From contig NZ_RBCI01000017.1 in assembly GCF_003628535.1 (NCBI RefSeq), positions 1 through 64,000 of the forward strand: 64,000 nucleotides of DNA. The letters are read 5' to 3'. How positions within the stretch are numbered: position 1 is the first letter of the stretch; each line of letters opens with the position of its first letter. Shown in pieces: positions 1 to 64,000 of this stretch. Position numbers and translations under genes: made by a program. The notes beneath the pieces were generated by a model. The model was not told the origin of the DNA. It saw only the letters and a list, made by a program, of their open reading frames with translations, and ran no database searches. This DNA is from Flavisolibacter nicotianae. GTDB taxonomy: Bacteria > Bacteroidota > Bacteroidia > Chitinophagales > Chitinophagaceae.

Positions 1-57
1 CTCGTGCTCTTGAATAGCCTTGACAATCTGTGTTTCGGTGAAGTTTGATTTTTTCAT
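1..57 (-). CDS. IS3-family transposase OrfA, N-terminal 19 codons (partial)
   Basis: Reading the minus strand from 57 gives MKKSNFTETQIVKAIQEHE, open through the left edge. This is the typical beginning of the helix-turn-helix OrfA of IS3-family elements, which binds the transposon ends and is joined to the OrfB integrase by programmed frameshifting. Only the first half of the HTH is present, so subgroup and integrity cannot be judged. It lies immediately downstream of a truncated jetD-like gene, in the same orientation, and is probably the cause of that truncation. Confidence 0.75.
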   Translation of the reverse strand, partial: MKKSNFTETQIVKAIQEHE

Positions 58-94
58 ATTTACTCATTTAAAATTAAGCGCCTTTGCTAACTTT
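1..94 (-). mobile_element. Left part of an IS3-family insertion sequence, cut by the window edge
   Basis: The first 57 bases encode, on the minus strand, the start of an IS3-type OrfA. The 37 bases before that start codon (58-94) read TGAAAGTTAGCAAAGG... on the minus strand, and IS3-family ends begin with TG. The likely IS end therefore coincides with the TGA that stops the neighbouring jetD-like frame. The exact terminal repeat and target duplication cannot be set because the other end lies outside the window. Confidence 0.6.
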
Positions 95-522
95 CAAATG
101 AGCGAATTATAGGGAAGCCGACAGTTTTGAATAAAATATTTACAGACTTTGAGAGTCTCCTCCCAAGTGTCATGTTCAATTAACTTTAAAGGATTGCTTT
201 TAACCCATTCGACCAGCCTTGGAATCTCTGATTGAATTAAAGAAAAGTTCCTAAGGAACTGGTTGTACTCTTTTTGTTTAGAAATTAATTTTAGACAATC
301 TTCTAAGGTTTCTATGCTGATCTTTTCTGGGATCAGTTGCCTGCCGATCTTTTCAAATTGTCTTTCGACGAGAATAACTCTATAGCCATAGCCTTTGAAT
401 TCTTTGGAATTGTCTCCAACTGCTGATGGTTCACTGCCGGAGATTTTCAAAACCACCTTGTAGCGCCTCAAACTAGAAGAGGCGTACTTCCTTCCTTCGG
501 ATGGCAACCGCTCCTGTCTCAT
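94..522 (-). pseudogene. Truncated JetD-like (Wadjet, DUF3322) N-terminal fragment
   Basis: The 142-residue product matches, from my knowledge of the family, the N-terminal DUF3322 domain of JetD, the toprim/topoVI-like nuclease subunit of the Wadjet anti-plasmid system. The landmarks occur in the right order: NSKEFKGYGYRV (about 39-50), EKIGRQLIPEKI (57-68), TLEDCLKLISKQKEYNQF (72-89), and PRLVEWVKSNPLKLIE followed by WEETLKVCKYF (102-129). Full-length JetD is roughly 380-400 residues, so the C-terminal toprim-containing half is missing. The frame stops where an IS3-family element appears to begin. The region before residue 39 is shorter than usual, suggesting further loss at the 5' side. 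No jetA, jetB or jetC lies upstream; a fragment of a different gene is found instead. It is very unlikely to be functional. Confidence 0.65.
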
Positions 523-527
523 GGTCT

Positions 528-665
528 TTACCCTAAAAGTTTTAAGAGTTCGACCAGAAATTCTTCCCTGACATCAGCTTCGGTATAAGTGGAAAAGTTG
601 AGCCTTGATAGTCGGCTTAGTTCTGTTTTCTCGGATTCGGTTAAATGTGAACGGAATTTCTTCAT
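528..665 (-). pseudogene. 45-codon fragment resembling the N-terminus of an HsdR-like restriction protein
   Basis: On the minus strand an ATG at 665 opens a 45-residue frame that ends in TAA at 528. It contains TEADVREEFLVELLKLLG, the pattern found near the start of type I restriction R subunits and related nuclease-helicase or methylase proteins, where it normally continues as ...LLGY. The frame ends exactly where the conserved Tyr would be and no longer homologous frame follows, so this looks like the remnant of a much larger gene. It lies 5 bases upstream of the jetD-like fragment and in the same orientation. The family call rests on one short motif. Confidence 0.35.
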
Positions 666-813
666 CTCGCAAAGCTAAATGCCATAAAATTAGCTGGCAA
701 TGGTAACTGTCATTCGTCCAAACTAAACTTGCTGATGAACTCGTTGATTTTCAGTAAATCTTGAACAAGAAGGTTCGAAAGCTGTCCCCGATTGCCCGCC
801 AGCCTCAAAAAAG

Positions 814-843
814 AAAATCCTGTAGTTTTTTCTGCAGGATTTT
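814..843 (-). terminator. Rho-independent terminator of the cysE-cysM unit
   Basis: A 12-position stem (814-825 with 832-843) encloses a six-base homopolymer loop. On the minus strand the stem has one A-C mismatch and is followed by TTTTCTTTTTT-type sequence, 25 bases beyond the cysM stop. On the plus strand the same mismatch is a G-U pair but only two further T residues follow, so the minus-strand role is favoured. It separates cysM from the decayed defence genes. Confidence 0.75.
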
Positions 844-868
844 TTATGTCATTGCCATCCGGATTTTT

Positions 869-1741
869 TCAGCCAAAAAGATCACTGCTCAAATAGCGGT
901 CCCCACGGTCACAAACAATAAAGACAATGGTACCCGATTCCAATTCCCGGCTTAAGCGGATCGCCGCCGAAGCGGCACCACCGCTGCTCATGCCCGCAAA
1001 AATTCCTTCTTCCTTAGCAAGCCGGCGCGTCATATCAACTGCTTCTTCCTGTGTAATGTCCATGATCCTGTCTACCCGTTTGGGATCGAAGATCTTTGGC
1101 AGGTAGGCCGGTGCCCACCGCCGGATGCCAGGAATTGAGGCCTCTTCCGTTGGTTGGCAACCGACAATTTGAATGGAAGGATTTTTTTCCTTTAAATACA
1201 TCGACGTTCCCATGATGGTGCCCGTGGTGCCCATGGAGCTGACAAAATGCGTAATCCCGCCATTGGTGTCATCCCATATTTCAGGGCCGGTCGTTTTGTA
1301 ATGCGATAAGTAGTTATCGGGATTGGCAAACTGGTTCAGCAGGAAATAGTCGCCGCCGGAAGCTTTTTCTTCGGCATAATCGCGGCAGGCTTCCATGCTG
1401 TCGAGAAGGATCACTTTGGCGCCGAATGCTTCCATCGTCAGCACCCGTTCGCGGGTTGATGAAGACGGCATGATCAACTCGATTTCCAGGTTGAAAAGGT
1501 TCGCGATCAGGGCCATGGCAATGCCGGTATTCCCGCTGGTTGCCTCAATCAGTTTTGTACGGCTGCTGATCTGTCCCCGCTCCAATGCGCTACGGATCAT
1601 ATTCAAAGCCGGCCGGTCTTTCACGCTGCCTCCCGGGTTATTTCCTTCCAGCTTCGCATAGACCGAAACGGCAGGATTCGGAACGAGATGTTTCAATTGA
1701 ACCAGCGGCGTATTGCCAACCGTGTCGAGGACTGTTTTCAT
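869..1741 (-). CDS. cysM: Cysteine synthase B (O-acetylserine sulfhydrylase, CysM type)
   Basis: This PLP enzyme makes L-cysteine from O-acetylserine and sulfide or thiosulfate in the cytoplasm. The 290-residue protein has the PLP lysine K41 in GGSVKDRPA, the substrate loop ATSGNTGIA (68-76), the phosphate-binding GTTGT (171-175) and SSGG (252-255). PGIRRW (204-209) and the C-terminal CDRGDRYLS (277-285) favour CysM over CysK. Length fits the family (about 290-305). Its ATG overlaps the cysE stop by four bases (ATGA), so the two genes are almost certainly translationally coupled and consecutive steps of one pathway. A terminator follows 25 bases downstream. Confidence 0.95.
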   Translation of the reverse strand: MKTVLDTVGNTPLVQLKHLVPNPAVSVYAKLEGNNPGGSVKDRPALNMIRSALERGQISSRTKLIEATSGNTGIAMALIANLFNLEIELIMPSSSTRERVLTMEAFGAKVILLDSMEACRDYAEEKASGGDYFLLNQFANPDNYLSHYKTTGPEIWDDTNGGITHFVSSMGTTGTIMGTSMYLKEKNPSIQIVGCQPTEEASIPGIRRWAPAYLPKIFDPKRVDRIMDITQEEAVDMTRRLAKEEGIFAGMSSGGAASAAIRLSRELESGTIVFIVCDRGDRYLSSDLFG

Positions 1742-2574
1742 ACCGAGGTGCTTAAAAATTTTCCTTCTACAATATTTATAATGGGCTGGTGATAAACCAA
1801 CGAACCGGGCGGGATACTTTCCGTTATCCAGACGTTGCCACCGATCACGCTGTGATGACCAATGACCGTTTCTCCGCCAAGAATTGTAGCACCGGCATAG
1901 ATGACGACATGATCTTCTACTGTTGGGTGCCGTTTGGTAAAAGCCATTTCTTTTTTCACGCTCAGTGCACCAAGGGTCACCCCCTGGTAAAGCTTGACGT
2001 GGTTTCCAATCCGGGACGTTTCCCCGATGACGATTCCCGTACCGTGGTCGATACAGAAATACTCGCCGATTGCAGCCGCCGGGTGAATGTCAATCCCTGT
2101 TTTGGAATGGGCCTGTTCGGTTAAAATCCTTGGCAACAAGGGCACGTCCAGTCGGTGCAGGGCATGGGCTATGCGGTAATAACTCAGCGCCAGGAATCCG
2201 GGATAAGCCCTGACCACTTCAAAGGCGGTATGTGCAGCCGGGTCGCCTTTTACAATGGCTTCAATGTCGGTATTCAGCAGCCGGTAAATCTCCGGCACGC
2301 CGGCAAAAAACTGGCGGGCAATATCGGCTTTATTGCAATGCTCGCAGGCTGTGGTGGTGTTCAGGATGTTGGTTAGTTCGACCTCCAGTTCGACAAATAC
2401 TTTCCGGATGGCTTCTTCCGAGCAAAGCACGCAGGTTGAAAGTTGCGGGTAGAGAACGCAAATGAGCCGCTCGGCCCATCCGGTGATTTCGCGGTTGGAG
2501 GGCACCACATCTTTTTGCTTTTGCTGGCGGAACAGGTCATGGAAAAAGTCATCCGGCAGGGGCATTGCTTTCAT
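1738..2574 (-). CDS. cysE: Serine O-acetyltransferase
   Basis: Transfers acetyl from acetyl-CoA to serine, giving the O-acetylserine used by the CysM encoded directly downstream. The 278-residue protein has an alpha-helical N-terminal half and a left-handed beta-helix C-terminal half. The catalytic signature is clear: DIHPAAAIG (162-170) followed by DHGTGIVIGET (176-186), then hexapeptide repeats through about residue 260. It is the first gene of a two-gene minus-strand operon and overlaps cysM by 4 bp. Residues 1-100 are longer than in the shortest epsC-type enzymes, as is common in Bacteroidota. Feedback inhibition by cysteine is a family property, not visible here. Confidence 0.93.
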   Translation of the reverse strand: MKAMPLPDDFFHDLFRQQKQKDVVPSNREITGWAERLICVLYPQLSTCVLCSEEAIRKVFVELEVELTNILNTTTACEHCNKADIARQFFAGVPEIYRLLNTDIEAIVKGDPAAHTAFEVVRAYPGFLALSYYRIAHALHRLDVPLLPRILTEQAHSKTGIDIHPAAAIGEYFCIDHGTGIVIGETSRIGNHVKLYQGVTLGALSVKKEMAFTKRHPTVEDHVVIYAGATILGGETVIGHHSVIGGNVWITESIPPGSLVYHQPIINIVEGKFLSTSV

Positions 2575-2934
2575 TGTAATTTTCGAACCATTGGTTGTTG
2601 TAAAAATACCAACAGATGGTGGTCGCCAGCAAGACTTTTGTCACACAGCTGTAAGAAGTGGTGGCTTCCCCCGGAACAATTTCTTCAGAATGGTGGTAAT
2701 GCAATGCCTATATCGGGTCGCGTCGATCAGTTGCAATCCAACGCGATACCTGCTCGTGTTCGTTGGTAAACCTAAGTGGATTGCATCTGTTCAAAATCGA
2801 CGGCAGCCCGCCGATGAACCAGGTAACCGTATGACAGGTGAATCGAATTGCGGCCGGTATGAAAAATCGTTGGCGCCTTTCGGGTCAGGGATAATTTCCA
2901 TTTCTTTACCGCTTAAATCTACCAGGATAGACCA
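2575..2934. other. Spacer between divergent cysE and the first polysaccharide locus
   Basis: These 360 bases separate the minus-strand cysE from the plus-strand glycosyltransferase gene. An open frame crosses most of it from inside cysE on the plus strand, but its product (rich in Arg, Trp and Cys, no recognisable motif) looks like an antisense shadow continued by chance. Apart from the possible cysE promoter I see no repeat, RNA gene or clear plus-strand promoter. Confidence 0.5.
2601..2633 (-). promoter_or_regulatory. Possible cysE promoter
   Basis: On the minus strand TATTTTTA (2608-2601) matches the Bacteroidota -7 element TAnnTTTG at seven of eight positions, and CTTG (2633-2630) lies 21 bases upstream as a weak -33 element. 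The -7 box is 26 bases before the cysE ATG. The match is imperfect, so this is a candidate only. Confidence 0.3.
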
Positions 2935-3906
2935 ATGAAGATCGCATTCACTGTTTGCTCGGCCAATTACCTTGCCTACGCCAAGTCTTTAGCCGACACT
3001 GTGATTCAGCACAATCCGGGTTATTCGTTTGTGATAGCCCTGGCTGATACATTTACCGGTTTGGATACGGCATTTTTTGCCCCGCACACGATCATTCCCG
3101 TTACGGATATGAACATCGATGCTTTGGAAGAAATGAATCAGCGGTATACCATTTTCGAACTTAGTTGCGCCCTGAAGCCATTTGTGGCCGGCTATCTTTT
3201 TCAGACCTTCCGTGACTGCGAGCTGTTGTTTTATTTTGATTCCGATATCCTGGTATATCATACCCTTCACGAGGCGGAAGAAGCGCTGCAGTCCGACTCT
3301 ATTCTTCTCACTCCCCATCTTTCTCAGGCGCTGCCCTCTGCCGAATCGCTGCCAACGGAACGCGATCTGTTGCGGGCAGGTGTGTTTAATGCCGGTTTTT
3401 TTGGTTTGAAAAACGATGCTGTGACCGGCTCCTTTTTACACTGGTGGAAGGAAAGGCTGCAATACCATTGCTATAATAACATTGGCGAAGGTTTGTTTGT
3501 CGACCAGTTGTGGCTGAACCTGGTGCCGCTGTATTTTCAAAAGACTTGTGTTTTTTTTCACCCCGGCTATAACCTGGCTTACTGGAATTTCAGTGAACGT
3601 ACCCTGGCGTCTTCCGGAAACGTTTATCGGGTGAACGGCGACTATCCCCTTGTCTTTTTCCATTTCAGCGGGTATGACCCCCAACTTCCGGATGCAGTTA
3701 CAAGGCACCGTACCGACCTGGCCCTGTCTTCACTGCCGCAATACGCATCCCTGTTTAAGCTCTTCGGGAAAGCTGTTGCAAGGAATGACGAGAAGGGTTT
3801 TTCTTCGCTACCGGTAACCATGGGCCTTGAAGCCAAACTTGCAAATCAAAAAACCGGCAACGGCCTTGTGGCAACAATCGGGAGCTGGCTTGGCCGTAAA
3901 AAATAG
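2935..3906 (+). CDS. Glycosyltransferase, GT-A fold (GT8-like)
   Basis: Probably transfers a sugar from a nucleotide donor during polysaccharide assembly. The 323-residue protein starts with a beta-strand typical of GT-A enzymes (MKIAFTVCSANYL) and carries the metal-binding DxD motif in FYFDSDILVYH (99-109). A late HFSGYDP segment resembles the conserved H-G-X-X-K-P region position of GT8-like enzymes. It has no signal peptide or membrane segment. The gene at 13585 encodes a relative with the same architecture. It stands alone ahead of the OPX gene with a 303-base gap, so it may form its own transcript. Donor and acceptor cannot be predicted. Confidence 0.75.
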   Translation: MKIAFTVCSANYLAYAKSLADTVIQHNPGYSFVIALADTFTGLDTAFFAPHTIIPVTDMNIDALEEMNQRYTIFELSCALKPFVAGYLFQTFRDCELLFYFDSDILVYHTLHEAEEALQSDSILLTPHLSQALPSAESLPTERDLLRAGVFNAGFFGLKNDAVTGSFLHWWKERLQYHCYNNIGEGLFVDQLWLNLVPLYFQKTCVFFHPGYNLAYWNFSERTLASSGNVYRVNGDYPLVFFHFSGYDPQLPDAVTRHRTDLALSSLPQYASLFKLFGKAVARNDEKGFSSLPVTMGLEAKLANQKTGNGLVATIGSWLGRKK

Positions 3907-4119
3907 AAATAACTAACCGGGCTCTGCAGGGAGTTAGCCTCATTTTAACGACGGAAAGTATAATAGTACATAAAAACGTCACCATTTAACCAACGGCTAA
4001 AAGCCGTTTTTCCAGGGAAGATATAGGTGTAATTACTTATTATTTAAATATTTGCAATAACATGGACTCTGGCTGTTCTTTCCGGGACCTGCCCAGACCC
4101 TAAAATTTCTTAAAAGATT

Positions 4120-4149
4120 TTTGTTATAATATGTAAACTAATAACTTAG
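4120..4149 (+). promoter_or_regulatory. Candidate promoter of the polysaccharide export operon
   Basis: TTTG at 4120-4123 is followed after 18 bases by TAACTTAG (4142-4149), which matches TAnnTTTG at seven of eight positions. The spacing is identical to the perfect-match promoter at 18452-18481. The -7 box lies inside the inverted repeat at 4133-4175, giving a plausible operator arrangement. No transcript data support it. Confidence 0.4.
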
Positions 4150-4175
4150 CGCCGCGCATCTTGCGTGTAGTTTAC
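4133..4175 (+). promoter_or_regulatory. Inverted repeat / hairpin before the OPX gene
   Basis: GTAAACTA (4133-4140) is the exact reverse complement of TAGTTTAC (4168-4175). Directly inside the right arm, CGCGCA (4153-4158) can pair with TGCGTG (4162-4167, one G-U) around a three-base loop. The two stems stack with a 12-base bulge on the left side. It ends 34 bases before the OPX ATG and could act as a protein-binding site or a leader RNA structure. It is not followed by a T-run, so it is not a terminator. Confidence 0.5.
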
Positions 4176-4209
4176 TAAGCTAACCGAGACAAGACTTAAA
4201 TCCAAATCC

Positions 4210-6642
4210 ATGATCTGCTTAAGGATTTTACTCATTTCGCTGTTTTCTTTTCTTTCGGTTTATGTCGTAGCGCAAATTCCTTCCGATCTCAGCACGGTAA
4301 AAGCATCCCAGATTTCCGACAGCCAGTTGCAGCAATATCTTAACCAGGCGAAGGCCAGTGGGGTAACGGCCGACCAGTTGGAGGCGGAATTTCTTCGCAG
4401 GGGTCTGCCGCCGTCCGAAATGGCTGAAATCAAGCAGCGCATCCAACAATTGGAAGCAAACGGCACGATGGGAACAGGGAATGAACTGGAAAAGCCCGTC
4501 AAAACGCTTCCCGAAAATTCGAAACGCACGGTTACAACCATCAAGCCGCTCGATTACGAGACAGCCGAAAGCATCAAACGGCGGTCGAAGATTTTTGGTT
4601 CCGAGCTGTTTTCCAATACCAATCTCACTTTCGAGCCCGACCTGCGCATGCCCACGCCGAAGAATTACATCATTGGTCCCGACGACGAACTGATCTTGAA
4701 TATCTACGGCTATAACATGAGCCAGCAGAATTTAAAAGTATCACCGGAAGGCACGGTCAATGTCAAATATGCCGGCATTATCAATGTGAACGGCCTGACC
4801 ATTGAGGCGGCAACCGCACTGTTGCGCAGCCGTTTGTCGCGGTACTACCCGGGGCTTTCCGGCGGGCAGACCAAGTTGCAATTAACCGTTGGTAATATCC
4901 GCAGCATCCGGGTGACACTCATTGGTGCCATCAACCGGCCGGGAACCTACACCTTGCCATCACTGGCCAGTCTGTTCAATGCCCTTTATGTAAGCGGGGG
5001 ACCAGCCGAGAACGGGTCGTTCCGGAACATTGAACTCATCCGGGCCAATAAGGTCGTCCAGGTTGCCGATCTCTATGATTTTTTGGTGAAGGGTGATTTG
5101 AGCAGCAACCTCCGGCTCGAAGACAACGATGTCATTCGTGTTCCGTTTGCCAGCTTGCTGATCACGCTGAATGGTGAGCTAAACCGCCCCGGGATTTTCG
5201 AAATGCACGGAAGCGAAAGCCTGAAAGACGCCATCCAATTTGCAGGTGGATTTAAAAGCAAGGCTTTCCGCGGCCGAATCACGGGCAACCGTTATGGTGA
5301 TTTCGACCGGAAGGTACTGGACGTGGCAGGCGATGCACTGCAAGCTTTCAAGCCGGAGAACGGCGACGAATATTTTATCGACTCGGTTGTAAACCGCTAC
5401 CAAAACCGTGTGCTCATTAGTGGGGCCGTCTTCAAGCCCGGCGCTTATGCGCTGGAAAGCGGCATGACCTTGAAGCAATTAATCCAGAAAGCCCAGGGGC
5501 TGAAGGAAGATGTTTTTACCGACAGGGCCATCCTGGTACGGACCCGCGACGATCTTTCCAAAGAGTACCTTGCAATTGACCTGAAGCCGCTCATCAGCGG
5601 GAAAGAAGCCGGCCTTGTCCTGCAAAAGGAAGACAGCATTCACGTCGCGTCCATTTTTGGCATTCGCGACACGGCGACTGTGACCATCAACGGTGCCGTT
5701 CGCAACCCGGGTAACTTCCGGTACGAGGAGGGTCTTTCCTTGAAATCGCTCATCCTGAAAGCAAATGGTTATGCCGACAATGCGACCGGGATGGGCATCG
5801 AGATCTCCCGCCGCAAACGCGACATCGACGTCAACAGGTCGGGAAGCGACATCGTGGAACTCATCCGGATCAATGGCGATAAAGACCTTGCCGGCACGGC
5901 CACAGACATCGTTCTGAAGCCATTCGACATTGTGACGATTAAAGAAGATCCTTTTTATAAAAAGCAGATTAGTGTCAAGGTTTCCGGCGAGGTCTTGTTG
6001 CCGGCTGTATACACCTTGCAGAGCCGTGAAGAGCGATTGAGTTCACTGATCAAACGGGCTGGCGGGCTGCTTTATACGGCCAATGTTGGCGGGGCCAAAT
6101 TGATCCGTAAAAAGATCGAGGTGATCGACTCGGCCGAAATAAAGCGGCTGTTTCAGTCGGTGGTAAAGGATACAACCAAGACAAAAGTGGTTGTTCCGGA
6201 GAAGAACACCACTGATGTGGCGATAGACCTGGATTATATTTTAAAGCACCCCGGTACCGCCGATGACATCACGCTGGAAGAAGGCGATGAACTGGTGATA
6301 CCCCGCATCAACAACACAGTAAGTGTAAACGGCGAAGTTTTCCGCCCGGTGGATGTGATGTACGAAAAAGGCAAAACCATGCACGATTATCTCTCCGATG
6401 CCGGTGGCGTAACGCAGACGGGATTGCGGAGAAAGGCTTTTGTCATTTATGCCAATGGCCGGTCGGCAAAAATCAGGAAGGTTCTGGGCCTGTTTCCCAG
6501 CTATCCCAAAATAGAGCCCGGCGCCAACATTTTTGTACCGCAAAGGGCCAAGAAAGAAGGGTCGTTTGATGCAGCCAAGGCAGGAATCCTGATATCGGCG
6601 ATCACGGCGTTAATCACGACGATATCGGTGATCAGCCGATAG
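4210..6642 (+). CDS. Outer-membrane polysaccharide export (OPX) protein with about six SLBB domains
   Basis: Likely forms the periplasm/outer-membrane export channel for the locus polysaccharide. The 810-residue protein begins with a signal peptide (hydrophobic 4-20, cut near AQ-IPSD at 21-22), then a helical region (25-85). A Poly_export domain follows at about 148-215 (YIIGPDDELILNIYGYN). Repeated SLBB units start with patterns such as TLIGAINRPGTYTLP (236-250), TLNGELNRPGIFEM, LISGAVFKPGAYAL, TINGAVRNPGNFRY, KVSGEVLLPAVYTL and SVNGEVFRPVDVMY. A hydrophobic C-terminus (GILISAITALITTISVI) could be a membrane anchor. The many SLBB units and large size are typical of Bacteroidota OPX proteins rather than the 380-residue Wza. 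It heads the operon and is followed by a Wzz-type protein. Confidence 0.92.
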   Translation: MICLRILLISLFSFLSVYVVAQIPSDLSTVKASQISDSQLQQYLNQAKASGVTADQLEAEFLRRGLPPSEMAEIKQRIQQLEANGTMGTGNELEKPVKTLPENSKRTVTTIKPLDYETAESIKRRSKIFGSELFSNTNLTFEPDLRMPTPKNYIIGPDDELILNIYGYNMSQQNLKVSPEGTVNVKYAGIINVNGLTIEAATALLRSRLSRYYPGLSGGQTKLQLTVGNIRSIRVTLIGAINRPGTYTLPSLASLFNALYVSGGPAENGSFRNIELIRANKVVQVADLYDFLVKGDLSSNLRLEDNDVIRVPFASLLITLNGELNRPGIFEMHGSESLKDAIQFAGGFKSKAFRGRITGNRYGDFDRKVLDVAGDALQAFKPENGDEYFIDSVVNRYQNRVLISGAVFKPGAYALESGMTLKQLIQKAQGLKEDVFTDRAILVRTRDDLSKEYLAIDLKPLISGKEAGLVLQKEDSIHVASIFGIRDTATVTINGAVRNPGNFRYEEGLSLKSLILKANGYADNATGMGIEISRRKRDIDVNRSGSDIVELIRINGDKDLAGTATDIVLKPFDIVTIKEDPFYKKQISVKVSGEVLLPAVYTLQSREERLSSLIKRAGGLLYTANVGGAKLIRKKIEVIDSAEIKRLFQSVVKDTTKTKVVVPEKNTTDVAIDLDYILKHPGTADDITLEEGDELVIPRINNTVSVNGEVFRPVDVMYEKGKTMHDYLSDAGGVTQTGLRRKAFVIYANGRSAKIRKVLGLFPSYPKIEPGANIFVPQRAKKEGSFDAAKAGILISAITALITTISVISR

Positions 6643-6875
6643 CATTCGGTGCAAATGAATGCTTGCTGTTCGGGCAAGAAACAGGCATGTGAGATGGAAT
6701 GGGAAATCTTGCTGATTTCCCGTTTCCCGGACGCTAAAACCGAAACAGCAAACCGGATGCGCCGCAAAAAAAATGTAATCCTCAGTAGAAAAACGAATGT
6801 GACTGAGGAACGGCGAAGCCTTGCGCATACCACTGCATTAAGGTGGAATAGCCATCAGTAAAAATCATTTTGTAA
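6643..6875 (+). promoter_or_regulatory. OPX-Wzz spacer with two hairpins
   Basis: This 233-base gap inside the operon holds two perfect inverted repeats. GGGAAATC (6701-6708) pairs with GATTTCCC (6714-6721) across five bases, and TCCTCAGT (6779-6786) pairs with ACTGAGGA (6802-6809) across 15 bases. Neither has a downstream T-run. They could stabilise or process the mRNA between a large and a small export component, or be chance. A 70-codon open frame here has no coding character. Confidence 0.4.
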
Positions 6876-7955
6876 ATGAAAGACAGCCCCAAAGAGTACT
6901 ATTCATTGTGGGAAATCGTGAAGCAAACACAAGCCTATTTGCGCTACCTGCGTCAAAGATGGTGGTTGCTTTTGTTGTTTATCATCCTTGGCGTTGGTAT
7001 GGGCTTCTTCTATTACTCGAGGCAAAAACCGCGGTACGAAGCTGTCAGCACCTTCATCCTGGAAGAAAAGTCTGGTGGGGGCGGTGGACTGTCAGGATTA
7101 GCTTCGCAGTTTGGTTTCAACCTGGGCAGCCTGGGCGGCGGGAGTATGTTCAGTAGTGAAAACATTTTGGAAATTCTTAAATCAAAAACAGTTATCGAGC
7201 AAGTCCTGATTAGTCCAGTAAACGATACCCTTACAACAGGTACGACGCTGGCAGACCGCTATCTGGAGTTTACCGGCATAAAAAAGAAATGGCAGGAAAA
7301 AGGCCTTCTGCCTTCTTTCAACTTTGCCGGTGCAAGAAAACAATTAAGCCCGATCCAGGATAGTGTTTTGAATGTGATTTATGAGTCAATCCTCAAGCAA
7401 AATCTCTCCACTGAGCGCATGAGTAAGCAGGGAACAATCATCAAAGTGCAGGTTTCTGCTGCTGATGCACAGTTTGCCCGCTTGATGACAGAACGCATTG
7501 TACAGGAGGCAAGCAAGTTGTACCTCGATCTGCGGATTGGTACGGGCCAGGAAAATATCCGGCAACTGCAAAGGCGATCCGACTCGTTGCTGGTATTGCT
7601 GAACAACAAGTCCTACCGGGCCGCCGCCAGTCAGCCACTCGACATCAACCCTGGCATCCGCACGGCGATAGTGCCGGTTGAAATTGCAACCCGTGACAAA
7701 ACCGTGCTGGGTACCCTCTATGCAGAAGTAACAAAAAACCTGGAAGCCAGTAAAATGCTGCTGTCCCAGCAAACACCGGTGATCCAGTTGCTCGATCGGC
7801 CCGGCTATTTACTGAACGATAATAAAAAAGGTTTGCTAGCTGTGTTGGCTGTATCAATTTTTTCTGCAGGCTTGCTTTTCGTTCTTGTCGCTTTTCCGTT
7901 TTTCCTGCTGTTTATGGCAAAAAAAGCAGCACGAACAGAAACCTCGGTATCCTAG
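6876..7955 (+). CDS. Wzz-type polysaccharide chain-length / copolymerase protein without kinase
   Basis: An inner-membrane protein expected to control chain length or link polymerisation to the OPX channel. The 359-residue protein has a cytoplasmic N-terminus, a membrane segment at about 29-47 (RWWLLLLFIILGVGMGFF), a periplasmic part with a glycine-rich stretch (66-90), and a second membrane segment about 320-348. It then ends in a short basic tail (AKKAARTETSVS). There is no Walker A motif, so it lacks the BY-kinase half found in the Wzc-like protein at 44606. It follows the OPX gene, the usual pairing for Wza-Wzz/Wzc systems. Confidence 0.88.
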   Translation: MKDSPKEYYSLWEIVKQTQAYLRYLRQRWWLLLLFIILGVGMGFFYYSRQKPRYEAVSTFILEEKSGGGGGLSGLASQFGFNLGSLGGGSMFSSENILEILKSKTVIEQVLISPVNDTLTTGTTLADRYLEFTGIKKKWQEKGLLPSFNFAGARKQLSPIQDSVLNVIYESILKQNLSTERMSKQGTIIKVQVSAADAQFARLMTERIVQEASKLYLDLRIGTGQENIRQLQRRSDSLLVLLNNKSYRAAASQPLDINPGIRTAIVPVEIATRDKTVLGTLYAEVTKNLEASKMLLSQQTPVIQLLDRPGYLLNDNKKGLLAVLAVSIFSAGLLFVLVAFPFFLLFMAKKAARTETSVS

Positions 7956-8061
7956 CGACAGAAAGATCAATCCTGGATTTATCTTCACCGGAATACGGAA
8001 GGATTGTATTCTTTGTGGCTGGCTGGTAATGCTGACCCGGTGCTCGTGAAAGAAATTTTCT

Positions 8062-8790
8062 ATGAAAATCATGCATCCCGTTAAAAATATTGCCTCGTTT
8101 TTTCTTGACCTCACCCCGCAAAGGCTGAAAGATTTCCTGCTGAATGTTTCATATTTGAACGTCTCGTACTCGCAGGAAGGGGAAGATTTAATTTTATCGC
8201 GGATTTTCGGAAGAAAAAAAGACGGCTTTTTTGTAGATGTCGGCGCTCACCATCCGAAAAAATATTCCAATACATACAAGTTTTACCGCGAGGGATGGCA
8301 TGGCATCAACATCGATGCAATGCCGGGCAGCATGCGGCTTTTTGAAAAGTTACGGCCAAACGACATTAACATCGAAGCGGGCATTGCCCGGGCAACAGGA
8401 GAGTTGACCTATTCCATTTTTAACGAGCCTGCATTGAACACGTTCAACGAAGAGGAGGCAAACCGGAAAAATGGCCTCAACGGCTATCGCATTGTCGAAC
8501 AGAAAAAGGTGCGGGTTTATCCTCTGTCTGATATCCTTGACAAGCATTTGAAGCCAGGCGATACGATCGATTTTTTAAGCATCGATGTGGAAGGCCTCGA
8601 TTTTGACGTTCTCCAGTCAAACAATTGGGAAAAGTACCGGCCCAACATCGTCCTGGTCGAAGAATTGCGAAAACCGTCCGGCGAAAGAGAAACGCAGGGC
8701 ACCGAATTTCTGTTGGCAAATGGCTACCGGCTCTTTGCACAGACCTACAATACCCTCATTTTTAAAGAGCAAAAATTTCCACTGCACTAG
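8062..8790 (+). CDS. FkbM-family SAM-dependent methyltransferase
   Basis: Probably O-methylates a sugar of the locus polysaccharide. The 242-residue protein has the FkbM pattern: SQEGEDLIL (37-45), the SAM-binding FFVDVGAHHPKKYSNT (56-71), an acidic strand end INIDAMPGS (82-90) and the later LSIDVEGLDFDVL (about 174-186). It has no membrane segment. It starts 106 bases after the Wzz gene and is followed after three bases by a GT2 gene, so it is part of the operon. A second FkbM protein (48594) occurs in the other polysaccharide locus but belongs to a different subtype (DCGANIG). The target sugar is unknown. Confidence 0.88.
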   Translation: MKIMHPVKNIASFFLDLTPQRLKDFLLNVSYLNVSYSQEGEDLILSRIFGRKKDGFFVDVGAHHPKKYSNTYKFYREGWHGINIDAMPGSMRLFEKLRPNDINIEAGIARATGELTYSIFNEPALNTFNEEEANRKNGLNGYRIVEQKKVRVYPLSDILDKHLKPGDTIDFLSIDVEGLDFDVLQSNNWEKYRPNIVLVEELRKPSGERETQGTEFLLANGYRLFAQTYNTLIFKEQKFPLH

Positions 8791-8793
8791 GTT

Positions 8794-9579
8794 ATGCCAC
8801 AGCCTCTTTTTTCCATCATCATGGCTGCTTTCAATGCGGAAAAAACCATTGAAAGAAGTCTTGGCTGTGTAAGGAACCAGCAGTTCCGGAACTTTGAATT
8901 GATCGTCGTCGATGGAGGATCAACTGACGGCTCTCTTGAAATAATTGCCAGGAACAAAGACAGCATCAATTATTGGATCAGTGAACCCGACAAGGGTATT
9001 TATGACGCCTGGAACAAAGGGTTGCAACGGGCCAAAGGTGAATGGATCCTGTTTATTGGAACAGACGATTATTTACGGCCGGATGCCTTGTTCCACTACA
9101 ATGTATTTCTGCAAAAGCAAGACATGGCAGGCGTGCTCTATATTTCTTCGAAAGTTCAGATCGTTTCCCCGGAAGGCGTGAAGAAGCGGGTGTTTGGCTG
9201 GCCATGGCAGTGGCAGGAATTTCGGTACAAGCCGGTTGTTGCCCATCCGGGTTCGCTGCATCACCGCTCACTTTTTGAGAAATATGGCGTTTACAATACG
9301 GGTTACCAGATTGCCGGCGACTACGAACTGCTGCTGCGACCAAAGGAGCAACTGAATGCTCGTTTTCTGGACGCAGTCACCGTTGATATGACCGATGGAG
9401 GCGTCAGTAACCGCATAAAAACAAGCGTTGAAACGCGGAAAGCGCAATTGGGCAATTGTGTTAGTACTCCCATTCTGATCAACATCGAATTTCTTAGCCA
9501 GTTTGTGAAAATCATCGGCAAGCGGCTCCTCGGAAAGCTCGGACTCTCTTTTTATTTGCGGAGGGAGTTTCGGGGTTGA
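8794..9579 (+). CDS. GT2-family glycosyltransferase
   Basis: A cytoplasmic GT-A transferase adding a sugar to the lipid-linked repeat unit. In 261 residues it shows the GT2 N-terminal signature FSIIMAAFNAEKTIERSL (6-23), the nucleotide-binding VVDGGSTDGS (38-47), SEPDKGIYDAWNKGL (63-77) and the metal-binding GTDDYL (89-94). The KGIYDAWNKG segment is typical of the WcaA/colanic-acid-like branch of GT2. Its ATG lies three bases after the FkbM stop, indicating co-transcription. Linkage specificity cannot be inferred. Confidence 0.92.
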   Translation: MPQPLFSIIMAAFNAEKTIERSLGCVRNQQFRNFELIVVDGGSTDGSLEIIARNKDSINYWISEPDKGIYDAWNKGLQRAKGEWILFIGTDDYLRPDALFHYNVFLQKQDMAGVLYISSKVQIVSPEGVKKRVFGWPWQWQEFRYKPVVAHPGSLHHRSLFEKYGVYNTGYQIAGDYELLLRPKEQLNARFLDAVTVDMTDGGVSNRIKTSVETRKAQLGNCVSTPILINIEFLSQFVKIIGKRLLGKLGLSFYLRREFRG

Positions 9580-9631
9580 ACTTGTTTTTCAGATTTCTGA
9601 AATGAATAGAATCCAGACAGTTTAGGTGCAT

Positions 9632-10954
9632 ATGAAATTCCTGGGAAATACGGTGCCTACCTCATTGGCTAATACCTACCGACGCAATCTTTTTTTGCAA
9701 AAGTTTGCCGGTGTGCTGGGTGTTGACATTCTCGTAAAAGCGTCTGCGTTTCTTCTCATCCCTCTCTACCTGCGGCTGATGAGCCAGGATGAATTTGGTT
9801 TGTACAATTACCTGCTTTCCATTGTGCAGACCTTTTCGCTGGTATTGAACTTTGGTTTGTACATACCGCAAAGCAAACTTTATCACACATATCATACAGA
9901 AAAGGAGCGTGGACGTTTGCTGTTTACGATTGCAGCGACCTTGTTTCTTGCCCTTTTGGTCATTTTGCTGCCATTGATATTGTTTGGCTGGGATGCCAAC
10001 CTGATTGGGCTGTTATTTAAAAACAGCCAATCCTATCGCAGCTACAGGGTGGTTGTTTTGGCAGCGCTGCCAATCACGATTGCAAGTTTTATTCTGACGA
10101 ATTTTTTTTACACCAGTGAAAAAATTCGCCAGGTTAAAACCTATAATCTATACCGTGTCATTTTTGTCAACATCCTGGCGCTTTCAACGTTGTTTATCCT
10201 GAAATCTGATCCCGTGCAAATCCGTTTGGGTGTGTCATACGCTGTTGAAGTCGTCTTGTTTATTTTCTTTGCGCATTCTTACCTGAAAGAATGGGTGCCG
10301 CAATTCGACTGGCGCCTTATGAAAAACAGTTTGAAAATGGGGCTTCCGGTGATGCTTTCTGCGCTTTTTGGCATTGTCATCAATTTCAGCGACAAGTTTT
10401 TTTTGGAACGATTTGGCAGTTTGAAAGATCTTTCCAATTACTACCTGGCTTTTTCCTTTGCGAGCATCATTCCCTTAATCTTTACATCGTTGCAGAACGT
10501 ATGGTTTCCGCAGTTTTTAAAAGAGCAAGACCTGGGAAAAAATATTCAAAATTCAAAAAAGCTTTCGAAGAAAATGGTGATCCTTTTTGCCGGACTGGCA
10601 TTGTGTATCTGGCTCTTGTTTTGTTGCCTGCTTTGGAAGGGAATCATTCCGCACAAATACAACCAGGCAGCCCTGATTCTACCGTTGTTGCTTGTCACGC
10701 AAATCATTGTATCACTGGCCACCTTATTCAATAATTACCTTGTCTATTTCGAAAAAACTCAATTTATTTCGTACGCAGGTCTGTTTGTCAGCCTGATCAG
10801 CCTGACATTGGGCATGTGGCTAATTCCCCAATGGGGTGTTTATGGTGCGGCCGTGAGCTCGTTGTTGGCGAACACCGTTTACCTTGTTATCTACTACTAC
10901 CTGTCTTTAACTTTCAAGAAAAAGTATTTCGAGCGGCTTGCCGTGCAACAATAA
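9632..10954 (+). CDS. Wzx-type oligosaccharide flippase
   Basis: A polytopic inner-membrane protein expected to move the undecaprenyl-linked repeat unit across the membrane. The roughly 440-residue protein has 12 or more hydrophobic segments and the polysaccharide-synthase N-terminal pattern (DILVKASAFLLIPLYLRLMS, then EFGLYNYLLSIVQTF). A GTG two codons upstream (9626) is possible, but the ATG at 9632 is preferred. It lies between glycosyltransferase genes, as Wzx genes do. A second, less similar flippase is at 47236 in the other locus, so each locus may handle its own repeat unit. Confidence 0.9.
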   Translation: MKFLGNTVPTSLANTYRRNLFLQKFAGVLGVDILVKASAFLLIPLYLRLMSQDEFGLYNYLLSIVQTFSLVLNFGLYIPQSKLYHTYHTEKERGRLLFTIAATLFLALLVILLPLILFGWDANLIGLLFKNSQSYRSYRVVVLAALPITIASFILTNFFYTSEKIRQVKTYNLYRVIFVNILALSTLFILKSDPVQIRLGVSYAVEVVLFIFFAHSYLKEWVPQFDWRLMKNSLKMGLPVMLSALFGIVINFSDKFFLERFGSLKDLSNYYLAFSFASIIPLIFTSLQNVWFPQFLKEQDLGKNIQNSKKLSKKMVILFAGLALCIWLLFCCLLWKGIIPHKYNQAALILPLLLVTQIIVSLATLFNNYLVYFEKTQFISYAGLFVSLISLTLGMWLIPQWGVYGAAVSSLLANTVYLVIYYYLSLTFKKKYFERLAVQQ

Positions 10955-10998
10955 AGCAAACATCACTTTTCAACTGCACGTGCTGACGTGAATTTTTT

Positions 10999-11895
10999 AT
11001 GACGACTGCTCCCATCGTTCTCTTTGCTTACAACAGGCCCTGGCACACAGAGCAAACCTTGCGTTCTCTTTCCGAAAACCATCTCGCCGGCGAGTCAGAA
11101 TTGATTGTCTATATCGACGGGCCAAAACCCGGTGCCACGACGGAACAACAAACGAAAATTGAAAGCGTCTATCGGTTGGTACAGGCACAGACCTGGTGCA
11201 AGCGGCTGACTGTGCACCGCGCCGAGGCCAATAAAGGTCTTGCGAATTCTGTCATACACGGTGTGACGGAAACCTTGCGCCTTTACGATCGCCTCATCGT
11301 CCTGGAGGATGATATGATTTTGTCGCCCTATTTCCTGCAATACATGAATGAGGGACTGGCAAAATACGAACACACGGAGGAGGTGATTTCTATCCACGGT
11401 TACTGTGTGCCCAACAACTATTCTCAGCCCGTTTTCTTTTTGCGTGGTGCCGACTGCTGGGGATGGGCAACCTGGCGACGGGGCTGGCAACTGTTCAACC
11501 CGGATGCAGCGCAATTGCTGCGGGAGCTAAAAGACAGGAAGTTGACCTATGATTTCGACCTGTTGGGAAGCTATGCCTACACCAATATGCTTCGCCTTCA
11601 AAATGAAGGCAAGGTGGATTCTTGGGCCATTCGGTGGTATGCCTCTGCCTATTTGCAGGATAAGCTCACGCTTTATCCCAGCCGTTCCCTGGTCAGAAAC
11701 ATTGGGGGCGATGGTAGTGGCACGCATGTGAAGGACGACCAACTTTCATCCGCGGAACTGAGTTCCCACAGGATCGATTTGATCGACCTTCCATTAAAAG
11801 AAAAAAAAGAAGTCCGCCGGATGATCGGCCGACATTATTTCGAAAATTTAAGTACGGCAGGAAAGCTGAAAAAGTGGCTAAGGCTACAATTGTAA
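10999..11895 (+). CDS. Glycosyltransferase, GT-A fold (GT2 / GNT-I-like)
   Basis: The 298-residue protein begins IVLFAYNRPWHTEQTLRSL (6-24), like transferases related to GT2 and to the GNT-I group. It has ANKGLANSV (77-85) and the acidic metal site VLEDDMILSP (101-110) followed by YFLQYMNEGL. The DCWGWATWRRGW segment in the middle is conserved in this bacterial subfamily. No membrane segment is present. It follows the flippase by 44 bases in the same direction. Sugar specificity is unknown. Confidence 0.85.
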   Translation: MTTAPIVLFAYNRPWHTEQTLRSLSENHLAGESELIVYIDGPKPGATTEQQTKIESVYRLVQAQTWCKRLTVHRAEANKGLANSVIHGVTETLRLYDRLIVLEDDMILSPYFLQYMNEGLAKYEHTEEVISIHGYCVPNNYSQPVFFLRGADCWGWATWRRGWQLFNPDAAQLLRELKDRKLTYDFDLLGSYAYTNMLRLQNEGKVDSWAIRWYASAYLQDKLTLYPSRSLVRNIGGDGSGTHVKDDQLSSAELSSHRIDLIDLPLKEKKEVRRMIGRHYFENLSTAGKLKKWLRLQL

Positions 11896-11995
11896 AGACG
11901 TTTTGTCAAATGACGAGCAGAGACTACAGCTTTGATTTCAAATATTAGGCAGTAGCGAAAGAGTGGTTGCCGCACTCCGTTTCTAAAACAATCCT

Positions 11996-12799
11996 ATGAA
12001 GCAATTGCTAAAGAAAATTCTTCCTCCGGTGGTCGCAACGGCACTGCGGTCTCCTTCAAAATATGGATGGTTCGGCAATTATGACTCGTGGCACGATGCA
12101 CAAAATGAGTGTAGCGGATACGACTCGGAATTGATTTTTGAGAAGGTGACGGACGCGGTCCTGCGGGTCAAGAACGGAGTGGCGAAATTTGAACGGGATG
12201 GTGTATTGTTTTTTAAGGATGAATACAACTGGCAGCTTCTTTCCTGCTTGTTTTTTGTCGCAGCACAAAACGCTGGTTCGCTGCACGTGATTGATTTTGG
12301 AGGATCACTTGGCAGCAGCTATTTTCAGCATCAAAAGCTGGTGAACTCTTTACACGACGTGAAATGGACTGTAGTAGAGCAGCCACAATTTGTCCGGTTC
12401 GGCCAGCAGCATCTGCAATCCGACATTTTATTGTTTTGCAATAGCATTGAGGAAAGCAGGAAAAAAATGAATCCGAAACTGCTCGTGCTTTCATCTGTGC
12501 TTCAATACCTGGAAGATCCGTTTGCAATTGTGGACAATTTTCTGGAGCAGGATATCCCGTACATATTCATCGACCGGACTGCGTTTACTAAAAGCGACAA
12601 CCATCAACTCACAATACAGAAAGTTCATCCTGCAATATATCCAGCCTCTTATCCCGCCTGGTTTTTCAATGAACAGCGTTTTTTAGCACCGTTTCTGACG
12701 AGGTATGAAATAAGGGCAGCATTTGATAATTCGGATTACAGCAATAAAAAAAATACCTATTTCAAAGGGTTTTTCCTGTCGAAAAGCAATACCAACTGA
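11996..12799 (+). CDS. Putative methyltransferase, TIGR04325 family
   Basis: The 267-residue product has the marks of the TIGR04325 (LIC12133-type) family found in surface-polysaccharide loci: SKYGWFGNYDSW (21-32), GYDSELIFEKV (41-51) and the SAM-site-like VIDFGGSLGSSYF (98-110). NWQLLSCLFFVAAQNAG (78-94) precedes the binding motif as in other members. It is followed within six bases by a second methyltransferase gene, so two methylation steps may act on the same residue. Biochemical activity of this family is inferred from fold, not proven here. Confidence 0.85.
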   Translation: MKQLLKKILPPVVATALRSPSKYGWFGNYDSWHDAQNECSGYDSELIFEKVTDAVLRVKNGVAKFERDGVLFFKDEYNWQLLSCLFFVAAQNAGSLHVIDFGGSLGSSYFQHQKLVNSLHDVKWTVVEQPQFVRFGQQHLQSDILLFCNSIEESRKKMNPKLLVLSSVLQYLEDPFAIVDNFLEQDIPYIFIDRTAFTKSDNHQLTIQKVHPAIYPASYPAWFFNEQRFLAPFLTRYEIRAAFDNSDYSNKKNTYFKGFFLSKSNTN

Positions 12800-12804
12800 A
12801 GTGA

Positions 12805-13527
12805 ATGAAAGAGCGGATTAAAAACATCCTTGAAAAAGAAGCCTTTGCACCGTCGCCTCTCGGGCTGATGGTCAACCCATTTTATTTTGCGCGGAAAGGC
12901 CTGCATAAAAATATCAAGGCGCTATCGGAAACCATCACCGGTAAAATTTTGGACGTCGGCTGCGGGAGAAAGCCGTATAAGAACCTGTTTCGATATTCGG
13001 AATACATCGGGCTGGATATCGAAAATCCCGGGCATCCGCATTTGAACGAGGACATCGATATTTATTACGACGGCAAGACTTTCCCGCTTGGCGATGGCGA
13101 ATTCGACAATGTGATCTGCAACCAGGTACTGGAGCATGTATTTACACCAGCGCATTTTCTGCAGGAGATCAACCGGGTTTTAAAAAAAGACGGCCACCTG
13201 CTGTTGACGGTACCGTTTATCTGGGACGAACACGAACAGCCGAACGACTTTGCACGGTATAGTTCGTTCGGGCTGAAATACCTGCTGGAAGAGAACGGTT
13301 TTAGCGTTTGCCGGCAGATCAAATCCGTTGACGACGTATCGGCGATTTTCCAGCTGGTGAATGCCTATGTCTATAAAAAATTAATGACAAAAGGAAAGGT
13401 GTTGTATTACCTGACGCTGTTTTCTGTCGTGTTTCCTGTAAATGTTCTCGGACGGGTTGCCGGTGCGATCCTTCCATCCAACGGCGACCTGTTTTTGGAT
13501 AACATCATTTTAGCGAAGAAAAACTAA
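12805..13527 (+). CDS. Class I SAM-dependent methyltransferase
   Basis: A 240-residue Methyltransf_11-type protein with motif I ILDVGCGRKPYKNLF (48-62), an acidic residue ending strand 2 in YIGLDIENPG (67-76), and post-motif NQVLEHVFTPAHFLQEINR (106-124). The latter is typical of small-molecule or sugar methyltransferases. A hydrophobic stretch near the C-terminus (LTLFSVVFPVNVLGRVAGAI) may lie against the membrane. It is six bases downstream of the TIGR04325 gene. The substrate is presumably a polysaccharide intermediate. Confidence 0.85.
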   Translation: MKERIKNILEKEAFAPSPLGLMVNPFYFARKGLHKNIKALSETITGKILDVGCGRKPYKNLFRYSEYIGLDIENPGHPHLNEDIDIYYDGKTFPLGDGEFDNVICNQVLEHVFTPAHFLQEINRVLKKDGHLLLTVPFIWDEHEQPNDFARYSSFGLKYLLEENGFSVCRQIKSVDDVSAIFQLVNAYVYKKLMTKGKVLYYLTLFSVVFPVNVLGRVAGAILPSNGDLFLDNIILAKKN

Positions 13528-13584
13528 GTAATCATCAACTGGCATTAAACGCTTCCTGCAAACACGCATCTCTGAACAACGATC

Positions 13585-14637
13585 ATGATTCATTTTTGCA
13601 CTTTATTTAATTCCAATTACCTGACAAGGGGACTTGCGCTGTATGAATCGCTGGAGAAGGTCTGTCCCTCGTTTCATTTGTATGTCATTGCGTTTGACCA
13701 GGAAAGCTACAACTACCTGCGGCAGGCGCAGCTTCCCCACCTGACGCCGGTTTCTCTTTCGGATTTTGAAGATGAGCAGCTGCTCCGCATTAAGCCCACA
13801 CGGTCGGCCGCGGAGTATTGCTGGACCTGCACGCCATCTGTGGTTCGCTATTGTATTGATCATTTTCGCCTTCCGTTTTGCATTTACGTCGACGCGGATT
13901 TAATTTTTTATCAAAATCCGCAGGTGATTCTTGATGAAATGGGCGATCGGTCGATCTTACTGACCGAACATCGTTATACACCTGAATACGACCAGTCGAA
14001 AGCCAGTGGGATTTATTGTGTTCAGTTCCTCTATTTCAAAAACAATCCTGAAGGCCGTACAGCACTGGAATGGTGGCGGGAACGGTGTATCGAATGGTGC
14101 TATGCAAGAGAAGAAGAGGGAAAGTTTGGCGACCAGAAATACCTTGATGACTGGACCTCCCGTTTTCGTGGTGTTCATGTGATGGAGAACGCAGGAGGGG
14201 GCATCGCTCCCTGGAATGTGCAGCAGTTTCAGTGTGTTCGGGAGAACCGCGAAATCCGGTTGGTCAATAAACAAACCGGAAAGATTTCGCCTCTTGTTTT
14301 CTTCCATTTTCATGGCGTCAAATTTTTTTCCGACAAAGTGGTGTCCTATTCCGGTACCCTGTACGAACTTGACCCGGATGTAAAAAAACTTTTGTACAAG
14401 CCTTACATCGAAGAGCTGCAACGGCTGGAAATGAAGGTGAGGGCAGAGGGAATACAATTTAATGTGAACGGTGCCCGGGAAAATTCGCCTTCGTATAGCA
14501 AGACATATTTTTTCTTTGTAAAGGAGCGGTTGAAACAATTGCGGACGGGCCGAATCTCGCTTTCAAAATTCATTGACCTTCGGATGAAAAAGCACTATCA
14601 TTTCACGTCTTTGCATGGCAGTGAGCAGGCGAATTGA
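13585..14637 (+). CDS. Glycosyltransferase, GT-A fold (GT8-like)
   Basis: A 350-residue relative of the product at 2935. Both start with a C-x-x-x-N-Y-L motif after the first strand (here FCTLFNSNYLTRGLALYESL, 4-23) and have a DxD motif, here YVDADLIFYQ (101-110). EYCWTCTPSVVRYCI (77-91) precedes the DxD, and GDQKYLDDW plus PLVFFHFHG occur later, as in this subfamily. The two genes bracket the first half of the locus. They could add similar sugars, but no specificity is visible. Confidence 0.78.
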   Translation: MIHFCTLFNSNYLTRGLALYESLEKVCPSFHLYVIAFDQESYNYLRQAQLPHLTPVSLSDFEDEQLLRIKPTRSAAEYCWTCTPSVVRYCIDHFRLPFCIYVDADLIFYQNPQVILDEMGDRSILLTEHRYTPEYDQSKASGIYCVQFLYFKNNPEGRTALEWWRERCIEWCYAREEEGKFGDQKYLDDWTSRFRGVHVMENAGGGIAPWNVQQFQCVRENREIRLVNKQTGKISPLVFFHFHGVKFFSDKVVSYSGTLYELDPDVKKLLYKPYIEELQRLEMKVRAEGIQFNVNGARENSPSYSKTYFFFVKERLKQLRTGRISLSKFIDLRMKKHYHFTSLHGSEQAN

Positions 14638-14795
14638 CAACGTTTCGCCTGCTGCCGGCTCGTGACAGTGGCTTTTCTCTGTAAGAAACAGGGCAAACTG
14701 TTTCCACCGCGTTTCCGTTTCGTTCGCAAGCAAATCGCATTCACAACTCTTTTTATTTCCATAAACGGCTTTTGATTGCCGCTTGATTTGTGCTG

Positions 14796-16175
14796 ATGGA
14801 CCTGGTTACACTTCTTGTTTCACTGCTCTGTCTACTGATTTCCGCCCGGATCGTTCATCTTTATTGGACGCAATCGATTGGGATTGTGGAATCGTTGATC
14901 TACGCAACGGTTTTCCGCTATTATTCCATCCGGTTTTTAGGACCTACGGTTGATGTATTGTTTCTTGTTTCGTATGCCATCAGCCTGCATCTTCTTTTCC
15001 GCACACAACTCATCCACCGCAAAACGATCCAGCTGATCGGCCTTGTCCTGGTGAGCTTTTGCCTGTTTTTTGTCGTACAGCTATTTGTTCATACAAACCT
15101 TGGGAACCTGAGGATTCCCGAGATCCTTCTGAACAATTTCTACTTTGTTCTCAAATACTTGCTTCCCATCCTGGTCATCACAAACTTTCTCCTGTTGTAT
15201 GGCGAAGACAAGGACCGGATTTTCGCAAGCTTTAAAAAAGCCGCCCTGCTTTCCTGTATGGTGGCAGTGCTGCAACTGTTTCTTTTTATCCTGGTGCCCA
15301 ACAACACGATGCGTGAAATTTTTGGACTCACCGGCGGCGACAAATATTTTTATGCAGTGGGAAGCCTGAACCTGGTAAGGGTGCAGGCTTTCTGTTATGA
15401 ACCCAAAGGCCTTTCTGTGATCCTGGGCATGGCTTTGCCCCTGTTTTTCCAGTCGAAAAAATACCTGCCGGCTTGCGCTTGTTTTGCGGTCGGTGTATTG
15501 ACGGTGAGCCAAACCTTCTATTTGGTCGTCCTGGCTTTTGTGTTTGTCGCGTTCTTTTCACGCTTGCTGAAGCGGGTCAGCGCTGTTGCCTTTCTTGCCA
15601 TTCTTTCTTTTTTCCTGCTGTTCAACCTGGTGAACGTGGTGTTTGATCAGCTCCTGGGTTCATCTTCCGAATCCGCCTTTTCAAAAGTGGTATTGAACAG
15701 GGCGCTGGAGCGCTTCGACGTGGCCTTGCAGGAAGAAAACAACGACTTGTTTGGTTTTCCGTTGCAAAGAGACCTGGAACTGCCGGCCGTAAATTATTTC
15801 AAGGACAACAAGGCAATGCTATTGTCAGGATTCGGTTCGGGCAACTACAAACATGTTCCGGTAAAATACTTTGTTGTGGACTGGAATCTCGAACTGCTGG
15901 AGTCCGGTCAGTTCAAAGGCCATTTCGATATGGGGTGGATCTTTTTTGCATCTGAAATGGGTCTCCTTTTCGCGGTCTTACTTTATTTGCTGCTAACCGG
16001 GAATTTTGTGGTCACTGACGATATCAGCCGGTACTATGCATTTCTCATCGTTGTCTTCTTTTTTCACCGGATCGACTTTCTTGTATTTTCATTTTTCGGT
16101 GTGCTTTATTTTTCGAAAAAGCAGACGGCAAATCCGCCCGATACGGCCCTGCAGGGAAACCTTGCAACCACCTAA
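14796..16175 (+). CDS. Wzy-type polysaccharide polymerase candidate (polytopic membrane protein)
   Basis: A roughly 459-residue integral membrane protein with about 10-12 hydrophobic segments and one large loop (about 285-355, GSSSESAFSKVVLNRALERF and following). This topology is typical of Wzy polymerases and O-antigen ligases. Sequence conservation in this class is low, so the call rests on topology and on its place between a flippase and glycosyltransferases. A GTG two codons upstream could also start translation; the ATG at 14796 is preferred. If correct, it joins repeat units at the periplasmic face. Confidence 0.75.
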   Translation: MDLVTLLVSLLCLLISARIVHLYWTQSIGIVESLIYATVFRYYSIRFLGPTVDVLFLVSYAISLHLLFRTQLIHRKTIQLIGLVLVSFCLFFVVQLFVHTNLGNLRIPEILLNNFYFVLKYLLPILVITNFLLLYGEDKDRIFASFKKAALLSCMVAVLQLFLFILVPNNTMREIFGLTGGDKYFYAVGSLNLVRVQAFCYEPKGLSVILGMALPLFFQSKKYLPACACFAVGVLTVSQTFYLVVLAFVFVAFFSRLLKRVSAVAFLAILSFFLLFNLVNVVFDQLLGSSSESAFSKVVLNRALERFDVALQEENNDLFGFPLQRDLELPAVNYFKDNKAMLLSGFGSGNYKHVPVKYFVVDWNLELLESGQFKGHFDMGWIFFASEMGLLFAVLLYLLLTGNFVVTDDISRYYAFLIVVFFFHRIDFLVFSFFGVLYFSKKQTANPPDTALQGNLATT

Positions 16176-16274
16176 TGGTGGGGAGGCATTGTTCAATTAT
16201 CTATTGGCTTTCTGGCCTGCACCTAAAGCAGGTTGATTTCATCTTTTGAAAACAAGGAAGGCATGGCATTCTAG

Positions 16275-17450
16275 ATGAAGGAAAGGAAAAAATCCATTGG
16301 TATCGTTAACGCGTATAACGAAACTGCGGGACCATTTACGGTACTGAAGACATTCCTGTCGCATTACCGTAACGAAGATGTACCCATTGTTCTGTTTATC
16401 CCTAAGGGGCCAAAAGCATTGGATTTCCCGGGCAACAATGTCAGGATTGTGTATACTCAAACGCTTCCGATTGATAAGGACATATTTAGTTTCCGGATTT
16501 TTCGCTACCTGGTTGGATGCATTGCCGGGTATTTCCGCTTCCTCTACTTTTATAAAAAATACAACGTTGGTCTTGTTCACAACAACTCGAGCAACCTGCT
16601 GATTCCAAGCCTGGCGGCGCAAGCCAGCGGGGTAAAAATTGTCTATCATATTCGCGAAGCCTGGAACACAAGGAACCGTTTGTCAAAGATCCTTTACCAT
16701 TACATTGCACACGCTTCTGCAAAAATCGTTTGCATTTCCAATACGGCCCTGTACGCCAATTTTACAGAAAAGCAACGGCAGCAATTCGCGGGCAAGTTGA
16801 CGACAATTGCCGATTGCATTGATGTTGAATCCTATCAGCGCAAAACCATCCAAAAAGATACAGAAAGGGTCATTGTTAGCTTCGTTGGCAGGATCGCACC
16901 GATCAAGGGCCTCGACATTTTAGTGAAAGCGTTCGAGTTGTTGGCAGTACAGCAGGGAATAAAAGATGTGGAACTTCGGATCATCGGTGATATCCCCAAA
17001 GACAATGCTTACTACCGAAACTATAAAAAACTAATACTCGAAAGTGTCGACAAGTGCCGGAATGTGGCAAATGCAAAAATAGAGATGCTCGGCTTTCGCG
17101 ATGATGTGGCCGAACTCTTACTGGAGTCGCATGTTCTGATTTTACCATCGCGAATCGAAGAGGGGCTGGGCCTGGTTTTGATTGAAGGGGTCGTAGCAGA
17201 AAACTTTGTCATTACATCAAATTTTGGCGGACAAAAAGAGATTATCGAAGCAATCGGCAGCGGCTTTTTGTTCGAAAACGAAAATGCGCAGGACCTTGCT
17301 TCCAAACTAGCCCTTTACCTTTCCCGCCGTTCGCAACTTACCGGTGCTGTCCAAAGCGCAAGAGCCAACGCACTGTTGCTTTATTCACCGGCGCGGTATC
17401 AGCAATCCCTTTTGTCTTTGTACAGTGAAATTCTAAAAAACGAACAGTAA
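16275..17450 (+). CDS. GT4-family glycosyltransferase
   Basis: A 391-residue GT-B enzyme. The N-terminal acceptor domain includes GLVHNNSSNLLIPSLAA (99-115). The donor domain shows SFVGRIAPIKGLDILVKAF (202-220) and the nucleotide-sugar site LPSRIEEGLGLVLIEGV (290-306) with the E-x7-E spacing of GT4. It retains the charged residues expected for a retaining transferase. The next GT2 gene starts two bases after its stop. The donor sugar cannot be told. Confidence 0.92.
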   Translation: MKERKKSIGIVNAYNETAGPFTVLKTFLSHYRNEDVPIVLFIPKGPKALDFPGNNVRIVYTQTLPIDKDIFSFRIFRYLVGCIAGYFRFLYFYKKYNVGLVHNNSSNLLIPSLAAQASGVKIVYHIREAWNTRNRLSKILYHYIAHASAKIVCISNTALYANFTEKQRQQFAGKLTTIADCIDVESYQRKTIQKDTERVIVSFVGRIAPIKGLDILVKAFELLAVQQGIKDVELRIIGDIPKDNAYYRNYKKLILESVDKCRNVANAKIEMLGFRDDVAELLLESHVLILPSRIEEGLGLVLIEGVVAENFVITSNFGGQKEIIEAIGSGFLFENENAQDLASKLALYLSRRSQLTGAVQSARANALLLYSPARYQQSLLSLYSEILKNEQ

Positions 17451-17452
17451 CA

Positions 17453-18238
17453 ATGCTCGATCTCTCTATTATTATTGTAACCTACAATTCGGAAAAATAC
17501 ATCGGGACGTGTGTGAACTCTATCACACAAAATTTGCACGGACTTTCCTACGAGATTATTGTGGTCGATAACCTTTCGACCGATTCGACTCAGTCTATCC
17601 TGCAACAAAAACAAAATGTGCGGTTGATCAGGAACGAAAAAAATTACGGGTTTGCAACTGCCAATAACAAAGGCATTGCGCTGGCACAGGGAAACTTTGT
17701 TCTGATCCTCAACCCCGATATAATCCTTACACCCGCTACCGATCTCAAAGCTATCATCGATTATTTTGAAAAAAATCCGTCAACCGGCATTGTTTCACCG
17801 CGATTGTTTTATGAAGATGGCAAAGTCCAGGAAAACGCAAGAAAATTTCCCTCCCTGCTTACGTTTTTTATCAGGGGATTCCGCCTGGAAAAATATGCGC
17901 AACGGTTTTCTTTTTACAAGAACCATAATGTCTTCAGCTATATTTCCAGTACCGTTCCTGTCGAGGTTGACTGGGTGATTGGTGCGTTTATGTTTACCCG
18001 GAAAAAGATCATCCATCAGGTCGGCATGTTTGATCAGCGTTTCTTCATGTATTACGAAGACGCCGACCTGTGCTCAAGGATAAAACGGAAAGGGTATACG
18101 ATTGTTTATGATCCCGGTATTACGGCTATCCATGCGTATTGCAGGGACAGTGCAAAACCCCTTTTTTCCCGCCTGAAAATGATTCACATGAAAAGTTTTT
18201 TCCGTTTCTTTTTAAAACGGAACCTGAATTTCTCCTGA
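17453..18238 (+). CDS. GT2-family glycosyltransferase (rhamnosyltransferase-like)
   Basis: A 261-residue GT2 protein with LSIIIVTYNSEKYIGTCVNS (4-23), IIVVDNLSTDST (35-46), the NYGFATANNKGI stretch (64-75) and LNPDI (86-90). NYGFA...N with NPD is the pattern of WbbL/RfbF-like rhamnosyltransferases, so rhamnose or a related deoxysugar is a reasonable guess. It lies two bases after the GT4 gene and is the last gene before a 384-base gap, so it probably ends the first transcription unit. Confidence 0.9.
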   Translation: MLDLSIIIVTYNSEKYIGTCVNSITQNLHGLSYEIIVVDNLSTDSTQSILQQKQNVRLIRNEKNYGFATANNKGIALAQGNFVLILNPDIILTPATDLKAIIDYFEKNPSTGIVSPRLFYEDGKVQENARKFPSLLTFFIRGFRLEKYAQRFSFYKNHNVFSYISSTVPVEVDWVIGAFMFTRKKIIHQVGMFDQRFFMYYEDADLCSRIKRKGYTIVYDPGITAIHAYCRDSAKPLFSRLKMIHMKSFFRFFLKRNLNFS

Positions 18239-18622
18239 TTCCCTTTCTCCAATACCGCCATTTACGGCAAATTATTCAAATTCTACCTACCGGCATCGGA
18301 ACGAAAGCAAGGCCTATTTACAAATTAAAATAAAATATTATTTTTGACTCCGGGCTGTTTACAAAAGCAGAGAAATGACTCCAATCGTTAGCACATTGTA
18401 ATGCGGGCTTCACCGTTAGCGAGCCGGGCGAAAAAAGATTGGTGTTTGTTGTTTGTAAATGCCCAAATTAACGTATGTTTGAGTCCCAAACTAACTGCAT
18501 TTCAAGGATTTCAAAGAGGTCTGTGTCGGGTATTTCAGTGATTTGATTGTCCTCTTATTTTCTAATGAATTTGATTGGCTTGCAGTTGGAGCTGCCGCAA
18601 AACCTACTGAAAACACCGAGCC
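18239..18622. other. Spacer with promoter before the WcaJ-type gene
   Basis: No coding frame is evident in these 384 bases. The sequence becomes AT-rich after 18310 and carries a near-ideal Bacteroidota promoter at 18452-18481, leaving a leader of about 135 bases before the next ATG. I see no terminator with a T-run for the preceding gene. Confidence 0.6.
18452..18481 (+). promoter_or_regulatory. Bacteroidota-type promoter (TTTG-N18-TATGTTTG)
   Basis: TTTG at 18452-18455 and TATGTTTG at 18474-18481 match both consensus elements of the Bacteroidota housekeeping sigma factor exactly (TTTG and TAnnTTTG), separated by 18 bases. A start site near 18487-18490 would give a leader of about 135 bases for the initiating glycosyltransferase gene. 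This would let WcaJ-Wzi expression be set apart from the upstream genes. Confidence 0.65.
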
Positions 18623-20026
18623 ATGCTTAGAGAATCTGTGATACTGGTGCGTGCCAAAATGATTATGGACCTTGCTCTCCTGAATGCAATCATTATTGGT
18701 GTACAAAGCCATTTTAATTTACCGGATACTGTCAATGCTTTTTCGCCATTTCTGCTGGTGTTGCTGACCAGTACATTGGCCTGGCTTTTTTGTGCCAGGG
18801 CTTTTGGTTTGTACGGCGATCTGCGTTTCCGACAGTTTTCCATCGAGTGGGTCATGTTCCTGAAAGCCTTTGGCTTATATGTTCTTGTCACCTCCTTTAT
18901 TGCCTTCCAGGTATTTGCCAGTTACCCGTATGGCAAGCACCAGTTTTTATTACAGGCTGCGCTCGGTTTTTTTCTTCTACCAGCACAAAAAGTTCTCATC
19001 CGCGTACTTTTCAAGCGTCTCTGGAATAGCAACAATATGTTGCGGAAAGTCCTGATCGTCGGGGCCGGTAAAACGGGTCTTGAATTTTACGACAATTATG
19101 TTCGCGACCATCAATACGGCTATCAACTAACAGGCTTTGTCGATGATGAGTCAAAGGCATTCTTAAACGGGCACTATCTCGGTAAAACAGCCGATATCAA
19201 CAGGGTGATTGAACAACATGAACTGGATGATATCGTTGTAACACTACCCATTACGCAGGAAACAAAGATTAAACGGATTGTCGCCATTGCCGAACGCGAA
19301 GGCAAACGGGTACGCCTGATCCACAATTACGAAACATTTGGTAACGAGCGGATGCATGTCGACCGTATGGGTTCGTTGTCGATGGTAACGCTTCGGTCGC
19401 TTCCACTCGATTCGATTGACCTCCGTATTTACAAGCGCACCTTCGATATTTTCTTTTCCTTTTTTTTCCTGGTTTTCGTAGCCAGTTGGTTATTTCCCAT
19501 CCTTGCCCTTATCATCAAGTGTACCTCGCGGGGACCGGTGTTTTTTAAACAGGAACGCTGGGGCCTGAACAACAAAAGCATTGTTTGCCTGAAATTCAGG
19601 ACCATGATGGCGGCGAGCCAGGACGTAGACGCGGAGGGCCGGTACCAGCAAGCCAGGAAAAATGATCCACGCCTTACTCCGATCGGCAGTTTCCTGCGTA
19701 AGACAAGTTTGGATGAATTGCCTCAATTCATCAATGTTCTTTTGGGTTCTATGTCCGTCATTGGTCCCCGTCCGCACCCGGTTCCGTTGAACATTGAGTC
19801 GAAAGACTGTGTGGAAAAATACATGATGCGGCACTGGGTAAAACCAGGGATCTCCGGCTTGGCTCAGGTGAACGGCTACCGTGGAGAAACAAAGGCGAAC
19901 GGTTCGATGCGGAAACGGATTCAGTACGATCTCTGGTATATCGAAAACTGGACCTTTTGGCTGGATCTGCAGATCATTTTGCAAACCGTGGTCAATGCCG
20001 TAAAGGGTGAAAAAAATGCCTACTAA
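18623..20026 (+). CDS. Undecaprenyl-phosphate sugar phosphotransferase (WcaJ/EpsZ type)
   Basis: Initiates repeat-unit synthesis by moving a sugar-1-phosphate, probably glucose-1-P, onto undecaprenyl phosphate at the inner membrane. The 467-residue protein has four N-terminal membrane segments (about 10-115) and a nucleotide-binding-like middle domain starting VLIVGAGKTGLEF (about 142-155). A fifth hydrophobic segment (about 275-300) precedes the C-terminal transferase domain, with GPVFFKQERWGLNN, LKFRTM, TSLDELPQFINVLLGSMSVI and GPRPHPVP. This three-part layout is that of WcaJ-type enzymes. It is the only initiating transferase in the window. Confidence 0.93.
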   Translation: MLRESVILVRAKMIMDLALLNAIIIGVQSHFNLPDTVNAFSPFLLVLLTSTLAWLFCARAFGLYGDLRFRQFSIEWVMFLKAFGLYVLVTSFIAFQVFASYPYGKHQFLLQAALGFFLLPAQKVLIRVLFKRLWNSNNMLRKVLIVGAGKTGLEFYDNYVRDHQYGYQLTGFVDDESKAFLNGHYLGKTADINRVIEQHELDDIVVTLPITQETKIKRIVAIAEREGKRVRLIHNYETFGNERMHVDRMGSLSMVTLRSLPLDSIDLRIYKRTFDIFFSFFFLVFVASWLFPILALIIKCTSRGPVFFKQERWGLNNKSIVCLKFRTMMAASQDVDAEGRYQQARKNDPRLTPIGSFLRKTSLDELPQFINVLLGSMSVIGPRPHPVPLNIESKDCVEKYMMRHWVKPGISGLAQVNGYRGETKANGSMRKRIQYDLWYIENWTFWLDLQIILQTVVNAVKGEKNAY

Positions 20027-20047
20027 CTATTGATGCTTAGGTCCGCC

Positions 20048-21691
20048 ATGAAAAATTGCATCGCTTTCGCTGTTCTTTTTTTTCTTCTTTGCAAGGTGGG
20101 TCGCTCGCAGGTAGTGCCTTTGGGTACGCCGTTGCTCGACGAATCCTGGCGACTAAAACAGGTCAGGGGAGAGGCCGATACCAATGTTTCTTTCACCATA
20201 CGGCCGCTATCGCTTTCGGCTTTATCCCGGCAGGCAAGCAGTACGAAACAGGATGAACTTTCCTTCACCACACCTCTTCTTAATATTTCTGGAAACAGGC
20301 AATTCCTGTTACTGCCTCTAACCGTAAAACAGCAATACAACACGCATCATCCGTTTGGAAGAAATGACGGGGCAATGATCCAGGCAAAAGGTTATCAAAG
20401 CCTGGTGTCGGCCGGTTTTTTTGCCCAAGCAGGTCATTTTAGCCTACAGGTACAACCCGAATTTGTATTTGCACAAAACAGCGCATTCCCGGGTTTCCCG
20501 GCGCAATTTTCCGATTCGCTTTGGGCCAGTTACTATTCTCTTTATTCAAACATCATTGATGCACCGGAACGGTTTGGGAGCCGGGCTTACCGGAAATTCT
20601 TTCCTGGCCAGTCGAGTCTTCGGTTTCAGTTGAAAAAGTTTTCGCTTGGCATATCCACCGAAAACCTGTGGTGGGGACCGGGAGTCAGAAATGCCCTCAT
20701 CATGAGCAACAATGCACCGGGCTTTCCGCATCTCACGTTCAATACCACGGAGCCGCTACAGTTGCCGTTCGGAACGCTCGAAGGTCAACTGGTCAGCGGT
20801 TTGCTGCAACAGTCCGGCTACTTGCTTCCGGATACAAACCGGCGGTTAAATGGCAAGCCGATTTACCAACAAAAACCTGGCGGAGACCGCTATTTGAACG
20901 GCATGGTCTTGAGCTTGCAGCCAAAGTGGACAAAAGGTTTATTTCTCGGACTTTCCCGTGTCTTTTATGTCAACAGGAGCAATATGCGCTCTTCGTTCAA
21001 CGGCTATTTGCCTGTTATCGGACAGGTTTTCAAGGGGAGCGTGGCGGATGCGGTCAACGAAGACTCGCTGGGACGAGACCAGTTGTTCAGCATCTTTTTC
21101 CGCCTGCTGCTTCCAAAAGAAAAAGCGGAGGTCTATGCAGAATTTGGCCGGAATGATCATGCCGGAAATTCAAGAGACCTGGTCATGGAGCCGGAGCATT
21201 CCAGCGCTTTTACAATTGGATTACGGAAGTTGTTTCCGACCCGCAAAAACGGCGACCTGGAGCTGACGTTTGAGCTCACCAACCTGCAATTACCAACCAC
21301 GCAACTGGTGCGAGAACAACAAAGCTGGTACACGCACAACAGGGCCCGCGACGGCTATACGCAATTGGGGCAAATCATTGGCGCGGGCATCGGGCCAGGC
21401 GGCAACAGCCAAAGCCTTGGATTGAAATGGATCAACGGCCTGCGGCAAACCGGCATTCAGTTGGAACGAGTAGTGCACAACAATGATTTTTATTACTCCG
21501 CCTTTGCTTCCACGGGTGAATACTGGCGCCACTGGGTTGATATATCCATTCAGTTGAACAAAAGCTGGCGTCAAAATCATTTCCTCTACGATGCACGGCT
21601 GGCATGGGTCAATTCAATTAATTACCAATGGGAACGCGATAACGATGGGAAAAATATCCATGCTGCGCTCTCTGTTTCTTACGTCTTTTAA
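20048..21691 (+). CDS. Capsule assembly Wzi-like outer-membrane protein
   Basis: Probably an outer-membrane beta-barrel that helps attach or organise the exported polysaccharide at the cell surface. Starting at the ATG at 20048 gives a clean signal peptide (MKNCIAFAVLFFLLCKVGRS, cut before Q). Starts at 20030/20033 would add six or five residues. The roughly 547-residue protein ends in a phenylalanine-terminated strand (LSVSYVF), typical for outer-membrane barrels. It carries the Wzi-type segments FFAQAGHFSLQVQPEF, ENLWWGPGVRNALIMSN and PGFPH. It begins 21 bases after the WcaJ-type gene and is the last gene of the locus, convergent with nifJ. Confidence 0.85.
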   Translation: MKNCIAFAVLFFLLCKVGRSQVVPLGTPLLDESWRLKQVRGEADTNVSFTIRPLSLSALSRQASSTKQDELSFTTPLLNISGNRQFLLLPLTVKQQYNTHHPFGRNDGAMIQAKGYQSLVSAGFFAQAGHFSLQVQPEFVFAQNSAFPGFPAQFSDSLWASYYSLYSNIIDAPERFGSRAYRKFFPGQSSLRFQLKKFSLGISTENLWWGPGVRNALIMSNNAPGFPHLTFNTTEPLQLPFGTLEGQLVSGLLQQSGYLLPDTNRRLNGKPIYQQKPGGDRYLNGMVLSLQPKWTKGLFLGLSRVFYVNRSNMRSSFNGYLPVIGQVFKGSVADAVNEDSLGRDQLFSIFFRLLLPKEKAEVYAEFGRNDHAGNSRDLVMEPEHSSAFTIGLRKLFPTRKNGDLELTFELTNLQLPTTQLVREQQSWYTHNRARDGYTQLGQIIGAGIGPGGNSQSLGLKWINGLRQTGIQLERVVHNNDFYYSAFASTGEYWRHWVDISIQLNKSWRQNHFLYDARLAWVNSINYQWERDNDGKNIHAALSVSYVF

Positions 21692-21996
21692 GAAATCCCG
21701 CTCTCTCCTTCGTCTGAATTCGATAGGATATTACCGACATCGATAAAGCAGGCGGTCGTCCTCCTTTGCAATGAATTGTTGAACAATCCACCTGGATTTC
21801 ATTCAGGCTTACCAGCATTTCGAAAATACACTTCCGCTTTTTCCCAACTTTTACATCACTGTTTTTCGTAGTGAAAAATTTACCATTCCACAGCTAATCT
21901 CAACCTTCAAATTCCCCAACAAAAAAAGTGGATTGATCCACCGGACCAATCCACGCACTCCTTTTTTCGGACAAGCCGAAAACAATCATCACCTTT
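21692..21996. other. Convergent intergenic region wzi-like / nifJ
   Basis: This 305-base region between converging genes has no plausible gene. Its right third holds a strong bidirectional terminator (21921-21966). The rest is AT-rich without repeats I can recognise. Confidence 0.6.
21921..21966 (-). terminator. Bidirectional terminator between nifJ and the Wzi-like gene
   Basis: GTGGATTG (21928-21935) pairs exactly with CAATCCAC (21947-21954) around an 11-base loop. On the minus strand the stem is followed at once by seven T residues, an excellent intrinsic terminator for nifJ, 43 bases past its stop. On the plus strand a six-T run follows after a short gap, so it may also stop transcripts from the polysaccharide locus. 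Confidence 0.85.
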
Positions 21997-24900
21997 TTAT
22001 AGTTCCTTCAATACCTGTAGTTTTTCCCACCGGTTTTTGACGATGTCGTTTGCTTTTTCCAAAAATTCAACTCCTTTTTCCGGGAAATTATTCCTGATCG
22101 TCGCAAAGCGGTTTTCGTGATAAAGGAACTCTTCCAGCGCTACAGCCGGCGTTTTGCTGTCGATGGAAAAACGTTGTCCTTTGTCCTTGAGCGGGTTGAA
22201 GCGAAACAGCGGCCAGTAACCCGAATTCACGGCCCGGTTCTGTTGCTCGATGCCATGACACATATCGTAGCCGTGCGAGATGCAATGGCTGTACGCGATG
22301 ATGATGGAGGGGCCAGGATAAGCTTCTGCCTCAAGAATTGTTTTCAGGGCATGCACGTCGTTGGCTCCCATCGCGATCTGCGCCACATAAGCTGTTCCAT
22401 GTGCGATGGCCTGCAGGGCCAGGTCTTTTTTGCCGGTTGTTTTTCCCTTGATGGAAAACTTTGCGCTGGCACCGATCGGTGTTGACTTTGACTTTTGGCC
22501 GCCAGTGTTGGAGTACACTTCGGTGTCCAGCACCAGGATGTTGATGTTCTCGCCGGTTGACAGCACATGGTCCAAACCGCTGAAGCCAATGTCATAGGCC
22601 CAGCCATCACCGCCCACAATCCACATGGATTTTTTCTGCAGGGCATCGGCAATAGTCAGAAGGGTCATCGCTTCCGGTACATCCAAAAGGCGCAGCCGCT
22701 TTTTCAGTTCGTTCACCTGCTGCCGTTGCCGGATCACATCCGATTCGGCCGTTTCTTCATTTGCCAGGATCTCGTCGGCCAGTTCTTCGCCAATTCGTGC
22801 TTTCAATTCAGTCAGCAGCTTTCTTGCATACTCTCGCTTCTGGTCGTTGGCCAGTTTGATGCCCAGTCCGAATTCAGCATTGTCTTCAAACAGGGAGTTG
22901 GCCCATGCCGGTCCGCAGCCTTCGCTGTTGTGAGTCCAGGGTGTGGTGGGCAGGTTGCCGCCAAAGATGGAAGAACAACCCGTGGCGTTGGCCACTAGCA
23001 TTCGGTCGCCAAAGAGTTGCGTGAGCAGTTTCAGGTACGGCGTTTCGCCACAGCCGCTGCAGGCGCCGGAGAACTCGAAGAGCGGCTCCAGGAACTGTGA
23101 GCCTTTCACGGTGTTACGGTTTACTCTTGTGCGGTCGATATCGGGGAGGGAAAGAAAGAAATCCCAGTTTTGCCTTTCTGTCTCCTTTAATGGCATGGCA
23201 TCATGCATATTGATGGCCTTGTGACCCGGCTCCGTTTTGCTTTCGATCGGGCATACTTCGTAACAAAGGTTACAGCCGGTGCAGTCTTCCGTGGAAACCT
23301 GCAACGTATAGGATTCGGTGTCTTTGAAAAATTCCTTGCCGATTGGCGTCGTGTGCTTGAAATAGGCCGGTGCGTTTTCCAACTGCACGTTGCTGTACAC
23401 TTTTGGCCGAATGGCGGCATGCGGACATACAAAAAAGCACTTGCCGCACTGTGAGCACAACGTCGGATCCCAAACGGGCACCTGTTCAGCAATGTTGCGT
23501 TTTTCGTACCTGGTTGTGCCGGATGGATAAGTGCCGTCGGCGGGGAAGGCGCTAACCGGAAGTTCATCGCCTTCTCCGGCAATGATCCGTGTGAGCACAT
23601 TCTGTACAAAGGCCGGTGCGTCGTTGGCGCTGATGGTTTCTATTTCCTTGTTGCCTACGGAGTACATGGAATAATCTACCTCGAACAGGTTGTCCAGTGT
23701 TTTATCTACCGCATCAAAGTTTTTCTGCACCACCACTTCGCCTTTGCGGCCATAGGATTTGCGAATGCCTTTTTTGATGTATTCGATGGCTTCTTCTCTT
23801 GGCATCACATTGCTGATGGCAAAAAAGCAGGTTTGCAAAATGGCGTTGATGCGTGAACCCATGCCCGTTTCCCTGGCTACCCGCGAGGCGTTGATCACAA
23901 ATAGCCGCAGTTCTTTTTCCCTGATCTCTTCCTGGATCTTTTTGGGCAGCTGCTCCCACACTTTGTCATTTTCAAAAGGTGAATTCAGCAGAAATGTTGC
24001 ACCGTGAACGGCATCTTTCAAAATGTCGTATTTCTCCAGGTAATGAAAATGGTGACAGGCAATAAAATTGGCGGAGTTAATCAGGTATGTCGACTGGATG
24101 GGTTTTTCACTGAACCGCAGGTGCGACGTCGTTAGCGAACCGGATTTTTTTGAATCATAGACAAAATAACCCTGCACATGGTTGTCCGTTACTTCACCAA
24201 TGATCTTGATGGTATTCTTGTTCGCACTCACGGTGCCGTCTGCACCAAGACCAAAGAAAAGGCCGCGGAACAGATGCTGGTCTTCCAGTGAAAATGTCTT
24301 GTCATAGGAAAGACTGGTAAAGGTTACGTCGTCTTCAATGCCAACGGTGAAGTTTCTCTTCGGCTTTTGTTTGGCAAGCTCGTCAAATACCGCTTTCACC
24401 ATGGCAGGTGTAAATTCTTTTGAAGCAAGCCCATAGCGTCCGCCGATGATCCCTGGCATTTCTTCTTCCCAACCGCTGTGCAAAGCATTCACCGCATCCA
24501 TATAAAGCGGTTCGCCAATGGCGCCGGTTTCTTTACAGCGATCCAATACGGCAATTGCTTTAACGGTTACCGGCAGCGCGGAGAGGAAATGCTTTACAGA
24601 GAATGGCCGGAAAAGATGTACGTGCAGGAAACCAACTTTTTCGCCGCGGTTGGCCAGGTAATCAACGGTTTCTTCCACTGTTCCGGCACCGGAACCCATA
24701 ATGATAATGACACGTTCTGCATCCGGATGACCATGATAGTCAAACAGCTTGTACGTGCGTCCCGTTAAGGCGGAAAATGCCTGCATGGTTTCTTCTACGA
24801 TTTCCGGTACCTGCCAGTGGAATCCATTGACCGCTTCACAGCTCTGGAAAAAGACATCAGGATTCTGTGCAGTTCCGCGGATGAACGGAGTCGATGGATT

Positions 24901-25569
24901 AAGCGAGCGGTTGCGGTGCCGTTCCACGTCTTCCATATGTATCATTTGCCGGATGATGTCATCGGGGAGCACCTCCACTTCATTTAGTTCGTGCGAGGTG
25001 CGGAATCCATCAAAAACATTCAGGAACGGTATACGGGAACGAAGTGTGGCCGCTGTGGCAATCAGGGCCATATCGTGGGCCTGTTGCGGGCTGGCACCAA
25101 ACAATTGTGCAAATCCGGTGGAGCGAACGGCCATTACGTCGCTGTGATCGCCAAAGATGGACAGGGCATGTGTAGCCAGCGCTCTTGCTGCAATGTGAAA
25201 CACGGTTGGTGTCAGTTCTCCGGCGATCTTGTACATATTAGGGATCATCAACAGCAATCCCTGCGAACAGGTAAAGGTTGATGCGAGGGCGCCGCCCTGC
25301 AAGGCACCGTGAATGGCGCCGGCAGCACCGGCTTCGCTTTGCATCTCTATGATTTTTGGCACCTGGCCAAAGATGTTGGTGCGGTTGTCGCTGCTCCATT
25401 CGTCGCTCCATTCACCCATCGGCGATGAAGGCGTGATAGGATAAATGGCACAGACCTCGCTTGTCTTGTACGCAATGTAGGCTGCGGCTTCGTTACCATC
25501 CATCACAGACAGGATTGCTTTTTTTGCCGGGCTAACGGTAACGGGCATGGGGGCTGTAAGCGTTTGCAT
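21997..25569 (-). CDS. nifJ: Pyruvate:ferredoxin (flavodoxin) oxidoreductase
   Basis: Oxidatively decarboxylates pyruvate to acetyl-CoA and CO2 while reducing ferredoxin, using thiamine diphosphate and three [4Fe-4S] clusters. The 1190-residue single-chain enzyme has the usual length and order. An alpha-type N-domain holds YPITPSSPMGEWSDEW near residue 40. A gamma-type domain follows (FFGLGADGTVSANKNTIKII, about 430). Two cluster motifs lie near 700 (CSQCGKCFFVCP) and 760 (CTGCNLCYEVCP). The TPP domain has CSGCGETPYLKLL and GGDGWAYDIGFSGLDHVL (about 985). It is 12 bases downstream of a small flavin-type protein gene and ends at a strong terminator. It is divergent from the ferredoxin-korAB-nuo block, to which it is functionally related through ferredoxin. 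Confidence 0.96.
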   Translation of the reverse strand: MQTLTAPMPVTVSPAKKAILSVMDGNEAAAYIAYKTSEVCAIYPITPSSPMGEWSDEWSSDNRTNIFGQVPKIIEMQSEAGAAGAIHGALQGGALASTFTCSQGLLLMIPNMYKIAGELTPTVFHIAARALATHALSIFGDHSDVMAVRSTGFAQLFGASPQQAHDMALIATAATLRSRIPFLNVFDGFRTSHELNEVEVLPDDIIRQMIHMEDVERHRNRSLNPSTPFIRGTAQNPDVFFQSCEAVNGFHWQVPEIVEETMQAFSALTGRTYKLFDYHGHPDAERVIIIMGSGAGTVEETVDYLANRGEKVGFLHVHLFRPFSVKHFLSALPVTVKAIAVLDRCKETGAIGEPLYMDAVNALHSGWEEEMPGIIGGRYGLASKEFTPAMVKAVFDELAKQKPKRNFTVGIEDDVTFTSLSYDKTFSLEDQHLFRGLFFGLGADGTVSANKNTIKIIGEVTDNHVQGYFVYDSKKSGSLTTSHLRFSEKPIQSTYLINSANFIACHHFHYLEKYDILKDAVHGATFLLNSPFENDKVWEQLPKKIQEEIREKELRLFVINASRVARETGMGSRINAILQTCFFAISNVMPREEAIEYIKKGIRKSYGRKGEVVVQKNFDAVDKTLDNLFEVDYSMYSVGNKEIETISANDAPAFVQNVLTRIIAGEGDELPVSAFPADGTYPSGTTRYEKRNIAEQVPVWDPTLCSQCGKCFFVCPHAAIRPKVYSNVQLENAPAYFKHTTPIGKEFFKDTESYTLQVSTEDCTGCNLCYEVCPIESKTEPGHKAINMHDAMPLKETERQNWDFFLSLPDIDRTRVNRNTVKGSQFLEPLFEFSGACSGCGETPYLKLLTQLFGDRMLVANATGCSSIFGGNLPTTPWTHNSEGCGPAWANSLFEDNAEFGLGIKLANDQKREYARKLLTELKARIGEELADEILANEETAESDVIRQRQQVNELKKRLRLLDVPEAMTLLTIADALQKKSMWIVGGDGWAYDIGFSGLDHVLSTGENINILVLDTEVYSNTGGQKSKSTPIGASAKFSIKGKTTGKKDLALQAIAHGTAYVAQIAMGANDVHALKTILEAEAYPGPSIIIAYSHCISHGYDMCHGIEQQNRAVNSGYWPLFRFNPLKDKGQRFSIDSKTPAVALEEFLYHENRFATIRNNFPEKGVEFLEKANDIVKNRWEKLQVLKEL

Positions 25570-25581
25570 GTTGCTAATTTT

Positions 25582-26046
25582 TTAATTGCTGACAATATTG
25601 TTGGGCACGAGGGTGGGATGTGCCGGTTCCAGTTCCCACAGGAGTTTTTTTCCAAAGCTCAGGGTGTTGTCGGTCATTTTTATGGCAGTGAGTTTTATGG
25701 TCAGCACATCACCGTTCATGGCTACGGCAAACGGGAAGCGTTTGTGATAGCTTGCAGAAGCGTCGATAGCGATCGGTTTGTCAGGGTCCATCACCTGCCC
25801 GGTAAACTGTATTCCCCGAACCGCCAGCGTGTTGAGTTTGTCTGGCTGAACCGTACCGGCAACAGTTGGATTGCTGGCGAGTAAATGGGCGTGCCGTGTT
25901 GCTGCAGATGTTTTAAAATAAAGAAGTAGGCGGGTTTCATCAAAGGCATAAAAACAGTTGAAGCAGTAGGGATTGTTTTCTTCATCCACACAACAAACGG
26001 TTGCTACTTTTTGTGCTTGCAGAAATTGCGTGATTCGTTCATTCAT
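25582..26046 (-). CDS. Pyridoxamine-5'-phosphate-oxidase-like (split-barrel, flavin-binding type) protein
   Basis: With the ATG at 26046 the product is 154 residues (MNERITQFLQAQKVATVCCV...), matching the start of small split-barrel proteins that bind FMN or related cofactors. Recognisable parts are the first strand pair VATVCCVDEENNPYCFNCFY and the FKTSAATRHAHLLASNPTVAG motif region (about 44-64). A longer frame starting at 26145 adds an unlikely hydrophobic leader. It precedes nifJ by 12 bases, so the two are probably co-transcribed. A role in handling flavin or protecting the oxygen-sensitive enzyme is speculation; the family also includes unrelated reductases. Confidence 0.7.
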   Translation of the reverse strand: MNERITQFLQAQKVATVCCVDEENNPYCFNCFYAFDETRLLLYFKTSAATRHAHLLASNPTVAGTVQPDKLNTLAVRGIQFTGQVMDPDKPIAIDASASYHKRFPFAVAMNGDVLTIKLTAIKMTDNTLSFGKKLLWELEPAHPTLVPNNIVSN

Positions 26047-26245
26047 GTTGATCGTATTTCGGTAAACGGAGAGGGGCTGTCGCAAAAAGGGCAGCCGTTT
26101 TGACCAGACCAAGGTTGAAAAACAAATGGAAATTATGGTGAGCATAAATCAGTTTTTTGACTGACTTTTCTCATGCCGTTTGAACCGGATTGGGACTTCC
26201 TTTAGTGCACAGAAATATTTTTCGAACTGCTTAAACCCAAAACGT

Positions 26246-26593
26246 ATGGCTCTCAAAATTACCGACGAATGCATCAACTGCGGCGCTTGCGAACCCGAAT
26301 GTCCCAATCATGCTATTTATGAATCCGGCGTAGCGTGGACCATTGCCGATGGGACCAATGTTACGCAATCTTATGTACTGAAAGACGGCACCGTTGTCAC
26401 TGCACAACAACGCCTGGCACCACTGTCAGCCGACCATTATTATATCGTGCCCAACAAGTGCACCGAATGCCAGGGCTTTCACGAAGAGCCGCAGTGCGCT
26501 TCCGTTTGTCCGGTTGATTGCTGTGTGCCCGATGAAGATTTTGCCGAAACAAAAGAAGAGTTGCTGGCAAAAAAAGAATCCTTACACGCTTAA
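26246..26593 (+). CDS. 2[4Fe-4S] ferredoxin (Alvin/YfhL type)
   Basis: A small cytoplasmic low-potential electron carrier. Starting at ATG 26246 gives 115 residues with C9, C12, C15 and C19-P for the first cluster (CINCGACEPECP). A second motif has C72, C75, C84 and C88, where the eight-residue insertion between the second and third cysteines is typical of Allochromatium-type ferredoxins. An extra C92-C93 pair follows. The gene lies nine bases before korA, so it is very likely the acceptor of KorAB. Its next neighbours downstream encode complex I, suggesting it also carries the electrons onward. An upstream in-frame start (26180) would add 22 residues without homology. Confidence 0.93.
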   Translation: MALKITDECINCGACEPECPNHAIYESGVAWTIADGTNVTQSYVLKDGTVVTAQQRLAPLSADHYYIVPNKCTECQGFHEEPQCASVCPVDCCVPDEDFAETKEELLAKKESLHA

Positions 26594-26602
26594 TTTTTGT
26601 AT

Positions 26603-28465
26603 ATGGAAGCGGTAGAAAAAAAGCTCCAGGTAAAGCAAGTTGACAAAGTGGTGGTGCGCTTCACCGGCGACTCCGGCGATGGCATGCAACTCACCGGCAT
26701 GCAGTTCACCGACACGGCGGCCCTGCTGGGGAATGACCTGAGCACCTTCCCGGATTATCCTTCCGAGATCCGTGCGCCACAGGGAACCGTTGCCGGCGTT
26801 TCCGGCTTCCAGGTGCACTTTGGCAGCACGGAAATTTACACTCCCGGCGACCAGTACGACGTGCTGGTGGCCATGAACGCCGCTGCGCTGAAAGTGGATC
26901 TGCCCCGGCTGAAACGCGGTGGAATCATCATCGCCAATACGCAGGGCTTTGATGCCAAAAACCTGCTGCTGGCAAAATATCCTGAAGGCGCAAATCCGCT
27001 CGAAAACGGATCGCTCGATAACTACATTGTACACAAAGTAGATGTCACCAGGCTAACGAAAGAATGCCTGGTGGGATCGGGTTTGGGAACAAAAGAGATC
27101 GACCGGTCGAAGAACATGTTTGTGCTGGGCCTGCTTTTCTGGATGTTTGACAAACAGCTAGCCTATACCGTGAATTTTATCAGGGAAAAATTTGCGAAGA
27201 AGCCGGAGATCGCAGACGCCAACATCAAGGTGCTGCAGGCGGGCTGGAACTATGGCGAGAACACCGAGATTTTCCCGACGCAGTTCAAGGTTGCCCCGGC
27301 AAAACTGCCTCCGGGAACGTATCGGAATATTACCGGCAATCAGGCCACAGCCATCGGGCTGGTGGCTGCTGCAGAAAAGGCCGCTCTGCCGCTTTTCATT
27401 GGTTCCTATCCCATCACACCGGCGACGGACATTCTGCAGGAGTTATCGAAGTACAAAGCCAACGACATCAAAACCTTTCAGGCGGAAGACGAGATCGCCG
27501 GCATTTGTTCGGCTATAGGCGCTTCGTATGTGGGTGATCTGGCCGTTACCACAACCTCCGGTCCCGGCATGTCGCTGAAGACAGAAGCCCTTGGACTCGC
27601 AACCATGTTGGAACTGCCCCTTGTAGTAGTGAATGTGCAGCGAGGCGGGCCTTCTACCGGTTTGCCGACGAAAACGGAGCAAGCCGATTTGTTGCAGGCC
27701 ATGTATGGCCGCCACGGCGAAGCACCGCTTCCGGTACTGGCTGCGCATTCACCTTCCGATTGCTTTGACACCATTTTTGAAGCCTGCAAACTGGCGGTGG
27801 AGCACATGACTCCCGTGATCTTTTTAAGCGACGGCTACATTGCCAACGGCTCCGAGCCCTGGCGCTTTCCGGCAGTGGAAGACCTTGCAGACATTACCCC
27901 GCGATTTTTGGAAAAACTCCCCGAAGGCGAAAAGCTGCTTCCGTATAAGCGTGATGAATTGTTTGTGCGTTCCTGGATCAAACCGGGAACATCGGGACTG
28001 GAACACCGCATCGGTGGACTGGAAAAACAGGCCGACACCGGTAATGTTTCGTATGACCCGCTGAACCACGAAAAAATGGTTCGCCTGCGGGCCACAAAAG
28101 TCAAAAAGATCGAAGACCTTATTCCGCTGGCATTACCGGACAGCGGCCGGGAAGGAGCAAGGCTGGTGGTACTGGGATGGGGATCTACATACGGCGCCAT
28201 CAAAACGGCAGTGAAAGAACTGCTGCAGGAAGGTTTCGATGTAGCACACGTTCACCTGCGGCACATCAATCCTTTCCCGAAAAACCTGGGTGAACTGCTG
28301 CACAACTTCAACCATGTGCTGATCCCAGAAATGAACAGTGGCCAGTTGCTGCAACTGATCCGGGCAAAATTTTTACTGCCTGCTACCGGCTATTCCAAAG
28401 TACAGGGACTGCCGTTCACTACGATCGAACTGAAAGAAAAAATTCTTGAACTGCTAAACGCCTGA
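26603..28465 (+). CDS. korA: 2-oxoglutarate:ferredoxin oxidoreductase, alpha subunit (gamma-alpha fusion)
   Basis: With KorB it converts 2-oxoglutarate and CoA to succinyl-CoA and CO2, reducing ferredoxin. The 620-residue chain fuses a gamma domain (about 12-195: [20 protein letters not shown], then [11 protein letters not shown]) to the alpha domain. The latter has [16 protein letters not shown] at about 266-281, [18 protein letters not shown] (295-312) and [20 protein letters not shown]. An ATG at 26603 is preferred over TTG at 26597. It sits between its ferredoxin (nine bases upstream) and korB (three bases downstream). KorA rather than another 2-oxoacid enzyme is favoured by the fused gamma-alpha form and the two-subunit layout, but substrate cannot be proven from sequence. 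Confidence 0.93.
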
Positions 28466-28468
28466 GGC

Positions 28469-29503
28469 ATGGAAACGCTGACCCAAACAAATGATTTTAA
28501 GCTGTCGCCCAAAGATTTTGCACCGGACATGGACGTGAAGTGGTGTCCCGGTTGCGGCGACTACTCCATCCTGAAACAAGTGCAAACCGTGTTTCCGGAA
28601 CTGGGTGTGCCGAAGGAAAACTTTGTGTTCATTTCCGGCATCGGTTGCTCGTCGCGGTTTACCTATTACATGGATACGTATGGCATGCACTCCATCCATG
28701 GCCGTGCAGCCGCTATTGCATCGGGGGTAAAAGCCGCGAACCCGGATTTGAGTGTCTGGATTATTTCCGGTGACGGCGACGCCCTTTCCATCGGTGGCAA
28801 CCATTTCATTCACCTGATGCGAAAGAATTTTGATGTAAACTATTTGCTGTTCAACAACCAGATTTACAGTTTGACCAAAGGTCAATATTCTCCCACATCG
28901 GAAAAGGGGAAAATCACCAAAACGTCTCCTTACGGCTCCATCGAAGAGCCCTTTAATCCGGCCGAACTGGCATTGGGAGCCAAGGCATCGTTTGTAGCGA
29001 GAACGCAGGACCGCGATCCGAAACAAATGCAGACCGTGCTCAAAAGAGCCCACCAGCATAAAGGAACTTCCTTTGTTGAAGTCTATCAAAACTGTCCCGT
29101 TTTCAACGACGGTGCCTTCTTTGCTTTTTCCGACAAGGAAACCAAAAAAGAAGAAGCGCTCTTCCTCGAACATGGCAAGCCGCTCATTTTTGGCGAGCAC
29201 AACCAAAAAGGCATTCGCCTGAACGGATTGGTGCCGGAGATCTTCGACGTGAACGACGAGTGCCACAACGACCTGTGGGTGCACGACGAAAAAGACAAGA
29301 CAAAAGCCAACCTCATTGCCCGGTTTTTCGATACTACGTTTGCCGGTGTTCATTTTCCGCGGCCCTTTGGCGTGATCTACGCCGATGAACGTCCGACCTA
29401 CGATGAGTCGCTGACCGACCTGTCGAAGAAAGTAGCGTACAGGGCAGGGAAGACACCGCTGGGCAAAATCCTTTCCGGCGATAAAACTTGGACGATTCTG
29501 TAG
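28469..29503 (+). CDS. korB: 2-oxoglutarate:ferredoxin oxidoreductase, beta subunit
   Basis: The thiamine-diphosphate-binding subunit and partner of KorA. The 344-residue protein has WCPGCGDYSILKQV (25-38), with two of the cluster cysteines, and GIGCSSRFTYYM (57-68). It also has the TPP/Mg site SGDGDALSIGGNH (100-112) with NNQIYSLTKGQYSPTS (129-144). The cysteine pattern is that of beta subunits carrying one [4Fe-4S] cluster. It starts three bases after korA and is followed after 76 bases by nuoA in the same direction, with no terminator between, so read-through into the nuo genes is possible. Confidence 0.94.
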   Translation: METLTQTNDFKLSPKDFAPDMDVKWCPGCGDYSILKQVQTVFPELGVPKENFVFISGIGCSSRFTYYMDTYGMHSIHGRAAAIASGVKAANPDLSVWIISGDGDALSIGGNHFIHLMRKNFDVNYLLFNNQIYSLTKGQYSPTSEKGKITKTSPYGSIEEPFNPAELALGAKASFVARTQDRDPKQMQTVLKRAHQHKGTSFVEVYQNCPVFNDGAFFAFSDKETKKEEALFLEHGKPLIFGEHNQKGIRLNGLVPEIFDVNDECHNDLWVHDEKDKTKANLIARFFDTTFAGVHFPRPFGVIYADERPTYDESLTDLSKKVAYRAGKTPLGKILSGDKTWTIL

Positions 29504-29579
29504 AGATTTTTAAAAAAAGACGTTGATGTCGTAAATTACCAAAGCGATCGCTATCCTGCTATTCACTAAATTATCCGTT

Positions 29580-29930
29580 ATGGGAGCATTCTCACTCATT
29601 GTGTTAACTCTTGCCGCCGTACTTTTTTCTGCAGGCGGCATCCTCGCCGGAAGATTGTTCAACAAGGGAAGCAAGAATCCGCAGAAAGGCCAGCCTTACG
29701 AATGCGGTATTCCCACCAACACCTCGCCCTGGCACCAGTTCAATGTCGGCTACTACCTGTTCGCCCTGCTCTTCCTCATTTTCGATGTGGAACTCATATT
29801 CATGTACCCCTGGGCTGTAGTGGTAAAGAAGATCGGCATCACGGCGCTGGTAGAGATCGGCATCTTCATTTTTATTCTGTTCATGGGCTTTTTGTATGCC
29901 CATAAAAAAGGAGCGTTGAAATGGATGTAA
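29580..29930 (+). CDS. nuoA: NADH-quinone oxidoreductase-type complex I, subunit A
   Basis: A membrane subunit near the quinone site and the E-channel of complex I. The 116-residue protein has three membrane segments (about 2-24, 58-80, 85-107), the conserved loop [25 protein letters not shown] split over 40-64, and an acidic [14 protein letters not shown] (70-83). It overlaps nuoB by ten bases. It is the first gene of a nuoABCD-HIJKLMN set lacking nuoEFG. Confidence 0.95.
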
Positions 29931-30472
29931 GAGAACAAATCCGGGAACGCAACAAGGATTTTCCCGGCCAGATCATTGAAGGCCCCGGCGGCGGTATTAT
30001 CGCCTCCACCATCCAGGATGTGATGAACTGGGCCCGCTCCAATTCGCTGTGGCCGCTCACGTTTGCCACCTCCTGCTGCGGCATCGAGATGATGAGTGTG
30101 GCGTCGAGCAAATACGATTTTTCCCGCTTTGGTTTTGAAGTGGCGAGGGCCACGCCACGGCAGGCTGATGTGATCATCATTGCCGGAACGATCGTGAACA
30201 AAATGGCGCCTGTGCTGAAACGCCTGTACGACCAGATGGCCGATCCGAAATACGTGATTGCGATGGGTGCCTGCGCCATCAGCGGCGGACCTTTCTTTTA
30301 CAATACGTATTCAGTGGTAAAAGGCGCCGACCACGTGATCCCGGTGGATGTGTACATCCCCGGTTGTCCACCACGGCCTGAAGCACTCTTGCATGCGCTG
30401 ATTGCGCTGCAGGAAAAAATTAAGCAGGGCTGGACCAGGGAGCAAATCCGTACGCAAAAACTTGCATCATGA
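29921..30472 (+). CDS. nuoB: Complex I subunit B (cluster N2)
   Basis: Carries the terminal [4Fe-4S] cluster N2 that reduces quinone. The 183-residue protein shows the ligands C52 and C53 (TSCCGIEMM), C118 (MGACAISGG) and C149 ([12 protein letters not shown]), with the family spacing. Its ATG lies ten bases inside the end of nuoA, and its stop overlaps the nuoC start by four bases (ATGA), indicating tight translational coupling. Confidence 0.97.
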
Positions 30473-30921
30473 CAAACGAAGAGATCAAAGAGTTTATCAC
30501 CAGCATATTGCCTTCGGCGACCTATGACGAAACCGGCGAATGGCTGAACATTAATATCGAAGCGGCACAATGGCGGCGGCTGGCACAGTGGATCCGCAAT
30601 GCGCCGTTTGACATGGATTACCTCTTTTGCCTGACCTGTATTGACTGGAAGGCACATCTGACAATGGTTTATCACCTGACGTCTACCTCGCACCGGCACA
30701 CGATCGTTGTCAAAGCAAAAGTTGACCGGGGCGATGCACAAATCGAAACGGTTTCGGACATCTGGCGCACGGCGGAATTCCACGAGCGGGAAGTGGCCGA
30801 ACTGTTTGGCGTGAACTTCATCAACCATCCCGACTTACGGAAGCTGATCCTGACGGATGATTTCGAAGGATACCCGCTACGAAAGGATTTTGAAGACCCC
30901 GTCAACATGATCAGACTTTAG
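30469..30921 (+). CDS. nuoC: Complex I subunit C (30 kDa subunit)
   Basis: A peripheral-arm subunit of 150 residues, separate from NuoD rather than fused as in E. coli. The family motif is present as [20 protein letters not shown] (about 104-123), followed by [16 protein letters not shown]. It overlaps nuoB by four bases. The 156-base gap to nuoD that follows is unusually long for this operon and contains a hairpin and a direct repeat. Confidence 0.95.
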
Positions 30922-30930
30922 GAAAAAGGA

Positions 30931-31015
30931 GAACAGGCGAACAAATCAAAAAGAGGGCAGGGGAATGTAGGGACACGTCACCGGCGTGTCAGCAAACTAC
31001 AGAACAGGTGAACAA
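30931..31015 (+). repeat. nuoC-nuoD spacer: hairpin inside a direct repeat pair
   Basis: GAACAGGCGAACAA (30931-30944) recurs as GAACAGGTGAACAA (31002-31015), one mismatch in 14. Between them GACACG (30972-30977) pairs with CGTGTC (30985-30990) around a seven-base loop, within GTAGGGACACG-type sequence. That sequence resembles dispersed palindromic repeats common in Bacteroidota and cyanobacterial genomes. It looks like a small inserted palindromic repeat rather than a terminator, since no T-run follows. Confidence 0.45.
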
Positions 31016-31077
31016 GGAATAGCGAATGTCGAATTAGAAGAACCAAATACGAAAAACCATAAACTTCAAACTGGTTC

Positions 31078-32223
31078 ATGTACACAGAAACACAGATACT
31101 GAAAGACACCACCCAAACAGCCGCCAACGGTTCGGAAGGAGAGTTGGTTATCAATGTAGGACCGCAACACCCGGCAACACACGGTGTACTGCACCTGGTG
31201 ATCACGCTGAATGGGGAGACCATCAAAAAAGTAGAACCACACTTAGGATACATTCACCGCTCCATCGAGAAAATGTGCGAGAGCCTCACGTACCGGCAAT
31301 TCATTTACGTCACAAGCCGCATGGATTACCTCTCGGCGCACATCAACAACCACGCTTGTGCCATGACGGTGGAAAAGGCCATGCAGATTGAAGTGCCGCA
31401 GCGGGCCCAGTACATCCGGGTACTCATGGACGAACTGACCCGTGTTGCTTCCCACGAACTGTGGTGGGGAGCCATGGCGATGGATCTTGGCGCCTTTACA
31501 CCGTTCTTCTATGCGTTCCGTGAACGGGAGACCATCAATGAGATCATGGAAGAAACCTGCGGCGCACGACTCACGATGAACTACATGGTGCCGGGAGGGG
31601 TGATGGCTGATCTTCATCCTGATTTTGTTCGGAAGGTCAAAGCTTTCATTCAGCTCTTCAAAGATCACATTGACGAATACGATGAACTGGTGACCGGCAA
31701 CGTCATTTTTCAGAACCGCATGAAAGGCATTGGCTACCTGTCGAAAGAGGACGCCATTTCCTTCGGTTGCTCGGGGCCGGTGGCAAGAGCCAGTGGCGTG
31801 AACTGCGATATCCGCAAATTGTCTCCTTACGAGGTGTACAGCCAGGTCGAATTTGATGAAGTGCTTCAAACGGAGGGTGATTCGTTTGCCCGTTACCTGG
31901 TTCGCATTGCGGAAATGAAACAGTCCATCCGCATTATTGAGCAACTGATTGATGGCATTCCGGAAGGTGATTTCCAAGCAAAGACCAAGGCGGTGCTGAA
32001 ACTGCCGAAGGGTGAGTTTTATTCAAGGGTGGAAACGGCAAGAGGGGAGTTGGGTGTATACATTGTGAGTGAAGGCGGAACGACGCCCTACAGAATAAAA
32101 TTCCGTTCACCGGGTTTCTCCAATCTTTCTGCTTTGGACCACATGGTTCGCGGCAGCAAGATCGGCGACCTGATGGCAACCATGGGCACACTGGATTTGG
32201 TGATCCCGGATATTGACAGATAA
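31078..32223 (+). CDS. nuoD: Complex I subunit D (49 kDa subunit)
   Basis: Forms the quinone-binding pocket with NuoB. The 381-residue protein starts its homology at INVGPQHPATHGVLHLVITL (25-44) with HLGYIHRSIEK, and contains AHINNHACAM, the DLGAFTPFFYAFRERE segment and the C-terminal GDLMATMGTLDLVIPDIDR. ASHELWWGAMAMDLGAF differs from the more usual L-x-F-L-G form but keeps the acidic residue. Directly after nuoD comes nuoH; the nuoE, nuoF and nuoG genes often found here are absent. Confidence 0.96.
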   Translation: MYTETQILKDTTQTAANGSEGELVINVGPQHPATHGVLHLVITLNGETIKKVEPHLGYIHRSIEKMCESLTYRQFIYVTSRMDYLSAHINNHACAMTVEKAMQIEVPQRAQYIRVLMDELTRVASHELWWGAMAMDLGAFTPFFYAFRERETINEIMEETCGARLTMNYMVPGGVMADLHPDFVRKVKAFIQLFKDHIDEYDELVTGNVIFQNRMKGIGYLSKEDAISFGCSGPVARASGVNCDIRKLSPYEVYSQVEFDEVLQTEGDSFARYLVRIAEMKQSIRIIEQLIDGIPEGDFQAKTKAVLKLPKGEFYSRVETARGELGVYIVSEGGTTPYRIKFRSPGFSNLSALDHMVRGSKIGDLMATMGTLDLVIPDIDR

Positions 32224-32297
32224 TAACTGCCTGGGTATTGGCGGTAGACATTGTGCTCTCTAAACGCCAAACCCCAGACTCCAAACCCCAAACTCTT
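32224..32297 (+). repeat. nuoD-nuoH spacer with CCAAACCCCA repeats
   Basis: The 74-base spacer ends in a pyrimidine-poor tract holding CCAAACCCCA twice (separated by GACT) just before the nuoH ATG. Such CCAAACTCC-type arrays recur in front of genes in Bacteroidota genomes. In this operon this is the junction where nuoEFG would normally lie. Confidence 0.45.
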
Positions 32298-33374
32298 ATG
32301 TTTAGTTTACAAGGCATAACAAATTGGATTCAAAACTGGCTGACTGCAAACCTGCCAGCAACATGGGTGGTGATCGTTGAAAGCCTGATCGTGATCCTGC
32401 TGGCGATTGGTCTCTTTGCCGTACTGGGTTTGATGCTGGTGTGGATGGAGCGGAAAGTGGCAGCACACATGCAGATCCGTTTAGGTCCTAACCGTGTTGG
32501 ACCGATGGGACTTTTTCAAACCTCGGCCGATACGCTGAAGCTGATCTTGAAAGAAGGATTAACACCTGACGGCGCGGATAAATTCCTGTTCAACCTGGCG
32601 CCTTTTGTGGTGATGATTGTGGGAATGCTGCTGCTGGCGCCAATTGCATTTGCCAACGGTTTTCAGATCTGGGATATCAACATTGGTGTGCTCTATATCT
32701 CAGCGGTTTCTTCCCTTTCGGTGATCGGTATTTTGATGGCGGGATGGGCCAGCAACAACAAGTATTCCCTGCTGGGTGCCATGCGCAGCGGGGCGCAAAT
32801 CGTGAGCTATGAACTCTCGGCAGGACTTTCCATTCTTTGCATTGTGGTGCTGAGCGGCAGCTTACAGATTACGGACATCATCAATGCACAGCAAAACGGC
32901 TGGTGGATTTTGAAAGGACACATTCCTGTGATCATCGCTTTTGTGATTTTCATTATTGCCGCAACGGCCGAAACCAACCGGGCACCGTTTGACCTGGCAG
33001 AAGCCGAATCGGAATTGACAGCGGGATTTCACACCGAATATTCGGGGATGAAGTTCGCCTTGTTCTTCCTGGCGGAATACATCAACATTTTTATTGTGTG
33101 CGCCATTGGCGCCACCATTTTCCTGGGCGGCTGGATGCCGCTGCACATTGGTGGCTGGCAGGGGTTCAACCACATCATGGATTACATCCCGTCTTCGGTT
33201 TGGTTTTTTGGAAAAACATTGTTTTTGATCTTTTTGATCATGTGGTTCCGCTGGACTTTTCCACGATTGCGTGTGGACCAGCTACTGAACCTGGAATGGA
33301 AATACCTGTTGCCCATCAGTTTGTTCAACCTGCTGTTGGTGACGCTGATTGCAATACTGGGCTGGCATTTTTAA
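32298..33374 (+). CDS. nuoH: Complex I subunit H
   Basis: A membrane subunit joining the peripheral arm to the proton channels. From the ATG at 32298 it has 358 residues and about eight or nine membrane segments. Conserved segments are VWMERKVAAHMQIRLGPNRV (about 48-67), a long loop with TAETNRAPFDLAEAESELTA, and FHTEYSGMKFALFFLAEYIN. An upstream TTG (32238) would only add the low-complexity tract, so it is rejected. The next 500 bases interrupt the operon with a four-helix-bundle gene before nuoI. Confidence 0.96.
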   Translation: MFSLQGITNWIQNWLTANLPATWVVIVESLIVILLAIGLFAVLGLMLVWMERKVAAHMQIRLGPNRVGPMGLFQTSADTLKLILKEGLTPDGADKFLFNLAPFVVMIVGMLLLAPIAFANGFQIWDINIGVLYISAVSSLSVIGILMAGWASNNKYSLLGAMRSGAQIVSYELSAGLSILCIVVLSGSLQITDIINAQQNGWWILKGHIPVIIAFVIFIIAATAETNRAPFDLAEAESELTAGFHTEYSGMKFALFFLAEYINIFIVCAIGATIFLGGWMPLHIGGWQGFNHIMDYIPSSVWFFGKTLFLIFLIMWFRWTFPRLRVDQLLNLEWKYLLPISLFNLLLVTLIAILGWHF

Positions 33375-33388
33375 ATTTCGAGTTTTAG

Positions 33389-33405
33389 GTTTTGTGTTTT
33401 GGGTT
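33389..33405. repeat. Left inverted repeat flanking the four-helix-bundle gene
   Basis: GTTTTGTGTTTTGGGTT lies 14 bases after nuoH and 15 bases before the inserted gene. It is the reverse complement, with one mismatch in 17, of the sequence at 33838-33854. The sequence is G/T-only, so chance similarity cannot be dismissed. Confidence 0.5.
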
Positions 33406-33419
33406 CATAAAAAAACAAA

Positions 33420-33845
33420 ATGATGGCTACGATAAAAAAATTTGAAGAAATAGAAGCCTGGCAAAAGGCCCGAATGCTTGCCAGCGAAGTATTTCTGATT
33501 TCTTCTGAGACGGCTCTCAGTAAGGATTACCGTTTCAGGGATCAAATCAATGCAGCCGCAGGTTCTATTATGGACAATATAGCCGAAGGCTTTGAAAGAG
33601 GTGGCAGGATTGAGTTCATAAATTTCTTAACCATCGCAAAAGCATCTTGTGCTGAAGTTAGATCCCAATTGTATCGGCTTTTGGACAGGAAATACATAGA
33701 AGAAGAAAAGTTCGCCCAGCTCTACAAGCTAACTGAGGATATCGGCAACAAACTAGGTGCCTGGATAAAATACTTAAACATTTCTGAATATAAGGGGACT
33801 AAATATAAAAACAGAGACTCGTCAACTCAAAATACTAAACCCTAA
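33420..33845 (+). CDS. Four-helix-bundle protein (S23 / 23S-rRNA intervening-sequence family)
   Basis: The 141-residue product matches the family of small four-helix proteins first found in 23S rRNA intervening sequences and related to diversity-generating-retroelement Avd proteins. It has the characteristic opening IKKFEEIEAWQKARMLASEV (5-24), FRDQINAAAGSIMDNIAEGF (38-57) and IEFINFLTIAKASCAEVRSQ (63-82). The family is thought to bind nucleic acid, but standalone members have no proven function. Here it is wedged between nuoH and nuoI, has no link to complex I, and is bounded by near-perfect 17-base inverted repeats. It is thus better seen as a mobile or hitchhiking gene. The polar, lysine-rich tail (KGTKYKNRDSSTQNTKP) reads into the right repeat. 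Confidence 0.85.
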   Translation: MMATIKKFEEIEAWQKARMLASEVFLISSETALSKDYRFRDQINAAAGSIMDNIAEGFERGGRIEFINFLTIAKASCAEVRSQLYRLLDRKYIEEEKFAQLYKLTEDIGNKLGAWIKYLNISEYKGTKYKNRDSSTQNTKP

Positions 33846-33854
33846 ACACAAAAC
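33838..33854. repeat. Right inverted repeat flanking the four-helix-bundle gene
   Basis: AACCCTAAACACAAAAC is the reverse complement of the left repeat at 33389-33405 with one mismatch. It overlaps the last codons of the inserted gene and ends four bases before the nuoI ATG, so the element boundary practically coincides with the nuoI start. Confidence 0.5.
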
Positions 33855-33858
33855 TTTC

Positions 33859-34335
33859 ATGTTTATCAAAGAATACCTCTCGGACATCTTTAACGCCACA
33901 AAATCGCTGTTTACGGGCATGAAGCGGACCGGCTACTATTTTGTGCACCCAAAGGAGATCATCACCGAGCAATATCCTGACAACCGCGACACGCTTAAAA
34001 TGGCCGAACGGTTTCGTGGCGAAGTGATCATGCCGCACGACGAGAATAACGAGCATGCCTGCACCGGTTGCACGGCCTGTGAACTGGCTTGTCCGAATGC
34101 CACCATCAAGATCATTACCAAGTTTGAACTGACACCCGAAGGCAAGAAGAAAAAAGCCCTCGACACCTTCGTGTACCACCTGGAGCTGTGTACCATGTGC
34201 GGCCTCTGCGTGGAGGCTTGCCCGACTGGCGCCATCCAAATGGGACAAAACTTTGAGCACAGCGTATTTGACCGCAGCATGCTCACCAAAAAATTAAATA
34301 ACCCGGGCTCAAAAATCAGGGAGGGAGTTGAATGA
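33859..34335 (+). CDS. nuoI: Complex I subunit I (2[4Fe-4S], clusters N6a/N6b)
   Basis: Ferredoxin-like subunit passing electrons towards NuoB. The 158-residue protein has C68, C71, C74, C78 (CTGCTACELACP) and C111, C114, C117, C121 (CTMCGLCVEACP). In enzymes without NuoEFG this subunit is at the exposed end of the electron path and is a plausible docking site for ferredoxin. That role is inferred from ferredoxin-dependent complex I relatives. A TGATGAG-type tandem tract follows the stop. Confidence 0.96.
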   Translation: MFIKEYLSDIFNATKSLFTGMKRTGYYFVHPKEIITEQYPDNRDTLKMAERFRGEVIMPHDENNEHACTGCTACELACPNATIKIITKFELTPEGKKKKALDTFVYHLELCTMCGLCVEACPTGAIQMGQNFEHSVFDRSMLTKKLNNPGSKIREGVE

Positions 34336-34362
34336 TGAGTGATGAGTGATGAATGAGTGAGG
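34332..34362. repeat. TGATGAG microrepeat after nuoI
   Basis: About four partly degenerate copies of a seven- to eight-base unit (TGATGAG) run from the nuoI stop into the nuoI-nuoJ gap. They contain stop codons in several frames. It is a low-complexity tract of unknown meaning. Confidence 0.5.
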
Positions 34363-34386
34363 AACGTGAATAAAATGAATTGAATT

Positions 34387-35007
34387 ATGAATGCATCAGC
34401 TATTATCTTTTATGCCATTTCTGCTTTCATCCTGGGAGCAGGTTTGCTGGCGGTAACCTCGCGAAAAATCTTTCGCTCCGCCATTTGGTTGTTGTTCTCC
34501 CTGGTGGGAATTGCTGCCCTATACTTCTGGATGCAGGTGGAGTTTATCGCCGCTGTGCAGATCGTGGTGTACGTTGGCGGCATTGTGGTTTTGATCATCT
34601 TCTCCATTTTTCTTACCCAGGAATCGGGGAAGGAAATGCCAAAGCCTCAACTGCGTAAAATCATCTTTTCGGTCTTGGCTGCCTTGTTTGGCTTTGGGGC
34701 CAGTTACAACCTGATTTCCGAATACGGTTTCAAATCGTCAACAAAACAGTTTACTGTTTCGGTGAGTGAGATGGGGACGCAAATGCTGAGCACAACGGAG
34801 CACGGTTACATTCTTCCCTTTGAGGTGGTGAGCATGTTGCTGCTGGCTGCGATGGTTGGCTGCATTGTGATTGCCATGAAACCTGCGGAAGAAAAACCGG
34901 CAGAACCCAAAGAAGCCGAAGTGAAGAGAACAGAACTGAAACCGGCGCCGGCTGAAACCGTTGTCGTTATTTCCGAAACCGTCATCGAAGAGGAGGTCGC
35001 ATCATGA
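34387..35007 (+). CDS. nuoJ: Complex I subunit J with charged C-terminal extension
   Basis: A membrane subunit with five segments in residues 1-165, including the conserved VQIVVYVGGIVVLIIFSIFL (about 58-77) that carries the pi-bulge helix. The usual fold ends near residue 167 (IAMKPAEEK). About 40 further residues rich in Glu, Lys, Pro and Ala follow (EEKPAEPKEAEVKRTELKPA and on). This tail is longer than typical and would lie outside the membrane. The stop overlaps the nuoK start by four bases. Confidence 0.93.
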   Translation: MNASAIIFYAISAFILGAGLLAVTSRKIFRSAIWLLFSLVGIAALYFWMQVEFIAAVQIVVYVGGIVVLIIFSIFLTQESGKEMPKPQLRKIIFSVLAALFGFGASYNLISEYGFKSSTKQFTVSVSEMGTQMLSTTEHGYILPFEVVSMLLLAAMVGCIVIAMKPAEEKPAEPKEAEVKRTELKPAPAETVVVISETVIEEEVAS

Positions 35008-35318
35008 GCGCAGTACCACTAACACATATTTTGTTTGTCAGCACCGCACTGTTTTTTATCGGCATGTACGGGTTGTTTACACGACGGAACATGATCTCGA
35101 TGCTGATGTCCATTGAGCTGATCCTGAACAGTATCAACATCAACTTTGTTGCCTTCAACAAATACCTGTACCCGGACAAACTGGATGGGGTGTTTTTCAC
35201 CGTTTTCATCATCACCATTGCTGCCGCCGAAGCCGCGGTGGCCATTGCCATCATCATCAATCTTTACCGCAGCCATAAATCCATTGATGTGGAAGACGCA
35301 GCGGAGTTGAGATATTAG
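35004..35318 (+). CDS. nuoK: Complex I subunit K
   Basis: A 104-residue three-helix membrane subunit with buried glutamates needed for proton transfer. LMSIELILNSININFVAFN (about 34-52) and TIAAAEAAVAIAIIINLYR (about 72-90) contain the two conserved Glu positions. It overlaps nuoJ by four bases (ATGA). Confidence 0.95.
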   Translation: MSAVPLTHILFVSTALFFIGMYGLFTRRNMISMLMSIELILNSININFVAFNKYLYPDKLDGVFFTVFIITIAAAEAAVAIAIIINLYRSHKSIDVEDAAELRY

Positions 35319-35366
35319 GAATTGGGATATTAAGATATTGGGTCACAAACTTTTGAATTTTTCTCT

Positions 35367-37295
35367 ATGAGCTACCAACAAACTATTTTTCTGATTCCAC
35401 TGATCCCACTGGTCACCTTTGTGATCTTAGGATTATTCGGCAGAAAATATTTCAATGCCTCTTCCGGTATCATTGGCACCGCATCACTGCTTTTTTCAAC
35501 GGTGCTTTCGTTCTTTACCGCTTATCAATACTTTTTTGTTGACGGCAAGGTGAACGGTGTTTACCAAAAAATTGAAGCGGTAAAGTTTACCTGGCTGCAG
35601 TTTTCACCCAATCTCTCCATCGACATGGGCATCCTTCTCGATCCCATTTCCGTAATGATGATCGTGGTGGTGAGCTTTGTATCCTTGATGGTGCATGTGT
35701 TTAGTTTGGGCTACATGAAAGGGGAGAAGCGCTTTGCCACCTACTATGCATTTCTTTCACTTTTTACTTTTTCAATGCTTGGGCTGGTGCTTTCTTCCAA
35801 TATTTTCCAGATCTATGTTTTCTGGGAACTGGTGGGTGTGTCTTCCTTCCTGCTGATCGGGTTTTACTACGACCGGCCATCGGCGGTTGCGGCTTCCAAA
35901 AAAGCCTTTATCGTGACCCGCTTTGCTGACCTTGGATTCTTGATCGGTATTTTGATCCTTGGATTCTATAGCGGCACGTTGGATTTTGGAACACTGATCG
36001 AACGATTGACCTCAACACAGTCAACGCAATTTATAGGAATAACGACAGCCTCATTCCTGGATGTTTCCATGCTCACTTGGGGGCTGACGTTGGTTTTTGT
36101 GGGCGGCGCCGGTAAATCGGCCATGTTCCCCCTGCATATCTGGCTTCCGGATGCGATGGAAGGTCCCACACCGGTATCGGCCCTGATCCATGCGGCAACG
36201 ATGGTGGTGGCCGGCGTCTACCTGGTGGCCCGGCTCTTCCCGCTGTTTTCCATTGACGAAGCGTCACTGCAGGTGGTCACCTGGGTGGGTGCTTCGTCGG
36301 CATTGATTGCCGCGGTGATTGCCTGTACGCAAACCGATATCAAGCGGGTGCTGGCCTATTCCACCATGTCGCAGATCGGTTACATGATATTTGCCCTGGG
36401 AATTTCACGTTATGGGGGTGAAAACGGTTTGGGTTACATGGGTTCCATGTTCCATCTTTTTACACATGCGTTCTTTAAATCGCTTCTCTTCCTGGGTGCC
36501 GGTGTCGTAATCCACCTGGTGCACAGTAACGACATGAAGGACATGGGAGGGCTGCGCAAGCTGATGCCCATCACGCACATTTCGTTTTTGATTGCCTGTC
36601 TGGCCATTGCCGGTATTCCGCCATTTGCCGGCTTCTTCAGCAAAGAAGAAATTTTATTCGCAGCCTACAACGCGAACAAAGCGGTGTATGGCATTGCTTT
36701 GTTTACAGCCGCACTCACCGCATTTTATATGTTCCGCCTGTATTTCTCTATTTTCTGGAAACGGGAAGCGGCCGTGCACGGGCATCATGGAGAAGGCACG
36801 GTTTCCATGAAACTGCCCCTGGTTATTTTGTCGGTCTGTGCGTTGTTTGCAGGCCTTGTTCCCTTTGCCAACTTCATTACTTCCGATGGTTCACCGCTGG
36901 AAACGCATATGGATATTGTGTTTTCCATTGCACCAGTAACATTGGCAGTGCTGGCCATTCTTATAGCGGCAAATCTCTATAAAACTGAAAACGAAAAGCC
37001 GGCAAGACTTGCGGCTGCGTTGGGTGGCTTTTACACGGCTGCAAAGCGGAAGTTTTACATTGATGAAGTGTACCTGTTCATCACCAAAAAAGTCGTCTTC
37101 AATCTCATTGGCCGTCCGGCTGCCTGGATCGATCGCAATGTGATTGACGGCATGATGAACGGCCTGGCTTATGTTACGGCATCCACGTCGAACCTGATCA
37201 AAGGCGTGCAGTCTGGCCGGGTACAGAATTATGCACTGTACTTTTTCGCCGGCATTGCGGGTCTTGTTGTCTTATATGTCTACCTCTGGAAATAA
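35367..37295 (+). CDS. nuoL: Complex I subunit L (antiporter-like)
   Basis: The distal proton-pumping subunit, 642 residues with about 16 membrane segments and the long amphipathic lateral helix near the C-terminus. Conserved parts are FWELVGVSSFLLIGFYYDRP (about 153-172), MFPLHIWLPDAMEGPTPVSA (about 252-271) and IHAATMVVAGVYL. Full length for the family, with no sign of damage although a transposase gene was inserted 114 bases downstream. Confidence 0.96.
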   Translation: MSYQQTIFLIPLIPLVTFVILGLFGRKYFNASSGIIGTASLLFSTVLSFFTAYQYFFVDGKVNGVYQKIEAVKFTWLQFSPNLSIDMGILLDPISVMMIVVVSFVSLMVHVFSLGYMKGEKRFATYYAFLSLFTFSMLGLVLSSNIFQIYVFWELVGVSSFLLIGFYYDRPSAVAASKKAFIVTRFADLGFLIGILILGFYSGTLDFGTLIERLTSTQSTQFIGITTASFLDVSMLTWGLTLVFVGGAGKSAMFPLHIWLPDAMEGPTPVSALIHAATMVVAGVYLVARLFPLFSIDEASLQVVTWVGASSALIAAVIACTQTDIKRVLAYSTMSQIGYMIFALGISRYGGENGLGYMGSMFHLFTHAFFKSLLFLGAGVVIHLVHSNDMKDMGGLRKLMPITHISFLIACLAIAGIPPFAGFFSKEEILFAAYNANKAVYGIALFTAALTAFYMFRLYFSIFWKREAAVHGHHGEGTVSMKLPLVILSVCALFAGLVPFANFITSDGSPLETHMDIVFSIAPVTLAVLAILIAANLYKTENEKPARLAAALGGFYTAAKRKFYIDEVYLFITKKVVFNLIGRPAAWIDRNVIDGMMNGLAYVTASTSNLIKGVQSGRVQNYALYFFAGIAGLVVLYVYLWK

Positions 37296-37317
37296 AAGAA
37301 TGCTTGTACAAAAGACA

Positions 37318-37383
37318 GGCTCCGTAGGAGCCAAACGTTAGTAGGCAGAAATGGTAAATAGATAAACTAAGCTCCGTGGGAGC
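37318..37383. repeat. Left double-hairpin (REP-like) module of the transposase element
   Basis: GGCTCC-GTA-GGAGCC (37318-37332) and GCTCC-GTG-GGAGC (37371-37383) are two perfect short hairpins 38 bases apart, with GTTAGTAG (37337-37344) after the first. The module is repeated in inverted orientation at 37880-37944 on the other side of the transposase gene. This paired, inverted palindrome layout is that of REP/BIME-type sequences recognised by REP-associated tyrosine transposases. Confidence 0.75.
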
Positions 37384-37409
37384 GAAATAAAAAGCCAAAG
37401 CAATCAATC

Positions 37410-37871
37410 ATGCCAAATACCTATTCACAGATCTACATCCAGATTGTATTTGCAGTCAGAGGCAGGCAAAATTTCATAAACGAATCTTTCAGGGAAGAAA
37501 TACAGAGGTATATGGCAGGTATCATCAACCATAAAAAACAAAGGCTTTATGCCATTTATTGCATGCCAGACCATGTGCATCTTTTGGTTAGCCTGAAGCC
37601 GGACATGGCCGTTTCAGATTTGGTCCGGGACGTCAAAGCCAGTACTACAGCATTTATCAAGGAAAAGGGTTATGTCAACGACGCCTTTGGCTGGCAGGAA
37701 GGTTTTGGCGCATTTAGTTATTCTAAATCACAAACGGAGAAAGTAGTGGACTATATTTTAAATCAGCCGCTGCACCACCATAGAAAAAATTTTCGTGAGG
37801 AATATCATGATTTTCTGGAGCGTTTCGGGATAGCTTACGATGAAAAATACGTCTTTGAATTTTATGATTGA
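37410..37871 (+). CDS. REP-associated / IS200-IS605-type tyrosine (HUH) transposase
   Basis: A 153-residue single-strand DNA transposase of the Y1_Tnp fold. It has the metal-binding HUH motif as H55-V-H57 (MPDHVHLLVSL), the AVSDLVRDVKASTTAFIKE helix (67-85), GWQEGFGAFSYSKSQ (94-108) and the catalytic tyrosine candidate Y115 in VVDYILNQ, followed by a histidine cluster (122-124). The gene sits between nuoL and nuoM, with inverted double-hairpin modules on both sides. No TnpB partner is present. Length and flanks fit a RAYT (domesticated or REP-spreading) protein as well as an IS200-type insertion. It appears intact. Confidence 0.9.
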   Translation: MPNTYSQIYIQIVFAVRGRQNFINESFREEIQRYMAGIINHKKQRLYAIYCMPDHVHLLVSLKPDMAVSDLVRDVKASTTAFIKEKGYVNDAFGWQEGFGAFSYSKSQTEKVVDYILNQPLHHHRKNFREEYHDFLERFGIAYDEKYVFEFYD

Positions 37872-37879
37872 AACATGTC

Positions 37880-37944
37880 GCTCCTACGGAGCTATGTTCA
37901 AGATCGTTGCTGTTTTATCTACTAACAGGTCGAGCCTACGGCTC
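37880..37944. repeat. Right double-hairpin (REP-like) module of the transposase element
   Basis: GCTCC-TAC-GGAGC (37880-37892) and GAGCC-TAC-GGCTC (37932-37944) lie 39 bases apart, with CTACTAAC (37919-37926) before the second. Read on the minus strand this has the same order, spacing and GTTAGTAG box as the left module at 37318-37383, so the two are terminal inverted modules. The right one ends 14 bases before the nuoM ATG. Confidence 0.75.
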
Positions 37945-37958
37945 TTAAATAACGCATT

Positions 37959-39440
37959 ATGAACTTATCACTATTGATCATTGTACCGCTACTTACTGCC
38001 GTCAGCCTGCTCTTTAGCAAGGGACTGAAACAGGTAAGAACATTTTCGCTTGCCGGTTCTGTTGTGCAACTGGCCCTGTCAATTTTTCTGTTGACGGAGT
38101 ATTGGCAGCAACGTTCCACTGTTACCTCACCCATGTTGTTTGAAGATAGTTACACCTGGTTCAAGCCACTCGGCATTAATTACCATGTAGGAGTAGACGG
38201 CATTTCCATTGCCATGATCCTGCTGACGGCCTTTGTAGTGATGGCAGGCGTACTCATTTCCTGGGCACAGGAAACCTGGAGCAAAGAATTCTTCTTCCTG
38301 TTGATGTTGTTGAGCGTGGGAGCGTACGGCTTCTTTATTTCGCTGGATTTGTTTACGTTGTTTTTCTTCCTTGAAGTGGCCGTGATTCCGAAGTTCCTGC
38401 TAATTGGTATCTGGGGCAGTGGTAAAAAGGAGTACAGCGCCATGAAGCTGGCCCTGATGCTCATGGGCGGTTCGGCCCTGGTGTTTGTGGGCTTAGCAGG
38501 CATTTACTATAATACGCAAACCTTCGACATGTTGCAGATTGCCAAAACGTCCATTCCACTGGAGGTGCAGCAATTCTTCTTCCCGTTTGCGTTTGTGGGC
38601 TTTGGTGTCTTTACAGCTTTGTTCCCGTTTCATACCTGGGTGCCGGACGGTCACTCCTCGGCACCCACGGCTGCTTCGATGTTCCTGGCCGGTATTTCCA
38701 TGAAACTGGGTGGCTACGGCTGCCTGCGGGTAGCTACCTTCCTGATGCCCGATGCGGCACATAGCTATTCCTGGATTATCATTCTGCTGGCAACCATTGC
38801 CATTATTTATGGCGCCTTTGCCACCATGATGCAGACAGACCTGAAATACATCAATGCGTATTCCTCCGTCAGTCACTGCGGCTTTGTGCTATTGGGGATC
38901 GGGATGCTGACAAAAACATCCATCAACGGCGCGGTGCTGCAAATGGTGTCGCACGGGTTGATGACAGCCCTTTTCTTTGCCGCCATCGGGATGATCTACA
39001 GCAGGACGCATACAAGGGTGGTGGCGCAACTGGGCGGTTTGCTGAAAGTAACGCCGTTCATTTCCACCGTGTTTGTGATTGCCGGTTTGTGCTCTCTTGG
39101 CTTACCTGGCTTTAGCGGGTTTGTGGCGGAGATGACCGTTTTTATGGGTTCCTGGCAAAACCCGGATGGCTGGTATCGCTTTGCAACGATTTTGGCCTGT
39201 GCTTCCATCGTGGTCACGGCTGTTTACATTTTGCGGGCAACTGGCAAAACCATCATGGGACCCATGAGCAATGCCTACGAAACACTCACCGACGCCACCT
39301 GGAATGAAAAGCTGGCAGCGGGCCTTTTGATCCTTGGTATTGTGATCATTGGCGTTGCGCCATTCTTGTTGAACCAACTGATTGCCCCCGGCACAGATGT
39401 CATTATGCAGCAACTGGGAAAAGCCATCACACTTAAATAG
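37959..39440 (+). CDS. nuoM: Complex I subunit M (antiporter-like)
   Basis: A proton-channel subunit of 493 residues and about 14 membrane segments. Conserved elements include HVGVDGISIAMILLTAFVVM (about 76-95), FLLMLLSVGAYGFFISLDLF, LFPFHTWVPDGHSSAPTAAS (about 221-240) and KLGGYGCLRVATFLMP. Its start lies just beyond the REP element. nuoN follows after eight bases. Confidence 0.96.
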   Translation: MNLSLLIIVPLLTAVSLLFSKGLKQVRTFSLAGSVVQLALSIFLLTEYWQQRSTVTSPMLFEDSYTWFKPLGINYHVGVDGISIAMILLTAFVVMAGVLISWAQETWSKEFFFLLMLLSVGAYGFFISLDLFTLFFFLEVAVIPKFLLIGIWGSGKKEYSAMKLALMLMGGSALVFVGLAGIYYNTQTFDMLQIAKTSIPLEVQQFFFPFAFVGFGVFTALFPFHTWVPDGHSSAPTAASMFLAGISMKLGGYGCLRVATFLMPDAAHSYSWIIILLATIAIIYGAFATMMQTDLKYINAYSSVSHCGFVLLGIGMLTKTSINGAVLQMVSHGLMTALFFAAIGMIYSRTHTRVVAQLGGLLKVTPFISTVFVIAGLCSLGLPGFSGFVAEMTVFMGSWQNPDGWYRFATILACASIVVTAVYILRATGKTIMGPMSNAYETLTDATWNEKLAAGLLILGIVIIGVAPFLLNQLIAPGTDVIMQQLGKAITLK

Positions 39441-39448
39441 ACTGAATT

Positions 39449-40861
39449 ATGTGGACCGATTTTTTGCTACTCATGAAACAGGAAATGGCACTCGTGGTGA
39501 TCATCTTTTTCCTGCTGATCCTAAAGCTGGGAAAAGACCGCAGCAACGAGAGCTACCTGAAAATTGTGAACGGCTTGTTGCTGCTCAATTTGATCTTCGG
39601 TTTTATAAGCAACAGGGACGGTGTATTGTTCAATGAAATGTTTCGCAACAACGGCCTGATGGTGCTGGAAAAAAACATCCTGAACCTGGGGATGTTGATC
39701 ATCTCCCTGCAGTCCTGGTCCTGGCTGAAAGGGCATAAGCACACACCTGAATTTTACATGCTGCTTCTTTCTACAATGCTCGGTATGTTCTTTATGATCT
39801 CGGGTGGCAACTTGCTGATGTTCTATCTCGGCCTGGAATTGTCGACCATCCCGCTGGCGGCAGCCGCCAATTTCGACCTCACCAAACGGCGATCTTCCGA
39901 AGCGGCCATGAAACTGATCTTTTCCTCGGCTTTTGCATCGGCCCTGCTGCTCTTTGGTATTTCCATGATTTACGGCACAACGGGCACGCTGACTTTCTCA
40001 CAATTGCCCCAGCACATCACCGGCGATCCGTTGCAGCTCTTTGCGTTCATACTCATGCTGGCAGGATTTGGCTTTAAAATTTCCGTTGTGCCTTTTCACC
40101 TGTGGACCGCCGACGTATACGAAGGCGCCCCGGTTGCAGTCACGTCGTTTTTGTCCGTCATCTCAAAAGGTGCGGTACTGTTTGTATTTGTGTCGGTGTT
40201 GTACACTGTTTTTCGTCCGATCGCCGGTGTGTGGTACCTGATGTTTTTTATCCTGTCGCTGCTGACCATTTTTGTGGGAAACCTCTTTGCCATCCGGCAA
40301 AATAATTTCAAGCGCTTCCTGGCTTTTTCCTCCATAGCGCAAATTGGTTTTATCCTGATCGGTATCGGCGGTAGTTCGCCGGAGGGGATGAGTGCTGTGG
40401 TGTATTTTGTGCTGATCTATGTTTTCTCCAACCTGGCCGCGTTTGGCGTGGTGTCCGTCGTGAGCGCTGCCACAGGCAAGGAAAGTATTTCCGATTACAA
40501 AGGCTTTTACAAAACCAATCCCGTGCTTTCCTGGATGCTGACAATTGCTTTGTTCTCGCTGGCAGGCGTGCCGCCAACAGCAGGGTTCTTTGGAAAATAT
40601 TTCCTTCTTTTTGCCGGTGCCGCAAAAGGAAACTACTGGCTGATCAGCATCGCTGCACTCAACTTGGTGATTTCGTTTTACTACTATCTGCGCATTGTCA
40701 AAGCCATCTTTATGGCCAGCAATGCGGAGCCGATTGAAAAGATCACGATCCCGCTTTTCCCTCGTCTTGCACTGTATGCCTGTATGGTTGGTGTGATTGT
40801 CGTTGGCTTTGTGAGCTGGATCTATGAGTACATTCATTCGCTCAGCTATGGATTGCAGTAA
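39449..40861 (+). CDS. nuoN: Complex I subunit N (antiporter-like)
   Basis: Third antiporter-type subunit, 470 residues and about 14 membrane segments, with LLMFYLGLELSTIPLAAAA (about 117-135), KISVVPFHLWTADVYEGAPV (about 210-229) and FSLAGVPPTAGFFGKYFLLF (about 368-387). It is the last recognisable complex I gene; a small Ala/Pro-rich gene follows after 40 bases. Confidence 0.96.
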   Translation: MWTDFLLLMKQEMALVVIIFFLLILKLGKDRSNESYLKIVNGLLLLNLIFGFISNRDGVLFNEMFRNNGLMVLEKNILNLGMLIISLQSWSWLKGHKHTPEFYMLLLSTMLGMFFMISGGNLLMFYLGLELSTIPLAAAANFDLTKRRSSEAAMKLIFSSAFASALLLFGISMIYGTTGTLTFSQLPQHITGDPLQLFAFILMLAGFGFKISVVPFHLWTADVYEGAPVAVTSFLSVISKGAVLFVFVSVLYTVFRPIAGVWYLMFFILSLLTIFVGNLFAIRQNNFKRFLAFSSIAQIGFILIGIGGSSPEGMSAVVYFVLIYVFSNLAAFGVVSVVSAATGKESISDYKGFYKTNPVLSWMLTIALFSLAGVPPTAGFFGKYFLLFAGAAKGNYWLISIAALNLVISFYYYLRIVKAIFMASNAEPIEKITIPLFPRLALYACMVGVIVVGFVSWIYEYIHSLSYGLQ

Positions 40862-40901
40862 GGCAGCCGGGATCATTTCAAAAAAGTAAACAAAAATTCT
40901 C

Positions 40902-41291
40902 ATGGCCATTAACAAGAACCACGAATTTGAAGAACTGAATGGTGTGAAATGCGCCATCGTAGAAAAGAACGCTTCGCAGGAACGGGTGGATTTTTTAAAA
41001 GACCTGTTGGAATCGAACCAATACACGGTGGTCGTCGTGCCCAGCGCACCGCCCAAAGCGGCTACCGCACCTGCCGCTCCGGCTGCGGAAACAATTGAAA
41101 CGGCCCCTGCGCCGCCACCAGCGCCCACAACATTCACCATAGGTGTGACGGATGTGACGTTCAACCCGGTCAATGCTGTTTTTGGACGCTTGCTCAAAAC
41201 TAAAGACGGGCATGTGGTGACGCTGGCTTACTGGCAGCAAAAAGAAGCCATCGCCCGGGATGAAGTGCCGTATTTTGAAAAGCAGTCCTAG
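40902..41291 (+). CDS. Hypothetical protein with Ala/Pro linker, downstream of nuoN
   Basis: I do not recognise a family. The 129-residue product has a compact N-terminal part (1-48, FEELNGVKCAIVEKNASQER and a short beta-strand YTVVVVPS). A 30-residue Ala/Pro/Thr linker follows (about 51-82), then a C-terminal part (83-129, TTFTIGVTDVTFNPVNAVFG and VVTLAYWQQKEAIARDEVPY). There is no signal peptide or membrane segment. The two-domain-plus-linker plan and its place 40 bases after nuoN suggest co-expression with complex I, perhaps as an accessory or unrelated adaptor. The coding look (regular composition, defined start) is good. Confidence 0.7.
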   Translation: MAINKNHEFEELNGVKCAIVEKNASQERVDFLKDLLESNQYTVVVVPSAPPKAATAPAAPAAETIETAPAPPPAPTTFTIGVTDVTFNPVNAVFGRLLKTKDGHVVTLAYWQQKEAIARDEVPYFEKQS

Positions 41292-41398
41292 CCCGGTCAT
41301 TGCCTGCCTACAGCCCGATCCCTGAGCACAATCAGTTGTCTTTCTAATGGATGTCAATTCTGTCCTTACGCGACAAATTAGTTTTGTAAAAAAGATCA

Positions 41399-42235
41399 AT
41401 GGAAAGGATTTTACTGATCGTCAATGCGCACCATCCCGACGTGCCGTCGATTGAATTTGCTGCCCGGATCGCATCTTTAGAACGAACAGGACTAACGGCA
41501 ATTTTATTTGAATCGACCCATTACGAACCGGTCTTAATGGAACAACCGGAGGTTTTCCAGTATTTCACCAATGTGGTTCAAACCGGCGAGGCTGTCCTTG
41601 TACGGGCCAATACAGACAGAACAGTCAATTTGATCGAGGAAGAATGCCGTTTTGCGGGTGTAGAACTGGATTTGGTTATCGACCAGGGAAACCCGGTGGT
41701 CAAAACGCTCAGCGAAAGCCGGTTTGCCGACTTTATCATCATCGATCCTGAATTCCGGCTTTCGCCAGGTCACGAGGGGGCGCCTTCGCAAATGGTCAGG
41801 GAGATCCTTCTTCACTCCGAATGCCCGGTATTGCTTTCACCAAAAGAATTTGCAGGCGTGAATGAGGTGGTGTTTTGTTATGATGACAGTGCTTCATCGG
41901 TTTTTGCGATCAAACAATTTACCCTGCTTTTTCCCGTTTTTAAAAACAGCCGCGCAGTGCTCCTGCAGGTTCATGCAGAAGGGGAGAACGAAAAAGGTAC
42001 CGACGGACAAAAGCGGATGATGGCCTGGTTGAATATGCATTATTCTTCGGTGACACGCCAGGTATTGAAAGGAAATGCAAAGGAAAAACTGTTTACTTAT
42101 TTCTTTTTGCAAACAAAAAAGATCGTCATATTGGGCGCTTATGGCAGGGGCATCGTCTCTAATTTGTTCAGGAAAAGCCATGCCGACGCGTTGATCCGGA
42201 TGGTAGACCTGCCGCTTTTTATTGCGCATCATTGA
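41399..42235 (+). CDS. Universal stress protein (UspA superfamily, tandem type)
   Basis: The 278-residue protein begins ERILLIVNAHHPDVPSIEFA (2-21), like the first Usp strand and helix. It contains LVIDQGNPVVKTLSE and a second unit ending KKIVILGAYGRGIVSNLFRK (about 240-259), where the G-x2-G-x9-S pattern of the nucleotide-binding loop is visible. Tandem Usp proteins of this size are common in Bacteroidota and help cells under stress or low oxygen. A TAGTTTTG sequence (41379-41386) matches the -7 promoter consensus but lies only 12 bases before the ATG and lacks a good -33 box. Confidence 0.8.
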   Translation: MERILLIVNAHHPDVPSIEFAARIASLERTGLTAILFESTHYEPVLMEQPEVFQYFTNVVQTGEAVLVRANTDRTVNLIEEECRFAGVELDLVIDQGNPVVKTLSESRFADFIIIDPEFRLSPGHEGAPSQMVREILLHSECPVLLSPKEFAGVNEVVFCYDDSASSVFAIKQFTLLFPVFKNSRAVLLQVHAEGENEKGTDGQKRMMAWLNMHYSSVTRQVLKGNAKEKLFTYFFLQTKKIVILGAYGRGIVSNLFRKSHADALIRMVDLPLFIAHH

Positions 42236-42325
42236 ATTTAACGTGTTTACCTAGGGCCAGTATTTTTACTGTATTGGCATAGTCGATGAAATTTCAACCT
42301 AACGAAAACGTCAAATTACCCAAAC

Positions 42326-42670
42326 ATGTTCTTACATATCAGCGATTGCATGACGATTGAAGAAGTAGAGGACCGGTTCAGGGAATGCTTCCCGGGCCTC
42401 GAAATCCGATTTTACGCCTCTCCATTGAAAAAATTTTCAGCTGTTAACCCGCCACGGTTGAACAAAACCGACCGGATTGAATACATCCGACATTACCATT
42501 ATAATGGTGCACTGGAGATCAAGTCCTGGTTTTCTGCAGCAAGGGTGGAGCAGGAACTAAAGGAAATGTTCGATCTGAACGCCGGGATTTTCCGGACTGG
42601 CGAGGGCGGTACGCTTGTCCATGTAGCATCGGAAGACGAACTGGTGCCTCATCTGGAAAATCACCATTAG
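42326..42670 (+). CDS. Conserved-looking hypothetical protein
   Basis: Not assigned to a family. The 114-residue product is hydrophilic with mixed alpha/beta character: MTIEEVEDRFRECFPGLEIR (9-28), a basic patch PRLNKTDRIEYIRHYHY (42-58) and an end rich in acidic residues and histidine. It has no membrane segment or cysteine cluster. It follows the Usp gene by 90 bases in the same direction and may share its regulation. Composition supports coding. Confidence 0.6.
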   Translation: MFLHISDCMTIEEVEDRFRECFPGLEIRFYASPLKKFSAVNPPRLNKTDRIEYIRHYHYNGALEIKSWFSAARVEQELKEMFDLNAGIFRTGEGGTLVHVASEDELVPHLENHH

Positions 42671-42984
42671 ACGGAACCTGGAGGTTTCAAACATCTACAC
42701 AAAATATTCTCCCGGTCGGCCGGCGCTGGTCTTTTGTTGCAACAGCTGTGGTCGCCACGTATCTTAACGATATTCTGTTGCAGCACTGCTCGTTGCCGGA
42801 AAAGCTCGGTTTTTCTTTCCGGGTTTTCCTGCAAGAATTGAAAGCCCCATCGTATTGGCGTTTTGTTTAAATTCAAGGTCCGAACCGCGAGAGCCCTGCG
42901 ATTGCCTTTCCGAGTGGCAATGGCAATCAAAGTGGAATGGATGTTGAAGATTTTCCGGTCGGATTTCCCTCAATCAGCCAGTTT

Positions 42985-43389
42985 ATGGATAAAGAGCAAA
43001 TGACCGAGGTGTACGTGAGCGATGGGTATTATTCCATTTTCTACCGCCTGTTTCTACTTTTTATGCTGGCCATCCCGGTGACGGCTTTCTTTCTGGGCAA
43101 TGGGTGGCTTTGTTTCGGTTTGCTCTTTTTTATCGTTAGCAGTTGGATTGGTGTCTTTCTAATGCCTGTTGTTTTGGTGTATTCGGTTTGGGTCTGGTTT
43201 CATTCCGGTTTTTCCTTTTCGCAATACAGTACGTTCTTTCTGGCTTGCAGCGTTTGCGGTTATTTGTTGTTCACTCTTGCCCGTAAACGCGTTTTTGTCG
43301 AGGATAATCTGACTGATTGTTTATCTGGCGAAACGCCGGCCGATTTTGACACACAAATAAAACAATCCCTTCACGACCACCTGAATTAA
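42985..43389 (+). CDS. Small hypothetical membrane protein
   Basis: Unrecognised. From the ATG at 42985 (an earlier in-frame ATG at 42937 adds 16 residues) the product has about 134 residues. Three or four hydrophobic segments are present: IFYRLFLLFMLAIPVTAFFL, GWLCFGLLFFIVSSWIGVFL, VVLVYSVWVWFHSGF and FFLACSVCGYLLFTLA. A polar cytoplasmic tail follows (ARKRVFVEDNLTDCLSG...). No enzymatic motif is visible. It lies between small stress-related genes and the second polysaccharide locus. Confidence 0.55.
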   Translation: MDKEQMTEVYVSDGYYSIFYRLFLLFMLAIPVTAFFLGNGWLCFGLLFFIVSSWIGVFLMPVVLVYSVWVWFHSGFSFSQYSTFFLACSVCGYLLFTLARKRVFVEDNLTDCLSGETPADFDTQIKQSLHDHLN

Positions 43390-43606
43390 CAGAATGGATT
43401 CCATCTGTTTCAACGCAAGGGCAATCCTTCGAACTATCCATTCTTTACAATCGCCAATTTCAGGCAATATTTTCCCCAAATTGATAAGTCCGGTTCAACC
43501 AGACCGTATGCAAAAAACCGGCTCGTAGTATAAATGATAGCAATGTGAGTAAAGACTGAATAACAAGCGTTTGGTCTTTTTCGACGTCCAAAATGCGTAG
43601 TTTCAC

Positions 43607-43638
43607 GTTGATGAAATAAGCGTTAACTTTTATGTTTG
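43607..43638 (+). promoter_or_regulatory. Candidate promoter of a small gene
   Basis: TATGTTTG near 43631-43638 matches the Bacteroidota -7 box exactly, with GTTG (43607-43610) about 20 bases upstream as a partial -33 box. A start site here would place the first usable ATG of the small gene at 43662 rather than at the ATG within the box. Confidence 0.4.
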
Positions 43639-43661
43639 TGCGTAATCCAACCCTATCCAAA

Positions 43662-43835
43662 ATGAAGTCTATTTCGTTACATTTTGCAACAAAGAGTCAG
43701 CTGTTGGAGTTCCTGGTCATGGCGGGGGATATCCGTTGCACGGTCGATCTGCAAAATCTCATGCTCACCTCATTCGATTCTGAGCTGGACTTGCTGCCTG
43801 TAATGGACCAATATCTTTCAGCTGTAGCAGGCTAG
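43662..43835 (+). CDS. Small hypothetical protein (57 residues)
   Basis: The product from ATG 43662 (MKSISLHFATKSQLLEFLVM...) has the look of a folded small protein. It has an amphipathic beta-strand, a helix (ATKSQLLEFLVMAG), a second strand with Cys (DIRCTVDLQNLMLTSF) and a C-terminal helix (ELDLLPVMDQYLSAVAG). A good -7 promoter box lies just upstream. I cannot name a family. An in-frame ATG ten codons earlier lies in the promoter box and is not favoured. Confidence 0.45.
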   Translation: MKSISLHFATKSQLLEFLVMAGDIRCTVDLQNLMLTSFDSELDLLPVMDQYLSAVAG

Positions 43836-44605
43836 TACCGGATGGGAAGCTGGCTACAAACAGGCAAAAGCTGAACGAAAAAACAGCCCCATGACTGCGG
43901 CCCAAACAAACGCAGATCCCCATAACCATGTGGCTGACCGGTTGCTGAACCAAAAACTTCGGCAACAAAATTGTACATTTGGTTACACCTGATATCCTAC
44001 TGAAACCTTTTACCATCGTCGAAATTTCCGGAAGCCAAGTAAAATGGCTTTCGATTTGAGTACCCATCATCCTCATGACAAGCCGGGAGAAATGCTTTTA
44101 AAGCTGTCCGCATTCTCGTAAAATCTCAATTTTCCTGTGTCGTTCCCGTCGCTCTCTGATTGCATGGCTGGGCCATTCATTCGTGTAGGGGTAACCGGTG
44201 TATGACGCATCCCAAAACAGGGCAATGAACAATTGGATTAAAAGGCCTTTGTCATTTTGTTATCGTTAACTGCTTGTGGTGATTGTCGGGCGGCACAATT
44301 TTTTCTCAACAAGCTGCCATTGAAGTTGCAGCAGGAAAAGTGCATTGTGCCAGAAAACTCCGCCCGGGGACAAGCGGTAAAGAAATGTTGAAGACAGGGA
44401 CCGGGAGGCGGCTCGATAAATGGATAGGCTTAAACTTTGCTAAAGGATTTACTTATCTTTAAATTAACGACGCTACAGGTGTAAGCAGAGTAGGGATAGG
44501 GGCTGTTCGGCTGAAACCGTAAGCAGGGACAAATCAGTTGAAAGGTCCTGGGAAGAAAAGGCACCGGCAATAGTTTTGAGAAAACGAGACAACCATCATT
44601 GATAT
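43836..44605. other. 770-base gene-poor region before the Wzc-like gene
   Basis: No convincing protein gene is seen on either strand; a 103-codon minus-strand frame here has no coding character. TACATTTG near 43973-43980 and TATCTTTA near 44453 resemble -7 boxes but lack a properly spaced TTTG. It is presumably the control region and leader of the second polysaccharide operon, and is long enough to hold an undetected small RNA or regulatory leader. Confidence 0.4.
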
Positions 44606-46933
44606 ATGAATATTCTGACCTATAAAAAAGAAAAAAAAGAAGATAACCTGATCAGCGTGATCAGGTTTCGATTTATCCCTTACTGGCCTCTTTTTATTCT
44701 TTTGCTGGTGGTGAGCGCTATTGGGGCGTGGCTATATTTAAAAACGGTCACCCCTGTTTATCTGGCCTCCGCTTCGGTGGTTATAAAAGATGAAAAAAAG
44801 GGAACGGACGACTCTAAACTCCTCGAATCGCTGAATATTTCCTCCTCGAAGAAAATTGTTGAGAATGAAATTGAGGTGCTCCAGTCAAGAGACTTGATGA
44901 AGAAAGTCGTGACGAAACTGAAGTTGTATGCGCCGGTTTATGAAAAAGGAAGTTTCAAAGACGTGTCAGCCTATACCACTTCTCCGGTTATCATCGAGGC
45001 CAAAGATCCGGACCATACCGCCGCCAAAGACCGCATCTTTTTTACGTTCAACAATGCTGAGTCGGCCGTTACTATCGGTGGCCGTAAATATCCTGTCAAT
45101 TCCTGGGTAACCACCCCATACGGCGTTTTAAAATTCACCCGCAACGCTAATTTTCAGCAAGCCGCAGCCGGCCCTCTCTATTTTACACTGAACCTCCCAG
45201 TGAATACCGCCGGCGGGTTGGTGCAAAACATCAGTGTTAACCCTTCCAGTAAGTCTTCTACGGTATTGGACATTGCCTATCACGATGAGTCGCCAAACCG
45301 TGCACAGGACATCTTGAATGAGCTGATCAGCACTTATACGAAATATACGATTGAAGAAAAGAACAGCATGGCTTCCAGTGCTGTTTCGTTTATCGAAGAG
45401 CGGTTGAAAACCGTGGCCCGCGACCTTGATTCGATCGAGCGCACCCTGCAGAACTACAAGGCAACAAAAGGTATCGTGGATCTGAGCGAGCAGGGAAAAC
45501 AGTTTTTGCAAAACGTAGGTGAGAACGACAGGAAAGTAGGTGACATCAGCGCCCAACTGGCGATCCTGAACCAGGTGGAGAACTACGTGGTCAACAAAGG
45601 CGAAGCGGCCGGGATGGTTCCGTCTACTGTTGGCTTGAGCGACCCCGGCCTGACGAATTTGCTCCAGCGCCTGAGCGAAAATGAGCTGAAGTACGAGTCG
45701 ATGAAAAAAACGGTTGGTGAAAACAACCCAGGCGTAGCTGCCGTGGCAAAAGAGATCGACCAGCTCCGACCAGCGGTGCTCGAGAATATCCGCAACCAGC
45801 AGCGAAGCCTGCAGGCCAGCCGGCGGGACCTGAGCTCCACAAGCGGTACGTACACTTCGATGCTGCGAACCATTCCGCAAAAAGAGCGTGTTCTGCTGGA
45901 TATGAGCCGCCAGCAATCGATTAAAAGCGGGGTGTATTCCTTCCTGCTGCAAAAAAGAGAAGAAGCTGTATTATCATCATCTTCGATCGCGGCCGACAGC
46001 CGGGTCCTTGATTCGGCAGTGGCTTCGTCCGCACCGGTCAGCCCCAAAAAAATGCAGACCTACGCAATGGCCCTGGTACTGGCATTTATCCTGGGCATTG
46101 GCATTGTTAGTGCAAAAGAATTCTTCTCCAATAAAATCCTTTTCCGTTCCGAGATTGAGACCCTTACCGCACTGCCGGTTGCCGGTGAGATCACCAGTGT
46201 CAAACACAAAGACGAACTGGTCATTGTGGATCCGAAAAAGCTTTTCATGGCCGAACAGTTTCGCCAGTTAAGAGCGTCTATTGGACTTTACAGCAAGGTG
46301 GCAAACGAGAAAAAGATCATGATCACGTCCAGTATTTCAGGCGAAGGAAAAAGCTTTATTGCTTCAAACCTGGGTCTTAGCCTTGCCATGTCGGGTAAAA
46401 AAGTGGTCCTGGTTGACTTTGACCTTCGCAGCCCGAAAACATCCAGAACTTTTGGAATGCAGCAGGAAAAAGGCGTAGCCGAATTCCTCGAGGGCAAAAT
46501 AAAAATTGAAACCACCATCCACAAGATCGAAATCGAGCAAAGCGGGTATTCCAATATGTATATTATACCAGCCGGCAGGTCGGAAATCAACCCAACGGAG
46601 TTGTTGCACAGCGACAAAACCAACGAGTTCTTTTCTTACCTGGAAGCCAATTACGACTATGTTCTTGTGGATACGTCGCCGATCGATGCCGTCATTGATG
46701 CATACGTGCTATCGGATTTTTGCGACAAGACCTTGTTTGTTGTTCGCCACGGATACACGCCAAAAACGATCGTGCAGTTGTTCGACAAGAACGCAAAGGT
46801 CAAATCACTGAAAAACCTGGCGATCGTCTTTAACAGCATTAAACCGAGAGGGTTTGCAAAAAATACATACGGTTATGGCTATGGTTATGGCTACACAAAT
46901 GTGTATTCTTCCAAGTACACCGAGCCGACCTGA
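44606..46933 (+). CDS. Wzc-type polysaccharide copolymerase with BY-kinase domain
   Basis: An inner-membrane tyrosine autokinase that controls capsule polymerisation and export. The 775-residue protein has a Wzz domain with a first membrane segment at about 27-47, a periplasmic coiled-coil/GNVR region (about 255-450), and a second membrane segment near 492-512 (TYAMALVLAFILGIGIVSA). The cytoplasmic kinase follows: Walker A SSISGEGKSFIASN (about 573-586), Walker A' VVLVDFDLRSPK (about 599-610), Walker B YVLVDTSPI (about 685-693). A C-terminal cluster of seven tyrosines (NTYGYGYGYGYTNVYSSKY) is the expected autophosphorylation tail. It heads the second locus. No cognate phosphatase is visible. 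Confidence 0.95.
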   Translation: MNILTYKKEKKEDNLISVIRFRFIPYWPLFILLLVVSAIGAWLYLKTVTPVYLASASVVIKDEKKGTDDSKLLESLNISSSKKIVENEIEVLQSRDLMKKVVTKLKLYAPVYEKGSFKDVSAYTTSPVIIEAKDPDHTAAKDRIFFTFNNAESAVTIGGRKYPVNSWVTTPYGVLKFTRNANFQQAAAGPLYFTLNLPVNTAGGLVQNISVNPSSKSSTVLDIAYHDESPNRAQDILNELISTYTKYTIEEKNSMASSAVSFIEERLKTVARDLDSIERTLQNYKATKGIVDLSEQGKQFLQNVGENDRKVGDISAQLAILNQVENYVVNKGEAAGMVPSTVGLSDPGLTNLLQRLSENELKYESMKKTVGENNPGVAAVAKEIDQLRPAVLENIRNQQRSLQASRRDLSSTSGTYTSMLRTIPQKERVLLDMSRQQSIKSGVYSFLLQKREEAVLSSSSIAADSRVLDSAVASSAPVSPKKMQTYAMALVLAFILGIGIVSAKEFFSNKILFRSEIETLTALPVAGEITSVKHKDELVIVDPKKLFMAEQFRQLRASIGLYSKVANEKKIMITSSISGEGKSFIASNLGLSLAMSGKKVVLVDFDLRSPKTSRTFGMQQEKGVAEFLEGKIKIETTIHKIEIEQSGYSNMYIIPAGRSEINPTELLHSDKTNEFFSYLEANYDYVLVDTSPIDAVIDAYVLSDFCDKTLFVVRHGYTPKTIVQLFDKNAKVKSLKNLAIVFNSIKPRGFAKNTYGYGYGYGYTNVYSSKYTEPT

Positions 46934-47235
46934 CGGCAATGACTGGAGGAAAAACACGCATCGGATCAGCAGGAAAATAAATAATTCTTTCATTAACTTG
47001 GTATCGGACTGGTACTGGGATGAGCGAAGCTCTGTTCGCTAAGAAAGAAAAGACCTTTCGTCATTGCAACGCCAACCTCCTGGCGCCGTGCAAATCAAAA
47101 GCCTGGCATGAGATCCGCCCCGCGGCTTCCAGACGTTTCAGTTAGAAATTTCAACACATCAAAAAAGACATTCGCAGTTGTTGGCTGTCCTGAAAAAGGA
47201 ACGCTATTCACTGCAATAAACATTTGCTTTTGGGA
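46934..47235. other. Spacer between Wzc-like gene and flippase
   Basis: About 300 bases without a credible gene. A six-base hairpin AGCGAA-GCTCTG-TTCGCT (47023-47040) is followed by A-rich, not T-rich, sequence, so it is not a standard terminator on the plus strand. Nothing else is recognised. Confidence 0.4.
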
Positions 47236-48606
47236 ATGATGAATTATATTGCTTTACCGATCAGGGCTTTTCGCAGTTATTTCGACAGGGGCCATGCCCG
47301 CAGCACCAACATCGTCAAAAACATCTTTGCTTCCTTTTTTATCAGGGGATGCAGTATCGCTATCAGCCTGGTGCTGGTACCGCTTACCATCCACTATGTC
47401 AATCCCACGCAATACGGTATTTGGCTGACACTCAGCTCGATCATCGGTTGGTTTGGCTTTTTCGACATCGGTTTCGGCAATGGGCTTCGAAACAAGTTTA
47501 CCGAAGCCATGGCCAAAGGCGAGCATGAAAAGGCCCGCGTTTATGTCAGCACGACGTATGCCATCCTTGGCCTGATCATCGGCGTTGTGCTGGCGCTTTT
47601 TCTTTGCATCAATCCCTTCCTGAACTGGGAGAAAATTCTCAATGCCCCGGCCGGGATGGGCGGCCAGCTGCGTATACTCGCCCTGATCGTTTTTGTTTTC
47701 TTTTGCCTGCAGTTCGTTCTGCAACTCATCACAACGATCATTACGGCCAACCAGCAACCTGCCAAAGCGGCCGCCTTCAACCTGCTCGGCAGCGTTTTTT
47801 CGCTGGTCGTCATTTACATTCTTACGAAAACCACGGCCGGGAACCTGGTTTACCTGGGACTGGCCCTGGGTGCTGCGCCGATCGTGGTGCTGACGGCCTC
47901 CACGCTTTGGTTTTTTCAACGCGACTACAGGTTATATGCGCCTTCACTCCGGTATGTGAATATGCGCCATGCGAGAGATTTGATGGGCATCGGGATGAAA
48001 TTTTTTATCATCCAGATTTCCTTCGTAGTCCTGTACCAAACCGATAACATCATCATCGCCCAGCTTTTTGGCCCCACACAGGTAACGCCCTATAACATTG
48101 CCTACAAATATTTTGGCGTTGTGCCGATGATTTTTGGCATATTCATCACCCCGTTCTGGAGCGCCTTTACAGAAGCCTGGATCAAGCAGGATATTCCCTG
48201 GATTAAAGGCACTATGAAAAAGCTGAAGCTGTTCTGGCTTCTCCTTGCCTTCGGCACGCTGACCATGCTTTTGCTTTCGGCGTTTGTTTACCGCTTTTGG
48301 GTGGGCGACCAGGTTGTCATCCCGTTTAATATTTCACTGATCCTGGCCGTTTATGTGCTGGTGAATGCCTGGAACGGCATCTATAGCCAGTTCCTGAATG
48401 GGGTAGGGAAAGTGAAGATCCAATTGTATGCAGGAGTGGTTGGCATGCTCCTGAACATACCCCTGGCAATCGTTTTAGGAAAAGCCGTCGGCGTTGGCGG
48501 CGTTCTGCTGGGAAACGTCATCCTGGGAGTCATCAACATGATTTGGATTTCGATTCAATACAATAAAATCATCAACAACAAAGCCACTGGATTATGGGGG
48601 AAGTAA
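47236..48606 (+). CDS. Oligosaccharide flippase (Wzx/MATE-like)
   Basis: A polytopic membrane protein of about 456 residues and 12-14 hydrophobic segments, with FASFFIRGCSIAISLVLVPL and YVNPTQYGIWLTLSSIIGWF near the N-terminus and an FDIGFGNGLRNKF loop, features of polysaccharide exporters of the MOP superfamily. The frame opens at a TTG at 47224, but ATG at 47236 or 47239 is preferred. Its end overlaps the next gene by 13 bases. It is the second flippase in the window, presumably for the repeat unit of this locus. Confidence 0.9.
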   Translation: MMNYIALPIRAFRSYFDRGHARSTNIVKNIFASFFIRGCSIAISLVLVPLTIHYVNPTQYGIWLTLSSIIGWFGFFDIGFGNGLRNKFTEAMAKGEHEKARVYVSTTYAILGLIIGVVLALFLCINPFLNWEKILNAPAGMGGQLRILALIVFVFFCLQFVLQLITTIITANQQPAKAAAFNLLGSVFSLVVIYILTKTTAGNLVYLGLALGAAPIVVLTASTLWFFQRDYRLYAPSLRYVNMRHARDLMGIGMKFFIIQISFVVLYQTDNIIIAQLFGPTQVTPYNIAYKYFGVVPMIFGIFITPFWSAFTEAWIKQDIPWIKGTMKKLKLFWLLLAFGTLTMLLLSAFVYRFWVGDQVVIPFNISLILAVYVLVNAWNGIYSQFLNGVGKVKIQLYAGVVGMLLNIPLAIVLGKAVGVGGVLLGNVILGVINMIWISIQYNKIINNKATGLWGK

Positions 48607-49406
48607 CTAACATTCTGAAAAAGATTGCCAAAAAAGCAGCCTACCAATACTCGACCGAAGCACGGGAGATCGGGCGGATCAAAAAAATTCCGCGCTACCA
48701 AAATGGTGAGACAAATCTTTTGGGTGGAGACTTCCGTTTTGTTGATTCTGCCTCTTTTATCGGGCAGTATTTTTCGGTATTGAATGGCAGCGTGTACAAG
48801 TTCAGGGCCGATACCGATGAACCACTGATCATCGACTGCGGCGCCAACATCGGCATGAGCATTCTTTATTTTAAAAAGCTCTATCCCAAGGCCCGGATCA
48901 TTGCCTTTGAGCCGGATAAGAAAATCTTTTCCACCCTGGAAAAAAATGTCGAGGCTCGTGGCTTTCGTAATGTAACGCTGGTGAACAAAGGTGTTTGGAA
49001 TACGGAGGGTACGCTACGTTTCCGGGCGGAAGGTGCCGACGGCGGCAGCATTGTCGGGGAGAATGGCAGCACTGCAGGAGATGTGGCCATCACGGAAATC
49101 GAAACAACGAGCCTGAAACCCTACCTTGAGGGCAAAGTTGATTTCCTCAAACTTGATATTGAAGGAGCAGAGGCCGTGGTGATCGAAGATTGCAAGGATT
49201 TGTTACAAAACGTGCAGCATCTTTTTATTGAATACCATTCCATTGCCAATGAGCCACAGCGGCTAGACGAGATTCTGCGTGCCCTGCGTGCCAGTGGCTT
49301 CCGGTATTATATCGAATCGGCCATTATCAACAACCGCACGCCGTTCCTTGGACCCGAAACACTCAACAACTTCGACAACTTTTTGAATATCTATGCAAAC
49401 AGATAA
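48594..49406 (+). CDS. FkbM-family SAM-dependent methyltransferase
   Basis: The 270-residue protein has the FkbM motifs PLIIDCGANIGMSILYFKKL (77-96), IIAFEPDKKIFSTLEKNV (102-119), LVNKGVWNTEGTL and FLKLDIEGAEAVVIED (about 183-198). Likely role: O-methylation of a sugar in the polysaccharide. It starts 13 bases inside the flippase gene and overlaps the following GT4 gene by 14 bases, so the three genes are translationally linked. It is only a distant relative of the FkbM protein at 8062. Confidence 0.92.
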   Translation: MGEVTNILKKIAKKAAYQYSTEAREIGRIKKIPRYQNGETNLLGGDFRFVDSASFIGQYFSVLNGSVYKFRADTDEPLIIDCGANIGMSILYFKKLYPKARIIAFEPDKKIFSTLEKNVEARGFRNVTLVNKGVWNTEGTLRFRAEGADGGSIVGENGSTAGDVAITEIETTSLKPYLEGKVDFLKLDIEGAEAVVIEDCKDLLQNVQHLFIEYHSIANEPQRLDEILRALRASGFRYYIESAIINNRTPFLGPETLNNFDNFLNIYANR

Positions 49407-50709
49407 GCCAGCCAGGGTCTTGTGGTTTACGAATACGCCTTCACTCGCTGCTGAAATGCTGAACCTTCCGACAATCGGTGGAGGTTGGATCAATTCGCTG
49501 GAGGAAAAGATCGGCGCTGTTGCGCAAATCGAATTGGGCGTGGCCTTCCGGCACGGACAGGGTGCCTTGCAAAAATTTTCGAAGAACCGAACGACCTATT
49601 TCGCCATCCCGGACAACACATCCAAAAAGAAACTGCTCGCTGACAGGCACCGCAATCGCCTGGACAATGAAAGCCTGGTAAATTATTGTGTGCAGATCGT
49701 CAACGAGTACAAGCCCGATGTGATCAATATTTTCGGGACCGAAGACGCGTTTGGCCTGCTTATCGACAAGGTCAACGTGCCGGTGGTGATTCACCTGCAG
49801 GGAATCCTGTCCGTGTACGAATTGAAATGGTTTTCCGGGAATGTGTCAAAGTCGGACCTTGTCCGTCATTCTTCCCTGAAAAGTTTTTTAAAAGCCGAAA
49901 GCCTGTTACATGGGTACCGGTATTTTCAAAAAGCAGCCGAACGGGAACGGAAAATATTCAGACTGGGCCGCTATTTTATGGGACGGACGGACTGGGACAA
50001 ACGTGTTACTCAGGTTCTTTCGCCGGAGGCCCGTTATTTTCACAGCGACGAAATGCTGCGGAAAGAATTTTTCCGGGCTTGCTGGCAAAAGGATGCGCAA
50101 AAAGCGAAGGTGTTTGTTTCGACCATCCAGGCCAACATTTACAAAGGACTCGAAACAATTTTGGAAGCAGCCGCCTTGCTGAAAAAAAACAACGCTTTTC
50201 CATACCAGTGGCTGGTCGCCGGTATTCCCGGTGACCATGTGCTGGTGAAAATATTTGAGAAAAAGACAGGCTTGAAATTCAGTGATGTCGATGTGCATTT
50301 TGTAGGAAAGCTGACGGCTGGCGACCTGGTACAAACCGAACTGAATGCCGACCTTTTTATTCATCCCTCGCATATCGACAACAGTGCAAACAGTATTTGC
50401 GAAGCCATGCTGCTGGGAATGCCGGTGATTGCCACCTATGCCGGCGGCACCGGTTCGTTGCTGGTTGATAATAAAGAAGGTCTACTGGTGCAGGACGGCG
50501 ACCCCTATGCCCTCGCAGGAGCCATCCTTGAGTTGATAAAAAATCCGGGGTTTGCGGCCGATTTGGGACGCAATGCACGCAAACGGGCATTGGAGCGCCA
50601 TCACCCGGATGCGATCGTTCAAAACCTCCTTAACATCTATGCATCCATTGGCAACGTCAATATCGTGAAGCAAAAAGAAGCCCTGCCGGTGGAAGACGTG
50701 GCCAATTAA
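49393..50709 (+). CDS. GT4-family glycosyltransferase
   Basis: A 438-residue GT-B protein. The N-domain begins RVLWFTNTPSLAAEML (8-23) and includes KPDVINIFGTEDAFGLLIDK. The C-domain has VFVSTIQANIYKGLETILEA, IHPSHIDNSANSICEAMLLG and GMPVIATYAGGTGSLL with a conserved glutamate at SICEAM. It overlaps the FkbM gene by 14 bases. The ARYFMGRTDWDKR-like stretch (about 194-207) is typical of a bacterial GT4 branch. Substrate is unknown. Confidence 0.9.
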   Translation: MQTDKPARVLWFTNTPSLAAEMLNLPTIGGGWINSLEEKIGAVAQIELGVAFRHGQGALQKFSKNRTTYFAIPDNTSKKKLLADRHRNRLDNESLVNYCVQIVNEYKPDVINIFGTEDAFGLLIDKVNVPVVIHLQGILSVYELKWFSGNVSKSDLVRHSSLKSFLKAESLLHGYRYFQKAAERERKIFRLGRYFMGRTDWDKRVTQVLSPEARYFHSDEMLRKEFFRACWQKDAQKAKVFVSTIQANIYKGLETILEAAALLKKNNAFPYQWLVAGIPGDHVLVKIFEKKTGLKFSDVDVHFVGKLTAGDLVQTELNADLFIHPSHIDNSANSICEAMLLGMPVIATYAGGTGSLLVDNKEGLLVQDGDPYALAGAILELIKNPGFAADLGRNARKRALERHHPDAIVQNLLNIYASIGNVNIVKQKEALPVEDVAN

Positions 50710-50778
50710 AAAGAGATCCGGTTTACCTGTCAAACAGCATGAAAACAACCCAATCACCAAGTCAATTAATTTGGAGCC

Positions 50779-52044
50779 ATGAATAAATATTGTTTGAATT
50801 TATTCAGTGTCCTGTACCCATTCTACCCATTTTGGGCCTGGTTGTGTTTTTCGTTTGCCCACAAGCCGATTGAGCTGGTGGTTACCAGCCTGCTGTTTCC
50901 GCTGGCGATCTATTTTTTGATCTACCAGAACAAGCGGCTGCCGAATTACCTGGTGTGCTTCCTGCTCTTTACCGCTTACCACGTTGGGTCGGCCTTTGTG
51001 AACGATGCGCTGCCGGATGGATCGAGCAAATTGTATTTTATTCTTTCCGATTCCAACGTACTGGCCGCCCTGTTTTTTATCGTGGTGGAAAATACGCAGT
51101 TCGACGAACGATTTATCGAGCGGATGAACAGGAACATCCTGGTGGTTCTTTTTTTGTCACTGGTCGTGAGCATATTGCAGACGAGAGACGTGCACTTCTT
51201 TTTTAATTCGGCGGTGGATTACGACCTGTCGTACACCAATGAAGAGCGGCTGCCCTCTATCTACAGCTGGACGGGACTAAACTCGGTGGGTGTGACCTTT
51301 CCCATTCTCGTGGCCATCGCGATCAGCGTATACGAAAGTAAAACGCCGATCCTGGCAATGTCGATCCTGACCGGCATCATCGTGGCATTCCTTACCAAAG
51401 GCCGCTACATCATGATCTCCACGATCATTGCGTTCATGCAGTTGTTCTTCTCGAGAAAATATTCAATGACACGCAAGCTTTATTTTGTTGGTGCCTTTGT
51501 GGCCCTGATCGCCGTGGCGGGAGTGGTTGCGCAAAAGGCCAATTTCAACATCAACGACGTTATTGAAAAACGGATCCTTGAAAAAGAGTCGGATTTCGCT
51601 TCCGCCAAGGCCAGGGTTTTGTCCTACGAAGTATTCCTGAAGGTGTTTCCCGAACATCCCCTGTTTGGCGTCGGTCCCAAAACACGACCGGACGTCATTG
51701 CGATGCTGCAGGGGGAAGCACCGCTGATCCACGTTGGTTACCTGTGCTTTTTATATTTCTATGGTGTCGTTGGATTTGGGTTTCTCTTGCTCGCCCTTTT
51801 CTTCCTGTTGAAAGATGCCTGGGGCGTTGGCCGGCAATACGGCTTTTGGGCCAGCTTCTATGGCCTTCTTGGGTTTTGCTTTGCCAATGCCACGATGGTG
51901 TATTTTAATTTCAGCGAGATGGGAATTGTGCTGGCTGTCATCTATATCCGGTTCCTGAAATCCATTTATATCGTGGAAATCGACGAAAACGAGATCACGG
52001 AGGAAGCCCTGTTAACTGATAATCTGCCCGTAGCTTATGACTAA
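50779..52044 (+). CDS. O-antigen polymerase/ligase-like membrane protein (Wzy candidate)
   Basis: A 421-residue protein with about 10-11 hydrophobic segments. The periplasmic region has a Wzy_C-like segment near VFPEHPLFGVGPKTRPDVI (about 292-310) followed by LIHVGYLCFLYFYGVVGFGF, as in O-antigen ligases and polymerases (H-N/G-x-x-L type layout). It probably polymerises the repeat unit of the second locus. It overlaps the next gene by eight bases. Low sequence conservation means ligase versus polymerase cannot be settled. Confidence 0.82.
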   Translation: MNKYCLNLFSVLYPFYPFWAWLCFSFAHKPIELVVTSLLFPLAIYFLIYQNKRLPNYLVCFLLFTAYHVGSAFVNDALPDGSSKLYFILSDSNVLAALFFIVVENTQFDERFIERMNRNILVVLFLSLVVSILQTRDVHFFFNSAVDYDLSYTNEERLPSIYSWTGLNSVGVTFPILVAIAISVYESKTPILAMSILTGIIVAFLTKGRYIMISTIIAFMQLFFSRKYSMTRKLYFVGAFVALIAVAGVVAQKANFNINDVIEKRILEKESDFASAKARVLSYEVFLKVFPEHPLFGVGPKTRPDVIAMLQGEAPLIHVGYLCFLYFYGVVGFGFLLLALFFLLKDAWGVGRQYGFWASFYGLLGFCFANATMVYFNFSEMGIVLAVIYIRFLKSIYIVEIDENEITEEALLTDNLPVAYD

Positions 52045-52660
52045 AAATGTGTTGACAAAAATTACCCAGGACAGAGGAAGCTGGTGGGTTCACAAATCCG
52101 ACAATCTTTTCTCTTCCTTTTACAAGGCCACTTCCGGTTTTTTGGTGGCCATTATTGCCAAATTAAGAGGCATCAACGTTGCGAAAGGATGCCGGTTTTA
52201 CGGCATTCCCCACTTCCGTCGCTATCCCTTCTCACAAATAGAGATTGGAAAGAATTGCACCTTTCGTTCCGACCAGACCTCCAACCTGATCGGCGTGAAT
52301 CGCAAATGCATCCTGTCGACCCACGAAGAGAATGCAACGATCGTCATCGGCGAAAACTGCGGCTTCAGCGGGGTGACCATTGGGGCGGCCAAAGACATCC
52401 GGATCGGCAACAATGTACTCTGCGGGGCCAATTCGGTCATCACCGATTTCGACTGGCACACCGATATCAGCAAAACGGAACCGGCACCGGTGGTCATCCA
52501 CGACAACGTGTGGATCGGCCTCAATTGCGTTGTACTGAAAGGCGTTGAGATTGGCGAAAATTCCATCATCGGCGCTAACAGTCTTGTGGTGCGGGACATT
52601 CCGCCAAACGTGATTGCCGGCGGTAATCCGTGTAAAGTGCTCAAAACAATCAACCCTTAA
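52037..52660 (+). CDS. Hexapeptide-repeat acyltransferase (WbbJ-like)
   Basis: A 207-residue left-handed beta-helix transferase, probably acetylating a sugar with acetyl-CoA. Hexapeptide turns run from IEIGKNCTFRS (about 70) to IIGANSLVVRDIPPNVIAGG (about 177-196). FDWHTDISKTEP (about 138-149) has the catalytic-type histidine, and HDNVWIGLNCVVLKGVEIGE (about 155-174) is the standard C-terminal segment of the maltose/galactoside acetyltransferase group. It overlaps the Wzy candidate and precedes the MBOAT-SGNH pair, giving three acylation-type genes in a row. Confidence 0.9.
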   Translation: MTKNVLTKITQDRGSWWVHKSDNLFSSFYKATSGFLVAIIAKLRGINVAKGCRFYGIPHFRRYPFSQIEIGKNCTFRSDQTSNLIGVNRKCILSTHEENATIVIGENCGFSGVTIGAAKDIRIGNNVLCGANSVITDFDWHTDISKTEPAPVVIHDNVWIGLNCVVLKGVEIGENSIIGANSLVVRDIPPNVIAGGNPCKVLKTINP

Positions 52661-52735
52661 AACAAACCATTCATTTCAATTTCCTGGTAACGCAATCGGT
52701 ACCCAAACGAGCGAACCAACCAAAACCCGTCCGCC

Positions 52736-54166
52736 ATGTTGTTCAACAGTCTTCATTTTGTTGTTTTCTTTATCGTGGTAACAACACTCTATTTTGTTTT
52801 GCCACACCGCTACCGCTGGTTTATGCTGCTGGTGGCGAGCTGTTATTTTTACATGGTATTTGTGCCCATTTACATTTTGATCCTCGGGGGCACCATTATC
52901 GTCGACTATTTTGCCGGCATCTGGCTCGAGAAGATGGAAGGCAAGGGCCGCAGGGTTTTCCTGATCGCGAGCCTGGTGGCCAATATCGGCGTGCTGGCCG
53001 TGTTTAAATACTACAATTTTTTAAACCACAACCTGTCGGTTTTGCTCAATTCCTTCGGCTATCGCAACTCGATACCCAACCTGAGCATCCTGCTGCCGAT
53101 TGGCCTTTCGTTTCACACGTTCCAGGCGATGAGTTACACCATTGAAGTGTACCGGCGCAAGCAAAAAGCAGAAAAGAATTTCGGGATCTATGCCCTGTAC
53201 GTGATGTTTTACCCGCAACTCGTGGCCGGACCCATTGAGCGGCCGCAAAACATGTTGCACCAGTTTTACGAAAAACATTCCTTCGATTTTAAAAGGGTAG
53301 TGGACGGGCTAAAGCTGATGCTGTGGGGCTTTTTCATTAAGCTGGTGATCGCCGACCGGCTGGCCATCTATGTGAACGCGGTGTACAACAACCCCGATAA
53401 ACATTCCGGCTTTACGCTGGCGCTCGCCACCGTGTTTTTTGCCTTCCAGATTTATTGCGATTTTTCGGGCTACAGCAACATTGCTATCGGTGCGGCCCGG
53501 GTCATGGGTTTTAAACTCATGACGAATTTTAACCGGCCGTATTTCTCCCGCACGATTTCGGAATTTTGGAAGCGCTGGCATATTTCGCTGTCAACCTGGT
53601 TCACCGATTATCTCTACATCCCGCTGGGCGGAAACCGCGTGTCGGTGCCGCGATGGTATTTCAACCTGTTTTTTGTTTTCCTGGTAAGTGGTTTGTGGCA
53701 CGGGGCCAACTGGACCTTCATCATTTGGGGCGCCATCAACGGGTTTTACCTTGTGTTTGCGCTGGTCACTGCAAAATGGCGGAACAAGCTGACTGCCTTT
53801 GTCGGCCTGGACCGGCAGCCATCGCTCCACCGCTTTCTGCAAATTTTTACCACGTTTATCCTGGCTTGTTTTGCCTGGATCTTTTTCCGCGCCAATTCGG
53901 CCGACGATGGTTTTTTGATTGTCCGCAGAATCTTCGAGTTCCAGGGACCGCTGTACATCGGCGATCTGCCGCAACTGGCCTATTGTGTGATCAGCATCTT
54001 GTTTTTGCTTCTGGTGGAAATGAAGCAGGAATACGTCATTCATACGCCGCTGCCGTTCCAGTCCAGGTATTGGCTGAAAGAGCAACTGGCCTACGTAATG
54101 TTGATTATCATTATCCTGTTGATTGGTGTTTTTGACAGCAGTCAGTTTATTTACTTCCAGTTTTAA
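52736..54166 (+). CDS. MBOAT-family O-acyltransferase (AlgI-like)
   Basis: A 476-residue multi-pass inner-membrane protein that moves acyl (usually acetyl) groups across the membrane for exopolysaccharide acetylation. AlgI-type motifs are present: YKYYNFL near residue 90, MFYPQLVAGPIERPQNMLHQ (about 160-179), FWKRWHISLSTWFTDYLYIP (about 277-296) and VSGLWHGANWTFIIWG with the catalytic histidine at about 322. It is followed seven bases later by an SGNH-like gene, the usual partner arrangement (AlgI with AlgJ/AlgX, or DltB with DltD). Confidence 0.94.
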   Translation: MLFNSLHFVVFFIVVTTLYFVLPHRYRWFMLLVASCYFYMVFVPIYILILGGTIIVDYFAGIWLEKMEGKGRRVFLIASLVANIGVLAVFKYYNFLNHNLSVLLNSFGYRNSIPNLSILLPIGLSFHTFQAMSYTIEVYRRKQKAEKNFGIYALYVMFYPQLVAGPIERPQNMLHQFYEKHSFDFKRVVDGLKLMLWGFFIKLVIADRLAIYVNAVYNNPDKHSGFTLALATVFFAFQIYCDFSGYSNIAIGAARVMGFKLMTNFNRPYFSRTISEFWKRWHISLSTWFTDYLYIPLGGNRVSVPRWYFNLFFVFLVSGLWHGANWTFIIWGAINGFYLVFALVTAKWRNKLTAFVGLDRQPSLHRFLQIFTTFILACFAWIFFRANSADDGFLIVRRIFEFQGPLYIGDLPQLAYCVISILFLLLVEMKQEYVIHTPLPFQSRYWLKEQLAYVMLIIIILLIGVFDSSQFIYFQF

Positions 54167-54172
54167 ATTGTT

Positions 54173-55105
54173 ATGAAAAAGAACCTGGTCAGGCTTCTCA
54201 TCTTCCTTGGTATCGTGCTCGCACTCGACAAAGTCATTGGCGTTGTTTGTCAAAAATTGTATGTGCGATCGAACGAATACACCGTTCGCAAACTCCGTTA
54301 TACGCTCGACTCTACCCGCCAGGAAATTTTAGTTCTTGGCAGCAGCCGTGCGGAACATCACTTCATTCCCAACATCATTAGCCAGTCAACGGGAATGACG
54401 ACCTATAATTGTGGTTTTGCCGGTGAAGGCTTCCTGTTTTCGCTGATCCAGTTGAATGAAACGCTGAAGCGGTACACGCCGCGCTTTGTTGTGATCGAGG
54501 CTTCGCCCAGTACACTTTCCCTGCCCAATCCCGAAGAAAGCCTGAAGCTGCTGCTGCCGTATTACAAAAGGGATTCGCTTATTTATAACGCCCTGACCGG
54601 GAACGGCTATTTCGAACACCTGAAGTTCGCCTCTTCGATTTATCCGTACAACTCAACCATCGCCTCGCTGATCAGCGGTAACCTGAAGCGCGGATCTGAT
54701 ACGCTCAACGGATTTAAGCCGCTCGATGGAACGATCGACACCAGCGGCGTGGCGGCACGCATGAATGCAACTTTCGTCAACCCTTATCCGCCGGAGAAAT
54801 TTGTTACCCTCAAAGAAATTATTTCTACCTGCCGGCAGCGCAACATCCCGGTGGCGGTGGTCAATTCCCCGGTTTACCTGACGAATACGGTCCACGACCA
54901 GGTATCGAACCAGATCAAAGCCATCTGCGCTCAATATCCTAACGCCGTATACCTGGATTATTCCAAGTTAGATTCCTTATACGTGCAAGGACAATATTTT
55001 AAAGATTATTCGCATCTGAACAGCGCCGGTGCCGCCATCTTCACGAGAGCTTTGTCAAAAGATCTTGCGGAGCAAATACGGGCAAAAACTTACGCAAAAC
55101 GATGA
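54173..55105 (+). CDS. Membrane-anchored SGNH-like protein, partner of the MBOAT acyltransferase
   Basis: The 310-residue protein has an N-terminal membrane anchor (about 6-26, VRLLIFLGIVLALDKVIGVV) and an extracytoplasmic domain with the SGNH nucleophile block VLGSSRAEHHFIP (54-66). Later it has FVVIEASPSTL and the catalytic D/H pair in KDYSHLNSAG (D278, H281). This is the arrangement of DltD/AlgJ-like proteins that place acyl groups on the polymer in the periplasm. Position directly after the MBOAT gene supports this. Sequence similarity to named families is weak, so the role is inferred. Confidence 0.75.
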   Translation: MKKNLVRLLIFLGIVLALDKVIGVVCQKLYVRSNEYTVRKLRYTLDSTRQEILVLGSSRAEHHFIPNIISQSTGMTTYNCGFAGEGFLFSLIQLNETLKRYTPRFVVIEASPSTLSLPNPEESLKLLLPYYKRDSLIYNALTGNGYFEHLKFASSIYPYNSTIASLISGNLKRGSDTLNGFKPLDGTIDTSGVAARMNATFVNPYPPEKFVTLKEIISTCRQRNIPVAVVNSPVYLTNTVHDQVSNQIKAICAQYPNAVYLDYSKLDSLYVQGQYFKDYSHLNSAGAAIFTRALSKDLAEQIRAKTYAKR

Positions 55106-55257
55106 GAGTGGACGGTTGAATGCAGCGAACTGGGCCGTGGTTTGTTTTTTGCCTGTTCAATGGCCGTGCAGAAAGGGGCAGTTGGATAGCTAAATTGGCT
55201 GCGACGCCGGTATAAACGAGAAACGATCAATATATTCATACAAACACGTAAAGAGAA

Positions 55258-56451
55258 ATGGGAGTTGTTATTTTAGGTGATTTGTTTCATTTTCCGGAAG
55301 GGGGCGCCGCCACCAACCGGGTCTTCACCTATGCCAAGGGATTGAAAGAGTGCAACGTGAACGTAGATGTTGTTTGTTTCGGAAACGATTATGTAAAGGA
55401 AACAAGCGGCGTTGCGGATGGCATTCCTTTCAACTACCCGTTTGGACAACAGGAGCGTAATCCTTCCTTCTTCGTTCGCCGCTGGCTGACGGTAAAAAAA
55501 TACTGGAATACGTATACACTGCTGAAAAAGATCAGCAAATCCCAGCGCATCGAGTCGATCATTGCCTACAGCAATTTTTCATTGACTCATGTCTATGCCT
55601 GGGTTTTATCACGATTGTTTGGTGCCGTGCTGTTGAATGAGTGCAACGAGCACCCGCTTCGTTATTACCAGGATGGATTTTGGAAACGCAAACAGGGCCT
55701 GTTCAAATGTTACCTCGAAGCGCACCTGGCAGACGGCATTATTTGCATTTCGCAATACCTCGTACAGTTTTTCCGGCAGAAAGGCGTGAGCGAAAAAAGG
55801 CTTCTGCTATTACCCAGTACGGTCGACAATACGCGGTTTCGTTTGTTCGGCACTAACCCGATGAAGGAACCTTACATCGGGTACTTTGGCTCGCTCACGT
55901 TCGACCGGGACAATGTAGACCTGCTGATTCGGGCTTTTGCCAGGATGTCGTCCCAGCAACCGGCTGTTCGCCTGGTACTTGGCGGGTTGGCGTCGCAGAC
56001 AGAAAAAGAAAAGATCCGGAACCTTGTTTCCGAACTTGGCATTTCCGACAAAGTGCAGGTGCTCGGCTTTTTGCCGCGGGAGGAAATTACACGCTACATC
56101 ACCCACGCCGGGGCATTGGTCATGGTACGGGGCAAAGACCTGCAATCGGAAGCGTCGTATCCCTCTAAATTGTCGGAATTCCTGGCCACGTCGAAGCCAG
56201 TTGTCGCGGTTAAGGTGGGAGATGTGCCTGCCTACCTGAACGACGGCGTGCATGCCTACCTGGTGGAACCGGGTGACACCGATGGGCTGGCGCAAAAGCT
56301 GGCGTTCATTTTCAACAATTACCAGCAGGCCGCATCCGTAGGACAAAAAGGCTACGAGCTGACGACAACGACATTTCATTACCGTGTGCAGGTAGAAAGG
56401 CTGTTGTCATTTATTGAATCCCTGAAAAAGAAAAAGAGCGGAAATCGATAG
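55258..56451 (+). CDS. GT4-family glycosyltransferase
   Basis: A 397-residue GT-B enzyme starting VVILGDLFHFPEGGAATNRV (3-22), with a glycine-rich acceptor loop at GGAATNR. The donor domain includes YIGYFGSLTFDRDNVDLLIR (about 206-225), QVLGFLPREEITRYITHAGA and the SEASYPSKLSEFLATSKPVV block with the conserved glutamates. It lies 152 bases after the SGNH gene, and the following 100-base spacer is free of features. Specificity unknown. Confidence 0.9.
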   Translation: MGVVILGDLFHFPEGGAATNRVFTYAKGLKECNVNVDVVCFGNDYVKETSGVADGIPFNYPFGQQERNPSFFVRRWLTVKKYWNTYTLLKKISKSQRIESIIAYSNFSLTHVYAWVLSRLFGAVLLNECNEHPLRYYQDGFWKRKQGLFKCYLEAHLADGIICISQYLVQFFRQKGVSEKRLLLLPSTVDNTRFRLFGTNPMKEPYIGYFGSLTFDRDNVDLLIRAFARMSSQQPAVRLVLGGLASQTEKEKIRNLVSELGISDKVQVLGFLPREEITRYITHAGALVMVRGKDLQSEASYPSKLSEFLATSKPVVAVKVGDVPAYLNDGVHAYLVEPGDTDGLAQKLAFIFNNYQQAASVGQKGYELTTTTFHYRVQVERLLSFIESLKKKKSGNR

Positions 56452-56550
56452 CACAAAAGCAAAAATTTAAAAGCCGTTTCGTGAGAGGAGAAAGAATAAT
56501 CCGTTACATTTTGAAACAGAAAACTTGCAAACTGAATAACTGGTGCTGAT

Positions 56551-57744
56551 ATGAGGAAATATAAGTTCTGTTTTTTCGGAGAGGTTGCCGGTGCTTTGGT
56601 TGGTCGAACATCCGGGGGTGCGCAGGTCCAGATTGCCCTGCTGGCAAAAGCCCTTGCCCTGAAAGGTCATGATGTGGTTGTGATAGATCCTTTTTCAAAT
56701 GGGGAAGACTTTGTAACGCCAGAAGGTGTACGGTTGTTGACTGTACCCGGTTGGAACAACGGTCTCCCGGGTCTCCGCATGTTCACCAACCGGCTGCCGG
56801 CTCTGTACAAACTGTTTCGTGCACAAAAAGCCGATTTCTATTATGTGCGTACACGGGCTTATGTTCATCTCGCCAATTACCTTGCCGCCCGTAAAACAGG
56901 AGGGAAGCTGATTGTGGCTGTTGCATCCGATATCGATGTGCAGCGTTACAGCCAGCAATACCGCAATGAATATAAAGGCAGTTTAAGCCTTGCCAATTAC
57001 CTGGGCGTGAACTTGCCCAACGACATTGCAACCAAGTTCCTGCAGCGAAATGCCGACATTGTTCTCCTGCAGCACGCCGGTCAAAACAGCAACCTGGAAT
57101 CTGCCCGGGGAAAAGTGGCGGTGTTCCCGAATATCATCGACAAAACAAAAGTTCCCACCGCATCGCAGCCGGCAAAAGACTATTTTGTGCATGTGGGGTC
57201 GCTGAGTATGTTGAAAGGTGCCGATAACCTTCACCGCCTTGTTAACCTGGTAAACGACAGCCTGCCGATCGTCGTCGTAGGGCAAGCCAACGACAGCAAA
57301 TCGGAAATCATCCTGCAAAAGCTACGGGAAAAGAAAAACGTCATTTTACGTGGACGGCTTTCGCACACCGAAACCCTGGAGGTTATCGCCAACGCAAAAG
57401 CCCTGATCAATACATCGAATTTCGAAGGCTTTCCCAATATCTTCCTTGAAGCCTGGGCCAGCGGGGTGCCGGTGATCTCGCTGAATGTGAACCCGGGTAA
57501 TGTTTTCAACCGCTATCCGCTGGGCGTTTATTGCGACGGCGATTTCACGAAAATGAAAGCAGCTATGGAGACAAACACGGTTGATGAAATGGACAAAGAG
57601 CAAGTACGATCATACATCGATCAATACCATGACTTTTCAACAGCGGCCGACCGGTTGCTGACCTTGCTGACAGCACCGGCCGCAATGCCAACAGATAAAA
57701 AGACCAGGTCTGTTGCCGGATCATTCGAAAATCAACTTTTATAA
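56551..57744 (+). CDS. GT4-family glycosyltransferase
   Basis: A 397-residue GT-B protein. GRTSGGAQVQIALLAKALAL (18-37) is the typical acceptor-side glycine loop and helix. The C-domain shows YFVHVGSLSMLKGADNLHRL, VILRGRLSHTETLEVIANAK and NTSNFEGFPNIFLEAWASGV with F-E-G-F-P-N-x-x-L-E, a classic GT4 donor-binding motif. It is followed by another GT4 gene after 17 bases. These three consecutive GT4 genes probably add successive sugars. Confidence 0.92.
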   Translation: MRKYKFCFFGEVAGALVGRTSGGAQVQIALLAKALALKGHDVVVIDPFSNGEDFVTPEGVRLLTVPGWNNGLPGLRMFTNRLPALYKLFRAQKADFYYVRTRAYVHLANYLAARKTGGKLIVAVASDIDVQRYSQQYRNEYKGSLSLANYLGVNLPNDIATKFLQRNADIVLLQHAGQNSNLESARGKVAVFPNIIDKTKVPTASQPAKDYFVHVGSLSMLKGADNLHRLVNLVNDSLPIVVVGQANDSKSEIILQKLREKKNVILRGRLSHTETLEVIANAKALINTSNFEGFPNIFLEAWASGVPVISLNVNPGNVFNRYPLGVYCDGDFTKMKAAMETNTVDEMDKEQVRSYIDQYHDFSTAADRLLTLLTAPAAMPTDKKTRSVAGSFENQLL

Positions 57745-57761
57745 CCTAAAAACTTACCTGC

Positions 57762-58895
57762 TTGAAAATCTTATTCGTTATTGATAGTCTTGGCAAAGGT
57801 GGTTCCGAACGGCGGATGCTGGAACTGGTTAAAAATATTACGAAGACAACCCATCACCAGGTTGTATTGGTTTGCCTGACGGACTACATCGAGTACGAGT
57901 ATGTCTACAGCCTTCCTATTACATTGCATGTAATCAAGCGGAGCGTCAAAAAAGACATATCGACCTTTTTCAAGCTGTTTTCGCTGATCAAAAAAGAACA
58001 TCCCGATCTGATTCATTCATGGAGTTCCATGTCGAATATTTATACATTGCCTATTGCAAAACTGCTCAACATTCGCTTCATCACCAGTGTCATTGCGGAT
58101 GCTCCGAAAAACATGACCTATCGCCACAAAGCCTATTTCCGGGCCAAAATGGTTTTCCCGTTTGCAGACAGGGTCACCAGCAATTCCCTTGCAGGCCTCA
58201 AAGCGTATAAGGCGCCAATGAAAAAAAGCCGGTGCATTTACAACGGTTTTGACGGCAACCGCATCACGGTGCTGGACGATGCGGCTGCAATCCGGCAGCA
58301 ACTCGGTATCGGCAACAAAAAAGTCATTGGAATGGTCGCCGGGTTTGAACCCAGAAAAGACTACGCAACCATGATCGATGCCGCCTGCCTGGTGCTGGCG
58401 CAATATCCCAACGTTGTCTTCCTGCTCATTGGCGATGGTGGGTTACGCGAATCCATGATGCGAAAAGTGCCGGAAGCACATCGAAAACAAATTTTGTTTT
58501 TGGGCAAGCTCGGTAATGTAGAATCTTACATCAATTTTTTTGACATAGGCGTGCTGTGTACAAACACCAGCGTTCACCAGGAAGGAATTTCCAATTCGAT
58601 CCTCGAATACATGGCCCTGAAAAAACCGGTCATCGCAACAGAAGGTGGCGGCACCAACGAGATTGTCGTTGATGGTGAAACCGGTTTTCTTGTGCCGCCG
58701 CACGATGCGTCGGTGCTGGCAGGTAAAATGCTGCTCCTGCTGAACTACCCTGAACTGCGACAAACGCTGGGCAGCAATAGCCAAAAGCGGGTAAGGGAGG
58801 TATTCAGCATCGAAAAAATGTGCAACCAGTTTTATTCGCTCTACGACGAGTTGGTGAAAAGCCAGCCAGGCCTGGTAAATGCAACAATCCAATAG
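57762..58895 (+). CDS. GT4-family glycosyltransferase, TTG start
   Basis: The 377-residue product reads from TTG 57762 as (M)KILFVIDSLGKGGSERRMLE, the standard GT4 opening with the GGSE/R loop, and no ATG precedes it in frame. A TTG start is therefore likely real. The donor domain has IGMVAGFEPRKDYATMIDAA (about 187-206), ILFLGKLGNVESYINFFDIG and VHQEGISNSILEYMALKKPV with E-G-x-x-N-x-x-x-E. It lies 17 bases after the previous GT4 gene. Confidence 0.92.
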   Translation: MKILFVIDSLGKGGSERRMLELVKNITKTTHHQVVLVCLTDYIEYEYVYSLPITLHVIKRSVKKDISTFFKLFSLIKKEHPDLIHSWSSMSNIYTLPIAKLLNIRFITSVIADAPKNMTYRHKAYFRAKMVFPFADRVTSNSLAGLKAYKAPMKKSRCIYNGFDGNRITVLDDAAAIRQQLGIGNKKVIGMVAGFEPRKDYATMIDAACLVLAQYPNVVFLLIGDGGLRESMMRKVPEAHRKQILFLGKLGNVESYINFFDIGVLCTNTSVHQEGISNSILEYMALKKPVIATEGGGTNEIVVDGETGFLVPPHDASVLAGKMLLLLNYPELRQTLGSNSQKRVREVFSIEKMCNQFYSLYDELVKSQPGLVNATIQ

Positions 58896-58954
58896 CGAAC
58901 CCTTGAAAACGATCTCCTCCCTCTTATTTTGTATAAACTTTTAATTTACACTCT

Positions 58955-60847
58955 ATGTGCGGACTGACCGGATTTTGTGATTTCAACAAACGACTGAACG
59001 CGGAGCATCTCGCAAAGGCCAACGATACGCTGGTGCACCGCGGACCCGACAGCGGCGACCAGGCTTTTTTCCCTGAATCCGCGGTCAACATCGGGTTTGG
59101 GCACAGGCGCCTTTCCATCATGGATGTATCGAGCAACGGTAGCCAGCCGATGTTCAGCGACGACGGAAATGTTGTGATCATATTGAACGGTGAAGTGTAC
59201 AATTTCAAAGAGATCCGGGAAGACCTGGTTGCCCGCGGCTATAGTTTTCATTCCGACTCGGATACGGAAGTCGTGCTCAAGGCCTACCAGGAATACGGCA
59301 TCAACTCGGTGCAAAAATTCATCGGGATGTTTGCCTACGCTATTTACGACAAGCCAAAGCAATTGCTTTACCTGCTTCGCGACCGCGCCGGTGTAAAGCC
59401 CCTGTATTATTATCATAAAAACGGCAATTTGCTGTTTGCCTCGGAACTGAAAGCCATTTATGCCTACCCGGCTTTTGAAAAGGAAATCAGCAAACAGGCG
59501 GTTTCGCTGTATTTCAAATACGGCTATATCCGGGCGCCGCATACCATCTTCCGCAATACCTACAAATTGCGTCCGGGCCATTATCTCCAGGTAGACCTCA
59601 AAAGCCGCCAGGTAAAAGAAGTGCAGTATTACAATGTGCTGGATTTTTACAACAAACCGAAATTGCGGATCGGGGAGGAGGAGGCTGCCGAGGAAGTGGA
59701 AAAGTTGTTTACGTCTGCCTTCCAATACCGCATGGTGAGTGATGTGCCGGTTGGCGTTTTCCTCAGCGGCGGCTACGACAGCGGCGTGGTAACAGCCATT
59801 TTGCAAAAGAACAACACGCAAAAGATCAAGACCTTCACCATTGGCTTCAATGAAGAAAAATACAACGAGGCACCGCACGCCAAAGCCATGGCCAACTATC
59901 TTGGCACCGATCACCACGAGCACTACTGCACCACCAAAGAAGCGCTCGATATTTTTCCCACCATCCCGGATATTTACGACGAGCCGTTCGGCAGCAGTTC
60001 AGCCATCCCGACAACGCTGGTGAGCCAGTTTGCCCGCAAGCATGTGACGGTGAGTTTGTCAGCCGACGGGGGGGATGAAATTTTTGCCGGTTATCACCGT
60101 TACCAGCATCTGCATAAAGTGAACAGTGCCCTGGAGCGTTCACCCCAATTCCTGCGCAAAGCGGGCAAGGCGCTGATCAATGCATCGACGGCCGTATTGC
60201 CTCCCATTAAAAAAGTGCACAAGATCGGCCGGATGTCGGAGATCCTGAACAGCTACGGAAATTACGGGTTGGCTGATATTTACAGCCAGCAGTATACCAT
60301 TCGCGAACTGGCCAGCCTCATGCCCGGCAGCGATGTGGAACTGGGCCTGTACGACGATCTCGGCAAGATCAACAACGAGAACGATTTCATTAACACCTGC
60401 CTGGCCCTGGATTACAACTCCTACATGATCGATGATATCCTGGTGAAAGTAGACCGTGCAACGATGAGTGTAGGACTGGAGGGCCGCGAACCGCTCATTG
60501 ATCACCGGATCGTTGAATTTGTCTCGCAGCTTCCGTCGAACCTCAAATACAACAACGGCGAAAAGAAATACCTGCTGAAAAAAATTACGCACAAATACAT
60601 CCCGAAGGAAATGATGGACCGGCCAAAAACCGGGTTCGGAATTCCGGTGTCGCAATGGCTGCGCAACGAGCTGAAACATTTTCTTTTCGAATTGATCAAC
60701 GAAGAGCAGATTGCCAAGCACAACCTGATAAGCGCCAAAGAAGCAATCGCCGTGCGGGATAATTTTCTTGCCGGAAACGATCGCAGGGAAACCCAGGTGT
60801 GGTTGCTGTTGGTGTTCCAGATGTGGTGGAACCGGTGGATGGAGTAG
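58955..60847 (+). CDS. asnB: Asparagine synthase (glutamine-hydrolysing)-like amidotransferase, copy 1
   Basis: Two-domain enzyme of 630 residues. The N-terminal Ntn glutaminase has the catalytic C2 after Met removal (MCGLTGFCDF), HRGPDSGDQ (28-36) and ILNGEVYNFKEIRE. The synthase domain has the ATP pyrophosphatase loop FLSGGYDSGVVTAI (about 267-280) and DHHEHYCTTKEALDIF. In polysaccharide loci such proteins more often amidate sugar acids or peptides than make free asparagine. The location among glycosyltransferases, next to a second copy, favours that. The leucine at position 4 (CGL) and YDS rather than LDS differ from copy 2. Confidence 0.9.
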   Translation: MCGLTGFCDFNKRLNAEHLAKANDTLVHRGPDSGDQAFFPESAVNIGFGHRRLSIMDVSSNGSQPMFSDDGNVVIILNGEVYNFKEIREDLVARGYSFHSDSDTEVVLKAYQEYGINSVQKFIGMFAYAIYDKPKQLLYLLRDRAGVKPLYYYHKNGNLLFASELKAIYAYPAFEKEISKQAVSLYFKYGYIRAPHTIFRNTYKLRPGHYLQVDLKSRQVKEVQYYNVLDFYNKPKLRIGEEEAAEEVEKLFTSAFQYRMVSDVPVGVFLSGGYDSGVVTAILQKNNTQKIKTFTIGFNEEKYNEAPHAKAMANYLGTDHHEHYCTTKEALDIFPTIPDIYDEPFGSSSAIPTTLVSQFARKHVTVSLSADGGDEIFAGYHRYQHLHKVNSALERSPQFLRKAGKALINASTAVLPPIKKVHKIGRMSEILNSYGNYGLADIYSQQYTIRELASLMPGSDVELGLYDDLGKINNENDFINTCLALDYNSYMIDDILVKVDRATMSVGLEGREPLIDHRIVEFVSQLPSNLKYNNGEKKYLLKKITHKYIPKEMMDRPKTGFGIPVSQWLRNELKHFLFELINEEQIAKHNLISAKEAIAVRDNFLAGNDRRETQVWLLLVFQMWWNRWME

Positions 60848-60941
60848 GGGGGCAACAGTGCCGCTGTGATTCATTGTATTTACAGCAAATCGCAAGGAAT
60901 TTTAGTCAAAACAAATTTTCAACTTCATTAATTCACGATAG

Positions 60942-62855
60942 ATGTGTGGTATTGCAGGATTTTTTCATTTTGAAAAAGACCGGCCGGCAAACGCCCCGGC
61001 GCTGAAGCAAATGACCGACGTCATTGCGCACCGCGGCCCGGATGGTGAAGGGTTTCATGTGCAGAAGAACCTGGCGCTGGGCCACCGCCGCCTGGCGATC
61101 ATCGATCTCAACACCGGCGAGCAGCCCATGTACAGCCCCGACCAGCAAATCGTGGTGGTATTCAACGGGGAGATCTACAATTACATTGAACTCCGGGAAG
61201 AATTGATCCAACTCGGTGCCCGGTTTACCACCACTTCCGACACGGAAGTCATTATCCATGCCTATCGCACCTGGGGGGTGGATTGCCAAAAGCGTTTCAA
61301 CGGCATGTGGGCTTTTGCCCTTTGGGACGAATCAAAGCAACGCCTTTTCATTTCCCGCGACCGGCTGGGCGAAAAGCCGCTCTATTACGCGGTGCACGAC
61401 CAATCCTTTGTTTTCGGCTCGGAAATCAAGGCCGTTCTTGCCTATGGTGTGCCGGGGAAGCCAAGACTGGAAATGACAGAGCTGTACCTGTCGATGAGTT
61501 TTCTCCCGGCGCCCTATACTTACTACCAGCACGTGCAGCAACTCCTGCCGGGCAAATTCCTGCTGGTTGATGAAAACGGGATCGTGGAAAAAACTTACTG
61601 GGATTTGCCCGATATTACCGAAAAAGACCTGACAAAAGATAAGGCGCGGGTGGAGAAAGAGTTTGAACAACTGTTTCATGATTCCATTCGCATCCGGATG
61701 CGAAGCGATGTGGCCTTTGGTGCGTTTCTGAGCGGCGGCCTGGATTCATCGTGCGTGGTCAGTGCAATGGCAAATCACACATCGAAGCCGGTGCAAACGT
61801 TCACGATGGGCTTCGAGAACAAGCAGTACGACGAACGCAACCTTGCCCAGTTGGTAGCCGACCGTTATCATACCGATCACCATGTCGGCATTGTATCATC
61901 GGAGCATTTCGAAGCGGCGCTGGAAAAAGTTCTCCAGCAATACGACGAACCGTTTGGCGATGCCTCAGCGATTCCAACCGGTCATATTTCCAAATATGCG
62001 GCAGAATACGTGAAGATGGTGCTGACCGGCGATGGTGGCGATGAAGTGTTGTCCGGCTACACGACCTTCCAGGGCGAAAAGTTCGCGGCGCAATATCAGC
62101 GGGTTCCGGCATTTGTGCGCAATTCGCTGCCGGTCCTGGCACAGCTATCCGCCAGGCCGTTGCGGGGAAGCCTCCGATATAAATTGAACCGCGTGTCAAA
62201 GGTGTTGCAGGCAAGCAACCTGCCGTTTGAGCAACGCTTGCTGAACAAACTGGCACACACAGCGCCGGAAAACATTGCATCCATCCTGCAGCCCGGCCTG
62301 AAAACGCTTTCGTTTTTTGAATTTTACAACGACGCGATGAAAGGATGCCGGTTCACCGATCCGTTCTACAAACTGGTGTATTTCCAGCACAAGGTGACGC
62401 TTCCGGGCGACATGCTGACAAAGGTCGACCGGATGAGCATGGGCTATTCGATTGAAACGCGGATTCCCTTCCTGGATCACCGGATCGTGGAGCTGCTTTA
62501 TGGCGTTGATAAAAGCGTGAAAACAAAAGGCTACATCAACAAAGTGATATTGCGCAACGCAGTCGCCAACAAAGCACTTCCGCCGGAACTGCTCGATGCC
62601 CGCAAAAAAGGCTTTACCGTTCCGCTGCGCGACTGGTTCAAAGAAGACTTCCTGGACCAGAAGATCCGGAAGATCCTGCTCTCGCACCAGGGCGCTATCT
62701 TCAACCCGGCGTGTATCGAAAAGCTGATCGATCAAAACAAAAAAGGCGAGTTTGACATCGGCAATTTTATCTGGATGCTCACCGTGCTGAAAAGCTGGAT
62801 GGACAAGAGCCGGCAAAGCCGGGACCTGCCGGCCGTTACCGAAAACGCCGCGTAA
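60942..62855 (+). CDS. asnB: Asparagine synthase-like amidotransferase, copy 2
   Basis: A 637-residue paralogue of the preceding gene, 94 bases downstream. It has MCGIAGFFHF with nucleophile C2, AHRGPDGEGFH, FNGEIYNYIELREELIQLGA and the synthase loop FLSGGLDSSCVVSAMA (about 263-278) with the VADRYHTDHHVGIVSSEHFE segment. The RYHTDHH pattern resembles the amidotransferases of exosortase/exopolysaccharide systems. All catalytic elements appear intact in both copies, so they are probably not redundant remnants; they may amidate different uronic acid residues. Substrate assignment is inference. Confidence 0.92.
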   Translation: MCGIAGFFHFEKDRPANAPALKQMTDVIAHRGPDGEGFHVQKNLALGHRRLAIIDLNTGEQPMYSPDQQIVVVFNGEIYNYIELREELIQLGARFTTTSDTEVIIHAYRTWGVDCQKRFNGMWAFALWDESKQRLFISRDRLGEKPLYYAVHDQSFVFGSEIKAVLAYGVPGKPRLEMTELYLSMSFLPAPYTYYQHVQQLLPGKFLLVDENGIVEKTYWDLPDITEKDLTKDKARVEKEFEQLFHDSIRIRMRSDVAFGAFLSGGLDSSCVVSAMANHTSKPVQTFTMGFENKQYDERNLAQLVADRYHTDHHVGIVSSEHFEAALEKVLQQYDEPFGDASAIPTGHISKYAAEYVKMVLTGDGGDEVLSGYTTFQGEKFAAQYQRVPAFVRNSLPVLAQLSARPLRGSLRYKLNRVSKVLQASNLPFEQRLLNKLAHTAPENIASILQPGLKTLSFFEFYNDAMKGCRFTDPFYKLVYFQHKVTLPGDMLTKVDRMSMGYSIETRIPFLDHRIVELLYGVDKSVKTKGYINKVILRNAVANKALPPELLDARKKGFTVPLRDWFKEDFLDQKIRKILLSHQGAIFNPACIEKLIDQNKKGEFDIGNFIWMLTVLKSWMDKSRQSRDLPAVTENAA

Positions 62856-62947
62856 ATTGCGGCGGTGCGGGCAAGTGAGAGGGCCGGTCGACGCAGGAAA
62901 TTTTATTTTAACCCAACGTATTTTTCACCTTACTAAACAGTCACCTT

Positions 62948-63910
62948 TTGAAAATTTTAATCACAGGCATCGCTGGTTTTATTGGCTCTCATGTGGGAGA
63001 GCGGTTGTTAAGCCTGGGTCATGAGGTTGTGGGTGTCGATAATTTCGATGCCTTTTACGCACGGAAATTCAAGGAAAATAATTTGCGTTCGTTCCGTGAT
63101 TCTGAAAACTTTTCCCTTTACGAAACCGACATCCGCGACAAAGAACAACTGCGCGAAGTTTTTGCGCAGCACAAGATCGATGCAGTCATTCACCTCGCTG
63201 CCAAGGCAGGTGTTCGTCCTTCGATCGAGCGAATCGAGGAATACTATGATGTCAATATCAACGGCACGCTGAACCTGCTGGAATGCATGCGCCAAAACGG
63301 CGTGGTCAACCTGTTGTTCGCGTCTTCTTCATCGGTTTACGGCAACAATCCAAAAGTGCCTTTTTCCGAAGAAGACATCGTGGACAACCCGATCTCGCCC
63401 TATGCCGCCACCAAAAAAAGCGGTGAGCTGCTTTGCCATGTGTACAGCCATTTGTATGGGTTCAACATTACCTGCCTGCGGTTTTTCACCGTCTTTGGCC
63501 CGCGGCAGCGTCCCGACCTGGCCATCCATCTTTTTACGCGGCTGATCGACACGGACAGGAATGTGCCCTTTTATGGCGACGGCACCACGGCCCGCGACTA
63601 TACGTATGTAGACGATATTGTCGACGGCGTGTTGTGTGCACTCAATCACCTGAAAGGCTTTCACGTATACAACCTGGGCGAATCACGGATTACCCGCCTG
63701 CACGAACTGATTACGCTGATCGAAAACGCACTGGGTAAAAAAGCGGTTCTCGATAAAAGACCCATGCAACCCGGCGATGTTGAAAAGACCTATGCAGATG
63801 TAACAAGAGCCAAAACAGAACTTGGTTATCAGCCAAAATATGACATGGAAACAGGTATCCGGAATTTCGTGGCCTGGTACCAATCGGCGAAATCTTCTTT
63901 GTACGAATAA
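62948..63910 (+). CDS. NAD-dependent epimerase, UDP-glucuronate 4-epimerase type, TTG start
   Basis: A short-chain dehydrogenase-like nucleotide-sugar epimerase of 320 residues. It reads from TTG 62948 as (M)KILITGIAGFIGSHVGERLL with the Rossmann G7-x2-G10-x2-G13. HLAAKAGVRPSIERIEEYYD (82-101) is the characteristic stretch of UDP-glucuronate 4-epimerases (UDP-GlcA to UDP-GalA). The catalytic S/T with Y152-x3-K156 (PYAATKK) and VFGPRQRPDLAIHLFTRLID follow. A uronic acid product fits well with the two neighbouring amidotransferases. Alternative: a related GalE/WbpP-type enzyme. Confidence 0.88.
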   Translation: MKILITGIAGFIGSHVGERLLSLGHEVVGVDNFDAFYARKFKENNLRSFRDSENFSLYETDIRDKEQLREVFAQHKIDAVIHLAAKAGVRPSIERIEEYYDVNINGTLNLLECMRQNGVVNLLFASSSSVYGNNPKVPFSEEDIVDNPISPYAATKKSGELLCHVYSHLYGFNITCLRFFTVFGPRQRPDLAIHLFTRLIDTDRNVPFYGDGTTARDYTYVDDIVDGVLCALNHLKGFHVYNLGESRITRLHELITLIENALGKKAVLDKRPMQPGDVEKTYADVTRAKTELGYQPKYDMETGIRNFVAWYQSAKSSLYE

Positions 63911-63935
63911 ACGAACCCAAAGAACTGGAGTGTGT

Positions 63936-64000
63936 ATGATGGAAAAGTCTTTACTGGTAGAAATGAAACCGCAAACACTGGTGGCAGAAGCCGGGAAAAA
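63936..64000 (+). CDS. Start of a further gene, cut by the right edge
   Basis: ATG codons at 63936 and 63939 open a frame (MMEKSLLVEMKPQTLVAEAG...) that stays open to the end of the window. It follows the epimerase by 25 bases in the same direction, as expected for the next gene of the locus. Too little is visible to name it. Confidence 0.4.
   Translation, partial: MMEKSLLVEMKPQTLVAEAGK

Follow-up and report, generated by a model that had tools for sequence, protein, structure and literature searches.

The transposase gene between nuoL and nuoM in the 64,000-nt stretch of Flavisolibacter nicotianae DNA analysed here (the window) belongs, with a probability of roughly three in four, to a REPtron-like unit, in which a domesticated Y1 HUH transposase of subclass 1.2 lies between mirror-image copies of the module that it most likely recognises. 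The observed basis of this reading comprises the architecture of the element, the conservation and covariation of its modules, the co-occurrence of gene and module, dispersed gene-less copies, an empty site in relatives, and purifying selection on the gene where it is held at a fad site. The genes nuoL (35367-37295) and nuoM (37959-39440), both named from their translations, bracket the open reading frame tnpA (37410-37871, plus strand), which encodes a 153-residue Y1/HUH transposase and is intact, with a DHVH motif and Tyr115. On the left, the outer hairpin GGCTCC-GTA-GGAGCC (37318-37332, plus strand; 6-bp stem, loop GTA) is followed 4 nt 3' by the box GTTAGTAG (37337-37344, plus strand) and then by the inner hairpin GCTCC-GTG-GGAGC (37371-37383, plus strand; 5-bp stem, loop GTG). 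The right side repeats this layout on the minus strand, with the inner hairpin GCTCC-GTA-GGAGC at 37880-37892 and the outer hairpin GAGCC-GTA-GGCTC at 37932-37944, each having a 5-bp stem and the loop GTA, and the same box, GTTAGTAG, at 37919-37926, 5 nt 3' of the outer hairpin.

The two hairpins are separated by 38 nt on the left and 39 nt on the right, and both modules have a TTAGTAG box 3' of the outer hairpin. The layout that an earlier note had described, with two palindromes of the GCTCC-N3-GGAGC type 38-39 bases apart on each side, an equally placed box in inverted orientation, and an intact HUH enzyme between them, is confirmed in full. Its term BIME-like did not hold, because a BIME consists of two REPs in inverse orientation plus a linker: hairpins on the same side are direct repeats, and inversion exists only between the left and right sides. 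A covariance model of the module (R1) found two places in the 64-kb window and none other, with E-values of 1e-14 and 6e-12 for sequences that both belong to the training set. The left module is at 37318-37390 (plus strand, 58.5 bits) and the right module at 37873-37945 (minus strand, 70.3 bits).

We compared the insertion site with that of related genomes. Relatives of the NuoL C-terminus occur in 7 of the 18 genomes of the genus, its own genome counted, and no transposase lies between nuoL and nuoM in any of the six readable relatives, in which the spacers, with nuoM starts placed by eye, measure 6 nt in two, 7 nt in another two, and 23 and 44 nt in the remaining two. In two of them (G010 and G008), 6 nt separate the nuoL stop from the nuoM ATG, and the G010 spacer CGCATT equals the six bases preceding nuoM in the window (37953-37958), so that the insertion spans 37296-37952 or is slightly shorter at its left. 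On this basis, we take the whole inserted element as 657 bp (37296-37952, plus strand), its left edge being uncertain by at most 22 nt. The idea that 22 and 14 bases of original spacer survive held for the 22 nt on the left; of the 14 nt on the right, TTAAATAACGCATT, only CGCATT matches the empty-site spacer of G010. The hexamer AAATAA stands at both edges of the element (37290-37295 and 37947-37952) and might be a short duplication or a coincidence. The element can be called recently placed insofar as it is absent from all six relatives, but recency is only relative, their NuoL C-termini being 50-81% identical. NuoL or NuoM stands beside the gene only at the window's own locus among 80 named loci (the best 80 of at least 586), 30 genus loci, and six family loci with flanks of up to 2 kb; conservation of the gene at this site was thus not found in the relatives examined.

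The module is a real, widespread feature of transposase loci. A protein-alignment scan of genome contigs found at least 586 relatives of the transposase, the best 80 of which were kept as named loci, and homologue loci were picked by protein alone, without using hairpins in the choice. By record title, these best 80 of at least 586 come mostly from Bacteroidota, and also from Verrucomicrobia, Ignavibacteria, a planctomycete, Anaerolineales, Poribacteria, and Jettenia. Their 160-nt sides carry on average 1.63 hairpins, compared with 0.11 after dinucleotide shuffling and 0.19 for distal tiles. Two hairpins spaced 44-58 nt apart are present on 85 of the 155 full sides of the same best 80 of at least 586, whereas shuffles predict 0.4 and 22 of 1304 distal tiles have such a pair, and the spacing peaks at 50 nt; that the hairpins occur as pairs, which the earlier note had proposed to check, is therefore borne out. 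Among 24 genus loci, a correctly spaced pair was found on 20 of 48 sides, versus 0.3 expected and 4 of 275 distal tiles. Strict pairs occupy both sides at 24 of 75 named loci (from the best 80 of at least 586) and at 6 of 24 genus loci. Of nine loci outside the model training, seven show modules no more than about 60 nt from the gene, with E-values below 1e-6; Persicobacter (weak) and Leptolyngbya, the homologue of which is only 24% identical, account for the two misses. In six of these seven, the matches are confined to one side of the gene, so the complete mirror-image layout, though common, is far from a general rule. The short stems (5-6 bp) would be in keeping with chance palindromes near an unrelated gene. 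This explanation, to which we give practically no weight, is contradicted by the shuffles, the distal tiles, box conservation, covariation, and co-occurrence, and is refuted by the pair counts and by the seven of nine untrained loci.

The 89 outer-inner pairs, which probably include a few spurious ones, gave the outer consensus GCYCC-GTA-GGRGC-GAMMTGTTTRTAGAAA and the inner consensus GCTCC-GTA-GGAGC-GACMTGTT, often with a start codon soon after. The T, A, and G of the box are conserved at 93, 89, and 76% in these pairs, and TAG represents its best conserved unpaired bases. Read towards the gene, the loops are GTA in 121 cases versus TAC in 8, and GAA in 32 versus TTC in 9, which gives the module a direction. 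In an alignment of 71 of the 76 collected modules, all ten base pairs change on both sides (143 cells versus 27 in shuffled data); the 100% pairing in this alignment is by construction, because only perfect palindromes were taken as hairpins. Within an element, the left and right modules are more similar to each other than modules from different elements are (p=1e-4 for outer hairpin, inner hairpin, and box; 20 loci). We also observed a gene subtype with three hairpins on at least one side, including a long middle one of the CCGCCGGTGCAACCGGCGG type (L012, L015, L020, L022, and L031), and a hairpin-box unit of about 50 bp repeated three to four times in tandem beside the gene, downstream in L079 and upstream in L092 and L094. 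A match to the Rfam family Flavo-1 (RF01705) lies at L020:242-326, about 500 nt from a transposase gene.

Covariation suits RNA as well as DNA, and the hairpins might instead work at the RNA level, either in the host operon or in the transposase mRNA, as terminators, attenuators, or elements that affect mRNA stability. On the minus strand, T-rich tracts come after both left hairpins, three terminator-like sites were counted versus 0.9 expected, and T-runs follow several hairpins of a composite repeat elsewhere in the genome. On the coding strand, however, all four hairpins lack a terminator-like T-run after them, and an RNA role fails to predict the gene-ward direction, the conserved box, the gene-less mirror pairs, and the co-occurrence with the gene. 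We therefore consider it very unlikely. The window module has no Rfam match up to E 0.1 in its locus (L002). Matches to miRNA families and to whalefall-1 on L209, L189, and L056 are below gathering scores and not credible.

The enzyme matches Pfam Y1_Tnp (3e-24) and passes the NCBIfam IS200/IS605 transposase model NF033573 (69 bits, cut-off 55), whereas it fails the REP-associated tyrosine transposase model NF047646 (45.1 bits, cut-off 80). In an alignment of 22 genus homologues (E<=0.001), the IS200 model matches all 22 and the REP model 19. The signature residues are DHVH (54-57), WQ (95-96), Y115, Q119, and HH (122-123), and D54, H55, H57, W95, Q96, Y115, Q119, and H123 are invariant in all 22 aligned members. 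The tyrosine motif, YILNQPLHHH, reads Y---Q--HH, and the RAYT-type Y---NP is absent. A simple pattern finds Y---Q--HH in 74 of the 80 named homologues, and 69 of them have Y---Q--HH, DH[IV]H, and WQ together (in both cases among the best 80 of at least 586). Y---Q--HH, the length, and WQ are features given for TnpA_Y1 subclass 1.2 in the classification of Quentin et al. (2018; PMC6006769). Judged by sequence, the window enzyme is thus an IS200-type enzyme with the signature of TnpA_Y1 subclass 1.2. The earlier note had called the gene a RAYT; the Y---Q--HH motif in place of Y---NP and the missed NF047646 cut-off rule out a canonical RAYT. In a profile search against solved structures, eight distinct sequences were found at E<=0.001, with ISDra2 first and IS608 included, all eight named transposases or putative transposases. 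With the AlphaFold model (mean pLDDT 86), the TnpA proteins of ISDra2 and IS608 rank first, and the REP-associated transposase 4er8 ranks 30th; the nearest solved structures are thus IS200-type enzymes that bind hairpins.

The IS200 model score and the closeness to the ISDra2 and IS608 structures, together with the empty nuoL/nuoM site in relatives, would also suit a conventional IS200-like insertion sequence, whose gene and two hairpin ends jump together and whose MITEs are the gene-less mirror pairs; one gene-less element in G004 (L198) retains, by eye, the first codons of the gene. We regard this as unlikely. The second copy in the same genome (G000:C2:517684-518136; L003, L239) is only 39% identical to that of the window, interrupted by one TGA, and flanked by GCCCC hairpins, and identities within other genomes are 36-80% in 14 pairs, not every copy being compared; neither the own-genome pair nor these 14 pairs include near-identical gene-bearing copies. 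Modules also far outnumber genes, the outer hairpins of the gene-less elements in G071 are terminal rather than subterminal, and the gene is held at one site in several genera under purifying selection, as described below. Carriage by plasmids or phages was likewise rejected as an explanation: 6 of 72,556 plasmid records match the transposase (two at 56 and 35% identity, four at 24-26%), as do 2 of 50,697 phage records (25-30% identity).

The held site lies between two fad genes, a 3-hydroxyacyl-CoA dehydrogenase/enoyl-CoA hydratase-like gene and a thiolase-like gene as named from their translations, and was found in 11 of the 80 named loci (the best 80 of at least 586; Chryseobacterium 6, Amniculibacterium 1, and Flavobacterium 4). 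At least one hairpin is present on each side of the gene at these loci, and dN/dS is 0.036-0.168 in 14 pairs from 10 of the 11. RAYTs are described as housekeeping-like genes in a published account (PMC8266576). Divergent copies, a held site, and purifying selection fit this description better than that of an active insertion sequence.

The earlier note had suggested seeking solo modules, and modules of this architecture were found. In its own genome, model R1 gave at least 38 matches at E<=0.1, 36 of them at E<=0.01; two flank the gene and 36 of the 38 are gene-less. The hairpin GCTCC-GTA-GGAGC occurs at seven further places in this genome and is therefore not unique to the site. Of the 36 other matches, 31 lie in an intergenic-looking composite repeat of about 370 bp (L052-L071 by alignment; L201, L202, L204-L206, and L208 by eye; L232-L235 and L237 by a string test), four are separate solo modules (L203, L207, L236, and L238), and one is a single hairpin (L046). 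The solo modules L203, L236, and L238 adjoin short tandem repeat runs of GGAGTTT. Each copy of the composite repeat is a mosaic of several different hairpins, some followed by the T-runs mentioned above, with one double-hairpin module per copy; stop-to-stop stretches of at least 100 residues overlap 17 of 20, and reading-frame overlap is uninformative for this repeat. Since 31 of the 38 matches lie inside this repeat, what spread there may have been a unit other than the module. Its modules have mostly GCCCC as the outer stem and rank 16 and 23 of 76 in closeness to the window modules, so descent of the own-genome solo modules directly from the window element is unsupported. With another outer stem and nearer kin elsewhere, their service by the window enzyme is unsupported as well.

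At the level of the genus and family, gene and module go together. Among the 18 genus genomes (gene E<=1e-10, module E<=0.01), ten have gene and module, three the gene alone, one the module alone, and four neither. Among 117 family genomes (gene E<=1e-20, module E<=1e-3), the corresponding numbers are 45, 4, 9, and 59 (Fisher p 1e-18, uncorrected for kinship). These 117 genomes contain at least 742 modules versus 96 gene hits, which include fragments, and in 45 of 54 genomes the modules number more than two for each gene copy; module counts are lower bounds, as 42 or 150 candidates were scored per genome.

Gene-less modules also occur as facing pairs. In G071, a genome of one 7.3-Mb contig, seven elements of 140-149 bp (L209-L215) consist of two facing modules with 2-7 nt between the model matches, and their ends coincide with the outer hairpins. 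Their flanks share just scattered matches of 11-17 nt, and by eye we saw neither a target duplication nor a clear target motif at the seven sites. All seven are intergenic by reading frames, four of them between convergent genes, and one folded as DNA reached -51 kcal/mol versus -13 in shuffles. A gene locus of the same genome (L217) has a module of the mini-element type on one side. Similar mirror pairs are present in G008 and G011, and G004 has one, the element L198 with the first codons of the gene; those in G008 sit in a larger repeat, because the shared sequence extends beyond the outer hairpins.

For the mechanism, drawn from IS608, ISDra2, and TnpA_REP, we infer binding, cleavage position, strand, and mobilisation of modules in trans by analogy. 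Each module, the likely target of the enzyme, runs from an outer hairpin through a TTTRTAG-type box, which starts about 6 nt 3' of it, and a spacer rich in A to an inner hairpin, whose start lies about 50 nt beyond that of the outer one. The enzyme might act when the DNA is single-stranded, as in the lagging-strand template, binding the folded hairpins as a dimer like its solved relatives. Tyr115 would then make the cut, via a 5'-phosphotyrosine, at or close to the box or the outer hairpin, and the ends would be rejoined. Being the best conserved of the unpaired parts outside the loops, the TTTRTAG-type box is a candidate cleavage site; read towards the gene, it stands 3' of the hairpin, and on the other strand it reads CTAYAAA and stands 5' of the hairpin. 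Gene-less modules and mirror-pair mini-elements might thus be moved or amplified in trans, and the gene itself might move only rarely.

We compared this system with RAYT/TnpA_REP REPtrons of class 2 (Nunvar 2010, Bertels and Rainey 2011, Quentin 2018, and Corneloup 2021), with which it shares a Y1 HUH enzyme in few divergent copies, inverted flanking palindromes, gene-less copies, and a housekeeping-like gene. The inverted flanking palindromes and solo copies that mark a REPtron are both present, although the solo copies in the genome of the window share its architecture without being its closest kin. The enzyme differs in having the class-1 motif Y---Q--HH and an IS200 score, and the repeats differ in being tandem double hairpins with stems of 5-6 bp. 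In addition, RAYT/TnpA_REP systems have GTAG or GTGG 0-2 nt 5' of the hairpin foot, whereas here the TTTRTAG-type box, with a conserved RTAG, stands 3' of the hairpin. TnpA_Y1 subclass 1.2 as outlined in PMC6006769 shares Y---Q--HH, DH[IV]H, WQ, a length of about 150 residues, occurrence in Bacteroidota, and few divergent copies per genome; its entry there gives neither REPs nor IS properties, whereas here we found conserved modules and gene-less relatives. The REP search described in that work required GTAG or GTGG 0-2 nt 5' of a 7-20-bp stem (Quentin 2018, PMC6006769), a criterion that the modules found here would fail. IS608 and ISDra2 of the IS200/IS605 family have the closest solved enzymes and hairpins at both ends, but the ends of the window element are mirror images with two hairpins each, and the copies compared are not near-identical. 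Tyrosine transposases flanked by terminal inverted repeats have been reported by Di Nocera (2013; PMC3733652), and 20 of those 26 enzymes are placed in subclass 2.1 by Quentin 2018 (PMC6006769). The 140-149-bp mirror pairs of G071 resemble REPINs. In the literature searched, outside which subscription papers largely fell, we found no description of double-hairpin modules or of REPs of subclass 1.2.

A sister subtype of the module may already be listed as an RNA. The Rfam family RF01687 (Acido-Lenti-1; Weinberg 2010) is characterised in its published entry as a probable RNA, neither cis-regulatory nor a switch (PMC2864571), and its hairpin subtype differs from that of the window. At gathering score, RF01687 matches hairpins flanking two related transposase genes (L003:2008-2052 and L021:2043-2088). 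Across the genus, 82 matches at E<=0.01 lie in 6 of 18 genomes, of which 22, in four genomes, exceed the cut-off; among 14 control genomes, a match was found in one and none exceeded the cut-off. By hand count, 9 of the 82 matches are no more than 300 nt away from a gene hit versus about 0.07 expected (25 gene hits and about 30 Mb in six genomes). The genomes concerned are G008, G001, G003, and G016; in G008, eight pairs of matches form mirror pairs with a distance of about 155 nt. Since RF01687 coincides with transposase-flanking hairpins and mirror pairs, it may be a transposase-associated DNA module, which suggests that its sites represent the DNA module of a sister subtype.

In a broader sense, these observations might reflect a second, separate domesticated line of REP-moving enzymes, in which IS200-class enzymes of subclass 1.2 in operon spacers of Bacteroidota, and also in other phyla, would maintain populations of double-hairpin modules and mirror-pair mini-elements of 140-200 bp, and at least one Rfam candidate RNA, Acido-Lenti-1, would be one of their single-stranded DNA modules. 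We hold this wider proposal to be evenly balanced between true and false. How REPs spread and why bacteria retain REP transposases is put forward as an open question in PMC8266576, bench work so far having dealt with class-2 enzymes. Here, an enzyme nearer to the well-understood IS608 and ISDra2 shows a RAYT-like life style with few divergent copies, purifying selection, a fixed site, and gene-less repeats. The system offers an independent case for comparison with many natural pairs of enzyme and module; it would fill the 'no REP' entry of subclass 1.2 and may recast an orphan Rfam family as DNA.
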